A stretch of DNA of 64,000 bases from Solicoccozyma terricola (taxonomy: Eukaryota > Basidiomycota > Tremellomycetes > Filobasidiales > Piskurozymaceae). Below the pieces are notes generated by a model that had not been told where the DNA came from, made no database searches, and was given only the letters and a program-made list of their open reading frames with translations. Where the stretch lies: positions 47,944 to 111,943 of the forward strand of contig BCLD01000013.1 of assembly GCA_001600875.1 (NCBI GenBank), written 5' to 3'. Below, piece after piece: positions 1 to 64,000 of the stretch. The position numbers and the translations under genes were made by a program. Numbering within the stretch: the stretch's first letter is position 1; every line of letters begins with the position of its first letter.

Positions 1-1304
1 GGGTTTATCCCAACAGCGAACAGATTTCGTGGTAATTGATATTTTCTCATTGAAAACCCCGATTCGATAACAGGTCATAAAGGTGCCGTATGGTCAAGCA
101 AGCTCAGTTTAGATACAAGTAAAGCAGCGACAGGAAGTGCTGATTTCACAGCGTAAGTTCACGCGCGTCGTCGTCCCCTCTCTCCCTCCGTCTCTCGAAT
201 GAATCATCATACCCACTAACCAATCCCCCCCCCCCCCCCCCCATCGTAGAAAAATATGGGACACGTATTCCGGAGAAGTATTACATACATTCTCCCATTC
301 CCATATCGTTCGAACCGTCGCTCTCAGCCCTCAAGCCAACCCACAATACTTGCTTACGGGAGGTCACGAGAAAAAGATTCGATTATTCGATCTTGGAAGA
401 CCAGATGCAGAACCACTCGTACTCGGAAACTACTCTACAGAAACATCAGACGGTATCGGTGCTGGTTTATCATCTAAAGGGAATATCAAATCTTTAGTTT
501 GGGATGAAGGTCAAGGTGGTGTAGTTGGTGTTTCAGCAGGTGAAGATGGGATAGTGAGGTGGTGGGATTTAAGAACTTTGGGTGAAACGGCAAGTTTCGA
601 TATGGGTGAACCGATAAGTTCGATGGAAATGGTTCATGGAGGTGGCACTTTGAGTGTTACCAGTGGGAAATCAGTTCATTTTCTCGATATCCTTGGGTGA
701 GTAGGGGGGACCCCGTCCGGGGAAGACCGTCGTTCCTAAATCTGAACACACCCACCTCTTTCACAGACAACATCCACCCGTATCAATCACTCTCCCACAT
801 GCCGTCTCTTCCGCTTCTCTTCACCCAATCGCACGAGATCGTTTCGTCGTAGGTTCAACATCCGACCCATGGGTTCGCGTATACGACCTTGACACAGGAA
901 ACGAACGAGAAGTGTATAAAGGCCATCATGGACCTGTACATACAGTTAGTTATAGTCCGGATGGTGAGATGTATGCGAGTGGTAGCGAAGATGGTGAGTT
1001 TGGCAAAAAAAAAAAAGACAGGTTGTCGGTGCAGCAGCAGTAGGTAGGGTTTCGGGACCGCTGATATTGCGAGGTTCCCCCGCGTTCGTTCTTAGGTACC
1101 ATTCGATTATGGCAGACTACACCGGGAACAAATTATGGACTTTGGCAAGGTCCAGTCGGGAATGGTTTATCTGCTTCGTCTACATTGTCGTATGACGGTG
1201 CGATGAATGGGAATGGGAATGGATTAGGAAACGGGAACGGCGAAGTGAACGGGAACGGGAATGGGAATGGGTATTCCTCAGGACAAAATAGTAATTACTA
1301 TTGA
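1..1304 (+). CDS. STRAP-like WD40 repeat protein (3' part)
   Basis: The spliced frame encodes WD40 repeats of the STRAP / serine-threonine kinase receptor-associated protein type, an adaptor linked in animals to the SMN complex and TGF-beta signalling. Exons I can support are 74-152, 250-696, 767-993 and 1096-1304. The first begins in a GHKGAVW motif at the start of a WD repeat; later blades carry YLLTGGHEKKIRLFD, DGIVRWWDLRTL and SGSEDGTIRLWQT. The fold is followed by a low-complexity Gly/Asn tail (GNGNGN type) before TGA at 1302-1304. The start lies left of the window. A 15-nt stretch at 17-31, between an AG and a GT, could be one more small exon, but this is unproven. The intron at 153-249 carries an 18-nt C run before its acceptor. 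The family call is confident; the exact orthologue is less so. Confidence 0.85.
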
Positions 1305-1492
1305 AATCAACGCTGGGGTGTTGTATCGATTGCCACACACACCCCTTTGAGATGTTTGTAGGTGTCATATAGTCAACACTCAATATCATTGATGTCGATA
1401 CGTCGGCAATGGATGGTACAATCGGTCCAAGGCAGCAAGTATGCGGCCGGTCTGGTATCCGTTACGCCGAAATCTGATCACCCACCCCGTCA

Positions 1493-2240
1493 TCATGCAG
1501 TCACTGGTGTCGCATCCGCACCACCAACCATCTCTCCTACCTCCCCCTCACCATCCTTCTCCACCTTGGCCACCAAAGCCTCATACCACTTCTTTCTCTG
1601 CTCAGCAACCACCCTCATCCTCTCATCATGACTTAAACTCCTATACCATTTCCCAAATTTACGGGAATCATTCGCTTGTATTCTCAATGGGAGACCAGTC
1701 GTGGGGTGGTTGAGGGTTAGGGAGTGGTGTGGGACGGTAGGTGAGAAAGGGATGTAAGGGTTGAGGGAAGAATAGCGGGGACGAGGTGGTTGGTTGTTCA
1801 CTGCTTGAGCGTACGGACGGAGCTGGGAGATTGGATTAGAATTCGTCAGCATCGTGATGTTAAAAAAAAGGTTTCCAATCCACCTTGTCTCTCTCTCCCT
1901 CTCACTCCTACCACGTCCTTCTCACTCACCCTAGTCGAATTCAACACATCCTGACCCGGTCCAACAAAATATCTAACTTTTTCATCCATTACTCTAAACT
2001 TTGCTTTCCCATTGACGACATGTTTCCCTGGTGGACCAGTTCGATGGCCACCTCCTGGTACATACGCTTGACCGGTACCTGTAGCAGCAAGCAAGGGGAT
2101 AGGACGACGTGTGCGTCAGTTTCGATACACCGTAACGAAAGCGGGCACCGTCCAGCTCCACCTTTGTAAAAGTCCTTGTTGCCGCGTTTTGTGGTGAGGG
2201 ACAGTCGTGATGCTCCTTGTAGGACTTTGGTGACGTTCAT
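1493..2240 (-). CDS. MRPL27: Mitochondrial large-subunit ribosomal protein mL41 (MRPL27 family)
   Basis: A three-exon gene: 2162-2240, 1930-2078 and 1822-1493, giving 185 aa in one frame. The N-terminal part contains RLSLTTKRGNKDFYKGTG, matching the TTK+GNK-YKG start of yeast MrpL27/mL41. It is followed by PGGGHRTGPPGKHVV and VRYFVGPGQDVLNST, and a second block beginning LRPYAQAVNN that corresponds to the family's L+PYV motif. The C-terminal 60 residues are a basic, probably helical extension. The family works in the mitoribosome large subunit, and the short basic N-terminus is compatible with mitochondrial import. The ATG at 2240 was chosen because it directly precedes the conserved block and leads into a clean donor. 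About 250 bp separate it from the upstream cysteine-rich gene on the same strand. Confidence 0.85.
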
Positions 2241-2489
2241 TGCTCGATGTGTGGACGAATGGGCGGGCTGGTCGTATGCGGTACAAGAGTGAGGTTGGGT
2301 GAGGTTGAGGTTGGTGGTTGAACGGCGGTTTACGGTTTCTTGCTGAATCACGTGACCATCCGGGGTGGCGGCATGTCACCTACCAGTAGCAGTAGTAGGT
2401 AGCACATTATCCTTGCAAACTTACGTCCCAATGAACTCGAATAGATGATGTATGGGTGTCTCAGTGCTACAATGGCATGCCCGGAGATC

Positions 2490-3553
2490 TCATATCTTGT
2501 GAGCAAAACAAATGCTACAATACCCACTACAAAAATCCTCCCGACAAACCCAATCACGGCAAGGACTCGAAGCATGACCAGTCTCGCAAAACATTGTGCC
2601 GCATCCTGGAAAGTAACAGACCCCTCCCCTTTCACCGGTCGATTGCTGCACGTCGTATCTACCTTTTCAACCCAGGTCGAGGGAATCAGGAGCAGAGGGT
2701 TGTCCGAGGTAAAGAGAACTCACAGCATTTGCTTGCTTGGTGTTTGAGGGCATGAACGTCGGGGGTGGTTGCGGCTACATAGGTTGCGGGGATGTCCTGG
2801 GCTATTAGGAAAAAAACGAACGTTCAACCGTAATTTCACCCAATTACAACACCGAGGCAACTCGACTCACCTTGTATGCGATATGGTGGTCCTTCATAAG
2901 CCCCGCTTTCTGATTCAAGCCCTGTGTGACAGTGACACCTTTGTCAGTGGGAGTGGGACTGGGACCGAAACTATCAGTGCTGAAAACTCTCACCTGCAGC
3001 TCCTGTCACCAGTTGACAACAAGTTTAATGCATGTGTACAAGAGCATTATTGGCTTGGTTGCCCGAGTTCTCACCTTCCGTAGAGTACCACTGCTGACTA
3101 CCATCCCGTTCTGTAGCTAAGGAGTCTGCAAAGCCAAAGCATGACTGTCAATCTGATGCATCAAGTATCCCTCTTTACAACATCCACTTACAAGGCAGAT
3201 CCAAAGATGTGGAAGGGGGGTTGCGGTTTGTGGAGGCGCTCCAAGTACCAGGTCCTATGCTGTCTTCATATGATGGTGGGGCTTCCCCCAGGCGAAAGCG
3301 GTGATGTCACCTACGTGTCACTCCGACGTTGAGAAGGGAGATTATTTGACTAGTCACTTACGAGTTTGCTCGCCCGGCTCAGGGGTTGCGCTTTCTCGAC
3401 CGTCTATTGGGGAAAGTTGGGTCTGGCATAAGTCTAGTTGTGTGTTCACAATACAGGGCCGCCAACTCTTCACGGCGAAATAGGTTGATACGGAAATCAC
3501 CACGACGTGAACTTACCGGTGCTGGTAGACGACGACTCTTCAAAGGAAGGCAT
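2490..3553 (-). CDS. Tandem cysteine-rich family, copy D (unknown function)
   Basis: I do not recognise this gene. A consistent spliced model has eight exons: 3517-3553, 3362-3403, 3192-3254, 3075-3125, 2994-3002 (9 nt), 2871-2921, 2724-2801 and 2662-2490, giving 167 aa with every intron in phase 1. The N-terminal 110 residues are Ser/Thr/Pro-rich and look disordered. The last exon encodes a cysteine module containing CYFPGCGTMFC, a central H, then PCRDWVC and FCSGYCSIC. The spacing is C-x4-C-x4-C-x8-C-x4-C-x4-C-x3-C-x2-C, suggestive of metal binding. The final intron ends in AAAAG, as in copies A-C. No signal peptide is visible. The acceptor of exon 3 is uncertain because at least three AGs keep the frame. 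A TATA box lies about 75 nt before the ATG. Confidence 0.6.
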
Positions 3554-3626
3554 GATGTTTGGCTTGCGTATTTGGATGGAGGATATATGGTCATCGATCT
3601 TGATCCAACAATCCTTTGGTTCACTC

Positions 3627-3632
3627 TTTATA
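3627..3632 (-). promoter_or_regulatory. TATA box of copy D
   Basis: TATAAA preceded by GGGG on the minus strand, 74 nt upstream of the ATG at 3553. Similar G-run plus TATAA elements precede copies A, B and C at 74-116 nt from their starts. Confidence 0.55.
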
Positions 3633-3813
3633 CCCCTGTTTGGAAACGGAGTTTCAACTGACTCCCTGATATCACCCTGTAGCACCAAAAACGCTTCAAA
3701 GGAACAAATACGGATGATGTGCTGACCGCGTTTGGTAGGGTGCAGTAGGGCAGACTGAAAGGTTTTCTTGCACGCATGTCAAATGACCCAGTTACACATT
3801 TTTGCGGTCCAAA

Positions 3814-4508
3814 TCATGTCTTGCGCTCGTGAGTTTTGCAGTGTTTGCAAGACCGACAGTTCTCCTTACACCACTCGCAATCACCCCACTCGTGCTCGTT
3901 ATATGTTTTACATGACTCCTGGCCGCAACCACTACTGCACTTTTCCCCCGCAGATGTGTATAGACCTATACCCCGGAGCAAGACTGTCAAATTTCTGGCA
4001 AGAAAAACATAATGTTACTCACATGGTCCTTTATGCCCTTCTGCAGTTGGAATCGTCGCAGAAATTGTTGGGGTGATGGTGCCTGTCCTTGCTGTTCAAA
4101 TTAATTATGGATATCAAGGCCGATCAGCTTTCAGAAAAGTAACTTGCCTCTTACGATGGATGGAGGGGATGTGGCTTCACAATGTAGAGCATTTGAGTCA
4201 ACTGTTTACCGCAGGACTGATTTCAAAAGTCACTCACGATTTGGTTCTGAAGTTATCGTTACCTCGAAAAGCACATGGATCTCCGGACGACCTGTTGAAA
4301 TATATTATAAACATCATGGCAACAGCTCTCAATCAGACAACTTGCCTTCCTTAGGAGGTGTCTCTGTAGGAATTCATGTGATGGGATGTCGACAGTGTCA
4401 GTGCCGTGGAACGGACGGATATGGAGTCGTTCGCCACCACTCTAACATACGTGAGCTGGAACGGCTGAAACTGTTCGTCGGGCAGAGTGAAGCGGGGGAG
4501 ACAGACAT
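3814..4508 (-). CDS. Tandem cysteine-rich family, copy C (unknown function)
   Basis: A paralogue of its neighbours, function unknown. The model has six exons: 4451-4508, 4346-4363 (18 nt), 4238-4291, 4155-4201, 4023-4091 and 3939-3814, giving 123 aa. The intron after exon 2 starts with GC (GCAAGT), as does the matching intron of copy A. The final exon encodes a compact cysteine module beginning HCSSGCGQESC, then HEWGDCEWC and NCRSCKHC; the spacing from the second Cys is C-x4-C-x10-C-x2-C-x3-C-x2-C-x2-C. The start context AAACATCATG is identical to that of copy D. Exon 4 shares the block GCTCTACATTGTG with exon 5 of copy A but reads it in another frame, so either the N-terminal half has diverged by frame change or this exon is mis-modelled. 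It is the shortest and most divergent copy. Confidence 0.55.
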
Positions 4509-4585
4509 GATGTTTGGTATTTGAATTGAGGTTATGTGGTCTGTCTGAATTCGCTTCATCGACTCTTTCTCAACATTCGTCTCCC

Positions 4586-4591
4586 TTTATA
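4586..4591 (-). promoter_or_regulatory. TATA box of copy C
   Basis: GCGGGTATAAAGG on the minus strand, 78 nt before the ATG at 4508. It matches the elements before the other copies in sequence and spacing. Confidence 0.55.
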
Positions 4592-5014
4592 CCCGCAGCT
4601 TATCATCCAAAAGTCGGAGCTCCAACTTTCCACTCCTGCGATCACCCCAAAGGACCCAACGCCCAACTTGGAACTTCTCAATAATGCAAGTCCGCCCTGT
4701 GTTATCCCGAAGCGCCGTAAAACCGCCATGTATGTCGTAGAGATTCCCTGCCGAAACCGGGTTGCTGACCCGAAAGTAAAGCTGTATTATCATCACATGG
4801 CTACTTTGCCTCGTCGTACCGCCATCTCTGTGATCCGGCGAGACCACGATAATTGCGAGACTGCGGGCGGGACTTTTGCCACTTTAAGTGTCGCCCAAGG
4901 CAAGAGGGAGCATGATACCTTAAGTTCTCTATTTCACTCGCTGATATGTGATACTGCAATGGGAGAGAGTATTGACATTCCGCAATTCCCCTCAGCCACT
5001 TGATATTTCTCCAG

Positions 5015-6074
5015 TCAAGGCACGATCATACCAAATAGCCCATGAACATTGCACCGTCGACAACGCGTGTGAATTCGCGCATCGTTACAATACCATTCAT
5101 CGCAATTCCCCCAAATATGAAAGCCATCTGTACAATACTTCAAAGTGCAGCCCAACTGGCAATCTTCCTCCGTAGGGTAAAGACCTTTTTCACACCGGAC
5201 CACAACATTTAACGCTTGTCTGGAAGAGGCAAAGTAGTGCATCCATCACTCACAGTGCCCATCATGCTGCCCAGTCACTGTAGCTGCTTGAGATCCTCCC
5301 TCGGTGGATGCATTGCCGTCGTGAAGGGGGTCTGTTTGATATTTGAATGTTTATAGCTATGTTTCATATACAGCTCTTGCATGGACCGCTTACCTTGAGG
5401 ATCTCTTTCTGTTAATAATAATTAAATGCCATACAACATCCATGGACATGAGGGTGAGAGAATTTGGGGCTTTGCTTTACAAGTCACTCACGTCCATGCT
5501 GTTGATCTTGATACATAATAGCAGTATTAGTCGGATTGTCAGCTAAATATTTAGCAGCACTGGCGCTCGGCAGGAACAACTCGCCTTCTTCGATTAAAGT
5601 GATCGCATCATCATCCCAAACATCCCCCGGTATCTCTACGTGTGACCAGGAAATGCAGACCTTCATAAGTCATTTAACCTTGACAGGTTTGAAAGCAGCA
5701 ACTTACGTTGGGTCCCAACTGCAAAAAGGACCATGCTGGCTTCTACAATCTCATATTACAGAACCTCAGAATCACCCTTCACACTCACTCACCTTCAAGG
5801 GTTCCAACTTCATAGGAGTTGTTGGCTGTATCTGTTTAGGTAATATTTGCTTGAAGCCATGAGCCCGAAGCCTTGGCAACACCGAATGTTCTGAGATGAC
5901 TCACCTCCAGGCGAAGCCGGTTGGCTCTCTACATCTCCGTTTGTGTGTGTAGTGATCCCATCTGTTCGATACCGTATCGTAGGAAAATATATTAAAGATC
6001 GTGGCAACACGGGACGCTTCCACAGACAACTCACCTTCCTCTGTGTTGGTGTGATAGTCTGTGCGCCCGGACAT
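5015..6074 (-). CDS. Tandem cysteine-rich family, copy B (unknown function)
   Basis: Eight exons: 6035-6074, 5905-5961, 5793-5831, 5707-5742, 5492-5635, 5394-5408 (15 nt), 5254-5331 and 5184-5015. They give a 192-aa protein with all introns in phase 1. The N-terminus (MSGRTDYHTNTEE) and the acidic, low-complexity middle resemble copy A exon by exon, and the introns between exons 2-3 and 3-4 still align with those of copy A. The last exon encodes CLYPTEEDCQLGC, then FHIWGNCDEWYC and HTRCRRCN. The cysteine spacing is C-x7-C-x3-C-x4-C-x9-C-x4-C-x9-C-x2-C. No signal peptide or membrane segment is seen, so a cytosolic or nuclear zinc-binding protein is more likely than a secreted one; this is inference. 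TGA is at 5015-5017. A TATA box sits 90 nt before the ATG. Confidence 0.62.
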
Positions 6075-6980
6075 GCTACGGAAAGCGGATTTGAATTAGG
6101 TGGTTTGGTGATTGATGGAGTGACAAGTACGAGCGGCGTCACTCGAGGAATTCCCGCCGACACTTTATACCCAAGGTTGGCAGCACAAGAAAGATTTCCG
6201 GAATCCAACATTCGTACCCCGCTCTCCATCTCCTTTCACCAACGCGCTTGAATATGATGATTCTGACGTGAGGTATGCGGAAAGCCTCATAGGGCACCCT
6301 TTCCACATTTGGAGAGAACCAAACTGAGATGCTGCTTCCAAAATCCTGCGCTTCAAATCGTCCCATCGTTCCCTCTGGTTCCCGCAGAAAGCGGACGAGC
6401 TACCTTACCGGCGAGATGGCGAGTCCAGCTGTAGCACTATCATGCTCACACAAACGCTAAGCCACAGCTACAGTCTCCGAGTCCCAGCACCGGCGACTCC
6501 TAGATCGTACTTGGAGAGGACGCAATACCTATTACGTTTTGTGCCTGGGTGGCGGTTTCAAATCATGCGTGACAAGAGGCAAATCATATCATTCATGCAA
6601 ATAACCAGTCAGTTTACCGTCTCGGACAGCACTGGAGGTGGAACTGGAAGGAAAGACATTCTTTTGATCCCAGTGATCACCCTCTCTGACTTGGTCAAGT
6701 AAAACGAATAAGAGAAACGAATAAGAGGAGGGACACAGCAGCGGCAAAGCTCAACTCAGACGTGTCTTGTTTGGGGCAGCTCTGTAATAAGGTGGATTCA
6801 CCTGAGGCTTGACTTTCAATCATCCAAATCACACTTCACTGCAACTTATTGACACTTTTTACTATCCATACGACCTGGGACTGCTGATATTTGCCAAGTC
6901 CTAACACCAATTCTCCACTCCCTTGCCCACCGGGAGGAACAAGTAGTGACGGCCGACTGCCTAGCAAACCATATGACTTG
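6075..6980. other. Spacer between tandem copies A and B
   Basis: About 900 bp holding the 3' flank of copy A and the promoter of copy B. I see no complete further copy of the cysteine module here. A decayed remnant cannot be excluded. Confidence 0.4.
6164..6169 (-). promoter_or_regulatory. TATA box of copy B
   Basis: TTGGGTATAAAG on the minus strand, 90 nt before the ATG at 6074. Copy A has the close match TTGGGTATAAG. Confidence 0.55.
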
Positions 6981-7957
6981 CTAGGCATTGCATTTTTCAC
7001 AGTTGCGGTGCGCCGGGCGGCCTCCACACCCTAATTCGCACGGCTTCCATAAGTGTCCGCTATCGCGAACGTCTTGTACTTGTACACAGACATGGTTAGT
7101 GCACGCGGTCTCCCGGATGCATTTGCTTCCTGGCTCAGCGGGGTAGTCGCCTTTTGCCCCAGAACACTGCGGAGTCAGCCCATTGTCAGAGAGCTGGCAA
7201 ATTCCACTCACAGTGTCCCACATGCTCAGTTCGATTTGGACCACTGCCCGCTACGTAGATGCCCGGGTCGACCGCCAACCGCTCCAAAACGCCACTCGCT
7301 ATTTTCAAAATAAATCAGTCAGTTTGAAGGGGTGATTGCAGCTCCCCCTCCCCCCCCCCAGGGCACCCCCACTCCCGGCGGGAGAACTCACGTGGAACTC
7401 TTCCTGATATTATTCCAAGGTAGGTACAGTCAGTGCAAGGGGAATTGAGGGCTTCAAAATTCATTTCCATACCATCATGATTTAGCTCCCGGTCAATTAC
7501 ATCGCTAAATACTGTCCTTCCCACAATGTAGAGCAGAACTATTTAGTTGACGTTGACATGTGAGAAAGCAACAAACTTACGTTCGGTCCCTTCTGCAGAA
7601 TGGGCCACACTAGCTTCTATAATCACACAATACACAACTCTTAGAATCACCCTCTTTACAAGTCCAAATAACTCACCTTGAGATGGTTCGTTCTCAGAGT
7701 TGAAGCTTGTGCCTGTATAGGTGATATTTTTGTATGAGACATAAGCCAAGTGACCTGGCAACACCGAAGGTTCCGAGACAACTCGCCTTGGCCTTCGTCT
7801 TCGCTTGGGGGTCGGGTGTTGGAGTCATTCGTAGTACCTAACAAACACATGGATGCGTGAGGGTGAGTGTGAGGAGAAATTGGTGGCGGGTCGCAATTTC
7901 TGGGAACTCACCCTCTGTACCTTGAAAGGTGGAGTCATAGCAATCGCCTCTCGACAT
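6981..7957 (-). CDS. Tandem cysteine-rich family, copy A (unknown function)
   Basis: Seven exons: 7912-7957, 7787-7837, 7677-7712, 7581-7616, 7392-7538, 7212-7298 and 7150-6981, giving 190 aa, all introns phase 1. The intron after exon 2 has a GC donor (GCGAGT). Exon 4 matches exon 4 of copy B at 27 of 36 bases, and both are exactly 36 nt; the last exons of A and B are both 170 nt. The C-terminal module starts CDYPAEPGSKC and continues through ACTNHVC, GHLWKPCELGC and NCEKCN. The spacing is C-x9-C-x5-C-x4-C-x15-C-x3-C-x8-C-x2-C. The last intron must use the AAAAG acceptor at 7151, because the stronger-looking CGCAG upstream would break the frame; the same choice is forced in copy B. Function unknown. 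Confidence 0.62.
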
Positions 7958-8072
7958 GGTGTATAGAGTTGAAGGTGGGAACTGGGATGATGTGTTTGGG
8001 TTGTTGATTACTTGGGATGATAAAGGGGGGATCAAGCACTCAATACAATGAGTTATTCCCCTCCGCCTATCT

Positions 8073-8078
8073 CTTATA
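8073..8078 (-). promoter_or_regulatory. TATA-like box of copy A
   Basis: TTGGGTATAAGAG on the minus strand, 116 nt before the ATG at 7957. It shares the TTGGGTATAA core with copy B. Confidence 0.5.
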
Positions 8079-8898
8079 CCCAATGGGATGGCAGTTTTCA
8101 AAAGATCACCCAAACGACCCCAAAAAAAACCAAAAAAGAAGCCAAAAAAAAAAAAAAGCGGAATTTCCAGATCTAATATTGATCTCAAAGGAAGATACTA
8201 TACAACCTGAAAAAAAGTCTCAGTGATTCCTAATCAAGCGCCCCCCCGCCCTTCTCTCCAGACTTGAACCTGCGGGTCCTGCGGGTTCTGCATTGATTTG
8301 ATAAAAGGGAGTCCGAGTTCCCGGCAAATACAACATGCTTTCCCGGGGGTGGCTGCGCATTTTTCAACTCATCCACCTCGTCTCACTCTGTTCCCCTTTG
8401 TTAATCCAACTTGAGCGCGGAGAAGGAAGAGTGCGAAGTGTGTGTTACCTATTTGCAATTGCCATGGGAGGGTGCATAGATTCCCCCCCACCCCTGGTGT
8501 GTGTGTGTGTGGCGACACTGACATAATCCAGTCACGTGGTGGCGGGTGGCGGGTGGCGGTGGGATGGGTTGATTTCAAGACAATGGCGCGTCCAAGTGGG
8601 ATAGTAGGATAGTAAGGAGAAGAGTGGGTGGGGAGTAGGGGGTGGGGGGGGATGGGTAGGGAGTGGTAGTCAGTAGATGGTACTACGAGTACATTGGCAT
8701 GGTGAAGGGGATGGAGGAAGTGGTGGGGTACGGGGGGGTACGGGGGGGGATTACAATGCGCCAACTGCTGAAACTTGGTTGAAACAGGTCGCGCTCGAAC
8801 CTTTTTGTTAAACAAAGGGGGAACGGACACGATCCCTTTCAACGGATAGAAGGGATGGTGATGGTGGGGGGATGGGGGGGGTAGACATCCATCCACAA

Positions 8899-8919
8899 CA
8901 CACACACACACACACACAC
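8899..8919 (+). repeat. CA microsatellite at the CPK1 start
   Basis: About ten CA units end directly at CCATGG of CPK1 and therefore lie in its 5' leader. Confidence 0.85.
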
Positions 8920-8920
8920 C

Positions 8921-11283
<2,363 letters not shown>

Positions 11284-11438
11284 TGCTTCCCCCCCCCCCC
11301 TCCCTTTCATCTGTTCTCGGTCTGCATTAATATCTCATATATCACTCTGCATCAATGTAACACCTCTTGACGACCATGCTGTAACGATTGTCTACCTTTC
11401 AAATCACACCCCAGCCCCCCGGCCTTCCCGCGTTCTAT

Positions 11439-14424
11439 CTACGCCAAAGAACGGAACTTCTCGATGGCATGCCGCAGAGTCTCGATCTCGGCCTCCAGAT
11501 CACGGGCCTGCGGGAGAGAGACCGACGTTGATAAGCAATGACTCCCACATCGGGATGAGTTAGGAACTCACCTTCTCCGAGTTCTTCGCCCTAACGTTCT
11601 CCGGGATGGCCGACTCGTAGTTTGCCTGATCCTCCTGCTTCCTGATCTTATCCACGCCACTCTGAGCCAGAACGACCTTCTTCGTCAACTTGGTGATCTC
11701 ATCGGTAGTATCGACCTTGCCCTGAGGGTTGACGGAAGAGCCGCCGGGGGAGGGAAGGGGGAAGGAAGAGGGGGGGGGGTTCAGCGCAAGGAGTGTAGCA
11801 GCGACGCTGATAACTCACCTTGACAAGGATGTGAATGGAAACGCCCGCATTGATTGCCTCCGTTGCACAGCCGGCAGGGACCTCGGCAGCACTGCGGACA
11901 ACCTTCAAACCCCGGCATCCTTTGACGAGCGCCTCGACGATTGGTCCTTGAGAAACGAGGACGTCACCGAGCCTGGCGGTATCAACCTGGACAATGACTG
12001 TGAACAGAACTGTCAGCCTGGAATGGACCGTGGGAGGGCCATGTACAGTCCACCCTCACGTTCATGCTTCTCCTCGGCAGTCTTGCCGTTGACAGGGAGA
12101 CTGTAAAGACTGATGATAGCTCGTGCTGATTTGACGCAGTCCATAACGGTGTCAAAGTCACGCTCAGCCTCAGGGTCGTGATTCTCCGCGGACTAGGCAG
12201 GGAACGATTTTGAACATCAGCTCGTGCAACCTAACGTGAAACTCGACAGATCACTCACGGCCTTTGGGAATTCGCAAAGCATGATTGTCTTAGAGGTCTC
12301 CTCGGGTCGCCTTGGTAGACGTTGCCAGAGGTCCTCAGATACGAATGGCATGACGGGGTGAATGAGACGGAGGGCGGACTCGAGGCAGGTGTAGATAGTA
12401 TTCAAGGCAGATGTGCGCGTCTCTGCTGGTGCATCCTCGGTGGTCAACGGTTTGGTTGCCTCCTGTGATGGTGTGAAAAGGATGATCAGCTCCAAGCTGC
12501 GCAGAGAGCTACGTAGGACGAACTGACAATGAAAACGTCACACAGCTCGTATAACCAGAAGGCGTGGATGGCTTCCGTTGCCTCGTAGAAGGCTCGCCTC
12601 TCAAGGCATTCGTCCACCTTCGTTGCTGCGGTATTTAGCTTGTGGAGAATCCATCGCTCGCAGAGACTTTCCTGACCAGTCCTCTGTAAATCAAAGTGTG
12701 ACATTCAGAAACTTGTCCCACATCTGCATAATTTCATCCGCAATACTCACAGCACCGGTCTTCATAGGAACAAAATCGTTCTGCAGGCGGTTACCCTCAA
12801 AGTCCATCAATCCGAGCTTGACCATACAGAACTTTGTGGCATTCCACAACTTGTTGCAGAACTTTCGGTATCCAGCGACGTCATCAACCTTCAACAAGAC
12901 GTCAAGACCTGGTGGTTGGAATTACATCAATACGGCGCCACAGAAGCACCCCCAAATGCAGCAGCTCACCTCCAGTCGAGTAGTTGCACAGAGCGAATCG
13001 CAAAGCATCCGTTCCACATTGAGGGATACCCTTTGGGAACAACTTTTTCTGTCCATCCTGCGCTCGAAGAATCTCCTTCTCCGGCAAGTTGCCAAGTCTG
13101 AGCTGGGCGTGCAATGCCTCGAGGCTGGTCCCCTCAATCAGATCGATTGGGTCGATAACATTACCGAGCGACTTGGACATCTTACGACCCTCCGCATCTC
13201 GGACCATTCCGTGGCAGTACACCTCCTTGAACGGCATCTTGCCGGTCAAAGTATTGCCGAAAAAGACCATTCGCGCGACCCAGAAGAACAGGATGTCCCA
13301 ACCGGTCTCGAGTAGGGATGATGGGTAGAACTTGTCAAGGTCCGCAGTCTGCCGATGGAGGTGTAACCTCAGTCTCGAAAAACGATTCGTCCCGTTGTCG
13401 GCACCCTCTCACCTTGTCTGGCCAACCCATAATCGAGAACGGCCACAAACCAGAGGAGAACCAGGTGTCGAGCACATCATCGTCTTGGGACAACGTGAAC
13501 TTGCGGCCGTTGACGACTTTCTTGGCACGCTCCATAGCCTCCTCTTGTGAACGGCCGACGACCCAATTGGTGTTGTCCGCGGGCTAGGCAGAGAGTGCGA
13601 GATAAGCACATGCGCGAGCTGGATATGATAATATCCTTGTCACACACTCACATCTGGGTGCTCGCCATCGATGGTGATGAGATATGCCGGGCATCGATGA
13701 CCCCACCATAGCTGACGAGAGATACACCAATCTTGCATGTTGTTCATCCATCGGTACCATTCGCGCTCCGAGGTCTTTGGAGTGATGACAAGTTCACCGG
13801 CTTCGGTTCGCTGACAATAGAGGCAGTTGCATATGAGAGATGTGTGCCAGGATGATAACAACTACCGACTCACCTCGATGGCCTCCTTTGCCAAGGGCTG
13901 ACAGTTGATCCACCATTGAGGTTTCATGATTGACTCGATGATATCACCGGATTTGCTGTTGCGATGGAAGACGGAGGTGAGCTGCTGACGTCGGAAGGCC
14001 ATGCGACTTGTCTCACCTGCAGACTGGAATTTGCATTGGGTTGTCCTTGGTCTCAATATACAAACCCTTCTCCTTGAGCGCATCGACGATCTTGTTCCGG
14101 ACGTGAAATCGTTTCATACCCTGATGCCGTTTGAGAGTAGGAACGGTTAGCTGAATCTTACCTCACCCTGCCAGGTTATTTTTCGACACCCACCTGGAAC
14201 TCTCCGGCGTTATGATTGTAAGTCCCATCATCGTTCATGAGGTTGACAAACTCGAGGTTGTGCCTCATCCCGCACTCGTAATCGTTCTGGTCATGTGCTG
14301 GCGTGATCTTCACAGCACCGGTACCAAAGGTCATGTCGACGGTGATGGGGTCGGTGATGATGGGAATGCGGCGGTTGACGAACGGGTGGATGGCGAACTT
14401 GCCATGGAGGTGCTGAAGGAAGAA

Positions 14425-14504
<80 letters not shown>

Positions 14505-16197
14505 ACATGAGGCCGGTTAGTCTGATGGTGGTACAACCAGTGCGGTTTCACTTACGGTGTACCTGGGGTCATCAGGATGAACAGCGATTGCCGTATCACC
14601 AAGTAAAGTCTCCGGACGAGTGGTCGCAACGATGATTTTCTCGTCAGAGTTCTCGATTGGGTAGGCGAAAGAGGTGATGACACCGAATTCAAACTTCTCC
14701 TTGGGGTCGTATCCGGGAACACTCAAGAGGGTTCGACCGGTGAGTTCTTTTTGATCAACCTGCGACGAAAGAGTGTCGCGTGTAAACAGCTTGTCCGACG
14801 CACATTACCCACATCGCTCTTCTCACCTCCAAATTTGACAATGTCGTCGTCAGCTGGACACACCAATTGACCAGCCTGTTCGCACGATACAACAGACCTT
14901 TCTCATGGAAGATGCAGAAAGTCTCTATGACGGCCTTTGATAGTCTCTGATGCCGCCAACGTGGCAACAATCAGTCAAAGGATCAAGATACCAGTCCGAG
15001 CTCAAACCCACCTCGTCCATAGTGAAAGCAACCCTATTCCAATCACTTGAAGACCCCAGTCTAGCAGTTTGATCGGTGATCCTCTCTTGGTACCTGTCAA
15101 GACCGAGGTCGAGGGAACCATCAAATCATGACATCCAGAAAGAATACCCCTCAAAATGCGCCCACTCACACCTCTTTCCACTCCCAAACCTTGTCCAAGA
15201 ACTTTTCTCGTCCATAATCATGTCTGCTCTTTCCCTCGGATTTTATCAGTCTGTTCTCCACGACGGATTGAGTGGAGATACCGGCGTGATCGAAACCAGG
15301 GGCGAACAATACGGTTTTTCCTTTCATTCGGTTCCTATAAAATGAGGTTCCGTTCAGCTCGACGACTACGTTGTCTCGTCCACCGAGAGAGACAACATAC
15401 CATCGAATCAATGTGTCCTGCAGAGTAGCAGCCAACGCGTGTCCGGTGTGCAAGCTACCAGTGACATTTGGTGGTGGTTGAGGGATGACAAACACTCCTT
15501 CATCTCTGATCTCTTGATCCTTTCCACCATTGACCTCTGTTCCATCTGGTGAAATGGCTGAAGGCTTGTATCGAGGTCGGAAGAAACCTTCTGAACTCCA
15601 CCAGTCATACCATGCTGATTCGACGGCGATGGGGTTGTATGCTGATTTTGACATGTTTCCCGATACGTCTGGCACACGGTGAGGCAAAAAAAAAAAAAAA
15701 AGAAAAGAAGAGATAATCAGTCCCAGCCCTCCCTGCTGTTGCTGTTCTTTACTCACCCTTTTTTTCACCCTTTGGCGTGATATTGACATAAACCTCCTCT
15801 TCCTCTTTTGGCTTTACCTCCTTCACTTTCTTCTCCTTTGCGACTCCATTACCTAACGCAGGAGCTTTAGCTGTCTTTGCTGCCAACTTTGCTAGTTTTT
15901 CGAGACGTTTAGCTTCTTTTTTAGCTGGATGGGTTTTGAGAAAGAGAGGTGGTAATTTTGGGTCGTCGGTCAGTTTTTTTTGATAGGGTACGCTGCTGCG
16001 AGGTATAGCGGATTGTACTTGCCAGCATTCTTGGTCTTTGCACCTTCACCACCTTCCTGACCCTCCGCGTCTCCATCTACTTCTCCTTGAGCTGCGGTCT
16101 TGACCGCTACCTCGTTGATCGTGCTAGGAACGGTGCTCTCAACGAAGGAGGAGTCTTCAGCAGATCGAGTAGCGAGAGCTGGATCTTGCGATGCCAT
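11439..16197 (-). CDS. VAS1: Valyl-tRNA synthetase (class I, cytosolic/mitochondrial)
   Basis: A many-exon gene encoding a full-length ValRS of roughly 1,080 residues, which charges tRNA-Val. The class I HIGH-type signature [14 protein letters not shown] lies near 15430-15470 and KMSKS ([10 protein letters not shown]) near 13160-13185. [13 protein letters not shown] and [13 protein letters not shown] belong to the editing domain, and [14 protein letters not shown] precedes KMSKS. The anticodon-binding domain ([28 protein letters not shown]) and a C-terminal coiled coil ending [12 protein letters not shown] follow; the stop is at 11439-11441. The N-terminus starts [16 protein letters not shown] and is Ala/Lys/Glu-rich. 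Near 15970-16015 the frame breaks around an A8 run, so the first junction is unresolved. One intron contains a 79-nt C-rich (sense) homopolymer at 14425-14503. Confidence 0.93.
14425..14503 (-). repeat. 79-nt G-rich homopolymer tract inside a VAS1 intron
   Basis: Reads as 32 G, one T and 46 G on the plus strand. On the sense strand it is a giant C tract ending TTCTTCCTTCAG at an exon acceptor. Length may be affected by sequencing slippage. Confidence 0.9.
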
Positions 16198-16477
16198 GAT
16201 GTATCCTCTAGTCTTGTTGAATTGGTTCAAGTTGGGAGACGAGTGATATCTAAGCGGAGGAAATGGTTTGTAGCTGATTTTGTGGGAAATGACTCGATGA
16301 AAGAGTGACGACGTGAGCATACAAGGTTGTAAACCGTCCTTGTAGGGGATATGTACCACTCCCGGCTGCGTTTGAGGGATGTGTACGAGGGGATATATAT
16401 CGATCCAAGAGGTTGACTCGGGTTGGGAAGGGCACGGTTGATTCAAAGAATCGAGTCAACAAAATGACACGTCATGC
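16198..16477. other. Spacer, VAS1 promoter
   Basis: About 280 bp between the VAS1 start and the 3' end of the release-factor-like gene on the same strand. No gene is visible. Confidence 0.5.
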
Positions 16478-17545
16478 TCATTTTCCCATCTCTCGCTCGT
16501 CCAACTCCAGGTCAACCTCCCCCTCCCCCTCATCCTCCACCACCTTACCATACTTCCTCCTCCCCTTCTTCCTCTTATTCTCCTTCCTCCGCCTCTCCCT
16601 CTCCCACTTCAACTCCCTCACACTCTCGCCTGGATTCTGCAATGCGTCTAATTTCTCCAACAGCAAGAGACGCGCGTGACGTCGATTCTGTTGTAGTGAG
16701 CGGGTGGGTTGGGCTTGGACTCGGATACCGGTTGGGATGTGGAGGAGAGATACCTGTAGAGCATGTTTGGATAATATTCAGTGAATGAAAACGTCTATTT
16801 TTGTTGTTGTTGTTGTTATTGTTGTGGTGGAAGTGACCAGCAGGAGTGAGAAAACGTACAGACGAAGACGTCTTGTTGATTGCTTGACCACCTGGTCCAG
16901 AGCCTGGGAACCATGACTAGCTACCATCAGCAACTGCAGTGTTTCCTTACGAATGGAAATACGCAATGATACCGTACCCCTCACAAACTTTTCTTCCAAA
17001 TCTTCTTCTCTCAATTCGACTTGTTTACCACCTCCAGGACGAGGACGAGGACGATGATCGAGATCGAGTTTATCGTCACCATTTTTCCCATTTTTCCCAC
17101 ATTTATCTCCATTATTTCCCATCGATCTAATATTGGTATTCTTCAATGCCTCGGTAGTTTCTCGCTTTCGAGTTGATATCAACTTGCTAAGCTTTTTGAT
17201 CGAAGTGGGGAGTTTGACCGCCGGGGGATCTGATGGGTTGCGGCGGACGGGTTCTTCGTTTGAGGTTGAATCCACTCCGTGGTTGGTTGTACTCGGAGAT
17301 GAGGTGGTTGTCGTTGTCGTTGTCGTTGCCGTCGAATAGAACTTGCATTGAAACGGAGTTCCAAAACCAGTTGAACGAGAAACAAAGCTGTTGTTGACGG
17401 TTGACCTTGCTACAGGGTAGTGGAAGACCCCCGGTGCAAATCTTTGTGCGTCGAACAGGGACTGCCCTGCACACCCTACAGCGACGTCTACCGTGATCCG
17501 AAGACGGTGAAACGTTCTCAGTACGTCTACCCCCTTCATTGCCAT
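16478..17545 (-). CDS. Mitochondrial GGQ release-factor-like protein (MTRFR/C12orf65, Rso55 type)
   Basis: Three exons: 16978-17545, 16860-16903 and 16753-16478, giving 295 aa. Across the first junction the frame reads RGSGPGGQAINKTSS, the GGQ motif of codon-independent class I release-factor relatives that hydrolyse peptidyl-tRNA on stalled mitoribosomes. The third exon supplies IPTGIRVQAQ and TRSLQQNRRHARLLL, followed by a Lys/Arg-rich tail (KENKRKKGRRK) typical of the group. The N-terminal 190 residues are Ser/Thr-rich and basic, consistent with a long mitochondrial targeting region. There is no codon-recognition domain, which argues against a conventional RF1. MTRFR/Rso55 fits better than ICT1 because of the tail and the missing ICT1 insert; this is inference. 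Intron 2 contains a CAA-type repeat. Confidence 0.82.
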
Positions 17546-18343
17546 CCCTGCGATGCTCCCTCGGTCGACTGCGATGCCTAGCAGCTGTGTCTTACCAGGA
17601 TGCTATCCCATAGGGGTGGTGGTGACTGCCCCTCCCTCCCCCCCCCCCTCCCCCCTCCTCCCCCCCTCCTCCCCCCCTCCCTCCGTGAGAAATCCGTTTC
17701 GTCATTTGCAGACGCGTCCCCCGCCTCGCCCCCCTTCTCGCGTTCAACGACCATCTGCCACTCAACCGTACATCGTCCCTCGTCACCGATATACATACCC
17801 AGCAACATCGTCCTACTTGGCACCGAGATACGTCTAAGGTCCAACGGTCAACCGTTCATTCGTAACTCGGGTACGGGAATCGGTCAAATCACTCAAACTC
17901 GGGAAACAGGAATCCAAATCGAAAACAGGCAAACCGGGAGATTTCAGGAATCAGAGAATTCGAGAACGACCCCCGAGTTCGACGACCCAGAGGATAGGTC
18001 GGAGCTTGAACTTGAGATTTTGGTGATTAATCGATTCTTTTTATTCACAAGACAACCCCCCCCCCCCCCCCCACCCCGCATCTCCGTCTTGCTCCCCCCC
18101 CCAACCAGCCTCAAATCCAATCCGAAAAATCCCGGTAAAATCGTTTCAACATCCACATCCAAAGCCGGGATCAAGTCCCACCAAACCTACGCACCCTATC
18201 TCCCCCCCCCCCCAACCACCAACCACCAACGCACTCACCATCCTCCTAAACCTCCTAACCCATCGAACCCTATCACCCTCGCAACTCTCCTCAAAAATTC
18301 CCTACCATTCCTACGCTCTACTGAGCTCTCTTTCGACCCCAAT
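17546..18343. other. Divergent promoter, release-factor-like gene / MBS1
   Basis: Pyrimidine-rich DNA with poly-C stretches at about 17640-17690 and 18056-18072, and further C runs near 18200. A long open frame crosses it (17600-18469), but its composition is low-complexity Pro/Ser and it overlaps MBS1 exon 1 in the same frame; I treat it as promoter and long 5' leader. Confidence 0.45.
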
Positions 18344-21300
18344 ATGGCTCCAAACAAGAAGATCGCAATGACCAAAGAAGGAGGTCCAGATACTGTTTAT
18401 CAAGTGAGTCATTTAACCGTCTTTCTTGCGCGACCACTACGTGAAATGAGAGAGGTAAAAGGGGAATGATTTCACATAACGGAATAACCAACCAAGATGG
18501 GTTGATGTCCGGTCGTTTGGAGATTTTTTTTTGGTCATGGCGAGGCTAGCTACGTTTTGGAAGATCCTTGGGTCGACATGGAGTCATAGACGCTGACTCT
18601 CCTATCCACTTTCGTTCCTCTTCTTAGGCTACATATAGGTGAGAAACATGCGTGATACATTGAGATTTCTCGCCGACCAACTGATTGATGTCTTATAACT
18701 TGAATCGACGTTCGTTCTCTCACAGTGGAGTGTGAGTCGTTCTTGGAAACCGTCCTGTCCTCGTGCCGCCATACACTAAACGCATACCAACCGACCCCCC
18801 CCCCCCCTTTTTTCTTTCTCTCTTTCCAGACCCGTCTACGAACTAATAGTAAACAATGAAATTGTAATGCGTCGTCGTTCAGATGATTGGATGAACGCGA
18901 CTCATCTTCTCAAAGTTGCCAATTTTGATAAACCACAACGAACGAGGATTTTGGAAAGGGAAGTTCAGAAAGGTGTACATGAAAAGATTCAAGGAGGGTA
19001 TGGGAAAAGTCAAGGTGGGTTGAGAAGAGAAGAGGAGCCAGGGTGGATGGGTGGATGAACAAGGATGGACGGGGAGTTGAGCTGACTCTGAGTCCGGGGG
19101 GGAATTTCACAGGTACATGGGTTCCTTTCGAACGTGGTGTAGCGCTCGCAAGACAATACAATATTGAGAACCTAATACGACCACTCCTCGATCTCGACGT
19201 TTCCGGAGCATCATTACCTCAAGCACCTAAACATATCACTGCAGCACCTCAGAAGAGTAAGAAGAAGATCGCGGCTGAAGCAGCGGCAGCGGCGGCGGCT
19301 GCAGAAGCTGCGGCTGCTTTGTACGGAGTTGAATCGAGGAGGATTTCGCCTGTTCATACTGGATCTCCGTTTCAGCCGGTGGGAGTGGCAATGATGGGTG
19401 GCGGAAGCGGCGGTGGTGGTGGTGGAGGGGGAGGAGGCGGCGGCGGCGGCGGCGGCGGCGGAAGCCAACAGATGAGGAACGAAATGTCGTTACAACAAGG
19501 CATGGAGTTGGGTGGTGGTGGTTTACAAGGATTAATCTCTCATCCTCCTCGTTTGGAAGAAGATCAATCGATCGACGACGAATCATTGTCCGCATCACCA
19601 TCTGACGCTTCATCATCGTCAAGAACGCCATCTCCCATCGGACCTGTACGTCATCAGCTCCAGCAATTGAGTGACTCGACCATGCAGGTTCATGGTGGAT
19701 ACATGTCAAATACTATGGCCAGCATGCATAAGCGGAAAGCAGACGACGATTATTCTGGTGCGGGACCATCGTCGCAACGACAAAGGATGAATGATGGGAT
19801 GCATCTCGGGATGGGAATGCCATCGATGGGAGTCATGGACATGAATGGTTTACCCATCGACGCATCTCTAAGTGGAGGTTACATGGCTCAACAATCATTA
19901 CCGACGACCGGCCCAATCACCTCGCCCGACACCTACGCCAACATCATACTCGACTACTTTATCACTGAAAAGGCGCGGATCCCGGATATTCTCACTGAAC
20001 CACCTCGTGACTTTGATCCCAACGTGCCAATCGACGACGACGGTCACACCGCTCTCCATTGGGCTTGCGCGATGGGTCGGCTGCGCGTAGTCAAGCTTCT
20101 CCTCACAGCCGGAGCTGACATCTTCCGTGTTAATCACTCGGAACAGACGGCGCTCATGCGGAGCGTCATGTTTTCCAACAACTACGACGTAAGAAAGTTT
20201 CCAGAACTGTATCAACTGCTTCATCGATCGACGCTCAACATCGATAAGACGAATCGGACAGTGTTCCATCACATCGCTGATGTAGCCTTGTCCAAGGGAA
20301 AGACGCATGCAGCCCGATACTACATGGAAACAATCCTCGCTCACCTCGAGGATTTCCCTCGCGAGCTCGAGGACGTCATCAACTTTCAAGACGAGGATGG
20401 TGAAACTGCACTGACGTTGGCGGCTCGCGCTCGTTCGAAACGTCTTGTCAAGGCTCTACTTGATCACGGCGCAGATCCAAAACTACCAAATCGAGATGGA
20501 AAGACGGCGGAGGACTACATTCTCGAAGATGAAAGGTTCAGGTCATCTCCCTACATCGGCGCCAAACTGATGGGTGGCGACGAGGACATTTCCGGAGCAA
20601 TGCCAATCACACAGGCGTTCGCACCTCAGCTGTATCATTCAGAAACCGCTCAACTAGCCGCTGGTAGATATACGACCGAGATGTCTGGCATGCTTGACTC
20701 GCTTGCTCAGTCGTTCGATTCCGAGTTGCAACAGAAGGAAAAGGACGTTGTGCGATCTGATGGCCTCCTGTCGTCGCTCAAGACCGACATCGCAGACGTT
20801 GAAAAGCAAATCGACGATATCAATGAGAAGTCGGCGCCGTTGGAGACCGAGTTGACAAGGCTACATGCTCTAGAGTCAGCTCTCGAACAGCAGATGGCGA
20901 GACGCTATCGTGCAGGCTGGCAGGCGTGGTCAACGAGACAAGTAGAACGACAGCAGGAGTGGGAAGACGCAGGTAGACCAGACATTGAGGAGTTTAGCGA
21001 CATCAAGCAAATCGCCGTCGGCTCTCAGGATGGCGAGGCGTCTGAGGTGGAGGAAGTACGGCTACGAAGCGAGATTGAGCAGGGGAAACAGGAAAGGGTG
21101 GCATTCTTCCAACAATTCGTCAAGCAACAGGCGGAGGTGAGTGTGAGATTGGTGCGGCATGACTATGAGAATCTGACAGATGTAATTATTCATCGTAATA
21201 GGTGGGAACCGGCGAAAAGATGGCCAGTTACCGTCGCCTCATCGCAGCCTGCGGCATGCAGCCTAGCGAGGCGGAAGCGCTGTTATCGACAGGGGTGTTC

Positions 21301-21430
21301 GATGTAAGTTTGATCGTGACGATGGAAGCAACCACGCGGATACTCATTCAGTGGACCCTTACAGACGTTCGAGGGTGACACCTTCAACGCATCCGAGTTG
21401 GTCAATGGCGGCATGGAGATGTCGACATAG
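18344..21430 (+). CDS. MBS1: APSES/KilA-N transcription factor with ankyrin repeats (Mbs1/Mbp1 type)
   Basis: Seven exons give 817 aa: 18344-18403, 18628-18638 (11 nt), 18726-18731 (6 nt), 18830-19014, 19113-21136, 21202-21303 and 21365-21430. The two micro-exons together supply ATYSGV, which is needed to complete the APSES signature with PVYELIV, then [22 protein letters not shown]-binding residues fall at about 10-105. Next come a poly-Ala block, a 15-residue poly-Gly run near residue 190 and a disordered stretch. Ankyrin repeats follow ([20 protein letters not shown] near 396, GETALTLAA near 516), then a coiled-coil region near 570-680. The family forms MBF/SBF-like complexes controlling G1/S genes; Cryptococcus Mbs1 has this architecture. 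The terminal helix-rich exons also fit Mbp1-type proteins. Confidence 0.92.
18726..18731 (+). other. MBS1: 6-nt micro-exon of MBS1
   Basis: TGGAGT lies between an acceptor (TCTCACAG) and a donor (GTGAGT). It supplies the SGV of the conserved YSGVPVYE motif, so the motif is not encoded without it. Confidence 0.85.
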
Positions 21431-21731
21431 CGCATTGCGTTTCGGCGGGGATTGCCCGCCGCTGTTTCTCTCCTTCCTCTACCATCCCTTGACCATCTTC
21501 TCCCGAACCTCTTGCCTCCCACTTGTGTCACGCTCTATATCTGTTTGCTTCTTGTAATGCTCCAGGGGGACTTGTTGGACTTGCTAGACAAGATCGAGTC
21601 GCGGAAATCAGAAAACACAGATGTCCGTCTGAATTGTCAACAACCTCGAACACAAAAGAGGGTGAGCGAGCCACTTGCCGACATCTCGAGTGAGTCTCCA
21701 ACATCGCCATCCAGGCCAGCTACCTTTCAGC
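21431..21731. other. Spacer, MBS1 3' flank / VFA1 promoter
   Basis: About 300 bp between two genes on the plus strand. C/T-rich sequence; no gene is visible. Confidence 0.5.
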
Positions 21732-22455
21732 ATGGCGAGCCCAGCCGCAGCCGCAGCCGCAGCACCCCCGACCAAGCTGCAGAACGTCTACTACGAACGC
21801 AAGGCTGGCACATCTCGTCCATGCTATGTTTGTCGCGCAGGAACGACCACTGTGCTTGCTACTGCCGGGACCCAAGACTTTATGTACACTTGCGACAAGC
21901 ACTTGACTGATCCGTGAGTGATTACTTGGACCTTGTAAGGAGATGGTGCAGTGCGTTGAGACTTTTGCCTTGATAGAGGATTGTGAGGAGCTAGCCTTTG
22001 TGTACTCGGAATCATCGCAAACGCATTATCCATTCACAGTGTCACCTTAATCCCAACATCGACCCCCGCACCGGCATCCCCTTCTCCTGCAGAAATAGCC
22101 AAGGTAGTTGAAGAGCACAAAGCAAGAGAGGCTCGAAAAGCCGAGAAAGCAAAGGCTGACTCGAGTGACAAGGACAAGGAGAAAGAGAAGAAAGACACTT
22201 CACCTACTTCATCGACAACTCCAACAATTTCAATCCCCACAACTCCCGCCGGTCCCTCACATCGGAAATTCGAGCTACATCGAAGTATATTTGCTATGAG
22301 ACAGAGGGAGTTGAAGCAGAGAGAGCAGGGTGTGAAGGCTAGGGAGGTCGGAAAAGGTAAAACGCAACGGTCGACACAACAGGCCCCCCGGTTAGCTAAC
22401 CCGATGCCATTTCCGTCACCTAGGTCTACCACAAGTACCTCGTGGTCAGTTTTGA
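21732..22455 (+). CDS. VFA1: VPS4-associated protein Vfa1
   Basis: Three exons (21732-21913, 22040-22356, 22424-22455) encode 176 aa. The N-terminal half carries NVYYERKAGTSRPCYVC, then TTTVLATAGTQDFMYTC and DKHL, the CxxC...C...H pattern of the Vfa1/VPS4-associated family, which probably binds zinc. The rest is a charged helical region (EEHKAREARKAEKAKA) and a C-terminal segment rich in Arg/Gln. In yeast, Vfa1 binds the AAA ATPase Vps4 through its C-terminus and acts in ESCRT-dependent endosomal sorting. The last exon adds only ten residues (ending GLPQVPRGQF). The start follows a pyrimidine-rich leader with CAGC before the ATG. Convergent with the eIF5B gene, whose stop is 173 bp away. Confidence 0.83.
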
Positions 22456-22627
22456 AGATGTTGTCGGAGGGTGGCAACTCTGTTGGGAGTTCCCAATGCT
22501 AGCTCATATGGTTGTATGTTAGTGATAGTGATCTGGTCGACTCTGCCGCGAGCAATGTGGCAATGCTATCATTTAATGATGCTCTATATTACAAGACAAA
22601 AGACCTCACGGCCTAGCACATCTCGAT

Positions 22628-25600
22628 CTACGGGATATCCAACAATGGCTTGAGAGATTTGATAAGTGCCCAGTCCGCTAGGTCGACGTCCTTTCTGAAA
22701 GTTGTTTCTGAGAGGGCGATTGAGGGTTCTCGTCAACAACGACGGTGAGCAAGGGAAAGAAAGCATGCCACAACTTACTGAGAATGTCGATACTTTCTCG
22801 AGAGATTTGCGAGATAAGCTCGTCCGAGTCGTCGAAACTGTTTGCGAATAGCCAAGCAGTCAGGGATGTATACAACGATACAGGATTAGAACGATCCACT
22901 TACTGTCGACCATACATCTTGGATGCCTGGTATGACGCATGCTCGATCTTGATCGCTGCACCACCACCGATATCGGCTTTCCTGACAGGACCCTGTTGTA
23001 GTAGCACCAATGATAAGTTTCCGTCTAGTCATGTTATATACGTCTCACTCACATCTTTGGCTTTGCGATTGATCTCGATCGATGTGCTGAAGGTTCACAT
23101 TCAGCGAAATGCCCTCAGGGTTTGCAAACAGATACTCACATCTTGCCCAGCGGAATGATTTCCTTTTGTTTGGTGGCCTTGTCGATTCTGACGACACATA
23201 GCGGAGTGCCGACCCTGATGCTTCCCTCGATGATATCCACGCCGACGACGATCGGATCTCGCTTGGCGAACGCAGCGAGAATCTTCAATCGGCAAGGCCA
23301 GTACGCCTTTGGTGCCGCTGCCTTTTGTTTTTCTTCCAAGAACGTTTTCATGTACGCGGTGAAAGCATCAAACAAATGATAGATGATTTGGGCTGAAGAG
23401 GCCGCGACAATGTAAGCGGCGGTCTCAAGCTCTGAACCACAAGCACGACGTACCCTCGAACACCTTCAAGCCAGCATCCTCGGCACTCTTTCTGACTTCC
23501 TTGTCGATCACCACATCAAAGCAGAGCATGACACCATACATTGGATCTTTGTCCATCTGCACGGCGGCACTCTTGACAGTGCGCTCAGAAACCGGGCCAA
23601 TTTCCGCAAAACGGACTGGAATGTTGCTAGATTTCAAGAACTCCAGTAGTGCTTCGAGAGATCCCAAGGTACTGGCTTGAACCCAGACACCGCTATCCGT
23701 GTAGAACTTGCGGATGTCAGTGAAATCCTGCATGACGTCTGCTTTCAAATCGTCCTCGTTGTCATCAGGACCGCAAACCAGCAATCGTGATCCGGCGATG
23801 GCATCTGCAAGTCCCGGCGCGGAGATCTTGATACCGAGGGATGCCTTGACCTCCTTGTGATGGACATATGCAGACTACAGTGCGGGAGGGTGAGTAGGAA
23901 TGCAACAATCGAGCCGCAGCCGCCACACCCACCTTGACACGCAACTCTCGCATTGGCTGCGGAGTTAATAGTGCTCGTACCTGAGTCACAATTGGTCCTT
24001 TTGAGCCACATAACACGATCTTGTCACCCTCTCTCATGACTCCGTTGGAGAGAACGACGTCAATCGTTGGACCAAGTCCTTCGATGACTTTGACCTCTAG
24101 AACAGTGCACTCGAGCTCAGCCAGATACATCAGTGAATCTGTCATCCTCTGCTGGGTCAGCTCGACCAACAGCTTGATCATGTCTGGAATACCCTCTCCA
24201 GTGATTGCTGAAGTTGGCACCAATGACACGACTCGACCGAAATCCTTGTTCTCGTCGAAGATAATAGAATTCAGCGAGTTCTCCATGAATGCCGTCTTCG
24301 TCTTGAGGAGAGCATCCTCGAAATGAGCTTTCGCTTTCTTGCTCTGCTGGTTGTATGTCTCACGGAAGCCTGCGTTTGGAATTGGCTTCCAGTCGAGTAA
24401 ACGATCGATCTGAGAAAGATGTGTGAATCAACGTCAGCGGAAACAAGACTCGGGAGCTTAACAAGATTACAAGATTATCGCACCTTGTTCAAGGCAACAA
24501 TGAACGGCGTCCGGCGGTCCTTGAGCAAACGAAGGGACTCCAGGGTTTGTTGTTCCAATCCGTGCTATAGCAGGCAGGTCCGTCAATCTTCCCTCCGTAT
24601 CCAAGGCGGCTCGACAGCGTCGCTCACCATGATGTCTACAACAAGGATAGCAATGTTACACAGCGAGCTACCACGAGTACGCAAGTTGGTGAAGGACTCG
24701 TGACCAGGGGTGTCAATAATCAAAAGACCCGGGATTTTGAAATCGAGAGTGTTATCCTAGAACCAGTATATCCCGTTGTTAGAGGATATGGGCAGGTGAA
24801 AGAAGATTGGGTGAATTGCACTCACCCTGTTGACCACCTGCGTCTTCTCCTTGATCGCATCCAGAGGGAAGAAGGTGGCTCCAATCTGCTGGGTGATACC
24901 TCCCGCCTCACCCTCTTGTACGTTGGTTTGACGCATCTGGAGAATGCATATAGAGTCAGCAAGATCAGACCTTGCTCCAATTTTTGCGAGCTCACTTTGT
25001 CCAGCAATTTCGTTTTTCCGGTATCAACATGACCCAAGATGCAGCAGATGGGACTTCGCAAATCATCTTTGCTGCGTGCTGCCATCGCGTCTTCATGACG
25101 TTGCTGCCGTCGTACAGCAGCCTCTTTCTGCTTGCGCTCCGCTTCTGCGACAACCTTTTTTTGGGCTGGGGTAAGTTCGTCCTCGGATGAATCAGTCTCA
25201 GAGTCATCACTGTCGTCAGAGTCAGATCCAGACGACGACTCCTCGGAAGAATCTTCGTCGCTCTCGTCCTCGCTGTCCTCGGAGGATTCTTCCTCAACTG
25301 GCTTGGCAGCTGCTGCTTTGCCCTTGGCTGGCACTTTTGCGACTGGCTGGACCTTGGTAGTAGCGGGCGCGGATGGCTTGATTGTGCCATTGGTCTCTGG
25401 CTTCTTCGCAGGAGCAGCAGTCGAAGTCGAAGGCTTCGTGCCTTCGCTGGCTGTGGCATGGCGTAAAATGTTAATAATGAATCGAGACAAACAGACGATG
25501 AGGGGACTTACCAGGTGCCTTGTCCACAGTTGCCTTGGGAGCCGAAACAGTAATAGGCTTCTGCGGCTCCTCATCCTCGCTCTTATCCCAGTCGTCTCCC

Positions 25601-27760
25601 GAATCTATGGCAACGTCTTCTACACCCTTGACGAGGTCATCAACTTTATCCTCATCCTCCTTGTCCCAGTCATCCTCCTCCTGTGCGGTGATGACGGGGA
25701 CAGGCGAAGCAGGTTTCGCTTCCTCAATTGGCGTTTCCGGCGCAACTTCAGCCTTGGGAGGCTCGGTCGCCGTCGGAGCCTTCTTCACCGGCTTCTTCTT
25801 GTTACCATAGACGACCTTTTTTGGCTTATCGGAATCACCGGCGAGACCTAGACCTTCCACCTTGGCACCCGAAGCGAGGAATGCTTTCCTTCGCTGCTCG
25901 ATAGCGGCTGCCTCCGCTTTCTGCTTGGGAGTAAGAAGTTTGCCTTCTTTCCGAAGCTGATCACGCTTTGCCTGAATTGAGAACGTTGCGAGTTAGAGCC
26001 ACAAAGTAGCGTCGTCAACCGCACAGGTATGAGAACATACCTTCTCCTTCTCCTTCTTCAACTGCTTGGCCTCCTCCCTCAACCTCTCTTCCTCTTCAAT
26101 CCTCATCTCTTCTTCCTCTATCCGCAGCCTCTCTTCCTCGGCTTTGCGGAAAGCCTCAGCTTCAGCAGCCTTCTGAGCTTCCATTGCCTTTTGAAGCGCC
26201 AAAACGGCAGCGGATACCTGGATGAGCAAGAGTAAGCATCAGTCTCCTGTCATTCTCATATCCATCACACAGATATCCACCTTCTTCGGCTTTCCCTTCG
26301 GCTCCTCCTTCACCTCCGCTGCAGCCTTCTTCTTCTTCTTCTTCTTTTTCTTATCACCGGCGGCACCAGCAACATCATCCCCTTCCTCGTCATCATCCTC
26401 CTCTTGAGGAGGGGCGGCTGGCTCGGAGACGACTGGCTCAGCGGGTTCAGAGGTGGTGGGAGCGGAAGTTTCTCCTTTCTTGGCGGCCGCTTGCGCCTTC
26501 TTCTTGGCCTGTAGGGGTGGTAGTTGATATGAGCAGAGGTTTGGGATAATCAGATGGCGAGTCGGCACCGACTAACCTTTTCTCGCTCTTTCTTGAGCTT
26601 CTCCTTTTCTTTCTTTGACAGAATCTATCGTCATACATAGCCATCAGATCCGATTGCACGGGCCGAAACTGATTGAAGATGGAAACCGACTCACCTTGAC
26701 GCCATCTCCCTCTTCCTCTTCCTTCTCCCCGTCTAACGTCTCGTCGACCTTCTCTTCCTTCACCACTTCCTGCTTCGCCTTCTTCTCCTTGTTCCCCTTC
26801 TTTTTCACCTCCTCTTCTGGCCATTCATCATCCAAATCTGCGACGGGTGCCGCTGTTGCGATCACCGCCTCAGCGTCCACCTCGACTGGCTTCTCCTCAT
26901 CCACATCCATCTTCTCATCTTCATCATCGTCTACCGCCTTCTTCTTCTTTTTATCCTTCTTACTCTTCTTCTTCACATCCGGGAATTCATCATCCATGTC
27001 AACTTCCAATGGTTTCTTCTCTTCAGTTATTCCCATATCGACATCCAGATCCTCATCATCCATTTTCTTGGATTTCTTTGCCTTCTTGCCCTTCTTTGGC
27101 TTGACGTCATCTTCTGGCCATTCATCGTCTATGGATGCTTGTTGAGCAACCGCGGGAGTTGGGGGAGTGGGTTCGTCATCGTCGGAAGCTGGTGGAGAAG
27201 GAGCGTTCTTCTTCTTCTTTTTGGATTTGGACGATGGTTGTGGGACCTGTAGTGGAGGGTACAATGAAATTTCCATCAGTGGGCTTTGCGCTAGGGTATG
27301 TTGAGACGATGAGGGGGGCAAGGAGCAATAATTCACCTCTTCATCATCTCCTCCACCTCCTTCCTCCTCCAGCATAGCGAATGCACTCTTCGCGTTCTTC
27401 TTTTTGGAGGATTTGACTGACACATCCTCGTCATCATCTCCGTTTGCGAGGCCGAGAGCGGGAGAAGCTGCTTCTTTCGCTTGCCTGACCGGGGGGGGGG
27501 GGGGGGGGGCTGAATATCTAGCGATGATGAGGAGTGGACAANNNNNNCCAGGTATCTTGCCACCGTCGAGAACGCCAAGTGCGCAGAATACGTCGTCTAG
27601 GCATGCGTGAGGAGGGGGGGGGGGGGGGGGGGGGGGGGGGTGAACCAATTGTAGATTGAGCTCGCGTCGTATCATGAAAAAGAGGGGTGGGACAGGGTAC
27701 CTACCAGTACTCATCATCATCTCCCTTCTTTCCCTTCTTTGCTCCTTTCTTTGGTGGCAT
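22628..27760 (-). CDS. FUN12: Translation initiation factor eIF5B (GTPase)
   Basis: A long multi-exon gene. The start at 27760 reads [19 protein letters not shown], a typical eIF5B N-terminus. Large Lys/Asp/Glu-rich exons follow, with DDEWPEED-type repeats near 26800-27130. The G1 motif GHVDTGKT lies near 25010-25040, the switch II / G3 exon near 24560-24720, then NKIDRLLDW and the beta-barrel domain. The C-terminal helix block [16 protein letters not shown] is joined over an intron to [19 protein letters not shown]; the stop is at 22628-22630. The protein promotes 60S joining and Met-tRNAi positioning. Six N bases (27542-27547) and two G homopolymers (27491-27509, 27614-27640) disrupt the second and third exons, so their junctions could not be resolved: the obvious acceptor would create a stop. 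Confidence 0.93.
27542..27547. other. Assembly gap (NNNNNN) in the eIF5B gene
   Basis: Six unknown bases in the N-terminal exons of eIF5B, close to two long G homopolymers. The true gap may be longer than shown. Confidence 0.95.
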
Positions 27761-28838
27761 TGCGAAAGGTTGTCCTGCTTGTGATTCTCGGATAAACGCT
27801 CGTCGGTAAGAGATGGCTGTTGTTGAGATTTCGTTCGCTCCGATTCAAATGCAAGAGGGAACCTTCAGTCAGAGACCTTGCTTCTAGGCTTCGTAGACAG
27901 GTGAATATGCGGTCGTCTAAACGGCGGTGGATGGTGGTGCCAAGGACGACGAATGACGGTGTGGGGACTGACGGTAGAAAGCTGAAATGTTAAGAGCACC
28001 ACTCTTTGTCCCGACGAGAAAGAAAGTCGCCACTAACTGACAAAGTCACGTGTGCAACTTGGAACGAACGATCTCCGCCACCGACCATCAGCTTTACAAC
28101 AGCTCATGGGTACATCACCATAGCATTGACCTCCATTGATGACCCTTACTCCCTCTTTCCCTGCTCATTCTAGTCAGTTTGAACTGCTCAAAAGAGAAAT
28201 TGGTCTTTTAATCACTTCAGGCGCGGGTGTTCAAGTCTTATGTCCTGGATCCACCAATACCTGATTGCCTGTAGTATTCCTGGAAGGCTTGTTCTCACTT
28301 GATCACAAAAATGTAGAGCTTTTCCTCTGTTCACATTCTCACAGACGTATTCATTGCGTTTTCTGCATCATCACCAACTTGACTCGGTTTCAGACTATCA
28401 AGGACGAGATCCTCGCTCTCTCCAAAGACATGACACTAGGGAGGCGGAGATATAGTTCATAACCCTGCTGGTCTCTTCAGGCGTTGTACATCAGACTGGA
28501 ACCACCGCCTGCCTGCCTACACCGTAATAACTGGCCAAGTCCCGCTGCTATACTCATTTGGCCTTCCCATATCGTGGGTGCTATTTTTGGTCACCACTCA
28601 GTTCATTCCCTTTGCTAATTTTCAAGTATGCCGACTAGCATCAGTCGATACTGGCAATGTGCATTCGGGTTGCAAGACAAAACTCTTTCGGGATCTCAGG
28701 ATCTTTCGCAAGATATGATCCAGGAAATGGAGGGAATCCCTGTCGGACATTTGTTGAGGTCACGTGGCGGACTCGGGGTTATTGAGGATGGTGCCTGACA
28801 GACACCATAGGATCTTCGTTCACCTTGAAACAACGACG
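27761..28838. other. Divergent promoter region, eIF5B / TRPY channel
   Basis: About 1.1 kb between divergent genes. Short open frames exist (for example 28265-28462), but none has recognisable content or plausible splice partners. No RNA gene is recognised. Confidence 0.4.
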
Positions 28839-31800
28839 ATGGTCCAAGATTCGACTCGTCAACCTCTCCTCCCTCATTCTGCCGAAGAGCAGAATGTCAA
28901 CGTATACGAGCTTATTCATGAAATCAATCGAGCCGTTCGAGTGAGTGCAAACGTGGCAGGGAAGCGGGCTCATGTACCTACTGATCGTCGCACGTCTGTT
29001 TTCTAGCTCGACGTCGGTGAGTGAAGCTGTCTCACCGGTGATACTGCTACGATACTGAGACTGCTCACAAATCAACAGACACTGCTCTAACATGGGAGTA
29101 AGTCGAATGTCACCCAACCTCTCAACTCTCACATATCTCGATCGCTCAACCCCATTCCATCTACTCCCGCTCATGACAGCCAATTGAACACACCCGAGAT
29201 CAACTACTCCATCATCCGGCCCCATCTCCAAAAGTGGTCCAAGTCTTGGAATGATGCAATTATATATGCATTGATGGTCAACCGGTGTGTCCGTGCATGG
29301 TCAAACGCTTGGGACCCCACATTACTGAATTAAATGCTATTCGGCCGTGTGTTGGACAGGGTCCAATTTCTTAGACTAGCGGAACATGACTTGGCTTATG
29401 CAGGACTGCAAACGGCCAGAGCAGGGATGTGTGAATTGCTGGCTAGTGAGTGCTTTTGTTGAAGAGATACTAGGCTGATCAACACTAACAACCTCTAACG
29501 ACTCTGCCGATAAAAAGTCAAGATGTTGAGAGTATGCGCGGAATCAGAGTTGCAGCTCGTCAATGTTCTGACAAAGGGATTCGGTCCATTCCAGGTGAGG
29601 ATGGGCGGTCGCAAGAGAGTTAATCATGAACTGACGGGCGTTTGCTTCCGGCTACAGGGCGCTCCAGATGATGTATGGAGAGGCATAAAAGGTGATCGGG
29701 AAGAATTGGAGGATGAAATCGGGAATGCGTTAGAGGTGGGTCACCGATTCCTAGTAGAAAAGATGGTCTCTTCGATCGCTTAACCATATGGAAACCCTCC
29801 AGATGTCCATCGTCTCATACGCCAAACACTTCCTCGCGACACCTCTCGCTCAAAAAGTAATCAACCTGATTCGCTCCGGGCGAGTTGTATACACGACCGC
29901 TTCCAACAACTCTCTCATTTCCGACAATTATACCTCTGCACGCCGAGCACAGGCCGGGACATCTGGATTCATCGAGAGAGCAATGGAAGATATGACCACT
30001 GATGTACCTCCTGGAATCCGAGTAGAAGGTCAACCGGCCGGTGTATTCCTTTATGATCCGAGGTTGAATGGATGGCTGGACTATACTCGATTGAGGATTC
30101 CGAAATGGAGAACGTGGATTGAATTTCTGAATTTTGCGATTCTCATCGTCCTCTTCACTTGGACTCTAGCGGATATGGATATTGATCACCCAAAGGTACC
30201 CGAGATTATGTTCATCATCTTCACTCTAGGATTTTCGCTGGAAGAATTTGCCGCGTCAAAAGAACATGGATGGACCATCTACCTCGCCAGTGCATGGAAC
30301 GCCTTTGACCTCTCCTTCATCTTTCTGTTCTTTGTTTATCTTGGCATGAGGATATACGCAGCTATTGCGCATGATCCTCAGACTGCTCAGCTGAGCTTCG
30401 ATGTGCTTAGCATGGGAGCTTGTATACTCTTCCCTAGGATTGCATTCTTCTTCATCCGAGATAACGTGATTATTATCTCAGTGAGTTCGGGGTTGTCCTC
30501 TGTTATGCAATCGGAGATGCGATGCTGATATTTCAACCGATCGCCCCCAGCTCAAAGCCATGATTGGAGATTTTGTTGGGTTCATGAGCCTAGCCGTCGT
30601 TTGTTTCTCCGGCCTGTTGTTCACCTTGTGGACGCTTGGCCGAGATACATGGACCGTTAGGCAGATCGCGTGGTTGATGCTGTGAGTTGGTCACGACTTG
30701 CTGTTGTAAGGGATATGATCGTTGACGCTCCGTCATCTCACAGTCAGATATGGTGTAAGCCGTGAAGTGATGCAGATAGTACAAAAGTAGATACTGATGC
30801 CGTCGTCGCCGGACCTCAGTCGGCAGCAGTTATCTTGGGTTTTCTGCGAGCGCGAGCTTTCATCCGATCTTTGGTCCAATCTTGCTGGTGATCTATGCGT
30901 GAGTTGTCGGTGTCACCATTCGACGCAACAAGTAACTAATAGCCACTCTCATTCCTCCACAGCGCGTGAGTCTGCGAACTTCCGAGCGTCAGCCACTTCT
31001 CGTAGTGGCCCAACACGATGTCTCTTCCATACAGGCTGAGCAACACTCTCCTAGTCACCATCTTGATCTCTATCCTTAGCAACCGGTTCGCAATGATCAA
31101 TTCGGTAAGTTCTTCACCGATGACCCAGCTCAACGATGCTGATACATTCATCTGTGTCGTAGAACGCCAAAGAAGAACATCTCTTCCAGAAAACCATCAA
31201 TACCATCGAAGGTGTCAAATCTGATGCGATCTTCTCTTATCTACCACCGTAAGTAGGAGTTGTCGTTGTTAGCTTGAGGGCAACCATTAACAAGAATTCC
31301 TATTGCACAGTCTCAACATCCTCGCATTCATCATACTCTGGCCTCTGAGCTTTGTATTAAGCCCTCCTAAGTTACATAAAGTGAATGTGGTTTGCATCCG
31401 CTTGACGGTAAGTTGTATGTTAATTTATCTCTTTCTACGGCATTCTGATACGACGTTCGGTTCCGACCCCAGTCTTTTCCTATCCTGATCATGATCTCCG
31501 CATATGAGCGTTGGCGATGGCAAAGTCGACTCAAACCAACCATTGTTTCGGGATCGGGTATCGCACCATCTCCAGAGGAATCGTTTTTGGTGGAGCGGGC
31601 GAGTCTATTACGGTGCGTCTTTCGAGATTCCATGCCCGGTATACTGCCGGGTCTGATGATTCCCTATGCAACCTCAGATCATTCCTAGGAGCTGAAAGCG
31701 CCAGCGCCATCTCAGCGGTCTTTGATCACGCCAGTGAAGAATCTGATATTTTGATTCGCAAGGATCCGAACGGTGTCGAATCAAGCTCGAAGGTTGACGA

Positions 31801-32086
31801 CGCCAAGCTAAAGCTACCCGTAACAACGAATGGATCGACCAGTCGTGATATCTCTCAACAAAAGACACGAGTGCCTGAGACGCCAATGAAAGCCAGAAGG
31901 ACGGCTAGCACCAAGGGATCGGCTCGATCGCCACTAACGCAACTGTGGGGTCGTGAGAAAGGCAACGAGTCCACTGAGCTAATCACGAGTCGAGAGGAGG
32001 TAGACGATCTGAGGAGTCAATTGAGGGAGATGAGAGAGAGTCAGGCTAGGATGGAGGCATTGTTGAGAGGGATGAGCAAAGCATAG
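28839..32086 (+). CDS. YVC1: TRPY/Yvc1-type vacuolar cation channel
   Basis: Seventeen exons splice to 726 aa; the large one is 29803-30480 and the last is 31678-32086. The N-terminal cytosolic region is followed by hydrophobic segments: WIEFLNFAILIVLFTWTLA, then EIMFIIFTLGFSLEEFAA, AFDLSFIFLFFVYLGMRI, VLSMGACILFPRIAFFFI and GFMSLAVVCFSGLLFTLWTL. The pore region reads QIWFGSSYLGFSASASFHP with FGPILLVIY, and the final helix TLLVTILISILSNRF. This is the TRPY architecture of yeast Yvc1, a Ca2+-releasing vacuolar channel. The acidic, coiled-coil C-terminus (REEVDDLRSQLREM) is a likely regulatory tail. Small exons are 29007-29016 (10 nt), 29079-29097 (19 nt), 30744-30754 (11 nt) and apparently 30963-30965 (3 nt). 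Upstream in-frame ATGs at 28764 and 28788 are alternative starts. Confidence 0.88.
30963..30965 (+). other. YVC1: Apparent 3-nt micro-exon (CGC) of the TRPY channel
   Basis: CGC sits between a complete intron of 64 nt (donor GTGAGT, CTAAT branch-like motif, acceptor CCTCCACAG) and one of 69 nt (GTGAGT ... CCATACAG). Including or skipping it keeps the frame: VIYAALSN or VIYALSN. Confidence 0.5.
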
Positions 32087-32337
32087 GTGGGATTGAAGGT
32101 GATGTGGTTGTACTTCTTGGAAGCGGAGCAACAGTCTTGAGGTATGGTAACACCGATAATATCGACATGTACTAGGATATCAGCATGGTGACGGGACTCT
32201 GCTATAAGTCATCCAGTGGATGTTCATGTTCATGTTCCCGCCTCTGTCGCCTGTGACATGTTCTGTTTACATAAGCAAAGTGGTTAGCAACTCGAACCCA
32301 ACTTTGAAATTCCCATCACTCAACATCATTCAACATC

Positions 32338-34267
32338 ATGGACCTCAGTGAGATGCAAATAGGTTTGATCGGGATGGGAGAGGTGAGCGTTTCGAAGGTA
32401 TTATGGGGTATCAACACACTGACAACTTCGTCCCGGTTCCACAGATGGGAAGGATGTATGCGAAGAGGTTGGCAGCTGGTGGGATGAAGCGGTGCGTCCC
32501 CATCCCACGCCTGGCGAATGGGAGCATACTCCAATGCCGAACCATTTCACTTTGATATTACAGGATATGCGTTTGTGATCGACCAGAACAGTACGAGAAA
32601 CTCCGAGATGAGATGCGGGGTAAGCGATGGCCAACAACGAAAAAAGCAAGTGCCTTGACTTGACCCCCCCCCCCCCCTCTTTCTCTGGAACAGATCTGCC
32701 AACAATCACTGTCCTTCGAGACGGTCATCAAGTATCACGAATCTCCGATTTTATCATCTATAGCGTTGAAGCTGAATACATAGATCACGTCGTTTCGATG
32801 TATGGACCATGTGAGATTATTATTTTTCACTTCTGTGCGAGTTTTCAGCTTCGACTGACTGGCTCTATTGTAACGCTTTCAAACAGCAACAAGAATGGGA
32901 GCTATAGTCGCCGGTCAAACTTCAGTGAAGGCTCCAGAAAAAGCTGCATTCGAAAAATACCTACCAGACGACGTATCGATCGTCTCGGTACACAGTTTAC
33001 ATGGACCTACAGTGACGACTGAGGGACAGCCATTAGTGGGTATTCCCGAGGATTGAATCCGCCAAAATGCTGTTCACTAATACGTGATCTCTTGAAAGGT
33101 CATAATACAACATCGAGCAGACGATTCAAAAGTCAAGATGGTCGAAGAGGTCTTTCGGTCATTCAAGTCGAATTACGTTTATTTGACGTACGAGGAGCAT
33201 GATTTGGTAACTGCGAATACCCAAGCTGTTACACACGCTGCGTTCCTGAGGTATGTACTCGAATCATGTTCTTGGCGTATCTTGACGTTCGAATCAATGA
33301 CACACCAAAGTCATTACACGTCACAGTATGGGAACCGCATGGAACTGTTCAGCGGCATACCCGTGGGAAACAGAACGTTACGTCGGAGGAATCGAAACCG
33401 TCAAAGTCAACATCGCACTCCGAATCTACTCGAATAAATGGCACGTCTATGCAGGATTAGCGATCTTGAACCCAGCCGCCAAACGTCAAATCAAGATGTA
33501 TGCCGATAGCGCGAGTCTGATTTTCAAACTCATGATCGAGGAGAAAAAGGACGAGTTGAGAAAGAGGATGTATGTCGCTAGGGAAGGTGTATTTGGGTGG
33601 AAGGAGGCGAATGATGGGAACGGGGAGGAGGGAGGATCCAAACAGCGAGCACCGATCTTACTTTCAGATAGTATATTGGATCAATTCTCGTTGGGACCGA
33701 GACCTGCATCGGGAGAGACTCAACGTCCAAACTCGCATTTATCGTTGTTGGCAATGGTCGACTGTTGGCATCGCTTGGGGATCAGACCGTATGAGCATCT
33801 AGATGTGGCGGGCACTCCTGTGTTCATGTTGTGGATTGGTGAGTGGGAAAGTGTCGGGTCATTAGCAACGGTTGGTGTTTGCTGATGACGTCTCATACAA
33901 AACATCCTTCCAGGCGTTGCAGAATACCTTTTCCGATCACCCGCTCGTCTTGACGCTGCGATTGACGCGGCTATTCACGACAAGACCCATCGATCAGATG
34001 ATACTGAGTTTGTCGTCGCAGCCCGAGGATGGAGTCAATGTGTATCATTTGGAAACTTTGACTTGTACAAGTTGCGATTCGAGGAGACTGCGAGTGAGTT
34101 GGTGGCGGGTTTCCGCGGTCATGTTCGTTCTTGCGATTCATTAATGGTCTTTCGTCTTTTGCTTAGAATTCTTCGAGCCACGATTCGAAGAGGCGACCAA
34201 GGTGGGAGGACAAATGATCAAGGCGATACTAGATGCGTCTAGCAAGGCCAAGGCAGGGGGCAGATGA
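32338..34267 (+). CDS. TYR1: Prephenate dehydrogenase
   Basis: Nine exons (32338-32382, 32445-32491, 32564-32619, 32694-32810, 32887-33035, 33099-33250, 33327-33838, 33914-34093, 34167-34267) give 452 aa. The N-terminal nucleotide-binding motif is GLIGMGEMGRMYAKRL (GxGxxG). It is followed by VIYSVEAEYIDHVV, the substrate-region block STRMGAIVAGQTSVKAPE and VSVHSLHGPTV, and DLVTANTQAVTHAAFLSMG. The enzyme converts prephenate to 4-hydroxyphenylpyruvate with NADP in tyrosine synthesis. The length matches fungal Tyr1 proteins (about 440-450 aa). No ACT domain is obvious. Intron 3 contains a 15-nt C run before its acceptor. Confidence 0.92.
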
Positions 34268-34724
34268 GGTGGAAGAATCATGTGCTAAAATTGTAGTCGA
34301 GATAATAATTAAAAAAAAAAAATGCCACCCACCCCCACCCCGAGGCGGGTAGTGCAAGAATCATAGAGGTTGCTTAGCTGCCAGTCTAGCGAATAGCAGC
34401 CAAACGCTTTCAAGGCTGAGCCTGTTAGTTGAGACAGGCGGTAGAGACTAAGCTAAGACAGACTTAGTTTTCCTGGGATTTGAATGCATGCTTTTAACAG
34501 AGGAGTGCGTAGGCGTGCATTTGGATATTTGGACAAGGAGGAAAGAAGTTTGAGAGGTGATATGGATGGACATGTTCAATCAAGGGGCAACTATTCTAGT
34601 CCATGCGATCCTTTCATGCACACAGTCCACCTGTCCGACTTATAGAAGTTCAGTCTCCCAACACCGATGATCTCTCTGTCCCACATATATCCTGTTCCAT
34701 TGCGCTCTGCTGTTGCGTTTGGTC
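34268..34724. other. Convergent 3' flanks, TYR1 / 274-aa gene
   Basis: About 450 bp between converging stop codons. Contains an A run at 34310-34320. No gene or tRNA is recognised. Confidence 0.45.
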
Positions 34725-35549
34725 TCATTTCTTATTTTTCTTTTGGTCCCGCTCCTGTTGCCGGCGGGCCTGTCTGCTTGATGCCGTCGTAGTGCTCGCA
34801 CCCGCCCCACTTTCCGCCCTAGTCCCACTCTCACTCCCAGTCTCCCCTGCTTCTGTGCTCGGTCCCCATGTGCTTGGTCCCCTTGTGCTGCTGGGTCCCC
34901 CGGTGCTGCCTGGTCCCCCGGTGTTGCTGTCATTTAACAAAGCATAACGGTCTGCCTCGGACAAGGCATCCCCGGCTGTAAAAACTCGAACATTAAAGGA
35001 ATAGAGTTCCTCGATTTCCTCTGGAGTCCGCAAGTGTTTCAATATTTCCAGAGTTAAATCGTAGAACGGTGGCATGACCCCAACTCTACCGTTTGCCATC
35101 CATTCTGACAGCTGCCTTCCGTGTTCCCGTTGCAACTCCCTGATCACTATTTTCTCGCTATCATCATTGGCCTTCAGAAATTCAATCCACTCCTTGTCGA
35201 CTATGGAACCATCCGTCCCCCTATCTGCCTCACTGGGAGTCACAGTGGGATTGTTACTCTCACTCACACTCCCATTCCCATTCCTCCCTCCCCGTGTGCT
35301 CGGTCCCCGTGTGCTTGTTCCTCCTGATGCACTTGACCTCGCACCTATCGCCTCCCGGAGTCGAAAAATGTTCCAAGCCTGACGACGGAGATACTGGACC
35401 TGCGCTTCAGTCCCCAATCTTCGGAGAGTTGCCAGATGTGACGGCGAGAACTGTGGCAAGGGCCCAACTCTATCCCATGATGCCAGCTCCAAGATGTATT
35501 GTTCTCGCACAGATATGGCCAAGTCTACATCTTCCCTCCATCCATTCAT
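34725..35549 (-). CDS. Hypothetical protein with an internal duplication
   Basis: A single uninterrupted 274-aa frame, unusual in this intron-dense window. I do not recognise a family. The protein is built of two similar halves. Each has an alpha-helical unit of about 60 residues (ELASWDRVGPLPQFSP...LRRLGTEAQVQYLRR and SEWMANGRVGVMPPFYD...LKHLRTPEEIEELYS). Each unit is followed by a Gly/Ser/Thr/Pro linker of imperfect STRGPST repeats. The C-terminus is Arg/Gln/Lys-rich (RQARRQQERDQKKNKK), a possible nuclear signal. The promoter side (35550-35840) is followed by the 65-bp minisatellite. The absence of introns and the repeat-rich surroundings could mean a young or transferred gene, which is inference. 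Confidence 0.6.
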   Translation of the reverse strand: MNGWREDVDLAISVREQYILELASWDRVGPLPQFSPSHLATLRRLGTEAQVQYLRRQAWNIFRLREAIGARSSASGGTSTRGPSTRGGRNGNGSVSESNNPTVTPSEADRGTDGSIVDKEWIEFLKANDDSEKIVIRELQREHGRQLSEWMANGRVGVMPPFYDLTLEILKHLRTPEEIEELYSFNVRVFTAGDALSEADRYALLNDSNTGGPGSTGGPSSTRGPSTWGPSTEAGETGSESGTRAESGAGASTTTASSRQARRQQERDQKKNKK

Positions 35550-35878
35550 TATGAGTATGGAACAATGTGCTGGCGAAACTTAGAAAAGGGTTCTGGTTAG
35601 AGACACAAAGATGTATTGGGGTTGAATGTGGGTGGTTGGGCCAAAGAGAGGTTGTAGTGAATCGGGGTGAATGATATAAAGACTTGATTTGCTTTGAGTG
35701 TTGTTGTTCACAGGGAAGTGTGAATGATGAGTGGAGGTGGAGAGTCTTGTGTGGTATGTAGAGATGATGTCAAAGTAGACATCTATCCATTCAAAGGGCA
35801 ACCCCAGCCTATTATATACCGCTGTGTGACCTGCCATGTCCTTTAACTTTTCCCTTTTTTTTTTTTTTTTTTTTTCAC
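35550..35878. other. Promoter side of the 274-aa gene
   Basis: About 330 bp upstream of the 274-aa gene. It has a T-run at 35858-35875 (A-rich on the gene's strand) before the minisatellite. No other gene is visible. Confidence 0.4.
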
Positions 35879-36210
35879 CAGAACAAAGGAAAACTACCTG
35901 TACCCACTATGCCTTATCATATCCTATGGTTCTTTTTAACCAGAANAAAGGAAAACATCTACCCTTGCCTGCTATGCCTTATCATNTNCNATGGTTCTTT
36001 TTAACCAGAANAAAGGAAAACATCTACCCTTGCCTGCTATGCCTTATCANGTACAATGGTTCTTTTTAACCAGAAGAAAGGAAAACATCTACCCTTGCCT
36101 GCTATGCCTTATCATATCCTATGGTTCTTTTTAACCAGAATAAAGGAAAACATCTACCCTTGCCTGCTATGCCTTATCACGTACAATGGTTCTTTTTAAC
36201 CAGAAGAAAG
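35879..36210. repeat. 65-bp tandem minisatellite
   Basis: About five units starting near 35879, 35941, 36006, 36071 and 36136, with a partial one at 36201. The spacing is exactly 65 bp after the first, diverged unit (62 bp). Each unit contains CAGAAnAAAGGAAAACATC, a TACCCTTGCCTGCTATGCC block and a TGGTTCTTTTTAAC block. Alternate units differ at TATCC/GTACA, suggesting a higher-order pair. Several N bases occur in the second and third units, marking collapsed or ambiguous reads. Confidence 0.9.
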
Positions 36211-36448
36211 GAATGCATTTGAATGAGCTTACTCAGTTGTTTCAGAACCAAAGGAGGTGGGAGCCCTCCTTTAACTTCCTTTCAAATGAGATAAGGGTAT
36301 CAGATAGGACTTGTTTGATTCACTTTCAGTTGTGGCGAGACCTATAGACGCCACTCGCCGGCACTGATTACCTAATCAACCACAAATGTTTAAACCCAGC
36401 CTCACCACCTATCCCAACCTTCGACAACCGCCCATCCACATCGACACC

Positions 36449-38104
36449 ATGGCACGAGGCAGAGGAGGCTCACGTTCAAACACCAGAGGAGCAGCACCAC
36501 CCGGCTCATCAGGACGTCTCAAAGCAACTCGCGGGACTGCTCGGGAAGAGAGGGAAGCTCATGTACCAGATAGTTTAGCAGAGGTCGATGAGGGATGTTA
36601 GTAAAAGCTGGCTTGGGAATTTCACTCAAATCCACACCGCTCAGAGGCTAATGGTGGGGGAAGATGGACTTTTTCAGCTGGTAGTGGAAGTGCAAGTGAC
36701 AGTACCGAGGAGGAAGATTCCGAGGAAGAGGAAGAAGAGAGAGAAGTGAAGATTGCGGTACCTGTGGCTATGTGGGTGAGTACTCATTATTAGGAAGCGT
36801 CCTTCTACTTTTCATCGCGTTAACCACCTTATACAAAAGGATTTCAACCACTGTGATCCGAAACGATGCTCAGGGAAAAAACTCGCTAGACATGGATTAG
36901 TCACTTCAATGAGAGTAGGACAACGTTTTAGAGGTATAGTCATAACGTGAGTAATTGGTTTCCGTCGCACCAGCAATCCCACCTCGTAAACGTCATAACC
37001 CCCCCCCCCCTCCCCCCATACCATTTCCCTGCCCAAACAGACCGAAAGGAACCGTACCAGTCGCACCATGCGATAGGGAGATAGTTGGAATGAGCGGTGT
37101 AGCAGTTGTTGAATGTAGTTGGGCAAGATTAGATGAAGTACCATTTCAAAAGATAAAATCACCCTACGAGAGACTATGTGAGTTTTTTTTTTTGGTGTTA
37201 TATAACAACCGGACTCTGGATTTCTTTTACCCCCTTTCTCCTGCTGACGTGGGGGGTGTTTCCCTTGGACCTTTTCTTTTCATTCAGTGCCGTATCTCGT
37301 CGCTACTAATCCTGTGAATTATGGTAAACCATGGAGATTGAATTGTGTTGAAGCGTTGGCAGCTGGGTTCTACATCACTGGATACAACGAATGGGCAGAA
37401 GAGTTGTGAGTGGTTTTGAAGAGGAGAGGGGGACGGGGGAATTGGGTTCAATGTTGATTGCCGATGGGAATCGCTGAAATCGTGAATTGGTCGGATTTCA
37501 GGTTGTCTAAATTTTCTTGGGGTCATTCATTTTGGGAAGTCAACCAGTAAGTTAGGGAATTGCTACCAATTGAAACGCGATATCAATGTCTGATTTTCCT
37601 TTCTTTTGGCATTTCTTCTTTTTTACTTCTTTTTTTCCCTCCCATAAGGCAATTCATCGAACGGTATAGAACTTGTAATACCGCTGTTGAGGTTATCAAG
37701 ATGCAAGAGACGATTCAAGACGAGTTGGCAGAGGAGCATCATCAAGCTCGGGAAGCAAAAGGTACGTGTATGATCACTACCTCTCACGATCGGCGAAACG
37801 TATGAGTTTCGCGGCCACTGATGTTCCAAACTCTCTTCCCCCGTCCCCCTACCCCACCGCCCATACAGCCGCAAGAGTCGGTGACGACACACTGCTTAAG
37901 AATCCAAATCATCGCGGTGCAGAGTGGGCAAGTGACGAGGAAGGGTCAGAAGAAGAGGACACGACGACATCTAGCGCGGTACCAACCAAGCTAGATCGGT
38001 TCGGTAACGAGGTGCCCATCGGGGACCATGAAGAGCAAGAGGATTTGAATGGTGTCGAGGGACTCGTATCTGACTTTGACTCGAGCATGTTGTTGTCAAA
38101 GTGA
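36449..38104 (+). CDS. TSR3: 18S rRNA aminocarboxypropyltransferase Tsr3
   Basis: The conserved core is spread over exons 36840-36946, 37041-37177, 37288-37405, 37502-37546, 37649-37761 and 37869-38104. It reads [92 protein letters not shown] and [11 protein letters not shown]. This is Tsr3, the SAM-dependent enzyme that adds the aminocarboxypropyl group to a hypermodified pseudouridine of 18S rRNA during late 40S maturation. The N-terminus ([15 protein letters not shown]) and an acidic Ser/Glu stretch are disordered, as is the acidic C-terminus. The junction between exon 1 (from 36449) and the exon ending 36775 is uncertain: the strongest donor near 36600 would create a stop. The gene lies just right of the minisatellite. 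Confidence 0.9.
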
Positions 38105-38219
38105 TTCTTTTGGAACGAAGGGGTGGGTGGTGCAGCGCAATCCAATTACTGTAGGATGTTATGTACATATACAGTATTATACAGAACCCACTTCTGGCCT
38201 TTGTCTCTCATCCATTCTT

Positions 38220-40993
38220 TTACAGCAGCACTCCCTCTCTCGTCCAATCTTCCTCCCGTCCATCAGATATCACAAACTCCTTGGCATCCTCATCAAATTC
38301 CCTGCCGGTTCCTACCGTTGTCCCTTCAAACTGATCGTCACCCTCATGTTCAGCGAGCTCGAACTCTTCCCCAGGTTCGTCCTGGCCTGTCCGAAGGGAA
38401 CGATAACCACCCTCCTCATGCGCTGAGAGTTCCTCAGTCCCCTTGGAGACGGCGTTCTTCCCAGAGCTGGTGTAGAGGTGTACGAGGAAGGTGATGTGAA
38501 GGAAGAGGAGGAAGGATAGCGAGAATACCTGTAGAGTGTCGTGGTATCGTCAGTTAGTGGTCTATATTCCTAAGTGGGTACGCTTGAACACTCACGAAAA
38601 GGGCATAGGTGACATGGTCGATTCCCAAACTGAAAGGAGAGGGGGGGGGGGGGGGGGGAGGGCCGGACGATCGTCAACCTCTATACTTCAAGGCATTCAC
38701 TGTAGGTAAACTCACTCGTCTGCATGATGCATCTCTTCGTCTGTGGCGCTCATGAACATTGTTCTGTAGATGATTGTCGTTTGGCGCATTTCAGACGCCA
38801 CTTCATAACGCTCATTTGCAGACTTACCCTCCAAGCACGAGCAGCTAAAGAAGAAGCAACAAGGCCGGTCATCAGCATCGTCATTGCATCTGCGGAAGCC
38901 TGGGCCGCACTCACATACGGCGTCAGGTACTGGAAAATCCTGATATTGTTGCCATCCGGGCTAGGTCCATCGTTCAGTACGAAACAGACCTCGATGATGC
39001 GAACGACTCCTGCAGCCATGAGAGCGTATCCGAACAGGGCATGAATCTGAGGGTCACACCCTTGTCAATTTGATGCCTGTAAAGGCAACTCGAGACGTGT
39101 CTGCATACCTTTGTAGAGATCATCAGAGCTTGCTCGTGAGCGGACATGCCTGGCAAGGGACTGTCGGTGAGTTAAGAATCTAAATGTGTCTTCTCGAGCC
39201 ACTCACCCCAGCCCGTCATGATAATGCTGTAGGTTTTCGTTGATTCAACGCTACGGACTGCAATCTGTCTATCCACATGATACTCACATGATCGCCGGTA
39301 TGAAAGAGCGTTTTCCTTTTCGGCTGAGAAAGATGCCAAGAGCGCCACCGGCCCACCCTGTGGTATGAGATTAGTGGGTGGTGTCCAGGGGCAAGGAATT
39401 GTGGATTGTAGGACTTACAGAGAACACCCATCCTTAGCGCAGAACAGGAATACTCGTCGTAGTCAGCAAATGGATACAGTATCGTTCAAAGAACCAGCGC
39501 GCCTACATCGTATGTTGCATGTCTACAGGGTGTACCCCTCGTCAGCAAGGTATAATTCATCATCCCCTCCGATAAATCACCCACCTTTATGACTCCAATT
39601 CTCATTCCAAGCATCATGATGCTCTGTGAACGTATTTACGATTCCCTGGTCATCTCCATTCCAAATCAGCACTTCCCTCTCGATTTTCTCCGGTGCGCCC
39701 CCCCCCCCCCCCCCCCCCCCCCGGATAAGACTCACCCAAACCATGATTACCCAGCTGTCCAGGTATTCTTGACTTACTCCAGTTCGTTTAAGCCATGCAG
39801 CGCCAACAGTGAGCATGATAACGAGGATAGAGGCGTATCCGATCTGTAATGTTGGACAACGTTGTTCGTCAGGCTGAGAATCCGGGAGGATTTTCTTTTT
39901 TCGGAGAAGTGACACTGACGAATGCTGAACCCATGATATAGTGAGCCTGTGATTGGAATCAACGAACCGCATAAACCCTTTCTATTCAGCATTCTATAGC
40001 CGGAGGACCCAAACTAACCAAACATTGTCCCAAATTCCCGTCCTCGCAGTATCCAAGCACAGTGACGACACCCAACAACATCTCTAACACCCCATCACTT
40101 CTAGTCAGCGTCGACTCAACCCGGCATGCTATGCCCAGACACTCACGAAGCCACCCCAAGACAGGGTACATCACTCCAATCACCCTATGCAACTTGACAG
40201 CGTACGGTCGGATGGATTTTTCATGGAGATGCAACTTCAGATAGATACCGAGGAAGGCTTGCTATAGGCCGGAGTGGACAAAATGGATTAGCGTGTCAAT
40301 GGCGAGGGAGAGGTGAGAAGAAACGCACGATGGCCATGAAGAGCAGGATGATCTTTGCAACAACGCCGTGGCTCTGAGGTCAGGAGGATGAACCGTCAGT
40401 TTGGTGCGGCAATGTGCAAGCTACCATTCACTCACAGTAGCAGGGAACTGCCTTCCCTTGTGATGATGACCAAGAAAGATTCCACCGAGGGTCAAGATGA
40501 TGAGAGTGGATTGTAGAGGAACATGCCAACGAGATCTTTAATCACCACACCCTTCAGATCCTGGTATATATTATTTCCGGGATACGTATCAACGTACTTG
40601 GACAATCCCAACACCATCCCTACTGGAAATCCAATCCCCCAGACTAATAACTGCAATGCCATCTGCGAGCGGGAACCACCATGGCTGGTCAGTATCAGGA
40701 ATGCAGTCTCAACATGAGAGTCCATCTAGAGCTCACATGAAGCCATAGAACCGTATCGATCGGTACCGTCGTATCTATCTCCTCCAATGTATGATGTTCA
40801 TGAGCTTGGACTAAAGAGTCCGACGGGTGTCGGGATGCGAATGCGAGAAACGAGTAGGGGTGGTGTGGCGAAGCCGCATCCGTCAGTCAAAGCACAGACA
40901 TCACGGTGATGGTCCTGACTGACCGGTTCCTAGCAGGGTCACCACGACCAGACCCGTCAACAGCATAACACCCCCCGTTACCCGGCGTATCAT
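38220..40993 (-). CDS. YTP1-like multi-pass membrane protein
   Basis: The start at 40993 gives a signal peptide: hydrophobic GGVMLLTGLVVVTLLGTVQA, then HEHHTLEEID. The first exons are 40924-40993, 40737-40810, 40598-40662, 40436-40535 and 40329-40373. The frame reads DTVLWLHMALQLLVWGIGFP, SRWHVPLQSTLIILTLGGIF and LGHHHKGRQFPAT, then SHGVVAKIILLFMAI. Later exons give GYASILVIMLTVGAAW and GIVNTFTEHHDAWNENW, characteristic of the fungal Ytp1 family with its N-terminal DUF2427-like part. There are about ten hydrophobic segments and a long acidic cytosolic tail (EELSAHEEGGYRSL onward) to TAA at 38220-38222. The role of Ytp1 proteins is unknown. An intron near 39698-39722 has a 25-nt C run that is G on the sense strand, the one exception to the usual polarity. 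Confidence 0.82.
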
Positions 40994-41331
40994 GTTTGAG
41001 CCAACTGACGCAGATGAAGTCGGGATGGGATGACGAATTTGGATGCTACTGATTTCAACAGGCGCTCGGTGTCGCAAGTGATATGGGATCTGCGGGAAAG
41101 CTGCTGACCTGTGCGATGCCTAGATAGATGGCCGGAGAGGTAAGAGAAGGTAGGTGCAGTGGCTACGATGGTGAAGTGCCTGCCAGACGATGTCACTCTA
41201 GCTGTTACGGCCGTCGGGATGACGTTGACCTCATGTCCGTCGACTCTTTTAACGATGATTACGTAATATTTGTTGACAATTCAAACTTTCCAACGGTCTT
41301 CACAATCATATCTTCTGCCTACATGCTCAAA
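40994..41331. other. Spacer, YTP1-like promoter / peptidase 3' flank
   Basis: About 340 bp between two genes on the minus strand. No gene is visible. Confidence 0.45.
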
Positions 41332-44300
41332 TCATGTAGCCTTCCACACATTACATCGCTCTGTCGGGTTCATCGGCGTCCCAGCCTTGCACTTGAACGC
41401 CTTGGCGAACTCGTCGAATCCGCGTAGCTGTCCGTTAGACCTCCATCGATTGGGTGAATGCGGATCGGTGCGGAGTCTGGCGAGGGGTGATGTCAGATGT
41501 GTTGGACATTATTACGAGGAGCATCGGCGCACTCACCTGACTAGAGCTGCCTCAGGCTTAATGAGCTGAGCCCATAGTCTCGCAGAGGCGATGAAGAACA
41601 GTTGCTCTCTAAACATGACATGTTGCCAGTCAGCTAAAACCTTCTCAAAGACGGTCAGCCGCAAAAGTAAAATCTACTCACTCTGTAAAGTCTAATCCAG
41701 GAAGATAAGTCGCATCCTTAGACTTGTAATTGTCCCTCCAAGCGGAGAAAGCGAATGTGATTCCACTATCGCCGAGATCTTCTCCGTTCGTAAGCTGAGA
41801 TGTGTGGGTGGGGGTGTAGGTGTAGGTGTCGTCAGCTGGAGAAGCATGAACAACCGCTACGTCTTACCCTTTCTTACTCACATTGCCGTTGATATACACC
41901 TGTTTACCATCGGGTCCGGTGATTGAGTATTTAGAATACGTCTTGGCTACGCATTGTGCTTTCTCTTTGAATGCCTCGACGGTGGACTGGTAGAGGCGGG
42001 CGTTCGAGATCAGCAGGTATCCCCGCTATCGACCAACATCCAGGTAGAACCGACCTCAGTCCACCAATCTCGGAGGAGACCACGCTCGTCGTATTGAGCT
42101 CCCGTGTTGTCTGGCAATCGAAGCAATTTTATTAGCAAATCCGCCATCATCAACAACTTCACCACCTCGCATCCCTCACCGAACGCATGCGTCAACTCAT
42201 GCGCCGCAACGGCTCCAAACGCTCCGAAATTCAAATGATCCGGCCAATCGGCCGCAAACCAAGGACGTTGCAAGAATCCAGCAGGGAAGACGATCTCCCC
42301 GTCTGGTGGACTATAGTAAGCATTTACTAGTTGTGGGACCATAAACCACGTTCCTCGGTCACGAGCTCGGCCCAGAGTCTGCCATGAGCGGGTTTCGCTG
42401 AGGATTCGGGCTCGCAACTCGTTCTGGAACAGGTCGTCGTCTATCACGAGGGGAGAAAAGTAGCGCTGGAGGGATACCGCACTGGTTACGTTTGGAGATG
42501 TTGGACCGCCGATTTTCACAATCAGGGTTTCCGCCTGAGATATGAGGGGTGTGGTGTGGTGTGGTTAGCTGGAAATGACCTCGAAAGCAGCAATTCGACG
42601 ACAGTTTACCTTTTTGATAGCGGCATCCGCACTCTTCTTGTCCATCCACGAGAGGTGGTGCATTCGGGCCTTGAAGGCGTCGATGACACCTGGCAGTGAT
42701 AATCAAGCTTAGCATTCCCTTTGCTAACGATGCTTCGGCTCCCCCAAGCACGCAGAAACCCACCATAAATGACTTTCTCTGCCGTGGCCTTGCTGTCACC
42801 TCCAAACTTCCGATCCACAAACTCCTTGCCACCCAGAAGACCAAGCCCATCGAGCTCATCGACCAGCTTCAAACAGAATAGTGTTCTATCCTGCGGTGTC
42901 CCCCGCTTCAGTCCTCCCAGAACCTCCTGCAATGTCCTAGTCGCCTTCCACACATCCGTCGTCGGTCCTAAAAGACTGGCGTAGGATAACGAGAAGCGGG
43001 TGACAAAGTAAGCAGAGACGATGTGATCGGGTGTACGGGATAGTATCTTGTTCAAAGATTTGAGGTATGGTGGGTAGGTCACGATGATTTTGTCGGGATG
43101 GTTTCGGGGTGCAAACGCGGAGAGGTAGTTGTTGAGTGACATGAATGGTAGAGAATCAGAGAGGTTTTGGAATGCATATGGGTTGTTGGCGTAGATTGGG
43201 TTGGAAAGGACCTCGCTGAGAGTTTCATGTGGACCCGTTAGTAAGTATCCCGGGGTGGCTTCACAATGCGATATCTATCCACTCACGGATCCCCTCCAGC
43301 TCTCATCAACTCCCTCTCAAACGCAACCACCTTTTTCGCCAGGGTTTTGAACGAATCCTCTGCATGACCTTCGTCTTTTTTATCACCAGATCCCGGCCAG
43401 CTCGGCCACGAAATACCAGCGGTCTGTACGGAGGCAGTACCAACTGATTTTAAAATGGTAGCAACGACTCGAGTGTATAGATCGACGATTGGAGCTTCTT
43501 CGTAGTATTCCTGAAAGGGAAGGGGCAGGCGTTAGTTGCATTTCCATGTAGATAATTTGTCAGAATCCTCACCTTGGCAGGCAGACCACCACTCGTTTGA
43601 TAGAAGAATAGACTTTGAATCTGCGAGTCATCACCCGATGCATCTCCTTCCAAGACGAATCCGAACAACGAATCCACGGCTATGAATGAACCGACAACCA
43701 TCAGCTATCTAATCCTCCCTTCCTCCGTTGTGGAAATGCGTACTCACATCGAGAATGAGCAAAAGCCAGTACCTCTGTGAATTTTTCTTTTCTGCTTTCC
43801 AATACTTTCAACTCATCCTCGTCGAGTTCTACTTCATCCTGCCCAGTCACAGCTGGAGCAACATTGTGAAGGGCTATAGCATGCCTATCCAATGACCTCA
43901 TCTTCTTCCTTCCATACTCCAATACATCCTCTGAGACTCTCAAATGCTCTGGAATCTCATAGTCTGCGGTGTACATGTCATCCCATTCATTGTTCTCCTC
44001 TTCTGGAACAAGCGGACGAACGACGTCGAATGGTCCAAGGATGGAAGTCACTTCTTCTACGAGATTGAGAAGTGGTTTCAGGCCATTCTTATTGAGGTGG
44101 TCCTGATGTTCGAGAGCGGTGGATGCAGTTCAGCCTCCAGTTCTCCGTCGATCATTTTACACCTAATCACTCACCTCATTCAAACAAGCCTTCCAACCTC
44201 TTCTCAATTTTCGCAAGTTGTTCAATTCAGCTTCATGTTCTTCGCTGGAGAAGCTGGTAACCACGTCTTCATCTTCACTTTCTAGCACGCTTTGAATGAC

Positions 44301-44993
44301 TTTTCGGTTGTTGTCTTGTGTGATATCAAAGTTTCCGTACGTGGATCGATCTGCTGGGATCGAATTGGATTTTTGGAATCCTCCGGCTGTGAAGCGATGA
44401 GGAAGTTTAGTCGGGATTGATAGTAGCAGCAACTCCTCCACCCCCTATACGACCCACTTGCGAATCCATAAAAGTCAACACAAGGATCTACACTTTCATC
44501 CAAAGATTTCAAAATATCTCCAGCCAGGAGCACACAGTCCTTTGTCAAACAGACATTTTTCGGACCCTTCCCTGGATTCGGCGTAGGTACGACTGTCGGG
44601 GCAGGGAATGGTTTCTGACCTGTTGGTGTAACTGTTTTCGTCGCACGTGGACCCCCAATTGTTGTAGTTATAGTGACCGGTGAACGATGTCGTTCTTTCG
44701 AGAGTTGGTGTTTTGTTCCAGCGAAAAGACCGATGAATGTGGATGCAACGAGGAGAAGAAGGATCGCACTTCCTGCAAGGATTTTCTCCAGTGTGGTGAG
44801 GGAACGGGAGGAACGGAAGAGTGGATGATGGGATTGCTCGTCGTCGTTGAGGAGTGGTTCGGATTCTGTGGACGAGATCGGGGCGGTAGGTGGAGGTTAA
44901 CAACGGTTGCGCGCGCATCACTTTGCTTGCGTACATTCGATTCGATCACTCACCATCCTCGGTAGATGCCCGTGGCTCGTCCGTGGACGCCAT
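41332..44993 (-). CDS. M13 (neprilysin/ECE-like) zinc metallopeptidase
   Basis: A type II membrane protein. After a short cytosolic N-terminus (MASTDEPRASTED) comes a single hydrophobic segment LAGSAILLLLVASTFIGLFAG near residue 50, then an extracellular or lumenal domain. Next are VDPCVDFYGFASG, a conserved N-terminal M13 motif with its Cys, and a central helical region. The catalytic block AAHELTHAFDNTGAQYDERG contains HExxH and is assembled across an intron. The C-terminus has NRWRSNGQLRGFDEFAKAFK and a Cys-containing end ERCNVW, the typical M13 ending; the stop is at 41332-41334. These enzymes cleave short peptides. Fungal members are sporadic. Many introns; I did not fix every junction. 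Confidence 0.88.
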
Positions 44994-45392
44994 CTTGAGG
45001 TGGTGGTGGTGGTAGTGGTGGTGGTGGTGCTACTGCTTGTGCTGTGTGGTCGATGATGGACCACTGACCACCACCCCATCTACCCTTCCACCTGATCGTC
45101 TGCGGGGTCAAGCTGTCGCGGCGTGGCACGTGACACGTGAAGCAACACCATCCGGGCAACTCCGAACGGGTGATGGTGATGGTGAGGATGGGGATGGTGG
45201 TGGTGGTGATGGGGATGGTGAGGGTGGGGATGGTGATGGTAAGGGTGGTGAAGGGGATGCTCACAACCACCCACAGCCACAGCCACAGCGCATTTTACCT
45301 CCCTTTTAGATCGAATAGTTCTTGTATTCGGAACATTCATTACGATGACTACACCTTCGCCCACGTCCATGCTATCCAACTTCTTCCCCTTT
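44994..45392. other. Promoter of the M13 peptidase gene, KGD2 3' flank
   Basis: About 400 bp. Contains a purine-rich GGTGATGGTGAGG-type simple repeat at about 45168-45257 and a CCACC-type repeat (minus strand) at about 45001-45028. Confidence 0.55.
45168..45257. repeat. GGTGAT/GGGGAT simple repeat
   Basis: Imperfect hexamer repeat of GGTGAT, GGGGAT and GGTGAG units over about 90 bp in the upstream region of the M13 peptidase gene. Confidence 0.8.
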
Positions 45393-47484
45393 TTAAAGAG
45401 CAGGTAACAACATCCGTCTTGGGTCCTCGATGTACTCCTTGATCCTCACTATTTCGCCATTAAAAATATCAATCAGCTACATGTGTTTCGAATACGTTTT
45501 TCGACGTCTACACTCACCAAGGAAAGTAACGGCCTCCCTTCCGTCCAACAACCTATGATCATAAGTCAAAGCAACGACCATGATCGGTCTGATCACGATT
45601 TCACCATTTACCACGACTGGTTTTTCTTTGATGGTGTGCATACCAAGGACGGCGGCTTGAGGAAGGTTGATGCTGTGTGGTCGGTTGAAAAAAGGGGCGA
45701 CGTTAGATGTTCAGGTTAGCCGGGGAAAAAGCCGAGTGGTGGAATGGATGGCGCTTACATAGGAGTACCGTAGAGTGAACCAAAGACACCGCCGTTGGAG
45801 CTTTGGGGGAAGATTTGGAAACAAGTCTCAGACCAACGATCGGCACGAATATCCCCGTTCAACAGCCTAACCCAACTTACATGGTAAAAGTCCCACCAGC
45901 CATATCCTCCAAACCAAGCTTGTTGTCACGAGCCTGTCATCGCAGTGTCAGTAACCGCGCCTTTGCACATGAAGCCCATTACACCCAATCCCCACACCAC
46001 ACCACCCACCTTCTTACCCAACGCCGCAATCGCCTGCTCAATCTCTACCAGTCCCATACCTTCCGCATTCCTAACCACAGGAGTAACCAACCCTTTCTCC
46101 GTAGATACCGCTACACTAAGATCGACGTAATCCCTATACACGATAGCATCACCCTCGATCGAAGCATTCGCAGCTGGAATCTCTCGAAGTGCCAAACAAG
46201 ACGCTCGAGCGAACGCGGACATGAATCCGAGTTTCACACCTTGTGTCTTTAATACTGAATCCTTGTATAATGCACGGAAGGATTGAAGGGATGACATGTC
46301 GATTTCATTGAATGTAGTCAATGAAGCAGCGGACTCTTGAGATTGCTTGAGTCGTTTCGCGATGGTTTGACGCATTCGGGACATTTTGACCTAAGGCCCG
46401 GGGTAAAATGTTGGTTTTTTGTCAGCTTGCGGCATACAGAACGAGACGAGACCAAATCGACTCACCCTCGTCTCATTCCTACTCCCCTTTGCACTCTCCT
46501 CTACCGCCTTCTTCTCATCCTTCTTCACCTCCTTTTTCTCCTCCTTCTTCGGTTCGGGAGCAGGTTTACTCTTCTCTTCCATCTTTTCACCACTTTCCTT
46601 CTTGGTTTCGGATTTATCAGCGAGTGTTGATTCAGGTTTCGTGTCGTCTTTAGCTGGTGCCGAGGGTTTTTCCGAAGATGAGGGAGCGGATTCACCACCA
46701 CCCTCTCCAGCTTCAATCTCCAATAAATCTTGACCAACTTGAACGGTTGAATCCTCTTCAACTAAGAATTTGGTGATTGTACCAGAAAACGGAGCGTTGA
46801 CAGAGACGTCGATCTGGGGGGAAGAGAGAGGGGGGGGGGGGGGGGAAGGGAGAGTCAATCACCCAGCGTCAGTCCAAAATCGATTGAATGCAGACAGAAT
46901 AAAAGTTGCACACACCTTGTCAGTCTCGATAGTAGCTACTTCCTCGTCTTGCTTGACGAAATCACCGACTTGTTTTGACCATTGTTTGAGTGTACCTTCG
47001 GTGATTGATTCGGCCTGTAAGAAAGGGATGCGGAAAAGGTTTTAGATGTATCGTCCTTCAGCAATCACGTCGAATGCAGTACTTGCCATCTGAGGAACCT
47101 TGACAGTCTCAGCTGAAGTGTTGACAACCACGGACGAATCCAAAAAAGAAAACCGTCATCTTCTGCCGCAGTTTTTACATCGTTAGTAAAACATTGCCAG
47201 ACCGTACTCACCAGCAAGCCAGGACGTCGAGTGGAACCCCGCTTGTTGCTTCATGGCGGGTTGTGAGATCCACATCGCACTGTTGGGAAGAGACCACCAA
47301 CTGGTATCAGTACTCCAGTCCTCATCAACCCCGCTCTCCACACCCTTCACCTTTTCCGAGAATGCGGGACCATGCTCTGCAATCCCCTGGCCTGCGTCGC
47401 CGATCGACCGAGACAGACACATGGTGTTCTGGCGAGGGTGAAACGGGATGACGCCGCGAGGGAGCGTGATGTGGTGCGCAGCAT
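45393..47484 (-). CDS. KGD2: Dihydrolipoyl succinyltransferase (2-oxoglutarate dehydrogenase E2)
   Basis: The start at 47484 ([15 protein letters not shown]) gives an Arg/Ser-rich mitochondrial presequence. The lipoyl domain has VATIETDK as the lipoylated-lysine site, joined over an intron to [21 protein letters not shown] Lys/Glu/Pro linker with [14 protein letters not shown] follows near 46510-46600. The catalytic domain carries [32 protein letters not shown] and [15 protein letters not shown]. The active-site exon reads [17 protein letters not shown] (DHRxxDG). The protein ends [14 protein letters not shown], with TAA at 45393-45395. It transfers succinyl from lipoamide to CoA in the TCA cycle. 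No peripheral subunit-binding domain was seen, as expected for KGD2. A CA microsatellite lies about 20 nt before the start. Confidence 0.93.
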
Positions 47485-47819
47485 GATTATGAAGGGGCGT
47501 GGTGTGTGTGTGTGTGTGTGTTGTGTGGATGGATGGATGGTGTACGACTCGCTGAGCTGACCTGACCTCGAAAGCAATCTTGAGTCTGCGTTTCGGACTT
47601 GGAGCTCCGTCGTCCGTCGACCGGGATTATTTTCGAATAATCCCGAACAAATTGCAGAAACGGTATGTCAGCGGATGGTATCGAGGGCCACTGGTTGGTC
47701 TACATCGTAACTAGCTCATCCATCATCCTGGGACCATACGCAGCGTCGCTCATCCCTCTCCCTGAACCACACGCACGCATCATCCTCCATTCCATCTCCC
47801 AAGCCACACACATCATCGC
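47485..47819. other. KGD2 promoter / het-c 3' flank
   Basis: About 335 bp with a GT (CA on the sense strand) microsatellite at 47501-47521. No gene is visible. Confidence 0.5.
47501..47521 (-). repeat. CA microsatellite just upstream of KGD2
   Basis: GT repeat on the plus strand (CA on the sense strand) about 20 nt before the KGD2 ATG at 47484, in the same position as the CA repeat at CPK1. Confidence 0.85.
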
Positions 47820-50800
47820 TTAATAGTAACCCCCACCACCACCACCTTGACCACCCTGATACCCTTGCTGGTATCCTTGCTGGTATCCCTGTTGCGGGCC
47901 TGGACCTCCATTGTAATGACCTGGAGGTCCCGGAGGTGGTCCTCCGAAAGGCGGTGGAGGCGGTTGACCTTGCCATCCACCTTCTTGCTGCCAGCCCTGC
48001 GGTGGCGGTGGCGGAGGGCGATCATACCCGGATGGGGGTCCTCCAGAGACGTTACCTTGGTAATGCTCTTGTCCATATGCACCGCCTCCGTTGTATGGTT
48101 GAGGAGGACCATGTGGGTGATGTGGCGGGTGTTGATGTTCCTGATGATGAACATGCTCAGCATGTTCAGGATGTTGATGTTGCCGGTAATCAGATTGATC
48201 AGCGTACTGCGGCTGAGGTGGTCTCGGAGAATGAGAGTGAACGATCATCCCTTCACCACCGTAACTAGGCGCGGTTGACGTGTAGCTCGACTGAGGAGGA
48301 GCCTCGTACGGGGCTTGATATCCTGTATGAGCGGAACCTGCGTGATTCGATCCTTGGTAATACGACTCAGTATGACCGGTGGGACCAGTGGAACCAGTGA
48401 AACCGATAGAAGGAGGTGTTGGAGCTCCAGCCGAATCAACACCATCCCTCCAAGCTTGAGTTCCGCCGCTCCCAAAGCCTTGTTGCCATGGCTGTATCAA
48501 AAGGGGATGAACAAAGTGTCAACTGCGGCGCTCATATCATTAAAGCTACGACAACCAAGTACCCACCATCTTGCCAGACATGAGATCCTGGCCTGCATTT
48601 AGCACACCAGCACCAGGCTATCGTAGCGAACAGAACGTATACGTCAGTAAAGTTCCTTTCCTTTCCGTCAATCCTCTCTCGCAATGCAATGCTTACAACG
48701 TGAACGCCCTGAGATGCTAACACACCCTGGAGCCCACCAGGCGGCAAACTCCCATGAGAATGACTGGTTTCATCCGTCGAAGTAAACCCAATACGCTTGT
48801 TGCCGTGATTCTTCACAGAATCGGAAGTGAGGCGTCGGATGATCTCGGAGCGATTGTTTCCTTGAGCTTCAAACCACATCTTCATTCGCTCAGTCATCTT
48901 TCGTTGGATGGTGGCTGTATTAGGGGGCCCATGTTAGAGAGTCCGACGCCTTTTCGCTTCGTATTTTCGTATTTCCTCACATTGATTGTTCAACCAAGCA
49001 GGATGAAACAAACATTCAAGGATCTCCTCAGTCACAGTCCTCGTGTTCATTCCAGCATCATCCCACGCTTTGACGACGAGATTCACAGTGTGCTCGATGA
49101 TGACTTGGGCGACCAACCCAGCCGGTTCATTCAAGATCAAATCGAAATGATCCTTACTGGCCATAGAGTGGGTGGGATCACTCGCGTTAGGATCGTTCCA
49201 GACCGCAAATTGATCGTGACTGCCGTCGACCACTGCTGAGGATCCTTGCCCGAGTGCTGAGATCGAAGCAGAGACAATGGGTTTCATGACTGCTCGCCGG
49301 AATTCGTTAGCTCGTTAACACTCAATGCAGACTACACACGTACAAGGTTCGAGAGTTTGAAAGACAAAGACGGTGACAGAATTCGTCAATTTCTCCACGA
49401 GGGCTCCCTGTATCAGGTTGTTCATGAATTAGCAAGGCACAACACATATCTAGACGCCATTGGAAGCGGGATCGCCGGTCACACACTCACCAGTCCGGGA
49501 ATCCTATCAATGGTGTTCTGGAAGGCGGTGGAGAGAGTCCGTCAGTGGTTTGTTGTTCCAGTATGACATGCAGCCCTGCCCACGCCTTACCTCGATCTTC
49601 ATCATGACGGAGTCGCGGAAGGACAGAATCTGTATATGCCAGTGGTAGCTATCAGCATGCGGTATTGGGACTATCCCCGTAGTACCACTTGCCTTCCAGA
49701 GAACTGCGTGCAGCTCCTGTGGCGACATCGTCGTCGGATCCATTCCTCCTGGCTGACCGGCTTTCATGCTTTGAATCCCATCCATCTCTCTGCTGAGGTC
49801 GCTTCCACCGCCGCCAGGTATGTCAAAGAGAAGCTGACGAAGAATGGAATTACTTGCTGCTGGATCTTGACGAGCCCCAGTGACTGCTTTCGTCAAGTCG
49901 GAAACCGATGCCTGATGATTCATGTATGTGTTTCAGGATCAGAACGATTTTGTGGATTTTTTTTCTTTTTTTGTCAGAATCGATAAGGGATGAAGCTCAC
50001 TGATGTCAAGTGATCTGTCGCCTCCCCCATGAGACTGACGACAAAGTCATCCCCACCTGTAAAAAGATTCCCGTTCAGTGAACGTCGGAACTGCTCACGT
50101 CGGTAAGGGACCTACCGAATGTGCCTGTCACGAGTACAGGAACTTGGTGACCACTCGGACTTCTCACAGTAGCATTCCTTCCTGTATGAGGGAACACTTC
50201 AGTGTGACCCATCTGCTGGAGAGTCAATTCCGTCCAATTGGAGTGTGCAGTAAAGTCCTCAAGAGTGTGCAATGCCTGGCCGAGCATCCTAAAGGCCTCG
50301 TACTCGTCTTCCTTCTTCCCCGTTTGTCTAAACTGCCTTCCGTAATGAATGCAACTTTCCAGGATTCTTCGTACCAGGCCCTTCGAAGTGTCCCAAGTAC
50401 CTGATTCGTTAGCAATGTCTGTTTGAAAAGGAAAAAAAGAAAAGAAAAATGGATTCGTTAATACTGACAAAAGCTTTGCGACCAGGGCTGTACACCTACA
50501 GTTCTTCATCCCAGTTCTGGGATCAACTTCAAGCTCTCGCGGATCAACAGGACCACGCAGACGTTGGTCAAAGGATCGTGCGTCATCAGGATATCCCTGA
50601 AGGGAAGAAAGAAAACGAAAAGGTGAAAAGAAAAAGAAAAAAACGTCAGTCATCATCAGATCAGATATACCAAAAGGCGTCTCCTTCCCGATGGGTACCT
50701 TAGGATTGTCGATATGAGTAGTAGGTAGATAACAGCCGAGCCTTTCAGGAGTGATCTCAAACCTAACAGGAATCATTTCATAAGCTCATATTAGTTAAAA

Positions 50801-51438
50801 TATCTCAGAGAAAAAACAAGAAAAAGGGAGTCTCTCACTCTGAAGTAGCGTAACCGTGAGCAAGGAAGCCTAGCAGCATTACCAAATTGATAATAGTTTG
50901 TAATGGCAACTTTTTCAGTGTCGCTATCAGTGGGTGAAAACAAGTTAAGAAGAAGGAAAGAAAAGAAAAGGCAAAAAACACAATGAGGGCTCCACAATCT
51001 GTTCTCTGTCGATCGGTTCTCCTCGTCCTCACCAACATCGACGGCCTGACTATAGTCATTAAGCCAGTTCCCTAGGTAAACGCGCTTCCGGTCGAGCGGA
51101 GTAAAGCGCTTGGAGCTGAATCCAAGGAATCCACCAGCACCGGCCTTTGCCAGACCTTCTAGGACGTCTGAAGATGCCGGTTGAAAAGAAAAGAAAAGAA
51201 AAGAAAAAGAAAGAGAAAAGGAAAAAGAAAGAAAAGAAAAATCATCAGAAATGTCTGACAAAGAAAGGGAACATGGGATTTATGACCACGTACGGGATAG
51301 ATCTCCATGACGGAAGGCTTTGGACTCTACAGCTGCCCATGATGGGATATCCCCAGCGCCGAATGCGGCTACGTCGTTGATACCAAACCCAAGGAGGACG
51401 ACGGCTACAAAGAGTAAAATGACGATTGATCGTGACAT
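47820..51438 (-). CDS. het-c: Het-C family protein
   Basis: The start at 51438 gives a signal peptide (MSRSIVILLFVAVVLLGFGI) followed by FGAGDIPSWAAVESKAFRHG, the usual Het-C beginning. The Het-C domain continues with DRKRVYLGNWLNDYSQAVD, then RQTGKKEDEYEAFRMLGQAL, HTLEDFTAHSNWTELTL and QVPVLVTGTFG. Downstream exons include an alpha-helical region. The protein ends in a tail of more than 200 residues rich in Gly, Pro, Gln, His and Tyr, with QQGYQQGYQQGYQGG-type repeats; the stop is at 47820-47822. In Neurospora, HET-C controls vegetative incompatibility and is exported to the cell surface. Its role in yeast-like basidiomycetes is not established. Introns are many and several are A/T-rich. Confidence 0.88.
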
Positions 51439-51839
51439 GATGTTTATCGAGGTTGGAAAATATTATCGAGAGCTAGCAGGTGTGCTTGTAGACAGAAGGA
51501 TGGACCTTGACAAGTGGTGGTATTGGAGGATGATCAGAGTTATGGACGCGATGGCAGTGTCGAGGAGAGTAAAGCTGGGATGAGCGTTTACAATCGCGAC
51601 GAGGTGGTGATAGGGTAGCAGTGCTGAGTAGCAATGGTACGAGCGAGTGGGTCTTGGGGAAGCTACGATGGGTGAGAGGTGGTGATGGTGGTGGTGATGA
51701 CGGTCATGGTCATCGTCATGGTCATGGAATCCAACGGATGGACACAGCCCTCCACGCGACAAGGGGCTTGGCACCAACCATCCCCCGAGAATTGGTCCCG
51801 TCATCCAGCAGCAGCAGATCCATATCATCCGTTCACCAG
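51439..51839. other. het-c promoter / SPX-EXS 3' flank
   Basis: About 400 bp. Contains a GGTGATGGTGG / GGTCATGG simple repeat near 51670-51725. No gene is visible. Confidence 0.5.
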
Positions 51840-54800
51840 TTACAGATCCTCCGCTCGTCGATGCATTCCTGAGCTGCTCGGACTCGGCGGTGGGTCGTCC
51901 GCTACCACACTGGAATCATCGTAGTCGTCGTCAGGTGGCAGTCTCCTGTCGTAATCTCGTGACGCATAGTCCTGTGGTGGTCCATACAGAGTTCAGGTTC
52001 AGCCCCCCCGGTCGAGCATCCCGCCGTCGGCGTCGGCATGTGTTCACTCACCCCTCTTGGACCAGCATTGATAGTCCCAGGTGGACCTCTCGCTCCATGA
52101 TGATACGCTTCCCTCACCTCCCTCACCTCCTCCTTTGCACCACTAACCACCCTTTTCCGCAGTCTATCCATGGTGACAGCCGCAGATCTCCAACCCCATC
52201 TCTCACGTCCACTCCTCTGATCTATCGTTCGAACCATCTCATCCTCTGATTCATCCGGTTCCAATCGGTATGGTAGAGGTACGTCTTTCGAGATTCTGTA
52301 TTGATCCGTGTTACCGACTTGTTCAGTCTCTACACGGAAAAAATTCCACTGCCACCGTCGTAACATCTCAAGCATCGCGAACGTGAATGCTCGGCTCCAG
52401 TATTCGAGACCCGCAAAAGGAATATAACCGATCCAGATGAATCGAATAATGACATTGGTGACCATAGCGACGTAGTAGTACTTTTATTCGGTTTGTTCAT
52501 GTTTAGTCATAGTTGATCACCACCTTCCAGCACCCGCACTCACATTCTTCGTCGAATACCCCAAGCTCTCCCTCAGGAACCCGTAAGAAGGTCTCATCAA
52601 TCCCCAATCGACAAAAAGATCCCATGAAGAGGTATAAATCGAGCTTATAGTCGCAGCACTGTTGGACAGGCGTCAGGTCTTCACGTTTCATTCCATGTAG
52701 CTTCGACCCCGATACTCACGTTACCCAGATTGCAAAACTCCAATCCCTCGTTTGCCATGCTGTCCAAAAAAAAAAAGAATGGATGGATATCAGCTTACGC
52801 CATCACCCTTTGCTACTCCCAACACCTACACTTTGACCTCCACAACGCGAACAAGGCATACTGAACCATCACAGACACATATTTCCCCGCGTTGACCAGA
52901 TGAATAGGCAATCCAGAGTCCTTGTAACGTTTCAGACATTGAATGGCACGTATAAGTGCTGGTATCACCAACAGCAAGCTGTATACCCAGTTCCCACCGG
53001 CTGAACAGGCAGTATACATATCGGGATGATTCGACCAGCCCTTGTTATAAGCGCACCCAATGAACCAGAGGTTACTGATGCTGTACACGAGACTGCACAT
53101 CGGGATGTGTTAGAAAACCTGCCGCCATATAATACCAGACATCGAACCCACCTGTTCATCTCGTCCGCGACGAAGAAAGCAATGAACTGGAAGAGTAGTA
53201 TAAGGAAGGACGCCGTTAGCGTACCATCATCTGACTCGCTGCGTGATCACAATCACCACCCACCTCTACACGACTATATCCCGGTGTCAGCACTCTGCCT
53301 ATGACGCTCAACAACCAGTATCGCGCGTGTTGGTAATACATGGGTATCGGGTTCAGTATGAATACCACCATGAAAACCAGCCATACAATCGGCCATCTGT
53401 GAGCAAGTCGTTGGTTGAATGTTCGGTCATGGACTTTATACAGACATCGACTCACGCCCAAGGCATTATCTGGGGGTCACCCACGCGAGTGATGGAAAAG
53501 TAGAGGCAATAGCAGAGGATACAGAACAGTAGCGCCGGGATCTGCGAGGAAACGACAGCGTTTCAGTTGTACCGAACTCGCCGTGTATAGCGACACATCC
53601 TCACCTCCAGAAAACACCGGTAGTCGATAGCGGTCCTAATGTCAATCTCCATAATAAACGTATAATTAATCCTGGCGTGGACGAAAGCCGCCAAATTCAA
53701 CTCGAGCAACATGGCAAAGATGATGGGGATGAAGAAGACAGAATAGACCAAGAGCAACGCATTGTACTGCGGTAGCGCCTCTCGGATGGACGGGTCGAAG
53801 CCTGCAATCGGGCAAAGTGTCGGTGTAACAACCTCTCGTTGAAGCCACTCGTCGACTACTCACTTCGTACCAAGCCCAAAACTAGCGCCGGCAGACCCAG
53901 ACCGATATAGGTTCCTGACAGGAAGGTGCTGTAATAATGCTGTTGGGAGGCGATTGTAGCAAAGTCAGAGTTGTACATCTGGGATCTGCGCCTCAAACTC
54001 ACCGTCGTGGACGTAGACGTTCCCCGGAGTTTATTGACAGCCTGTTTACGGTTGCCCCGCTCTGCATGTGGAAATCTGTGAGCTTAAAACAACCGGGAGA
54101 TGGGTCACCCATGCCCAGCACGCACCAAATCGAAAGGTATATTCGTCTTCCATCTCCTTGATTAGTCCATCCAAGACATCGCCGTCATGAAAGGTCGCCC
54201 TGGCGACCTTTTCCTTCATATACAGGTCGAGGCATTGGATCTGGCAGGACGAGGAGACTATTAGCCTAGGCAAGGTGATGACGAGCTGGATCCTTGACCC
54301 ACCTTGGCCGTCTTTTCAAACTTCTTGAGCGCCTTCTTGAACCCGGTGACGTTCAGGATCTAGCGATGAAGACACATAAGTGTGATGGCATAACTCCATG
54401 AATAATAACCCACAACTCACTCGATAGTTCTTCAACACCTCCAACTCCTTGTAATACTCCATCACCGCGACCCTCAATTTCCGTTTATACTTTTGATACA
54501 GCTCGGGAGAGAACTCCTCCGGTCTCGCTAGCCTAGCCCTCCCTTGTTCTTCAGTGATGCGGCCGCGATCATCTGCCTGAGCCGGGTGGCCGTTATCTGT
54601 TGTTGTAGCAGCGGGATTCTGCGACTTGGAGCGATCTCCCTGTTGCGACTTTTCCCTCTTATCGGTCGCGCGTTGTCGAGCATTATCTCCATTTGGGCGA
54701 GTTACTCGTCCTAGCCCTCTTTGGAGCGACTGACTGATTGCTGACGTGAATCCCGAAGTTCCAGGTATTAAATTCCTCATGACCACCTTATCCCCTCCTT

Positions 54801-56424
54801 TCCTCTCCTTGTCCTCGGCCTCATGGAAAATCTTCCGATGTTCCCCCAACTCCTGAAGCTGATCTCGAAGCTCGTGACATCGCTTGATGGCATCTTGCAA
54901 TCGATCCGAGTAGAAGTTGTCGACCTTTGAGAGTTCACCGTCAAGCACATCAAAAAACTTGGCTTCGGGGACATTGAGACACGAATACAGCTCGTCGAGG
55001 TTGGAAGGAAAGCGAACGCCTTCGCCATCTGTTGTCAAGGGGCAGTAGTTGGTCAGTTCTCGTTCTAACCGTCGATGATGGCCCCCGCCAACCCACCCTC
55101 CAACGTAGTCGCCTTTGTCAACGACGACCTAGGCAACGGATCCGTACCTCCCGTCGTCGCTCTCCGTAGACTTCCCAAAGCCGCCTGCAACCGTGGACTT
55201 TTGATGCCCTGAACCTGCGCACTCCCAGGACTAGAACCAGCAGTCCTACCGTCAACTTTTGGAGATCTTGTGATATCACCTGTCTGCGATTGCCCGAATC
55301 GGAGTATTGAAGGTGTACGAAGACGGTTATCAGGTTGTATCAGTCCCGTAGATGGTAACGGTCCAGGGACATCCCCATCTCCAACCGCATTCCCATCCGA
55401 GCCTTCAGATGGTTTTCTCTCATCCCCATCAGACGGTGATTCTTCCAAGCTATCATCCGGAGAAATGATCGTCGATTCACCACTCAAAGCCATGGGTTTC
55501 CCATTTTCATTTACCTCTGTTGGGGGTAGACCAGAGGCTTCCGGTAATATGAGAGGTGGCGGTGGCGACGGGTCTCGTTTTCGGTTAGCAGGAGGTGTAT
55601 ACCCCATAGCTCCGTATTGGCGACATGTCCGATCTTTGGCTGGAATTCCTGGAGTAGTACGGACTACCGGAGATCTATCTCTGGGTGTCGTTCCTGGATC
55701 AGGTCGTGGGGGTGGAGCCAACATCGCTGAGGACTTGGGTGGGGATGATGAAGAAACAACGACAGGGCTGATCTTTGTCGTTGGAATACTTTGTTCTCCT
55801 TGCCCTCTCTGAGTCGATTGAGCACCCTGTCCCGCGTTCTTACCAATCCTGAACGATGGCTTTCTACCCAACCAGAACCCTGTCTTCGATCCTTCTCCAT
55901 TCTCCAACTTTATATCCCTGTTCTTCTTGGAGAAAGACGGTTTATGACCAGCCCATGGTCCTTGGTCTCTATCTGAATCTGAATCATCATCCCTATCGTC
56001 ATCCTCATCCGATGTTTTAACAAACGTTCCATCGACGTCTTCATTTGGTTCTGTATCACCTGTACCAGCTCTTGGTCTCTGTTTCGTTTGTCCTGGACCA
56101 CCTTGTGATTTAGACGACGTAGATGAAGCTTCTTGAGCGAGTGCTACTGCCTTGATGCACTTTTTCAAACGTTTATAATCGATATACGCTCGTTTCCATT
56201 CTTGCGTCTGTGGGGAAGAATCTCACAAGGAGGGAATATCGTCAGCGGAGTCTGGGGGGAAAAGGGTAAGGGTACGAGGGTGGGAGGGAGAAATGATGTT
56301 GGCATTTACACAATTCGCATCGAGGTATCTGTTGTATAGGGAGGATGTATAAAGTCTTTTCGGTTCAGACGGGGTGCAACAGAGCCGTTGGGAGGACATC
56401 TCTATCTTACCTGGCGAATTTCAT
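51840..56424 (-). CDS. SYG1: SPX-EXS phosphate transporter/sensor (SYG1/XPR1 type)
   Basis: Begins with two very small exons, 56411-56424 (14 nt) and 56310-56328 (19 nt), that together with the next exon encode MKFARYLDANC + TQEWKRAYIDYKRLKK, the start of an SPX domain. A very long, acidic, Ser/Pro-rich insert of about 350 residues (55065-56150) follows. The second SPX part has FFDVLDGELSKVDNFYSDRL and, in later exons, the family's LNVTGFKKALKKFEK motif. Several hydrophobic segments and an EXS domain occupy 52000-54000. The C-terminus is acidic (LPPDDDYDDSSVVADD), with the stop at 51840-51842. XPR1/Syg1 proteins export phosphate and sense inositol pyrophosphates through SPX. Confidence 0.88.
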
Positions 56425-57046
56425 TGTGGCGACGTTCTGCGAATAACCCTGACTTGTATGCTTGACAGATGAATAGACGGGCGCTGTCGTTAGCGTTATC
56501 GAGTTGAGGACAAGACAAGAAAAGAGGTCGATGGTGATTTCTTCGTTTACGTTCAGTTAGACATGACTAGTACTCCACATAGCCCTTCGCCCCGACCCAA
56601 GCAAGGTAGGAGTAGATTGGACAGCGGCAACTCCGATTTTTGCAGGTTTTCGGGGTCCTTAAGGGAATGGCATGTTGCAGGAAGGGAATGGTTGTGAGAG
56701 GAGTGGGTGCCGGGGGATGGTGTGCGGCTGACCGAGGACGGTGGCTGGTGGCTGTGGATGGTCGCTGCTGTTCATGATGTCACTGACCGTGGACATTCCA
56801 GGAGAGATGGGATGGGCGGAGGGAGCGAGCGAGCACGTGCCTGTTCACGCAATTCGCAGCATCCATCCATCCCATCCCATCCCATCATCCACCCCATCCT
56901 CCTCCCATCTCCCATCACGCAGCGACATCCCACACCGTCCCCAACCCTCCCGTACCGCTACTCCATCCTCCCACCACCCCTCATGCACATATAATTTCCC
57001 CCCGCACCGCACTGCATCCCATTCCATCGCCCTCCCTCCCTCGGAA
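56425..57046. other. Divergent promoter, SPX-EXS gene / DUF155 gene
   Basis: About 620 bp between divergent starts, with a CATCC-type repeat near 56864-56890. No gene is visible. Confidence 0.45.
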
Positions 57047-59526
57047 ATGTCCCGACCCAACGCTCAACCCACCACTCCTCGGAGTAACACTGGTATCTCC
57101 ACATCCCGTCCACTCTCCTCTACACAAACCGCACCCCGTCGCTCAGCCGGTGGACTTCCAGGACTAGCACATACCGCCTCTGCTCTTCGACAAGGTGCTC
57201 CTCCATCTACAACCGGCGTACTTTCCAACCTCCCAGCACATCTACGTTCTTCAACAGCTCCTCGAATACCCTCCCCTTTGGGTAAAGGAACACCATCAAG
57301 ACCAAGTCAACCAAAACAGAGCTTACCATCTCGAACTTCGAAAACTACACAACGTCATGTTTTACTTCCTGAAGAACCACAAACGAAACCACTCCCTGCA
57401 TCTCTTCATACCCCTACAGCTCGCGCACCACCAAGACGATCACCATCCACTGGAGGTATATCCACACTCGTCGACGATGAACAAGAAGAAGAAGAAGGAG
57501 GAGGAGAGGCAGGACCACCATCAGAGCACGATCGTACAGAAGCTGAAAAGATGACTAAATCACAGAGAGAAGACGCAGGGTTACCTAGGTTGACGGCGTA
57601 TGCTACTGCTGAAAGTTATAGGATGAAATTGTTACAAGCGTTCTTGAAAAGAGAACATGGATGCGGTGTTGTTAGAGTGTTTGATGATGCTGTCTATGCG
57701 GTGAGTAAGAGAGAAATGAGATTTATATAAAACGAACAGGAATGTTTAAATTGTTTCGCTCTGCTGACATGATTTTCCGGGATGGATCTAGGTCTACAAT
57801 CTCCCACTACTACCTGGATACGGAGCAGGAACTCGCGTCCGTTCATCTCCAGCCGTAAAATCACCCGGCGGTGTATCTCTTCTCGAGAGAATGACAGAAG
57901 CAGAAGAATTAGGATACCACGATGGATTCTTCCCAACGGTCGTTGAAGATACACCTGGTGCAGTATCAAATGATAACCCAAACGAGTATTTGTTGATGAG
58001 CGGGTCACCGACTGGGGAAGTTGACCGATTGGAGGGTATGGATGCTGCTATGGAGGAGAATGGGAGGGATAGAGAGAGTAGAGGAGAAGATGAAGAGGAG
58101 GTTCGAGAGCGAGAGCGGGAACGAGAACGGGATCGGGATCGGGAACGTGAACGGGACCGCTCAAGGAGATACTCTTCCCTCGGCGAAGAATATCGTCTGG
58201 AAGTCGTCCCTGAAGAATCATCTTCAGAATCAACGTCTCCCAATGCACAAACAGAATCATTACTCGGCATTGAGCCTCAAAACGAACACATCGAACCTGA
58301 ATCATCAACAGTTCGGACACGTTCTCCCTCACCACCCCGTCGGAGACCATCCGTATCTCATCAACCCCCACGTCGTCGAAAATCATCATCTTCCCACGCT
58401 CGTGTTGCCGACGTCGTTTTCTTCGCATACGGCGTGACTGTTTTCTTCGGTCTCTCTGAAAGAGAAGAGAGGGAGATACTCGACGATTGTTTGTCAGCTG
58501 GAGCATGGATCAGTCCGATTGCGGAAGATTGTTGGGAAATTGAGACCTGTCATTATGAGTATATGAAAGAGGCTAGTTATCCGAGAATTTACAATGATAT
58601 GTTTAGTGAGTGTGGTCGGTCGGAAATGTGCTGTGTGGTACTTGCTTACAGTGATATAATCACTCGCACAGCCTTTGTATCGCATTCTCATCTTTTAAAG
58701 GTGAGAGATCTGCATCCTGTCGGTCGTTCGATGTCACTCACCGTCCCTTGTAACCTCCCCAGCTCTCCGTCTCACACGCAATCGCACAATCAACTAAACT
58801 ATCCGTCCACGAGTCGGTTATGCAGGACGCTCTAGCTCTAACCAGCTCATTCCCAAAAGAGCTGGCGGACACTGGCGAACTCAGTCTGACTCGACGTGAG
58901 GCGCTCATGATCACAGGAAGGTTATTCAGGCTGAGGATGGACGTGAATCTGAGTACTGCGATCTTGGGTGAGTTTGTGCAAAGATGTCCTTCACTCGACC
59001 CCGTTATCCCCATGCGCAAACTGATGTGGAAAAAAATATTGTTTTCGTCACAGACACCCCCGAATTATTCTGGTCGGAAGCTTCGTTGCTACCTCTCTAC
59101 GAGGCGATCAGAGACTATCTCGAGACGGGGCAACGTGTACAACTGCTGAACGACCGCTTGGCTGTTTCTGGCGAGCTGGTTAGTCGCTCGGGGGCCCTCT
59201 GATGATTCCGTGGTCGCGCTGACTCAATCACGCTTTCCTTCCTCCTCCAGCTCGAGATCATCCACGGATACATCGACCAAGGGTCAATGCATCGCATCAC
59301 GTGGATCGTCATCATCCTCATCGGTGGGTCCCCCTTACCCGTCTTCTCACTTATCGTTCATTGACACCCCTACCTCCCACTAGTCGCCGCCGTCATCGTC
59401 GCAATCGGCGAAGTAACCGCCCGAATCATCTACTTTGCATCAAAACGTCATGCCGCAGCAGCAGCTAGATCTATAGGAATGGCTGTGTTACCTAGAGTTC
59501 CGACGATGTCTTTGTTCCACAAGTAG
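57047..59526 (+). CDS. RMD1/RMD8-type DUF155 protein with C-terminal membrane segment
   Basis: Seven exons give 680 aa: 57047-57700, 57792-58605, 58672-58700, 58763-58967, 59054-59178, 59251-59323 and 59384-59526. The first 450 residues are disordered, with Pro/Ser-rich stretches, an acidic block and an Arg/Glu/Asp dipeptide run near 58100-58165. The DUF155 domain starts RVADVVFFAYGVTVFFGLSE and continues with CWEIETCHYEYMKE, AIAQSTKLSVHESVM, REALMITGRLFRLRMDVNL and DTPELFWSEASL. The segment IIHGYIDQGSMHRITWIV leads into the hydrophobic stretch VIILIVAAVIVAIGEV. This is the RMD1/RMD8/RMND1 family; human RMND1 is mitochondrial and supports mitochondrial translation, but the fungal RMD8-like members with long N-termini are less studied. 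The length resembles yeast RMD8. Confidence 0.85.
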
Positions 59527-59692
59527 AGGTCAAACGTAGCGCCGATGTGTGAGGATTCTTGACGTTGTATGCATCTATCTCCATGGGCGACATTCTATTT
59601 CATGCGATTATAACAAGTGCTTACAGGATTACAAAAAACTTACGGCAACAAACAATCACACGATGCAACAACACGTCGCAAAGCAAAACCGC

Positions 59693-60682
59693 TCATCGGA
59701 TCCACCCTACAATGCATCCCTCGAAATCTCTAACTCTCACACCTCCTCCTGTCTTCAAATGGTGAGCGATCGCGGGACCTACAAGTAACAACTTTTTCTT
59801 CCCGTTCTCTGATCCGATGGACGATGGTTTCGATGCAGATGGTCCGATGTAATGATATGGAATAGGTTGGTAAACGGATCGTTTTGTTGTTGGTTCCTCC
59901 CTTGGAACAACGGATGGAACTCCAGCCGAGGCGGAGGCTGAAGGACGTAGCCCCGCGAACGAAGTATAAGGACCACTTGCACGATGATATTTCCGATTCA
60001 AGGGAGCCGAAGAACCACGATGAGCAGCACCTGGACCATGGAACAATCCGGTAGTGGTGAGCGTCGGTAGAGCTCCCAATGATTTCGAAGGAGCATGACG
60101 AGGTCTAATGGTGTGATTGCTCTCTTTAGCGTATGTCTTGGTCGAGGGATAACAGAGGTGAAAACTTACCTAGGGAGAACACTTCTAGGAGGTTCCTCTC
60201 GAGTAGCGCTGATCGGTGATTCCCTCTCTATCTCCTGATTGCCCAAACGCTGCAAATCAGTGAATATCCTCTCCGCCGACCCAGATGCTCCCCACCCTCA
60301 CCTGTTTTCCGAATAAAGGGATCTTCAACCACATGTACCCCGTCCTGGGAGCGTGAGGTGGAGACTCAGATCTCGAATAAACAGCCCGTGATAATCGGAT
60401 CTCCCCCGCCACCTCCTCCTGCTCCTGCCCCCCTTCCACCGTCGAATCATTAGAAGGAACGACGATCGGTGTCTCACTGATCGACGTCGATTCCATCTCT
60501 ACTTGTAACGAAGATCCAACCCTATCCAACTCTTCATCTCCCGAGGTGTTGTCGTGAATGGGTGCGGCTTGAGGCGTGGAGATAGGAGGTGTGGATGAGG
60601 GATTGTCAAGATCGGAGTCTGAGTCTGTGTCGGTCGAGGTTGATGTGAGAGATGGAGTTCGAGAGTGGGAGATTCTGAACAT
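59693..60682 (-). CDS. Hypothetical low-complexity protein
   Basis: Three exons (60302-60682, 60170-60249, 60104-59693) give 290 aa with clean junctions. I do not recognise a family. The N-terminal 100 residues are Ser/Thr/Asp-rich (RTPSLTSTSTDTDSDSD). A short motif TGYMWLKIPLFGKQ stands out as the only hydrophobic, probably structured part. The C-terminal half is basic and Ser/Pro-rich, with SAPLNRKYHRASGPYTSF and a YQPIPYHYIGPS stretch. It shares no obvious domain with its neighbours. The 3' end lies 167 bp from the stop of the DUF155 gene (convergent). The splice pattern and lack of stops favour a real gene; function is unknown. Confidence 0.6.
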
Positions 60683-61445
60683 GGTGGGATCGATAGGATT
60701 GAAATGGAAGGGGAGTCGACGTTGGAGATGGTGATAAAAAGTTGAATGAGTCGTGAAGAGAGACGGCGAAAGAGGAAAGATGAAACGTCCAGCGTATCCA
60801 ACGTGTAAAAAGTGAGAGCGAAAAAGAGCAAGATTGAAAGACAGAAAGGTGTATTGAGATGTGGTGATATCTCAAGAGAGGAAATCCACAACGATCGCAT
60901 GGATAGGGTTTGGCTCATATAAACGCATCCTGGATCAGTCAACTGGCAGGTCCCACCGAACAACTCGTCTACATTCGAAACTGCATAACGGTCGATCCCT
61001 CTGTCAACCATGCCATCCATCATTGTCAAATGTTCCGATCCATCCTTGTCCCTTCGAACACTATCCACGGTGGCGAGACGTACAACGTTGTTACATTTGC
61101 AACCCTTTGAAGGAACAAGAACGGAACAACCAGCCCCTACACTTGGAAGCAGGGGATCGGGGGATCGACCCCTGGTTAGAATGTGTAGGTAGGTATTCGC
61201 AAACCATAGAACAAGCCACACAAAGCCTACCTTGTCCATCGACACAAGCTGCCCACTACATGTTTCACCACTTGATGTTTCACTATTGTTCCTGGGCGAG
61301 GCAGATTGGGTGGCGAATCACGGACATCGCACCTCCGATGTCCGTCGGGGCACGATGTCCGTCTCTCCTTCCGATTTAATATTGTCAGCTCTAACAACCC
61401 AGGACCAGGACGTCATTTTGAAAATCCAATAGAACAACATCAACC
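60683..61445. other. Divergent promoter, hypothetical / RPC19
   Basis: About 760 bp. Short open frames on both strands (for example 60861-61379) lack recognisable content. No RNA gene is recognised. Confidence 0.4.
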
Positions 61446-62263
61446 ATGGCTGAAGGAGTATCATTGAACGGCTCGACAACCCTTGCTGATGCCGATCGGG
61501 ATAAGATCACCATTGTGCGTTATCTCGCAGCTTTACTTCCAAGCTCTTGACTGACCATTACCTACTTCTCCCTCTCTCTCACACGCCTCTCCCTCGATCT
61601 TTTTAATGGACGATGTTGCCCGGCACTCCAACCACTGACAGCTCCCTGGACATGCACCAAACTATTCCTCGTGCACATTCTGTGTCAAAGAAGAAGATCA
61701 TACCCTAGGAAATGCATTACGATGGATGATCATGAAAAAGTAAGAAAAGAAACCCCCCCATAATCGTCTTGACTACCGTACAACCTTTTGATACTAATTC
61801 TGACCTTGCAATTTGACCTCAGTCCCGATGTTGAATTTTGTGGATACTCTGCTCCTCATCCGTCAGAACCCAAGATCCATATCCGTGTTCAGATGTATGG
61901 TGAGTCGTATTCAAACCACGAATTCCCTGTGCATCCTGATGGGCTGAATCCTCATGGTATGATAATCTAGACAACCTCTCTGCAATCTCATGTCTCTTCA
62001 CTGCGCTATCCAATCTAAGAGAGCTATATGAGACTGTCGGAGAAGCATACCAAGCTTCATTAAAGTGAGAATTGTCTTGATCCTCCCTATTCTTTTCTTA
62101 ACACGAGGCTGATCCGTAAATTCTCCCTCACCACAGAGATGACGAATACATCAAAGAACAAGATGTAGATGTAAAAGCAACAGTCCGTGAGATCGTTCAA
62201 GCAGGAGAAGAGAAGAGACGGAGATTGAAAGAAGAGAATGGAGGAGATGTAGATATGCAATAA
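61446..62263 (+). CDS. RPC19: RNA polymerase I and III subunit AC19
   Basis: Five exons (61446-61514, 61642-61739, 61823-61899, 61971-62064, 62137-62263) give 154 aa. The core reads CTFCVKEEDHTLGNALRWMI, then PDVEFCGYSAPHPSEPKIHI, which is the alpha-like (RpoA N-terminal / RPB11-type) dimerisation signature of AC19. The protein pairs with AC40 in the assembly platform of RNA polymerases I and III. The C-terminal helix block (LFTALSNLRELYETVGEAY) is followed by a charged tail ending GGDVDMQ. The length matches the family (about 125-155 aa). The gene converges with the kinesin gene, their stops being about 130 bp apart. Confidence 0.93.
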
Positions 62264-62393
62264 TGAGGGAGGATCAACAGGGCAGGTGTATGAGAGGTGT
62301 TGTAACGACTTTTTCTGTCTTTGAATGAGGACGGATATTATATGGTGGTTACAAATAAACGTCAAGGCAGAACGAACGACAAGCGGGGTTTCC

Positions 62394-64000
62394 TTATTCG
62401 TCATCATCGTCTAGTTCCATGTATACCATCGATCGAGCTGCGTTCATCGCTGCTTGTCGTTTCGGTTTCTTCTCTGGGACGAACTGAAATTTCCCCATAA
62501 CTCCGTTAGTACTCTTTCAACGGAGAGATTCGTGAACATTCCCTCACCGCATCACCATCACCCATCTTCACCTTCCGTTTCCTCACCAACCCATTCTCTT
62601 TCTCCATCCCTTCGTCATTCATTGGCGTTGTAGATCTACCGAAATCCTTACCCTCAACCTTCGCTTTTTTCGTGTCCCTTTCGACTGGTTGCCGTCGATT
62701 GACTGAAGTGTTGAGGACCTCGGACAGTGGTTGAAGTGGTGCTCGGGAGCGCTTCAGAGCGGGTTGCGGTACTATCGTAGCAGTTGCACGTTTTGGAATC
62801 GGGATTTGACCTTCCATAGCGAGTTCAAGTTCGGTGATTCTGTCGTCCCCGATCAGAATTCATCAACACATTGGATCAGCCTTTCCGATCAATATCGGAG
62901 AAGAAAGTTCAGAGGAACCCACCGCATGATCAATTTCTGATTCTCGGGTGTGTAGATCTTCGCTTCATTGTAATATTTGAGCGCGACCTCGAGATCGGCG
63001 CTGGAGCCCATTCAAATCAGAGTCTAGCTTTGAAACCCAACACGACGACAAAGCCTTGCTCACCCATCTTGATACGTCCTAGCAAGCTTGACGAATGCGT
63101 GTGCTCGAACTTTCCTCTCCTCTTTACTCATCGTCTCGACTTTAACTCGCTCACTTGACGACTCGGAGGCCATTCCAGCCGTCTCAGTCTTAGCGCATTC
63201 AACGACGGCCTTGTTTGTCGATTCAACAGCTGCTGCATCCCTCGCGAACTTTTCCACTTTATCCTCCCATACCTTCTCCGCAATATCCTTGATATGGGCG
63301 AAGAGCGCTTCTCCGTGCAGCTCGACCGGTGCTTTGATCATGGATGCAACCGACGGTGCTGGTTTCTGTTGACCGGAAGTTACCTTGACTGGTGGTCGAA
63401 CAGGACGACTAGGTCCAGCTTGGGCGTTGGCAGCAGCGGACGGGTCGTAAACCTTGAACGCAGGACCAGCGGATAGTGTGCGCAGTACGTTCGGTCGTGT
63501 CGGTGCTGAGAAATGGGGTTTCGTGTGTTGTCGATCGTCTATGGGGGATTAAAGAGCACATTGGGAATGAAGCCATCACTGATATTTACCCTGGATCTTA
63601 CCTCGTTGATTTGTCGTTATCCGGTTCTCGACCTCTCTGGTACGAGTAGCGAATCTGATCGAGTCAAAATCTCATCAGCTTGTTCGACGGCAGAAATGTA
63701 AACCTAGCACATCGACTCACTTCAAAGTCCGCAATGTATCTTTCGCGAACTTTTCCCCAGGTGCTAGATTCAAGATCAAAATGCCCACCGAGGAACCACC
63801 GAGTGCATCTGTTACTTGGATTTATCAACAACAAGTATTTTCATCTCGAGGACAAACATGTGAGGAGGGACAGACATACCTTGCAACATCCTTGTGAGCT
63901 TGGAATCCCTATACGGTATTCTACCGGCGCCTTTGTTGAGCGCTTCAACGACGCTTCCAAGGTTGGTGAGAGACTTGTTTATTGCAGCGGACTTTTGTTT
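62394..64000 (-). CDS. Kinesin-like motor protein (3' part)
   Basis: The right edge of the window cuts the gene, so the N-terminal motor half is missing. The first visible exon contains the end of the motor domain ([33 protein letters not shown]). The following exons carry [38 protein letters not shown] and then the neck. The tail has a Pro/Ser/Ala-rich segment, a charged helical region ([17 protein letters not shown]) and a basic C-terminus ([15 protein letters not shown]) ending in an acidic ELDDDDE with TAA at 62394-62396. [15 protein letters not shown] is compatible with chromokinesin-like (kinesin-10/KIF22) proteins, but without the motor start the class is uncertain. The role is microtubule-based transport or mitosis. 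Confidence 0.82.

Follow-up and report, generated by a model that had tools for sequence, protein, structure and literature searches.

The window analyzed here (one 64-kb stretch of DNA) contains a local family of four genes, A to D, lying head-to-tail on the minus strand. Each is predicted to encode a variable tail, built from short symmetric exons, followed by a constant cysteine module encoded by the last exon. Taking all lines of evidence together, we tentatively favor the view, to which we give a little under an even chance, that the products are intracellular adaptors in a fast-changing interaction. The array had been recognized in an initial annotation, and our splice models reproduce its gene ends:

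Gene A, 7957-6981, minus strand: splice model of 7 exons (7957-7912, 7837-7787, 7712-7677, 7616-7581, 7538-7392, 7298-7212, 7150-6981), 190 aa
Gene B, 6074-5015, minus strand: splice model of 8 exons (6074-6035, 5961-5905, 5831-5793, 5742-5707, 5635-5492, 5408-5394, 5331-5254, 5184-5015), 192 aa
Gene C, 4508-3814, minus strand: splice model of 6 exons (4508-4451, 4363-4346, 4291-4238, 4201-4148, 4091-4023, 3965-3814), 134 aa
Gene D, 3553-2490, minus strand: splice model of 8 exons (3553-3517, 3403-3362, 3281-3192, 3125-3075, 3002-2994, 2921-2871, 2801-2724, 2662-2490), 176 aa

All four models run uninterrupted from ATG to stop. The predicted internal exons are only 9-147 bases long, with 6-8 exons per gene; exons 2-3 are the least certain part of the D model. 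The initial annotation had described the introns as mostly phase 1, and in the models every one of the 25 is (A 6/6, B 7/7, C 5/5, D 7/7), which puts the first base of every subsequent exon (21 internal and 4 last) at codon position 2. For comparison, 5 of 16 introns are phase 1 in three neighboring genes (MAPK, WD40, and mL41); the array occupies the interval that separates mL41 from the MAPK gene, which is FUS3-like. The donors are GT in 22 introns and GC in 3; the acceptors are YAG in 21 and AAG in 4, and AAG is used by three of the four last introns, which join the tail to the module.

Since the splice sites in these models were picked by eye, control analyses matter. A phase-blind scan for chains of at least four consecutive introns with strong sites and a single phase was run on both strands of 230,388 readable bases. 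It returned five chains, one in phase 1 for every gene of the array plus a phase-0 chain overlapping D, so that same-phase runs of short exons of this length are confined to the array in the 230 kb scanned. When three Markov copies of this sequence were scanned, a single chain of four appeared, in phase 2. The phase-1 chains reproduce 18 of the 25 modeled introns exactly (A 5/6, B 6/7, C 3/5, D 4/7) and contain five introns that are not in the models (one in B, one in C, and three in D, of which one begins upstream of the D ATG). The last intron, as modeled, is absent from all four phase-1 chains. Against the models, a crude gene model built without regard to phase places 22 of 31 introns in phase 1 yet misses the module in C and D and truncates it in A and B. 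The predicted exon plan of A-D is well supported.

The genes also share a TATA-type element:

8074..8081, minus strand: GGGTATAA, before A
6165..6172, minus strand: GGGTATAA, before B
4587..4594, minus strand: GGGTATAA, before C
3628..3635, minus strand: GGGTATAA, before D

These are the only copies in the window, where 0.83 would be expected and where none of 100 shuffles reaches four; a longer motif, GGGTATAARRG, fits just two of the four. Genes A and B start at the first ATG downstream of the element, and the earlier ATGs of C and D sit at most 40 bases from it. Are the products secreted? Small proteins with 8-9 cysteines that diverge fast, encoded by tandem genes that lie 50-56 kb from telomere-type repeats at a contig end, might be disulfide-bonded effectors. 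We consider this very unlikely, however, because hydropathy, the sole measure applied, reveals no apparent signal peptide in A-D. The products of A, B, and D lack a hydrophobic N-terminal segment (within residues 1-40, the highest 11-residue means are -0.72 to -0.78), and a mildly hydrophobic stretch in C (mean 1.37) lies at residues 30-40. Moreover, the start codons are so close to the TATA-type element that an overlooked exon for a signal peptide would scarcely fit upstream.

The last exon of each gene encodes the cysteine module:

6981..7150, minus strand: last exon of A, cysteine module of 56 aa including the split Cys
5015..5184, minus strand: last exon of B, cysteine module of 56 aa including the split Cys
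3814..3965, minus strand: last exon of C, cysteine module of 50 aa including the split Cys
2490..2662, minus strand: last exon of D, cysteine module of 57 aa including the split Cys

The module had been recognized in the initial annotation and is present in all four last exons, but one conserved residue was overlooked: the last intron interrupts a cysteine codon, as T|GY, in every gene, which brings the conserved cysteines of the module to eight. The invariant columns of the four-copy alignment are C, Y, C, C, C, H, C, C, C, and C, and each module contains 8-9 cysteines and one invariant histidine. All six module pairs align better than full shuffles (p <= 0.045), and five of six better than shuffles of the non-cysteine residues only (p <= 0.034), the exception being A-D (p 0.23). 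Against this, leave-one-out profiles recovered B well (E 2.6e-4) but D and A weakly (E 0.07 and 0.14); C was absent from the best seven rows. Gene order, the common promoter element, and, for most pairs, homology of the module are established. Tandem order, the common TATA-type element, the similar exon plan, and the shared split of the cysteine codon support the earlier proposal that the array grew by duplication of whole genes.

The view that the cysteines are kept while the rest drifts is borne out. In all six module pairs pN (0.40-0.49) is below pS (0.65-0.97). Could the array nevertheless consist of old copies that have lost expression and are decaying or non-coding? The DNA has diverged heavily, and in neither C nor D did the crude gene model retain the module. 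Such decay is most improbable, however, given four open models, the excess of pS over pN in every module pair, and retention of the promoter element by all four genes.

Judging from its Cys and His residues and from the apparent absence of a signal peptide, the module probably binds metal, presumably zinc, although eight aligned cysteines and one histidine do not split evenly between two zinc sites of four ligands each. AlphaFold models from four-row alignments were unusable (pLDDT 50.4 and 44.5).

Is this a known zinc domain? The initial annotation could name no family, and Pfam, NCBIfam, and PADLOC likewise gave no accepted match, and PDB sequences no convincing relative. Pfam returned no family for any of the four modules at an E limit of 10, although few rows above 0.1 pass the HMMER filters, and the PDB search returned three chance-level rows for B, one for A, and none for C. 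Gene D gives weak alignments with C2H2 fingers (YY1, E 0.0025, and ZIC3, E 0.0039, each a sum of weak pieces) and with the RBR ligase RNF31 (E 0.8-0.87). The IBR/RING2 zinc domains of RBR ligases have a Cys-dense spacing that includes H-x4-C, as do the array modules, and C-x4-C-x(n)-H-x4-C is reminiscent of both a CCHC knuckle and an IBR half. The modules might thus be distant members of one of these groups or of the C2H2 fingers, a possibility compatible with the other readings. We nevertheless consider it unlikely, since the array has no Pfam match and its first cysteine pair is different: RING, PHD, MYND, and C2H2 zinc fingers open with a C-x2(-4)-C zinc pair, whereas the first spacing in all four modules is 7-14 residues. 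No other ligase domain was found in A-D. Searches of viral contigs (with B and D) and of prokaryotic contigs (with B) confirmed no relatives, and the family was not met in titles and abstracts of the literature searched, which does not prove that it is unpublished.

By composition the tails look disordered in all four products, and they are acidic in A, B, and D. The initial annotation had stated that the introns of A and B align; this holds for introns 2-4, which fall in the following tract:

7547..7788, minus strand: tract of A from intron 2 to intron 4, aligning with 5906-5674 of B at 71% DNA identity

Introns 2-4 are still alignable relative to shuffles (z 10.1, 4.8, and 4.7), but by DNA similarity introns 1, 5, and 6 are no longer alike (z 0.9, 0.1, and 1.5). 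Among 300 pairs tested, several that join non-corresponding introns likewise score above 300 shuffles, so weak intron likeness proves little by itself. Transposable introns (introners) were considered and rejected: genome-wide, the intron 2-4 tract of A matches A and B alone. The remaining introns gave a few short matches to the window and its flanks, at E 0.004 or worse.

Exons 2 and 5 of A and B resemble each other no more than shuffles do (z 1.0 and 0.1). Alongside alignable introns 2-4 this exceeds drift at the intron rate, if the exons are homologous, and it argues against an otherwise quite possible, if on balance doubtful, explanation: that the array is a plain lineage-specific orphan family, in which a zinc-finger-like gene was duplicated three times, phase 1 was inherited from a single ancestor, and a little-constrained disordered tail drifts outside any arms race. 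Several observations fit this explanation. Introns 1, 5, and 6 have diverged as far as the exons, and exon 4 (z 8.1) matches the introns in conservation, so these data do not establish an acceleration specific to exons; across the alignable tract, the difference between introns (124/164) and exons (47/72) is not significant (Fisher p 0.11). Four copies of a single exon plan also amount to few independent events. Over the 24 codons of exons 3-4 in A and B, pN (0.35) is close to pS (0.40), as expected under weak constraint; these exons are little constrained and show no clear positive selection. For the module, dS is near or past saturation in five of six pairs.

Does the genome contain further copies? 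Protein searches of the same genome with each module found only the query itself and missed the sister copies too, and hence have little bearing on distant relatives. A module profile run on ~230 kb around the array found A-D alone, with weaker rows from E 0.49. Genome-wide searches with three patterns yielded 32, 47, and 31 rows, versus 30, 28, and 19 for reversed-pattern controls. Of these 110 rows, four are known copies (B twice, C, and D) and the other 106 lie at 102 places. The 20 best-looking places were fetched, as were 56 of the remaining 82; at the last 26, an in-frame stop interrupts the match. A screening rule satisfied by all four known modules, C-x4-C-x(3-11)-H, was satisfied by none of the 56 (one, L074, is partly masked) and by one of the 20, L038 (C20:111439-111374), which has a Cys-dense end resembling that of the family. 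L038 was taken as chance: it has no profile match up to E 20, exceeds shuffles only with C (p 0.03, or 0.07 with cysteines fixed in place), has phase-1 chains of at most two introns, and has no GGGTATAA within 2.6 kb. The best profile score of the 76 fetched places belongs to L024 (C9:469987; E 0.0087 for a row preselected by pattern), which lacks the C-x4-C block, and a further row, L022, was inspected and judged chance. These searches, which are insensitive, confirmed no further copy, and since the patterns would miss type A, four copies is a lower bound.

How might such genes work? In our preferred reading, each gene would have its own TATA-type promoter and would produce, under regulation, a soluble protein of 134-192 aa, its intracellular location being deduced. 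The module, presumably folded round two zinc ions, would be the constant binding part. The N-terminal tail would be the variable part, free to change because the reading frame survives whenever an internal exon, beginning as all of them do at codon position 2, is lost, gained, or skipped; we infer that such exon turnover underlies the change in the tails. The proteins would most likely serve inside the cell as adaptors in a fast-changing interaction, whether with a parasite, a mobile element, or another fungus, and a role in conflict is plausible.

A similar plan is known from aphids. Bicycle genes (PMC9168663) have small internal exons that nearly all begin at codon position 2, and their proteins diverge rapidly while gene structure is conserved. 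They number 476 related genes in one species, are expressed in salivary glands, and have a mean of ~17 exons (minimum 5) and, in many proteins, two CYC motifs. The array resembles them in its small exons starting at codon position 2 and in fast protein divergence under a conserved gene structure but differs in being fungal, in the four copies found, in having 6-8 exons, and in having no apparent signal peptide; nor does C-Y-C occur in the four predicted proteins. The resemblance is one of parallel plan, not of membership. That the array is a full fungal counterpart, fast-evolving and locally grown, with uniformly phase-1 mini-exons as frame-safe cassettes, a variable tail, a structurally new 8-Cys/His zinc module, and an intracellular role in conflict or recognition, strikes us as decidedly improbable. 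Snake three-finger toxin genes offer another parallel, segment switching, in which the introns of paralogs are alike, exon segments differ, and cysteine positions are kept (PMC2474615). The array shows alike introns with differing exons clearly only at introns 2-4 of A and B, and the toxins have a known disulfide fold whereas the array module is probably intracellular.

The array presents a plan like that of bicycle genes in the compact genome of a fungus. Its four copies have reached differing stages of divergence, and the plan is tied to a constant cysteine module, which may be an undescribed zinc fold. If it is expressed, it would provide a small, tractable case in which to ask whether symmetric mini-exons speed protein innovation.

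The array in Solicoccozyma terricola contig C13 consists of four genes (A-D) that form a real, compact and unusual family. The genes and their neighbors are arranged as follows.

8921-11283, plus strand: FUS3-like MAP kinase gene, complete (12 exons), immediately upstream of the array in divergent orientation
7957-6981, minus strand: gene A
6074-5015, minus strand: gene B
4508-3814, minus strand: gene C
3553-2490, minus strand: gene D
2240-1493, minus strand: MRP-L27-family (Pfam) mitochondrial ribosomal protein gene, directly downstream of D
7786-7713, 4345-4292 and 4147-4092, minus strand: GC-donor introns of the array (3 of 25)

The MRP-L27-family gene is presumably mL41, and a WD40 protein gene also neighbors the array. 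In the 23.9-Mb genome (33 contigs; window G000:C13:47944-111943), the array occupies C13:50433-55900, about 50-56 kb from a contig end at which CCCTAA-type telomere-like repeats are found (start of C13, L004:1-34).

The outline given in the initial annotation proved accurate: four complete ATG-to-stop models were obtained from the minus strand, each with 6-8 exons. All 25 introns (36-113 bases; donors 22 GT and 3 GC; acceptors 21 YAG and 4 AAG) are in phase 1. In a control in which the same splicing procedure was applied to three neighboring genes (WD40, part only; mL41; FUS3-like MAP kinase), 5 of 16 introns were in phase 1. An 8-base TATA-type element, GGGTATAA, is present four times in the 64 kb, and at each gene its TATA lies 79-121 bases upstream of the start; a longer form of it matched at two of the four upstream sites. 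Very small exons are present: B has a 15-base exon that is absent from A, and D contains one of 9 bases.

Could such a plan arise by chance? Chains of short open exons whose lengths are multiples of three, linked by strong splice sites, were sought with all phases treated alike in 230,388 readable bases of window and flanks (the largely masked stretches L009, L013 and L020 were dropped). Five chains of at least four introns were found: one phase-1 chain in each of A, B, C and D, and a phase-0 chain that overlaps D. In three first-order Markov copies of the sequence, a single chain of four appeared, in phase 2. The chains recovered 18 of the 25 model introns exactly and hold five that the models do not use. 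None of the four last introns appeared in them as modeled, three because their AAG acceptors were disallowed by the scan and that of C because a different acceptor was chosen there. A less refined, phase-free gene model based on window codon usage placed 22 of 31 introns in phase 1 (A 7/9, B 7/8, C 3/6, D 5/8); in it, A and B lost part of the C-terminal cysteine module encoded by the last exon, and C and D lacked the module. This outcome counts against the exact 3' models, as does the failure of the chains to include the last introns. Speaking for these models are the homology of the modules and the split shared by all four genes, in which a last donor T|GTGAGT and a last exon starting GY mean that the module's first cysteine codon is divided by the intron.

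As to splice sites, GC donors were seen in 0 of 16 neighbor introns versus 3 of 25 in the array. A exon 5 (7538-7392) and C exon 4 (4201-4148) share a 14-base identity that the models read in different frames; the boundaries of C exon 4 may need revision.

Alignment of the last exons gave the common columns C, Y, C, C, C, H, C, C, C, C, with spacing C-x(7-14)-C-x(3-5)-C-x4-C-x(8-15)-C-x(2-4)-C followed by a variable stretch that closes with C-x2-C. The fifth Cys of this spacing is preceded, at a distance of five residues, by the invariant His. Pairwise module scores exceeded full shuffles in all six pairs, and shuffles with cysteines kept in place in five. Leave-one-out profiles ranked B (E 2.6e-4) and D (E 0.07) first among non-training ORFs and A second, behind a chance ORF (E 0.14); C was outside the best seven rows. 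A scan of 237,853 readable bases for last exons (split Cys after AG, 35-85 residues to stop, at least eight Cys) returned 11 rows, namely the four modules and seven others at five places, which were judged by eye to be unrelated.

The initial annotation could not name a known family, and no accepted match was found in Pfam, NCBIfam or PADLOC. The only Pfam row was for full-length B (E 0.075, 13.6 bits versus a cut-off of 21). Against PDB sequences, the module profile, A and B gave chance-level rows and C none; D showed weak likeness to C2H2 fingers (best E 0.0025) and to RNF31 (E 0.8). No further copy was confirmed in the same genome, where module protein searches matched only themselves. Since these searches missed even sister copies and pattern searches miss type A, more copies may exist. 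Among 76 pattern places read, one agreed with the core rule (L038, also L100; G000:C20:111439-111374), a Cys-dense open frame whose end resembles the module. It lacks a profile hit, a clear alignment, an exon chain and the promoter element; probably a chance match, it is a weak candidate that leaves the odds of the readings unaffected.

The copies have diverged unevenly. At the DNA level (omitting B exon 6 and intron 6, absent from A), A and B are alike from promoter to exon 1 (z 4.1, 4.9) and from intron 2 to intron 4 (introns z 10.1, 4.8, 4.7; exon 3 z 2.4; exon 4 z 8.1). Introns 1 and 5 and exons 2 and 5 showed no likeness (z at most 1.0), and the likeness was weak between A exon 6, intron 6 and last exon and their B counterparts (z 2.2, 1.5, 1.9). 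C intron 2 aligns with B intron 1. Introns in the array can therefore outlast exons, as is reported for snake three-finger toxin genes (PMC2474615); patchy conversion or drift is also compatible with the A/B mosaic. In the tract that still aligns, no significant difference separated introns (124/164) from exons 3-4 (47/72; p 0.11); the same introns differed from all exons 2-5 (122/255; p 1.7e-8), but exons 2 and 5 may lack homology. Module pN was below pS in all six pairs, with dS near or beyond saturation in five. The module is thus constrained, as had been proposed for the cysteine part, and constraint on tail exons 3-4 is slight.

Among described plans, that of the aphid bicycle genes comes closest: nearly all of their internal exons start at codon position 2 (PMC9168663), as do those of the A-D models. 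A-D show neither CYC motifs nor apparent signs of secretion and are thus a parallel to bicycle genes, not members. The N-terminal tails (S, T, P, G, Q, N, E, D and K, 60-67% of residues) have a composition that suggests disorder; they are acidic in A (-15), B (-21) and D (-11), with C at -1. Hydropathy showed no hydrophobic start in A, B or D. The module, which carries 8-9 Cys and one conserved His in what would be a cytosolic protein, most likely binds zinc. Because every exon after the first starts at codon position 2, an exon could be added, removed or skipped with the reading frame preserved. As a hypothesis, A-D may have a role in conflict.
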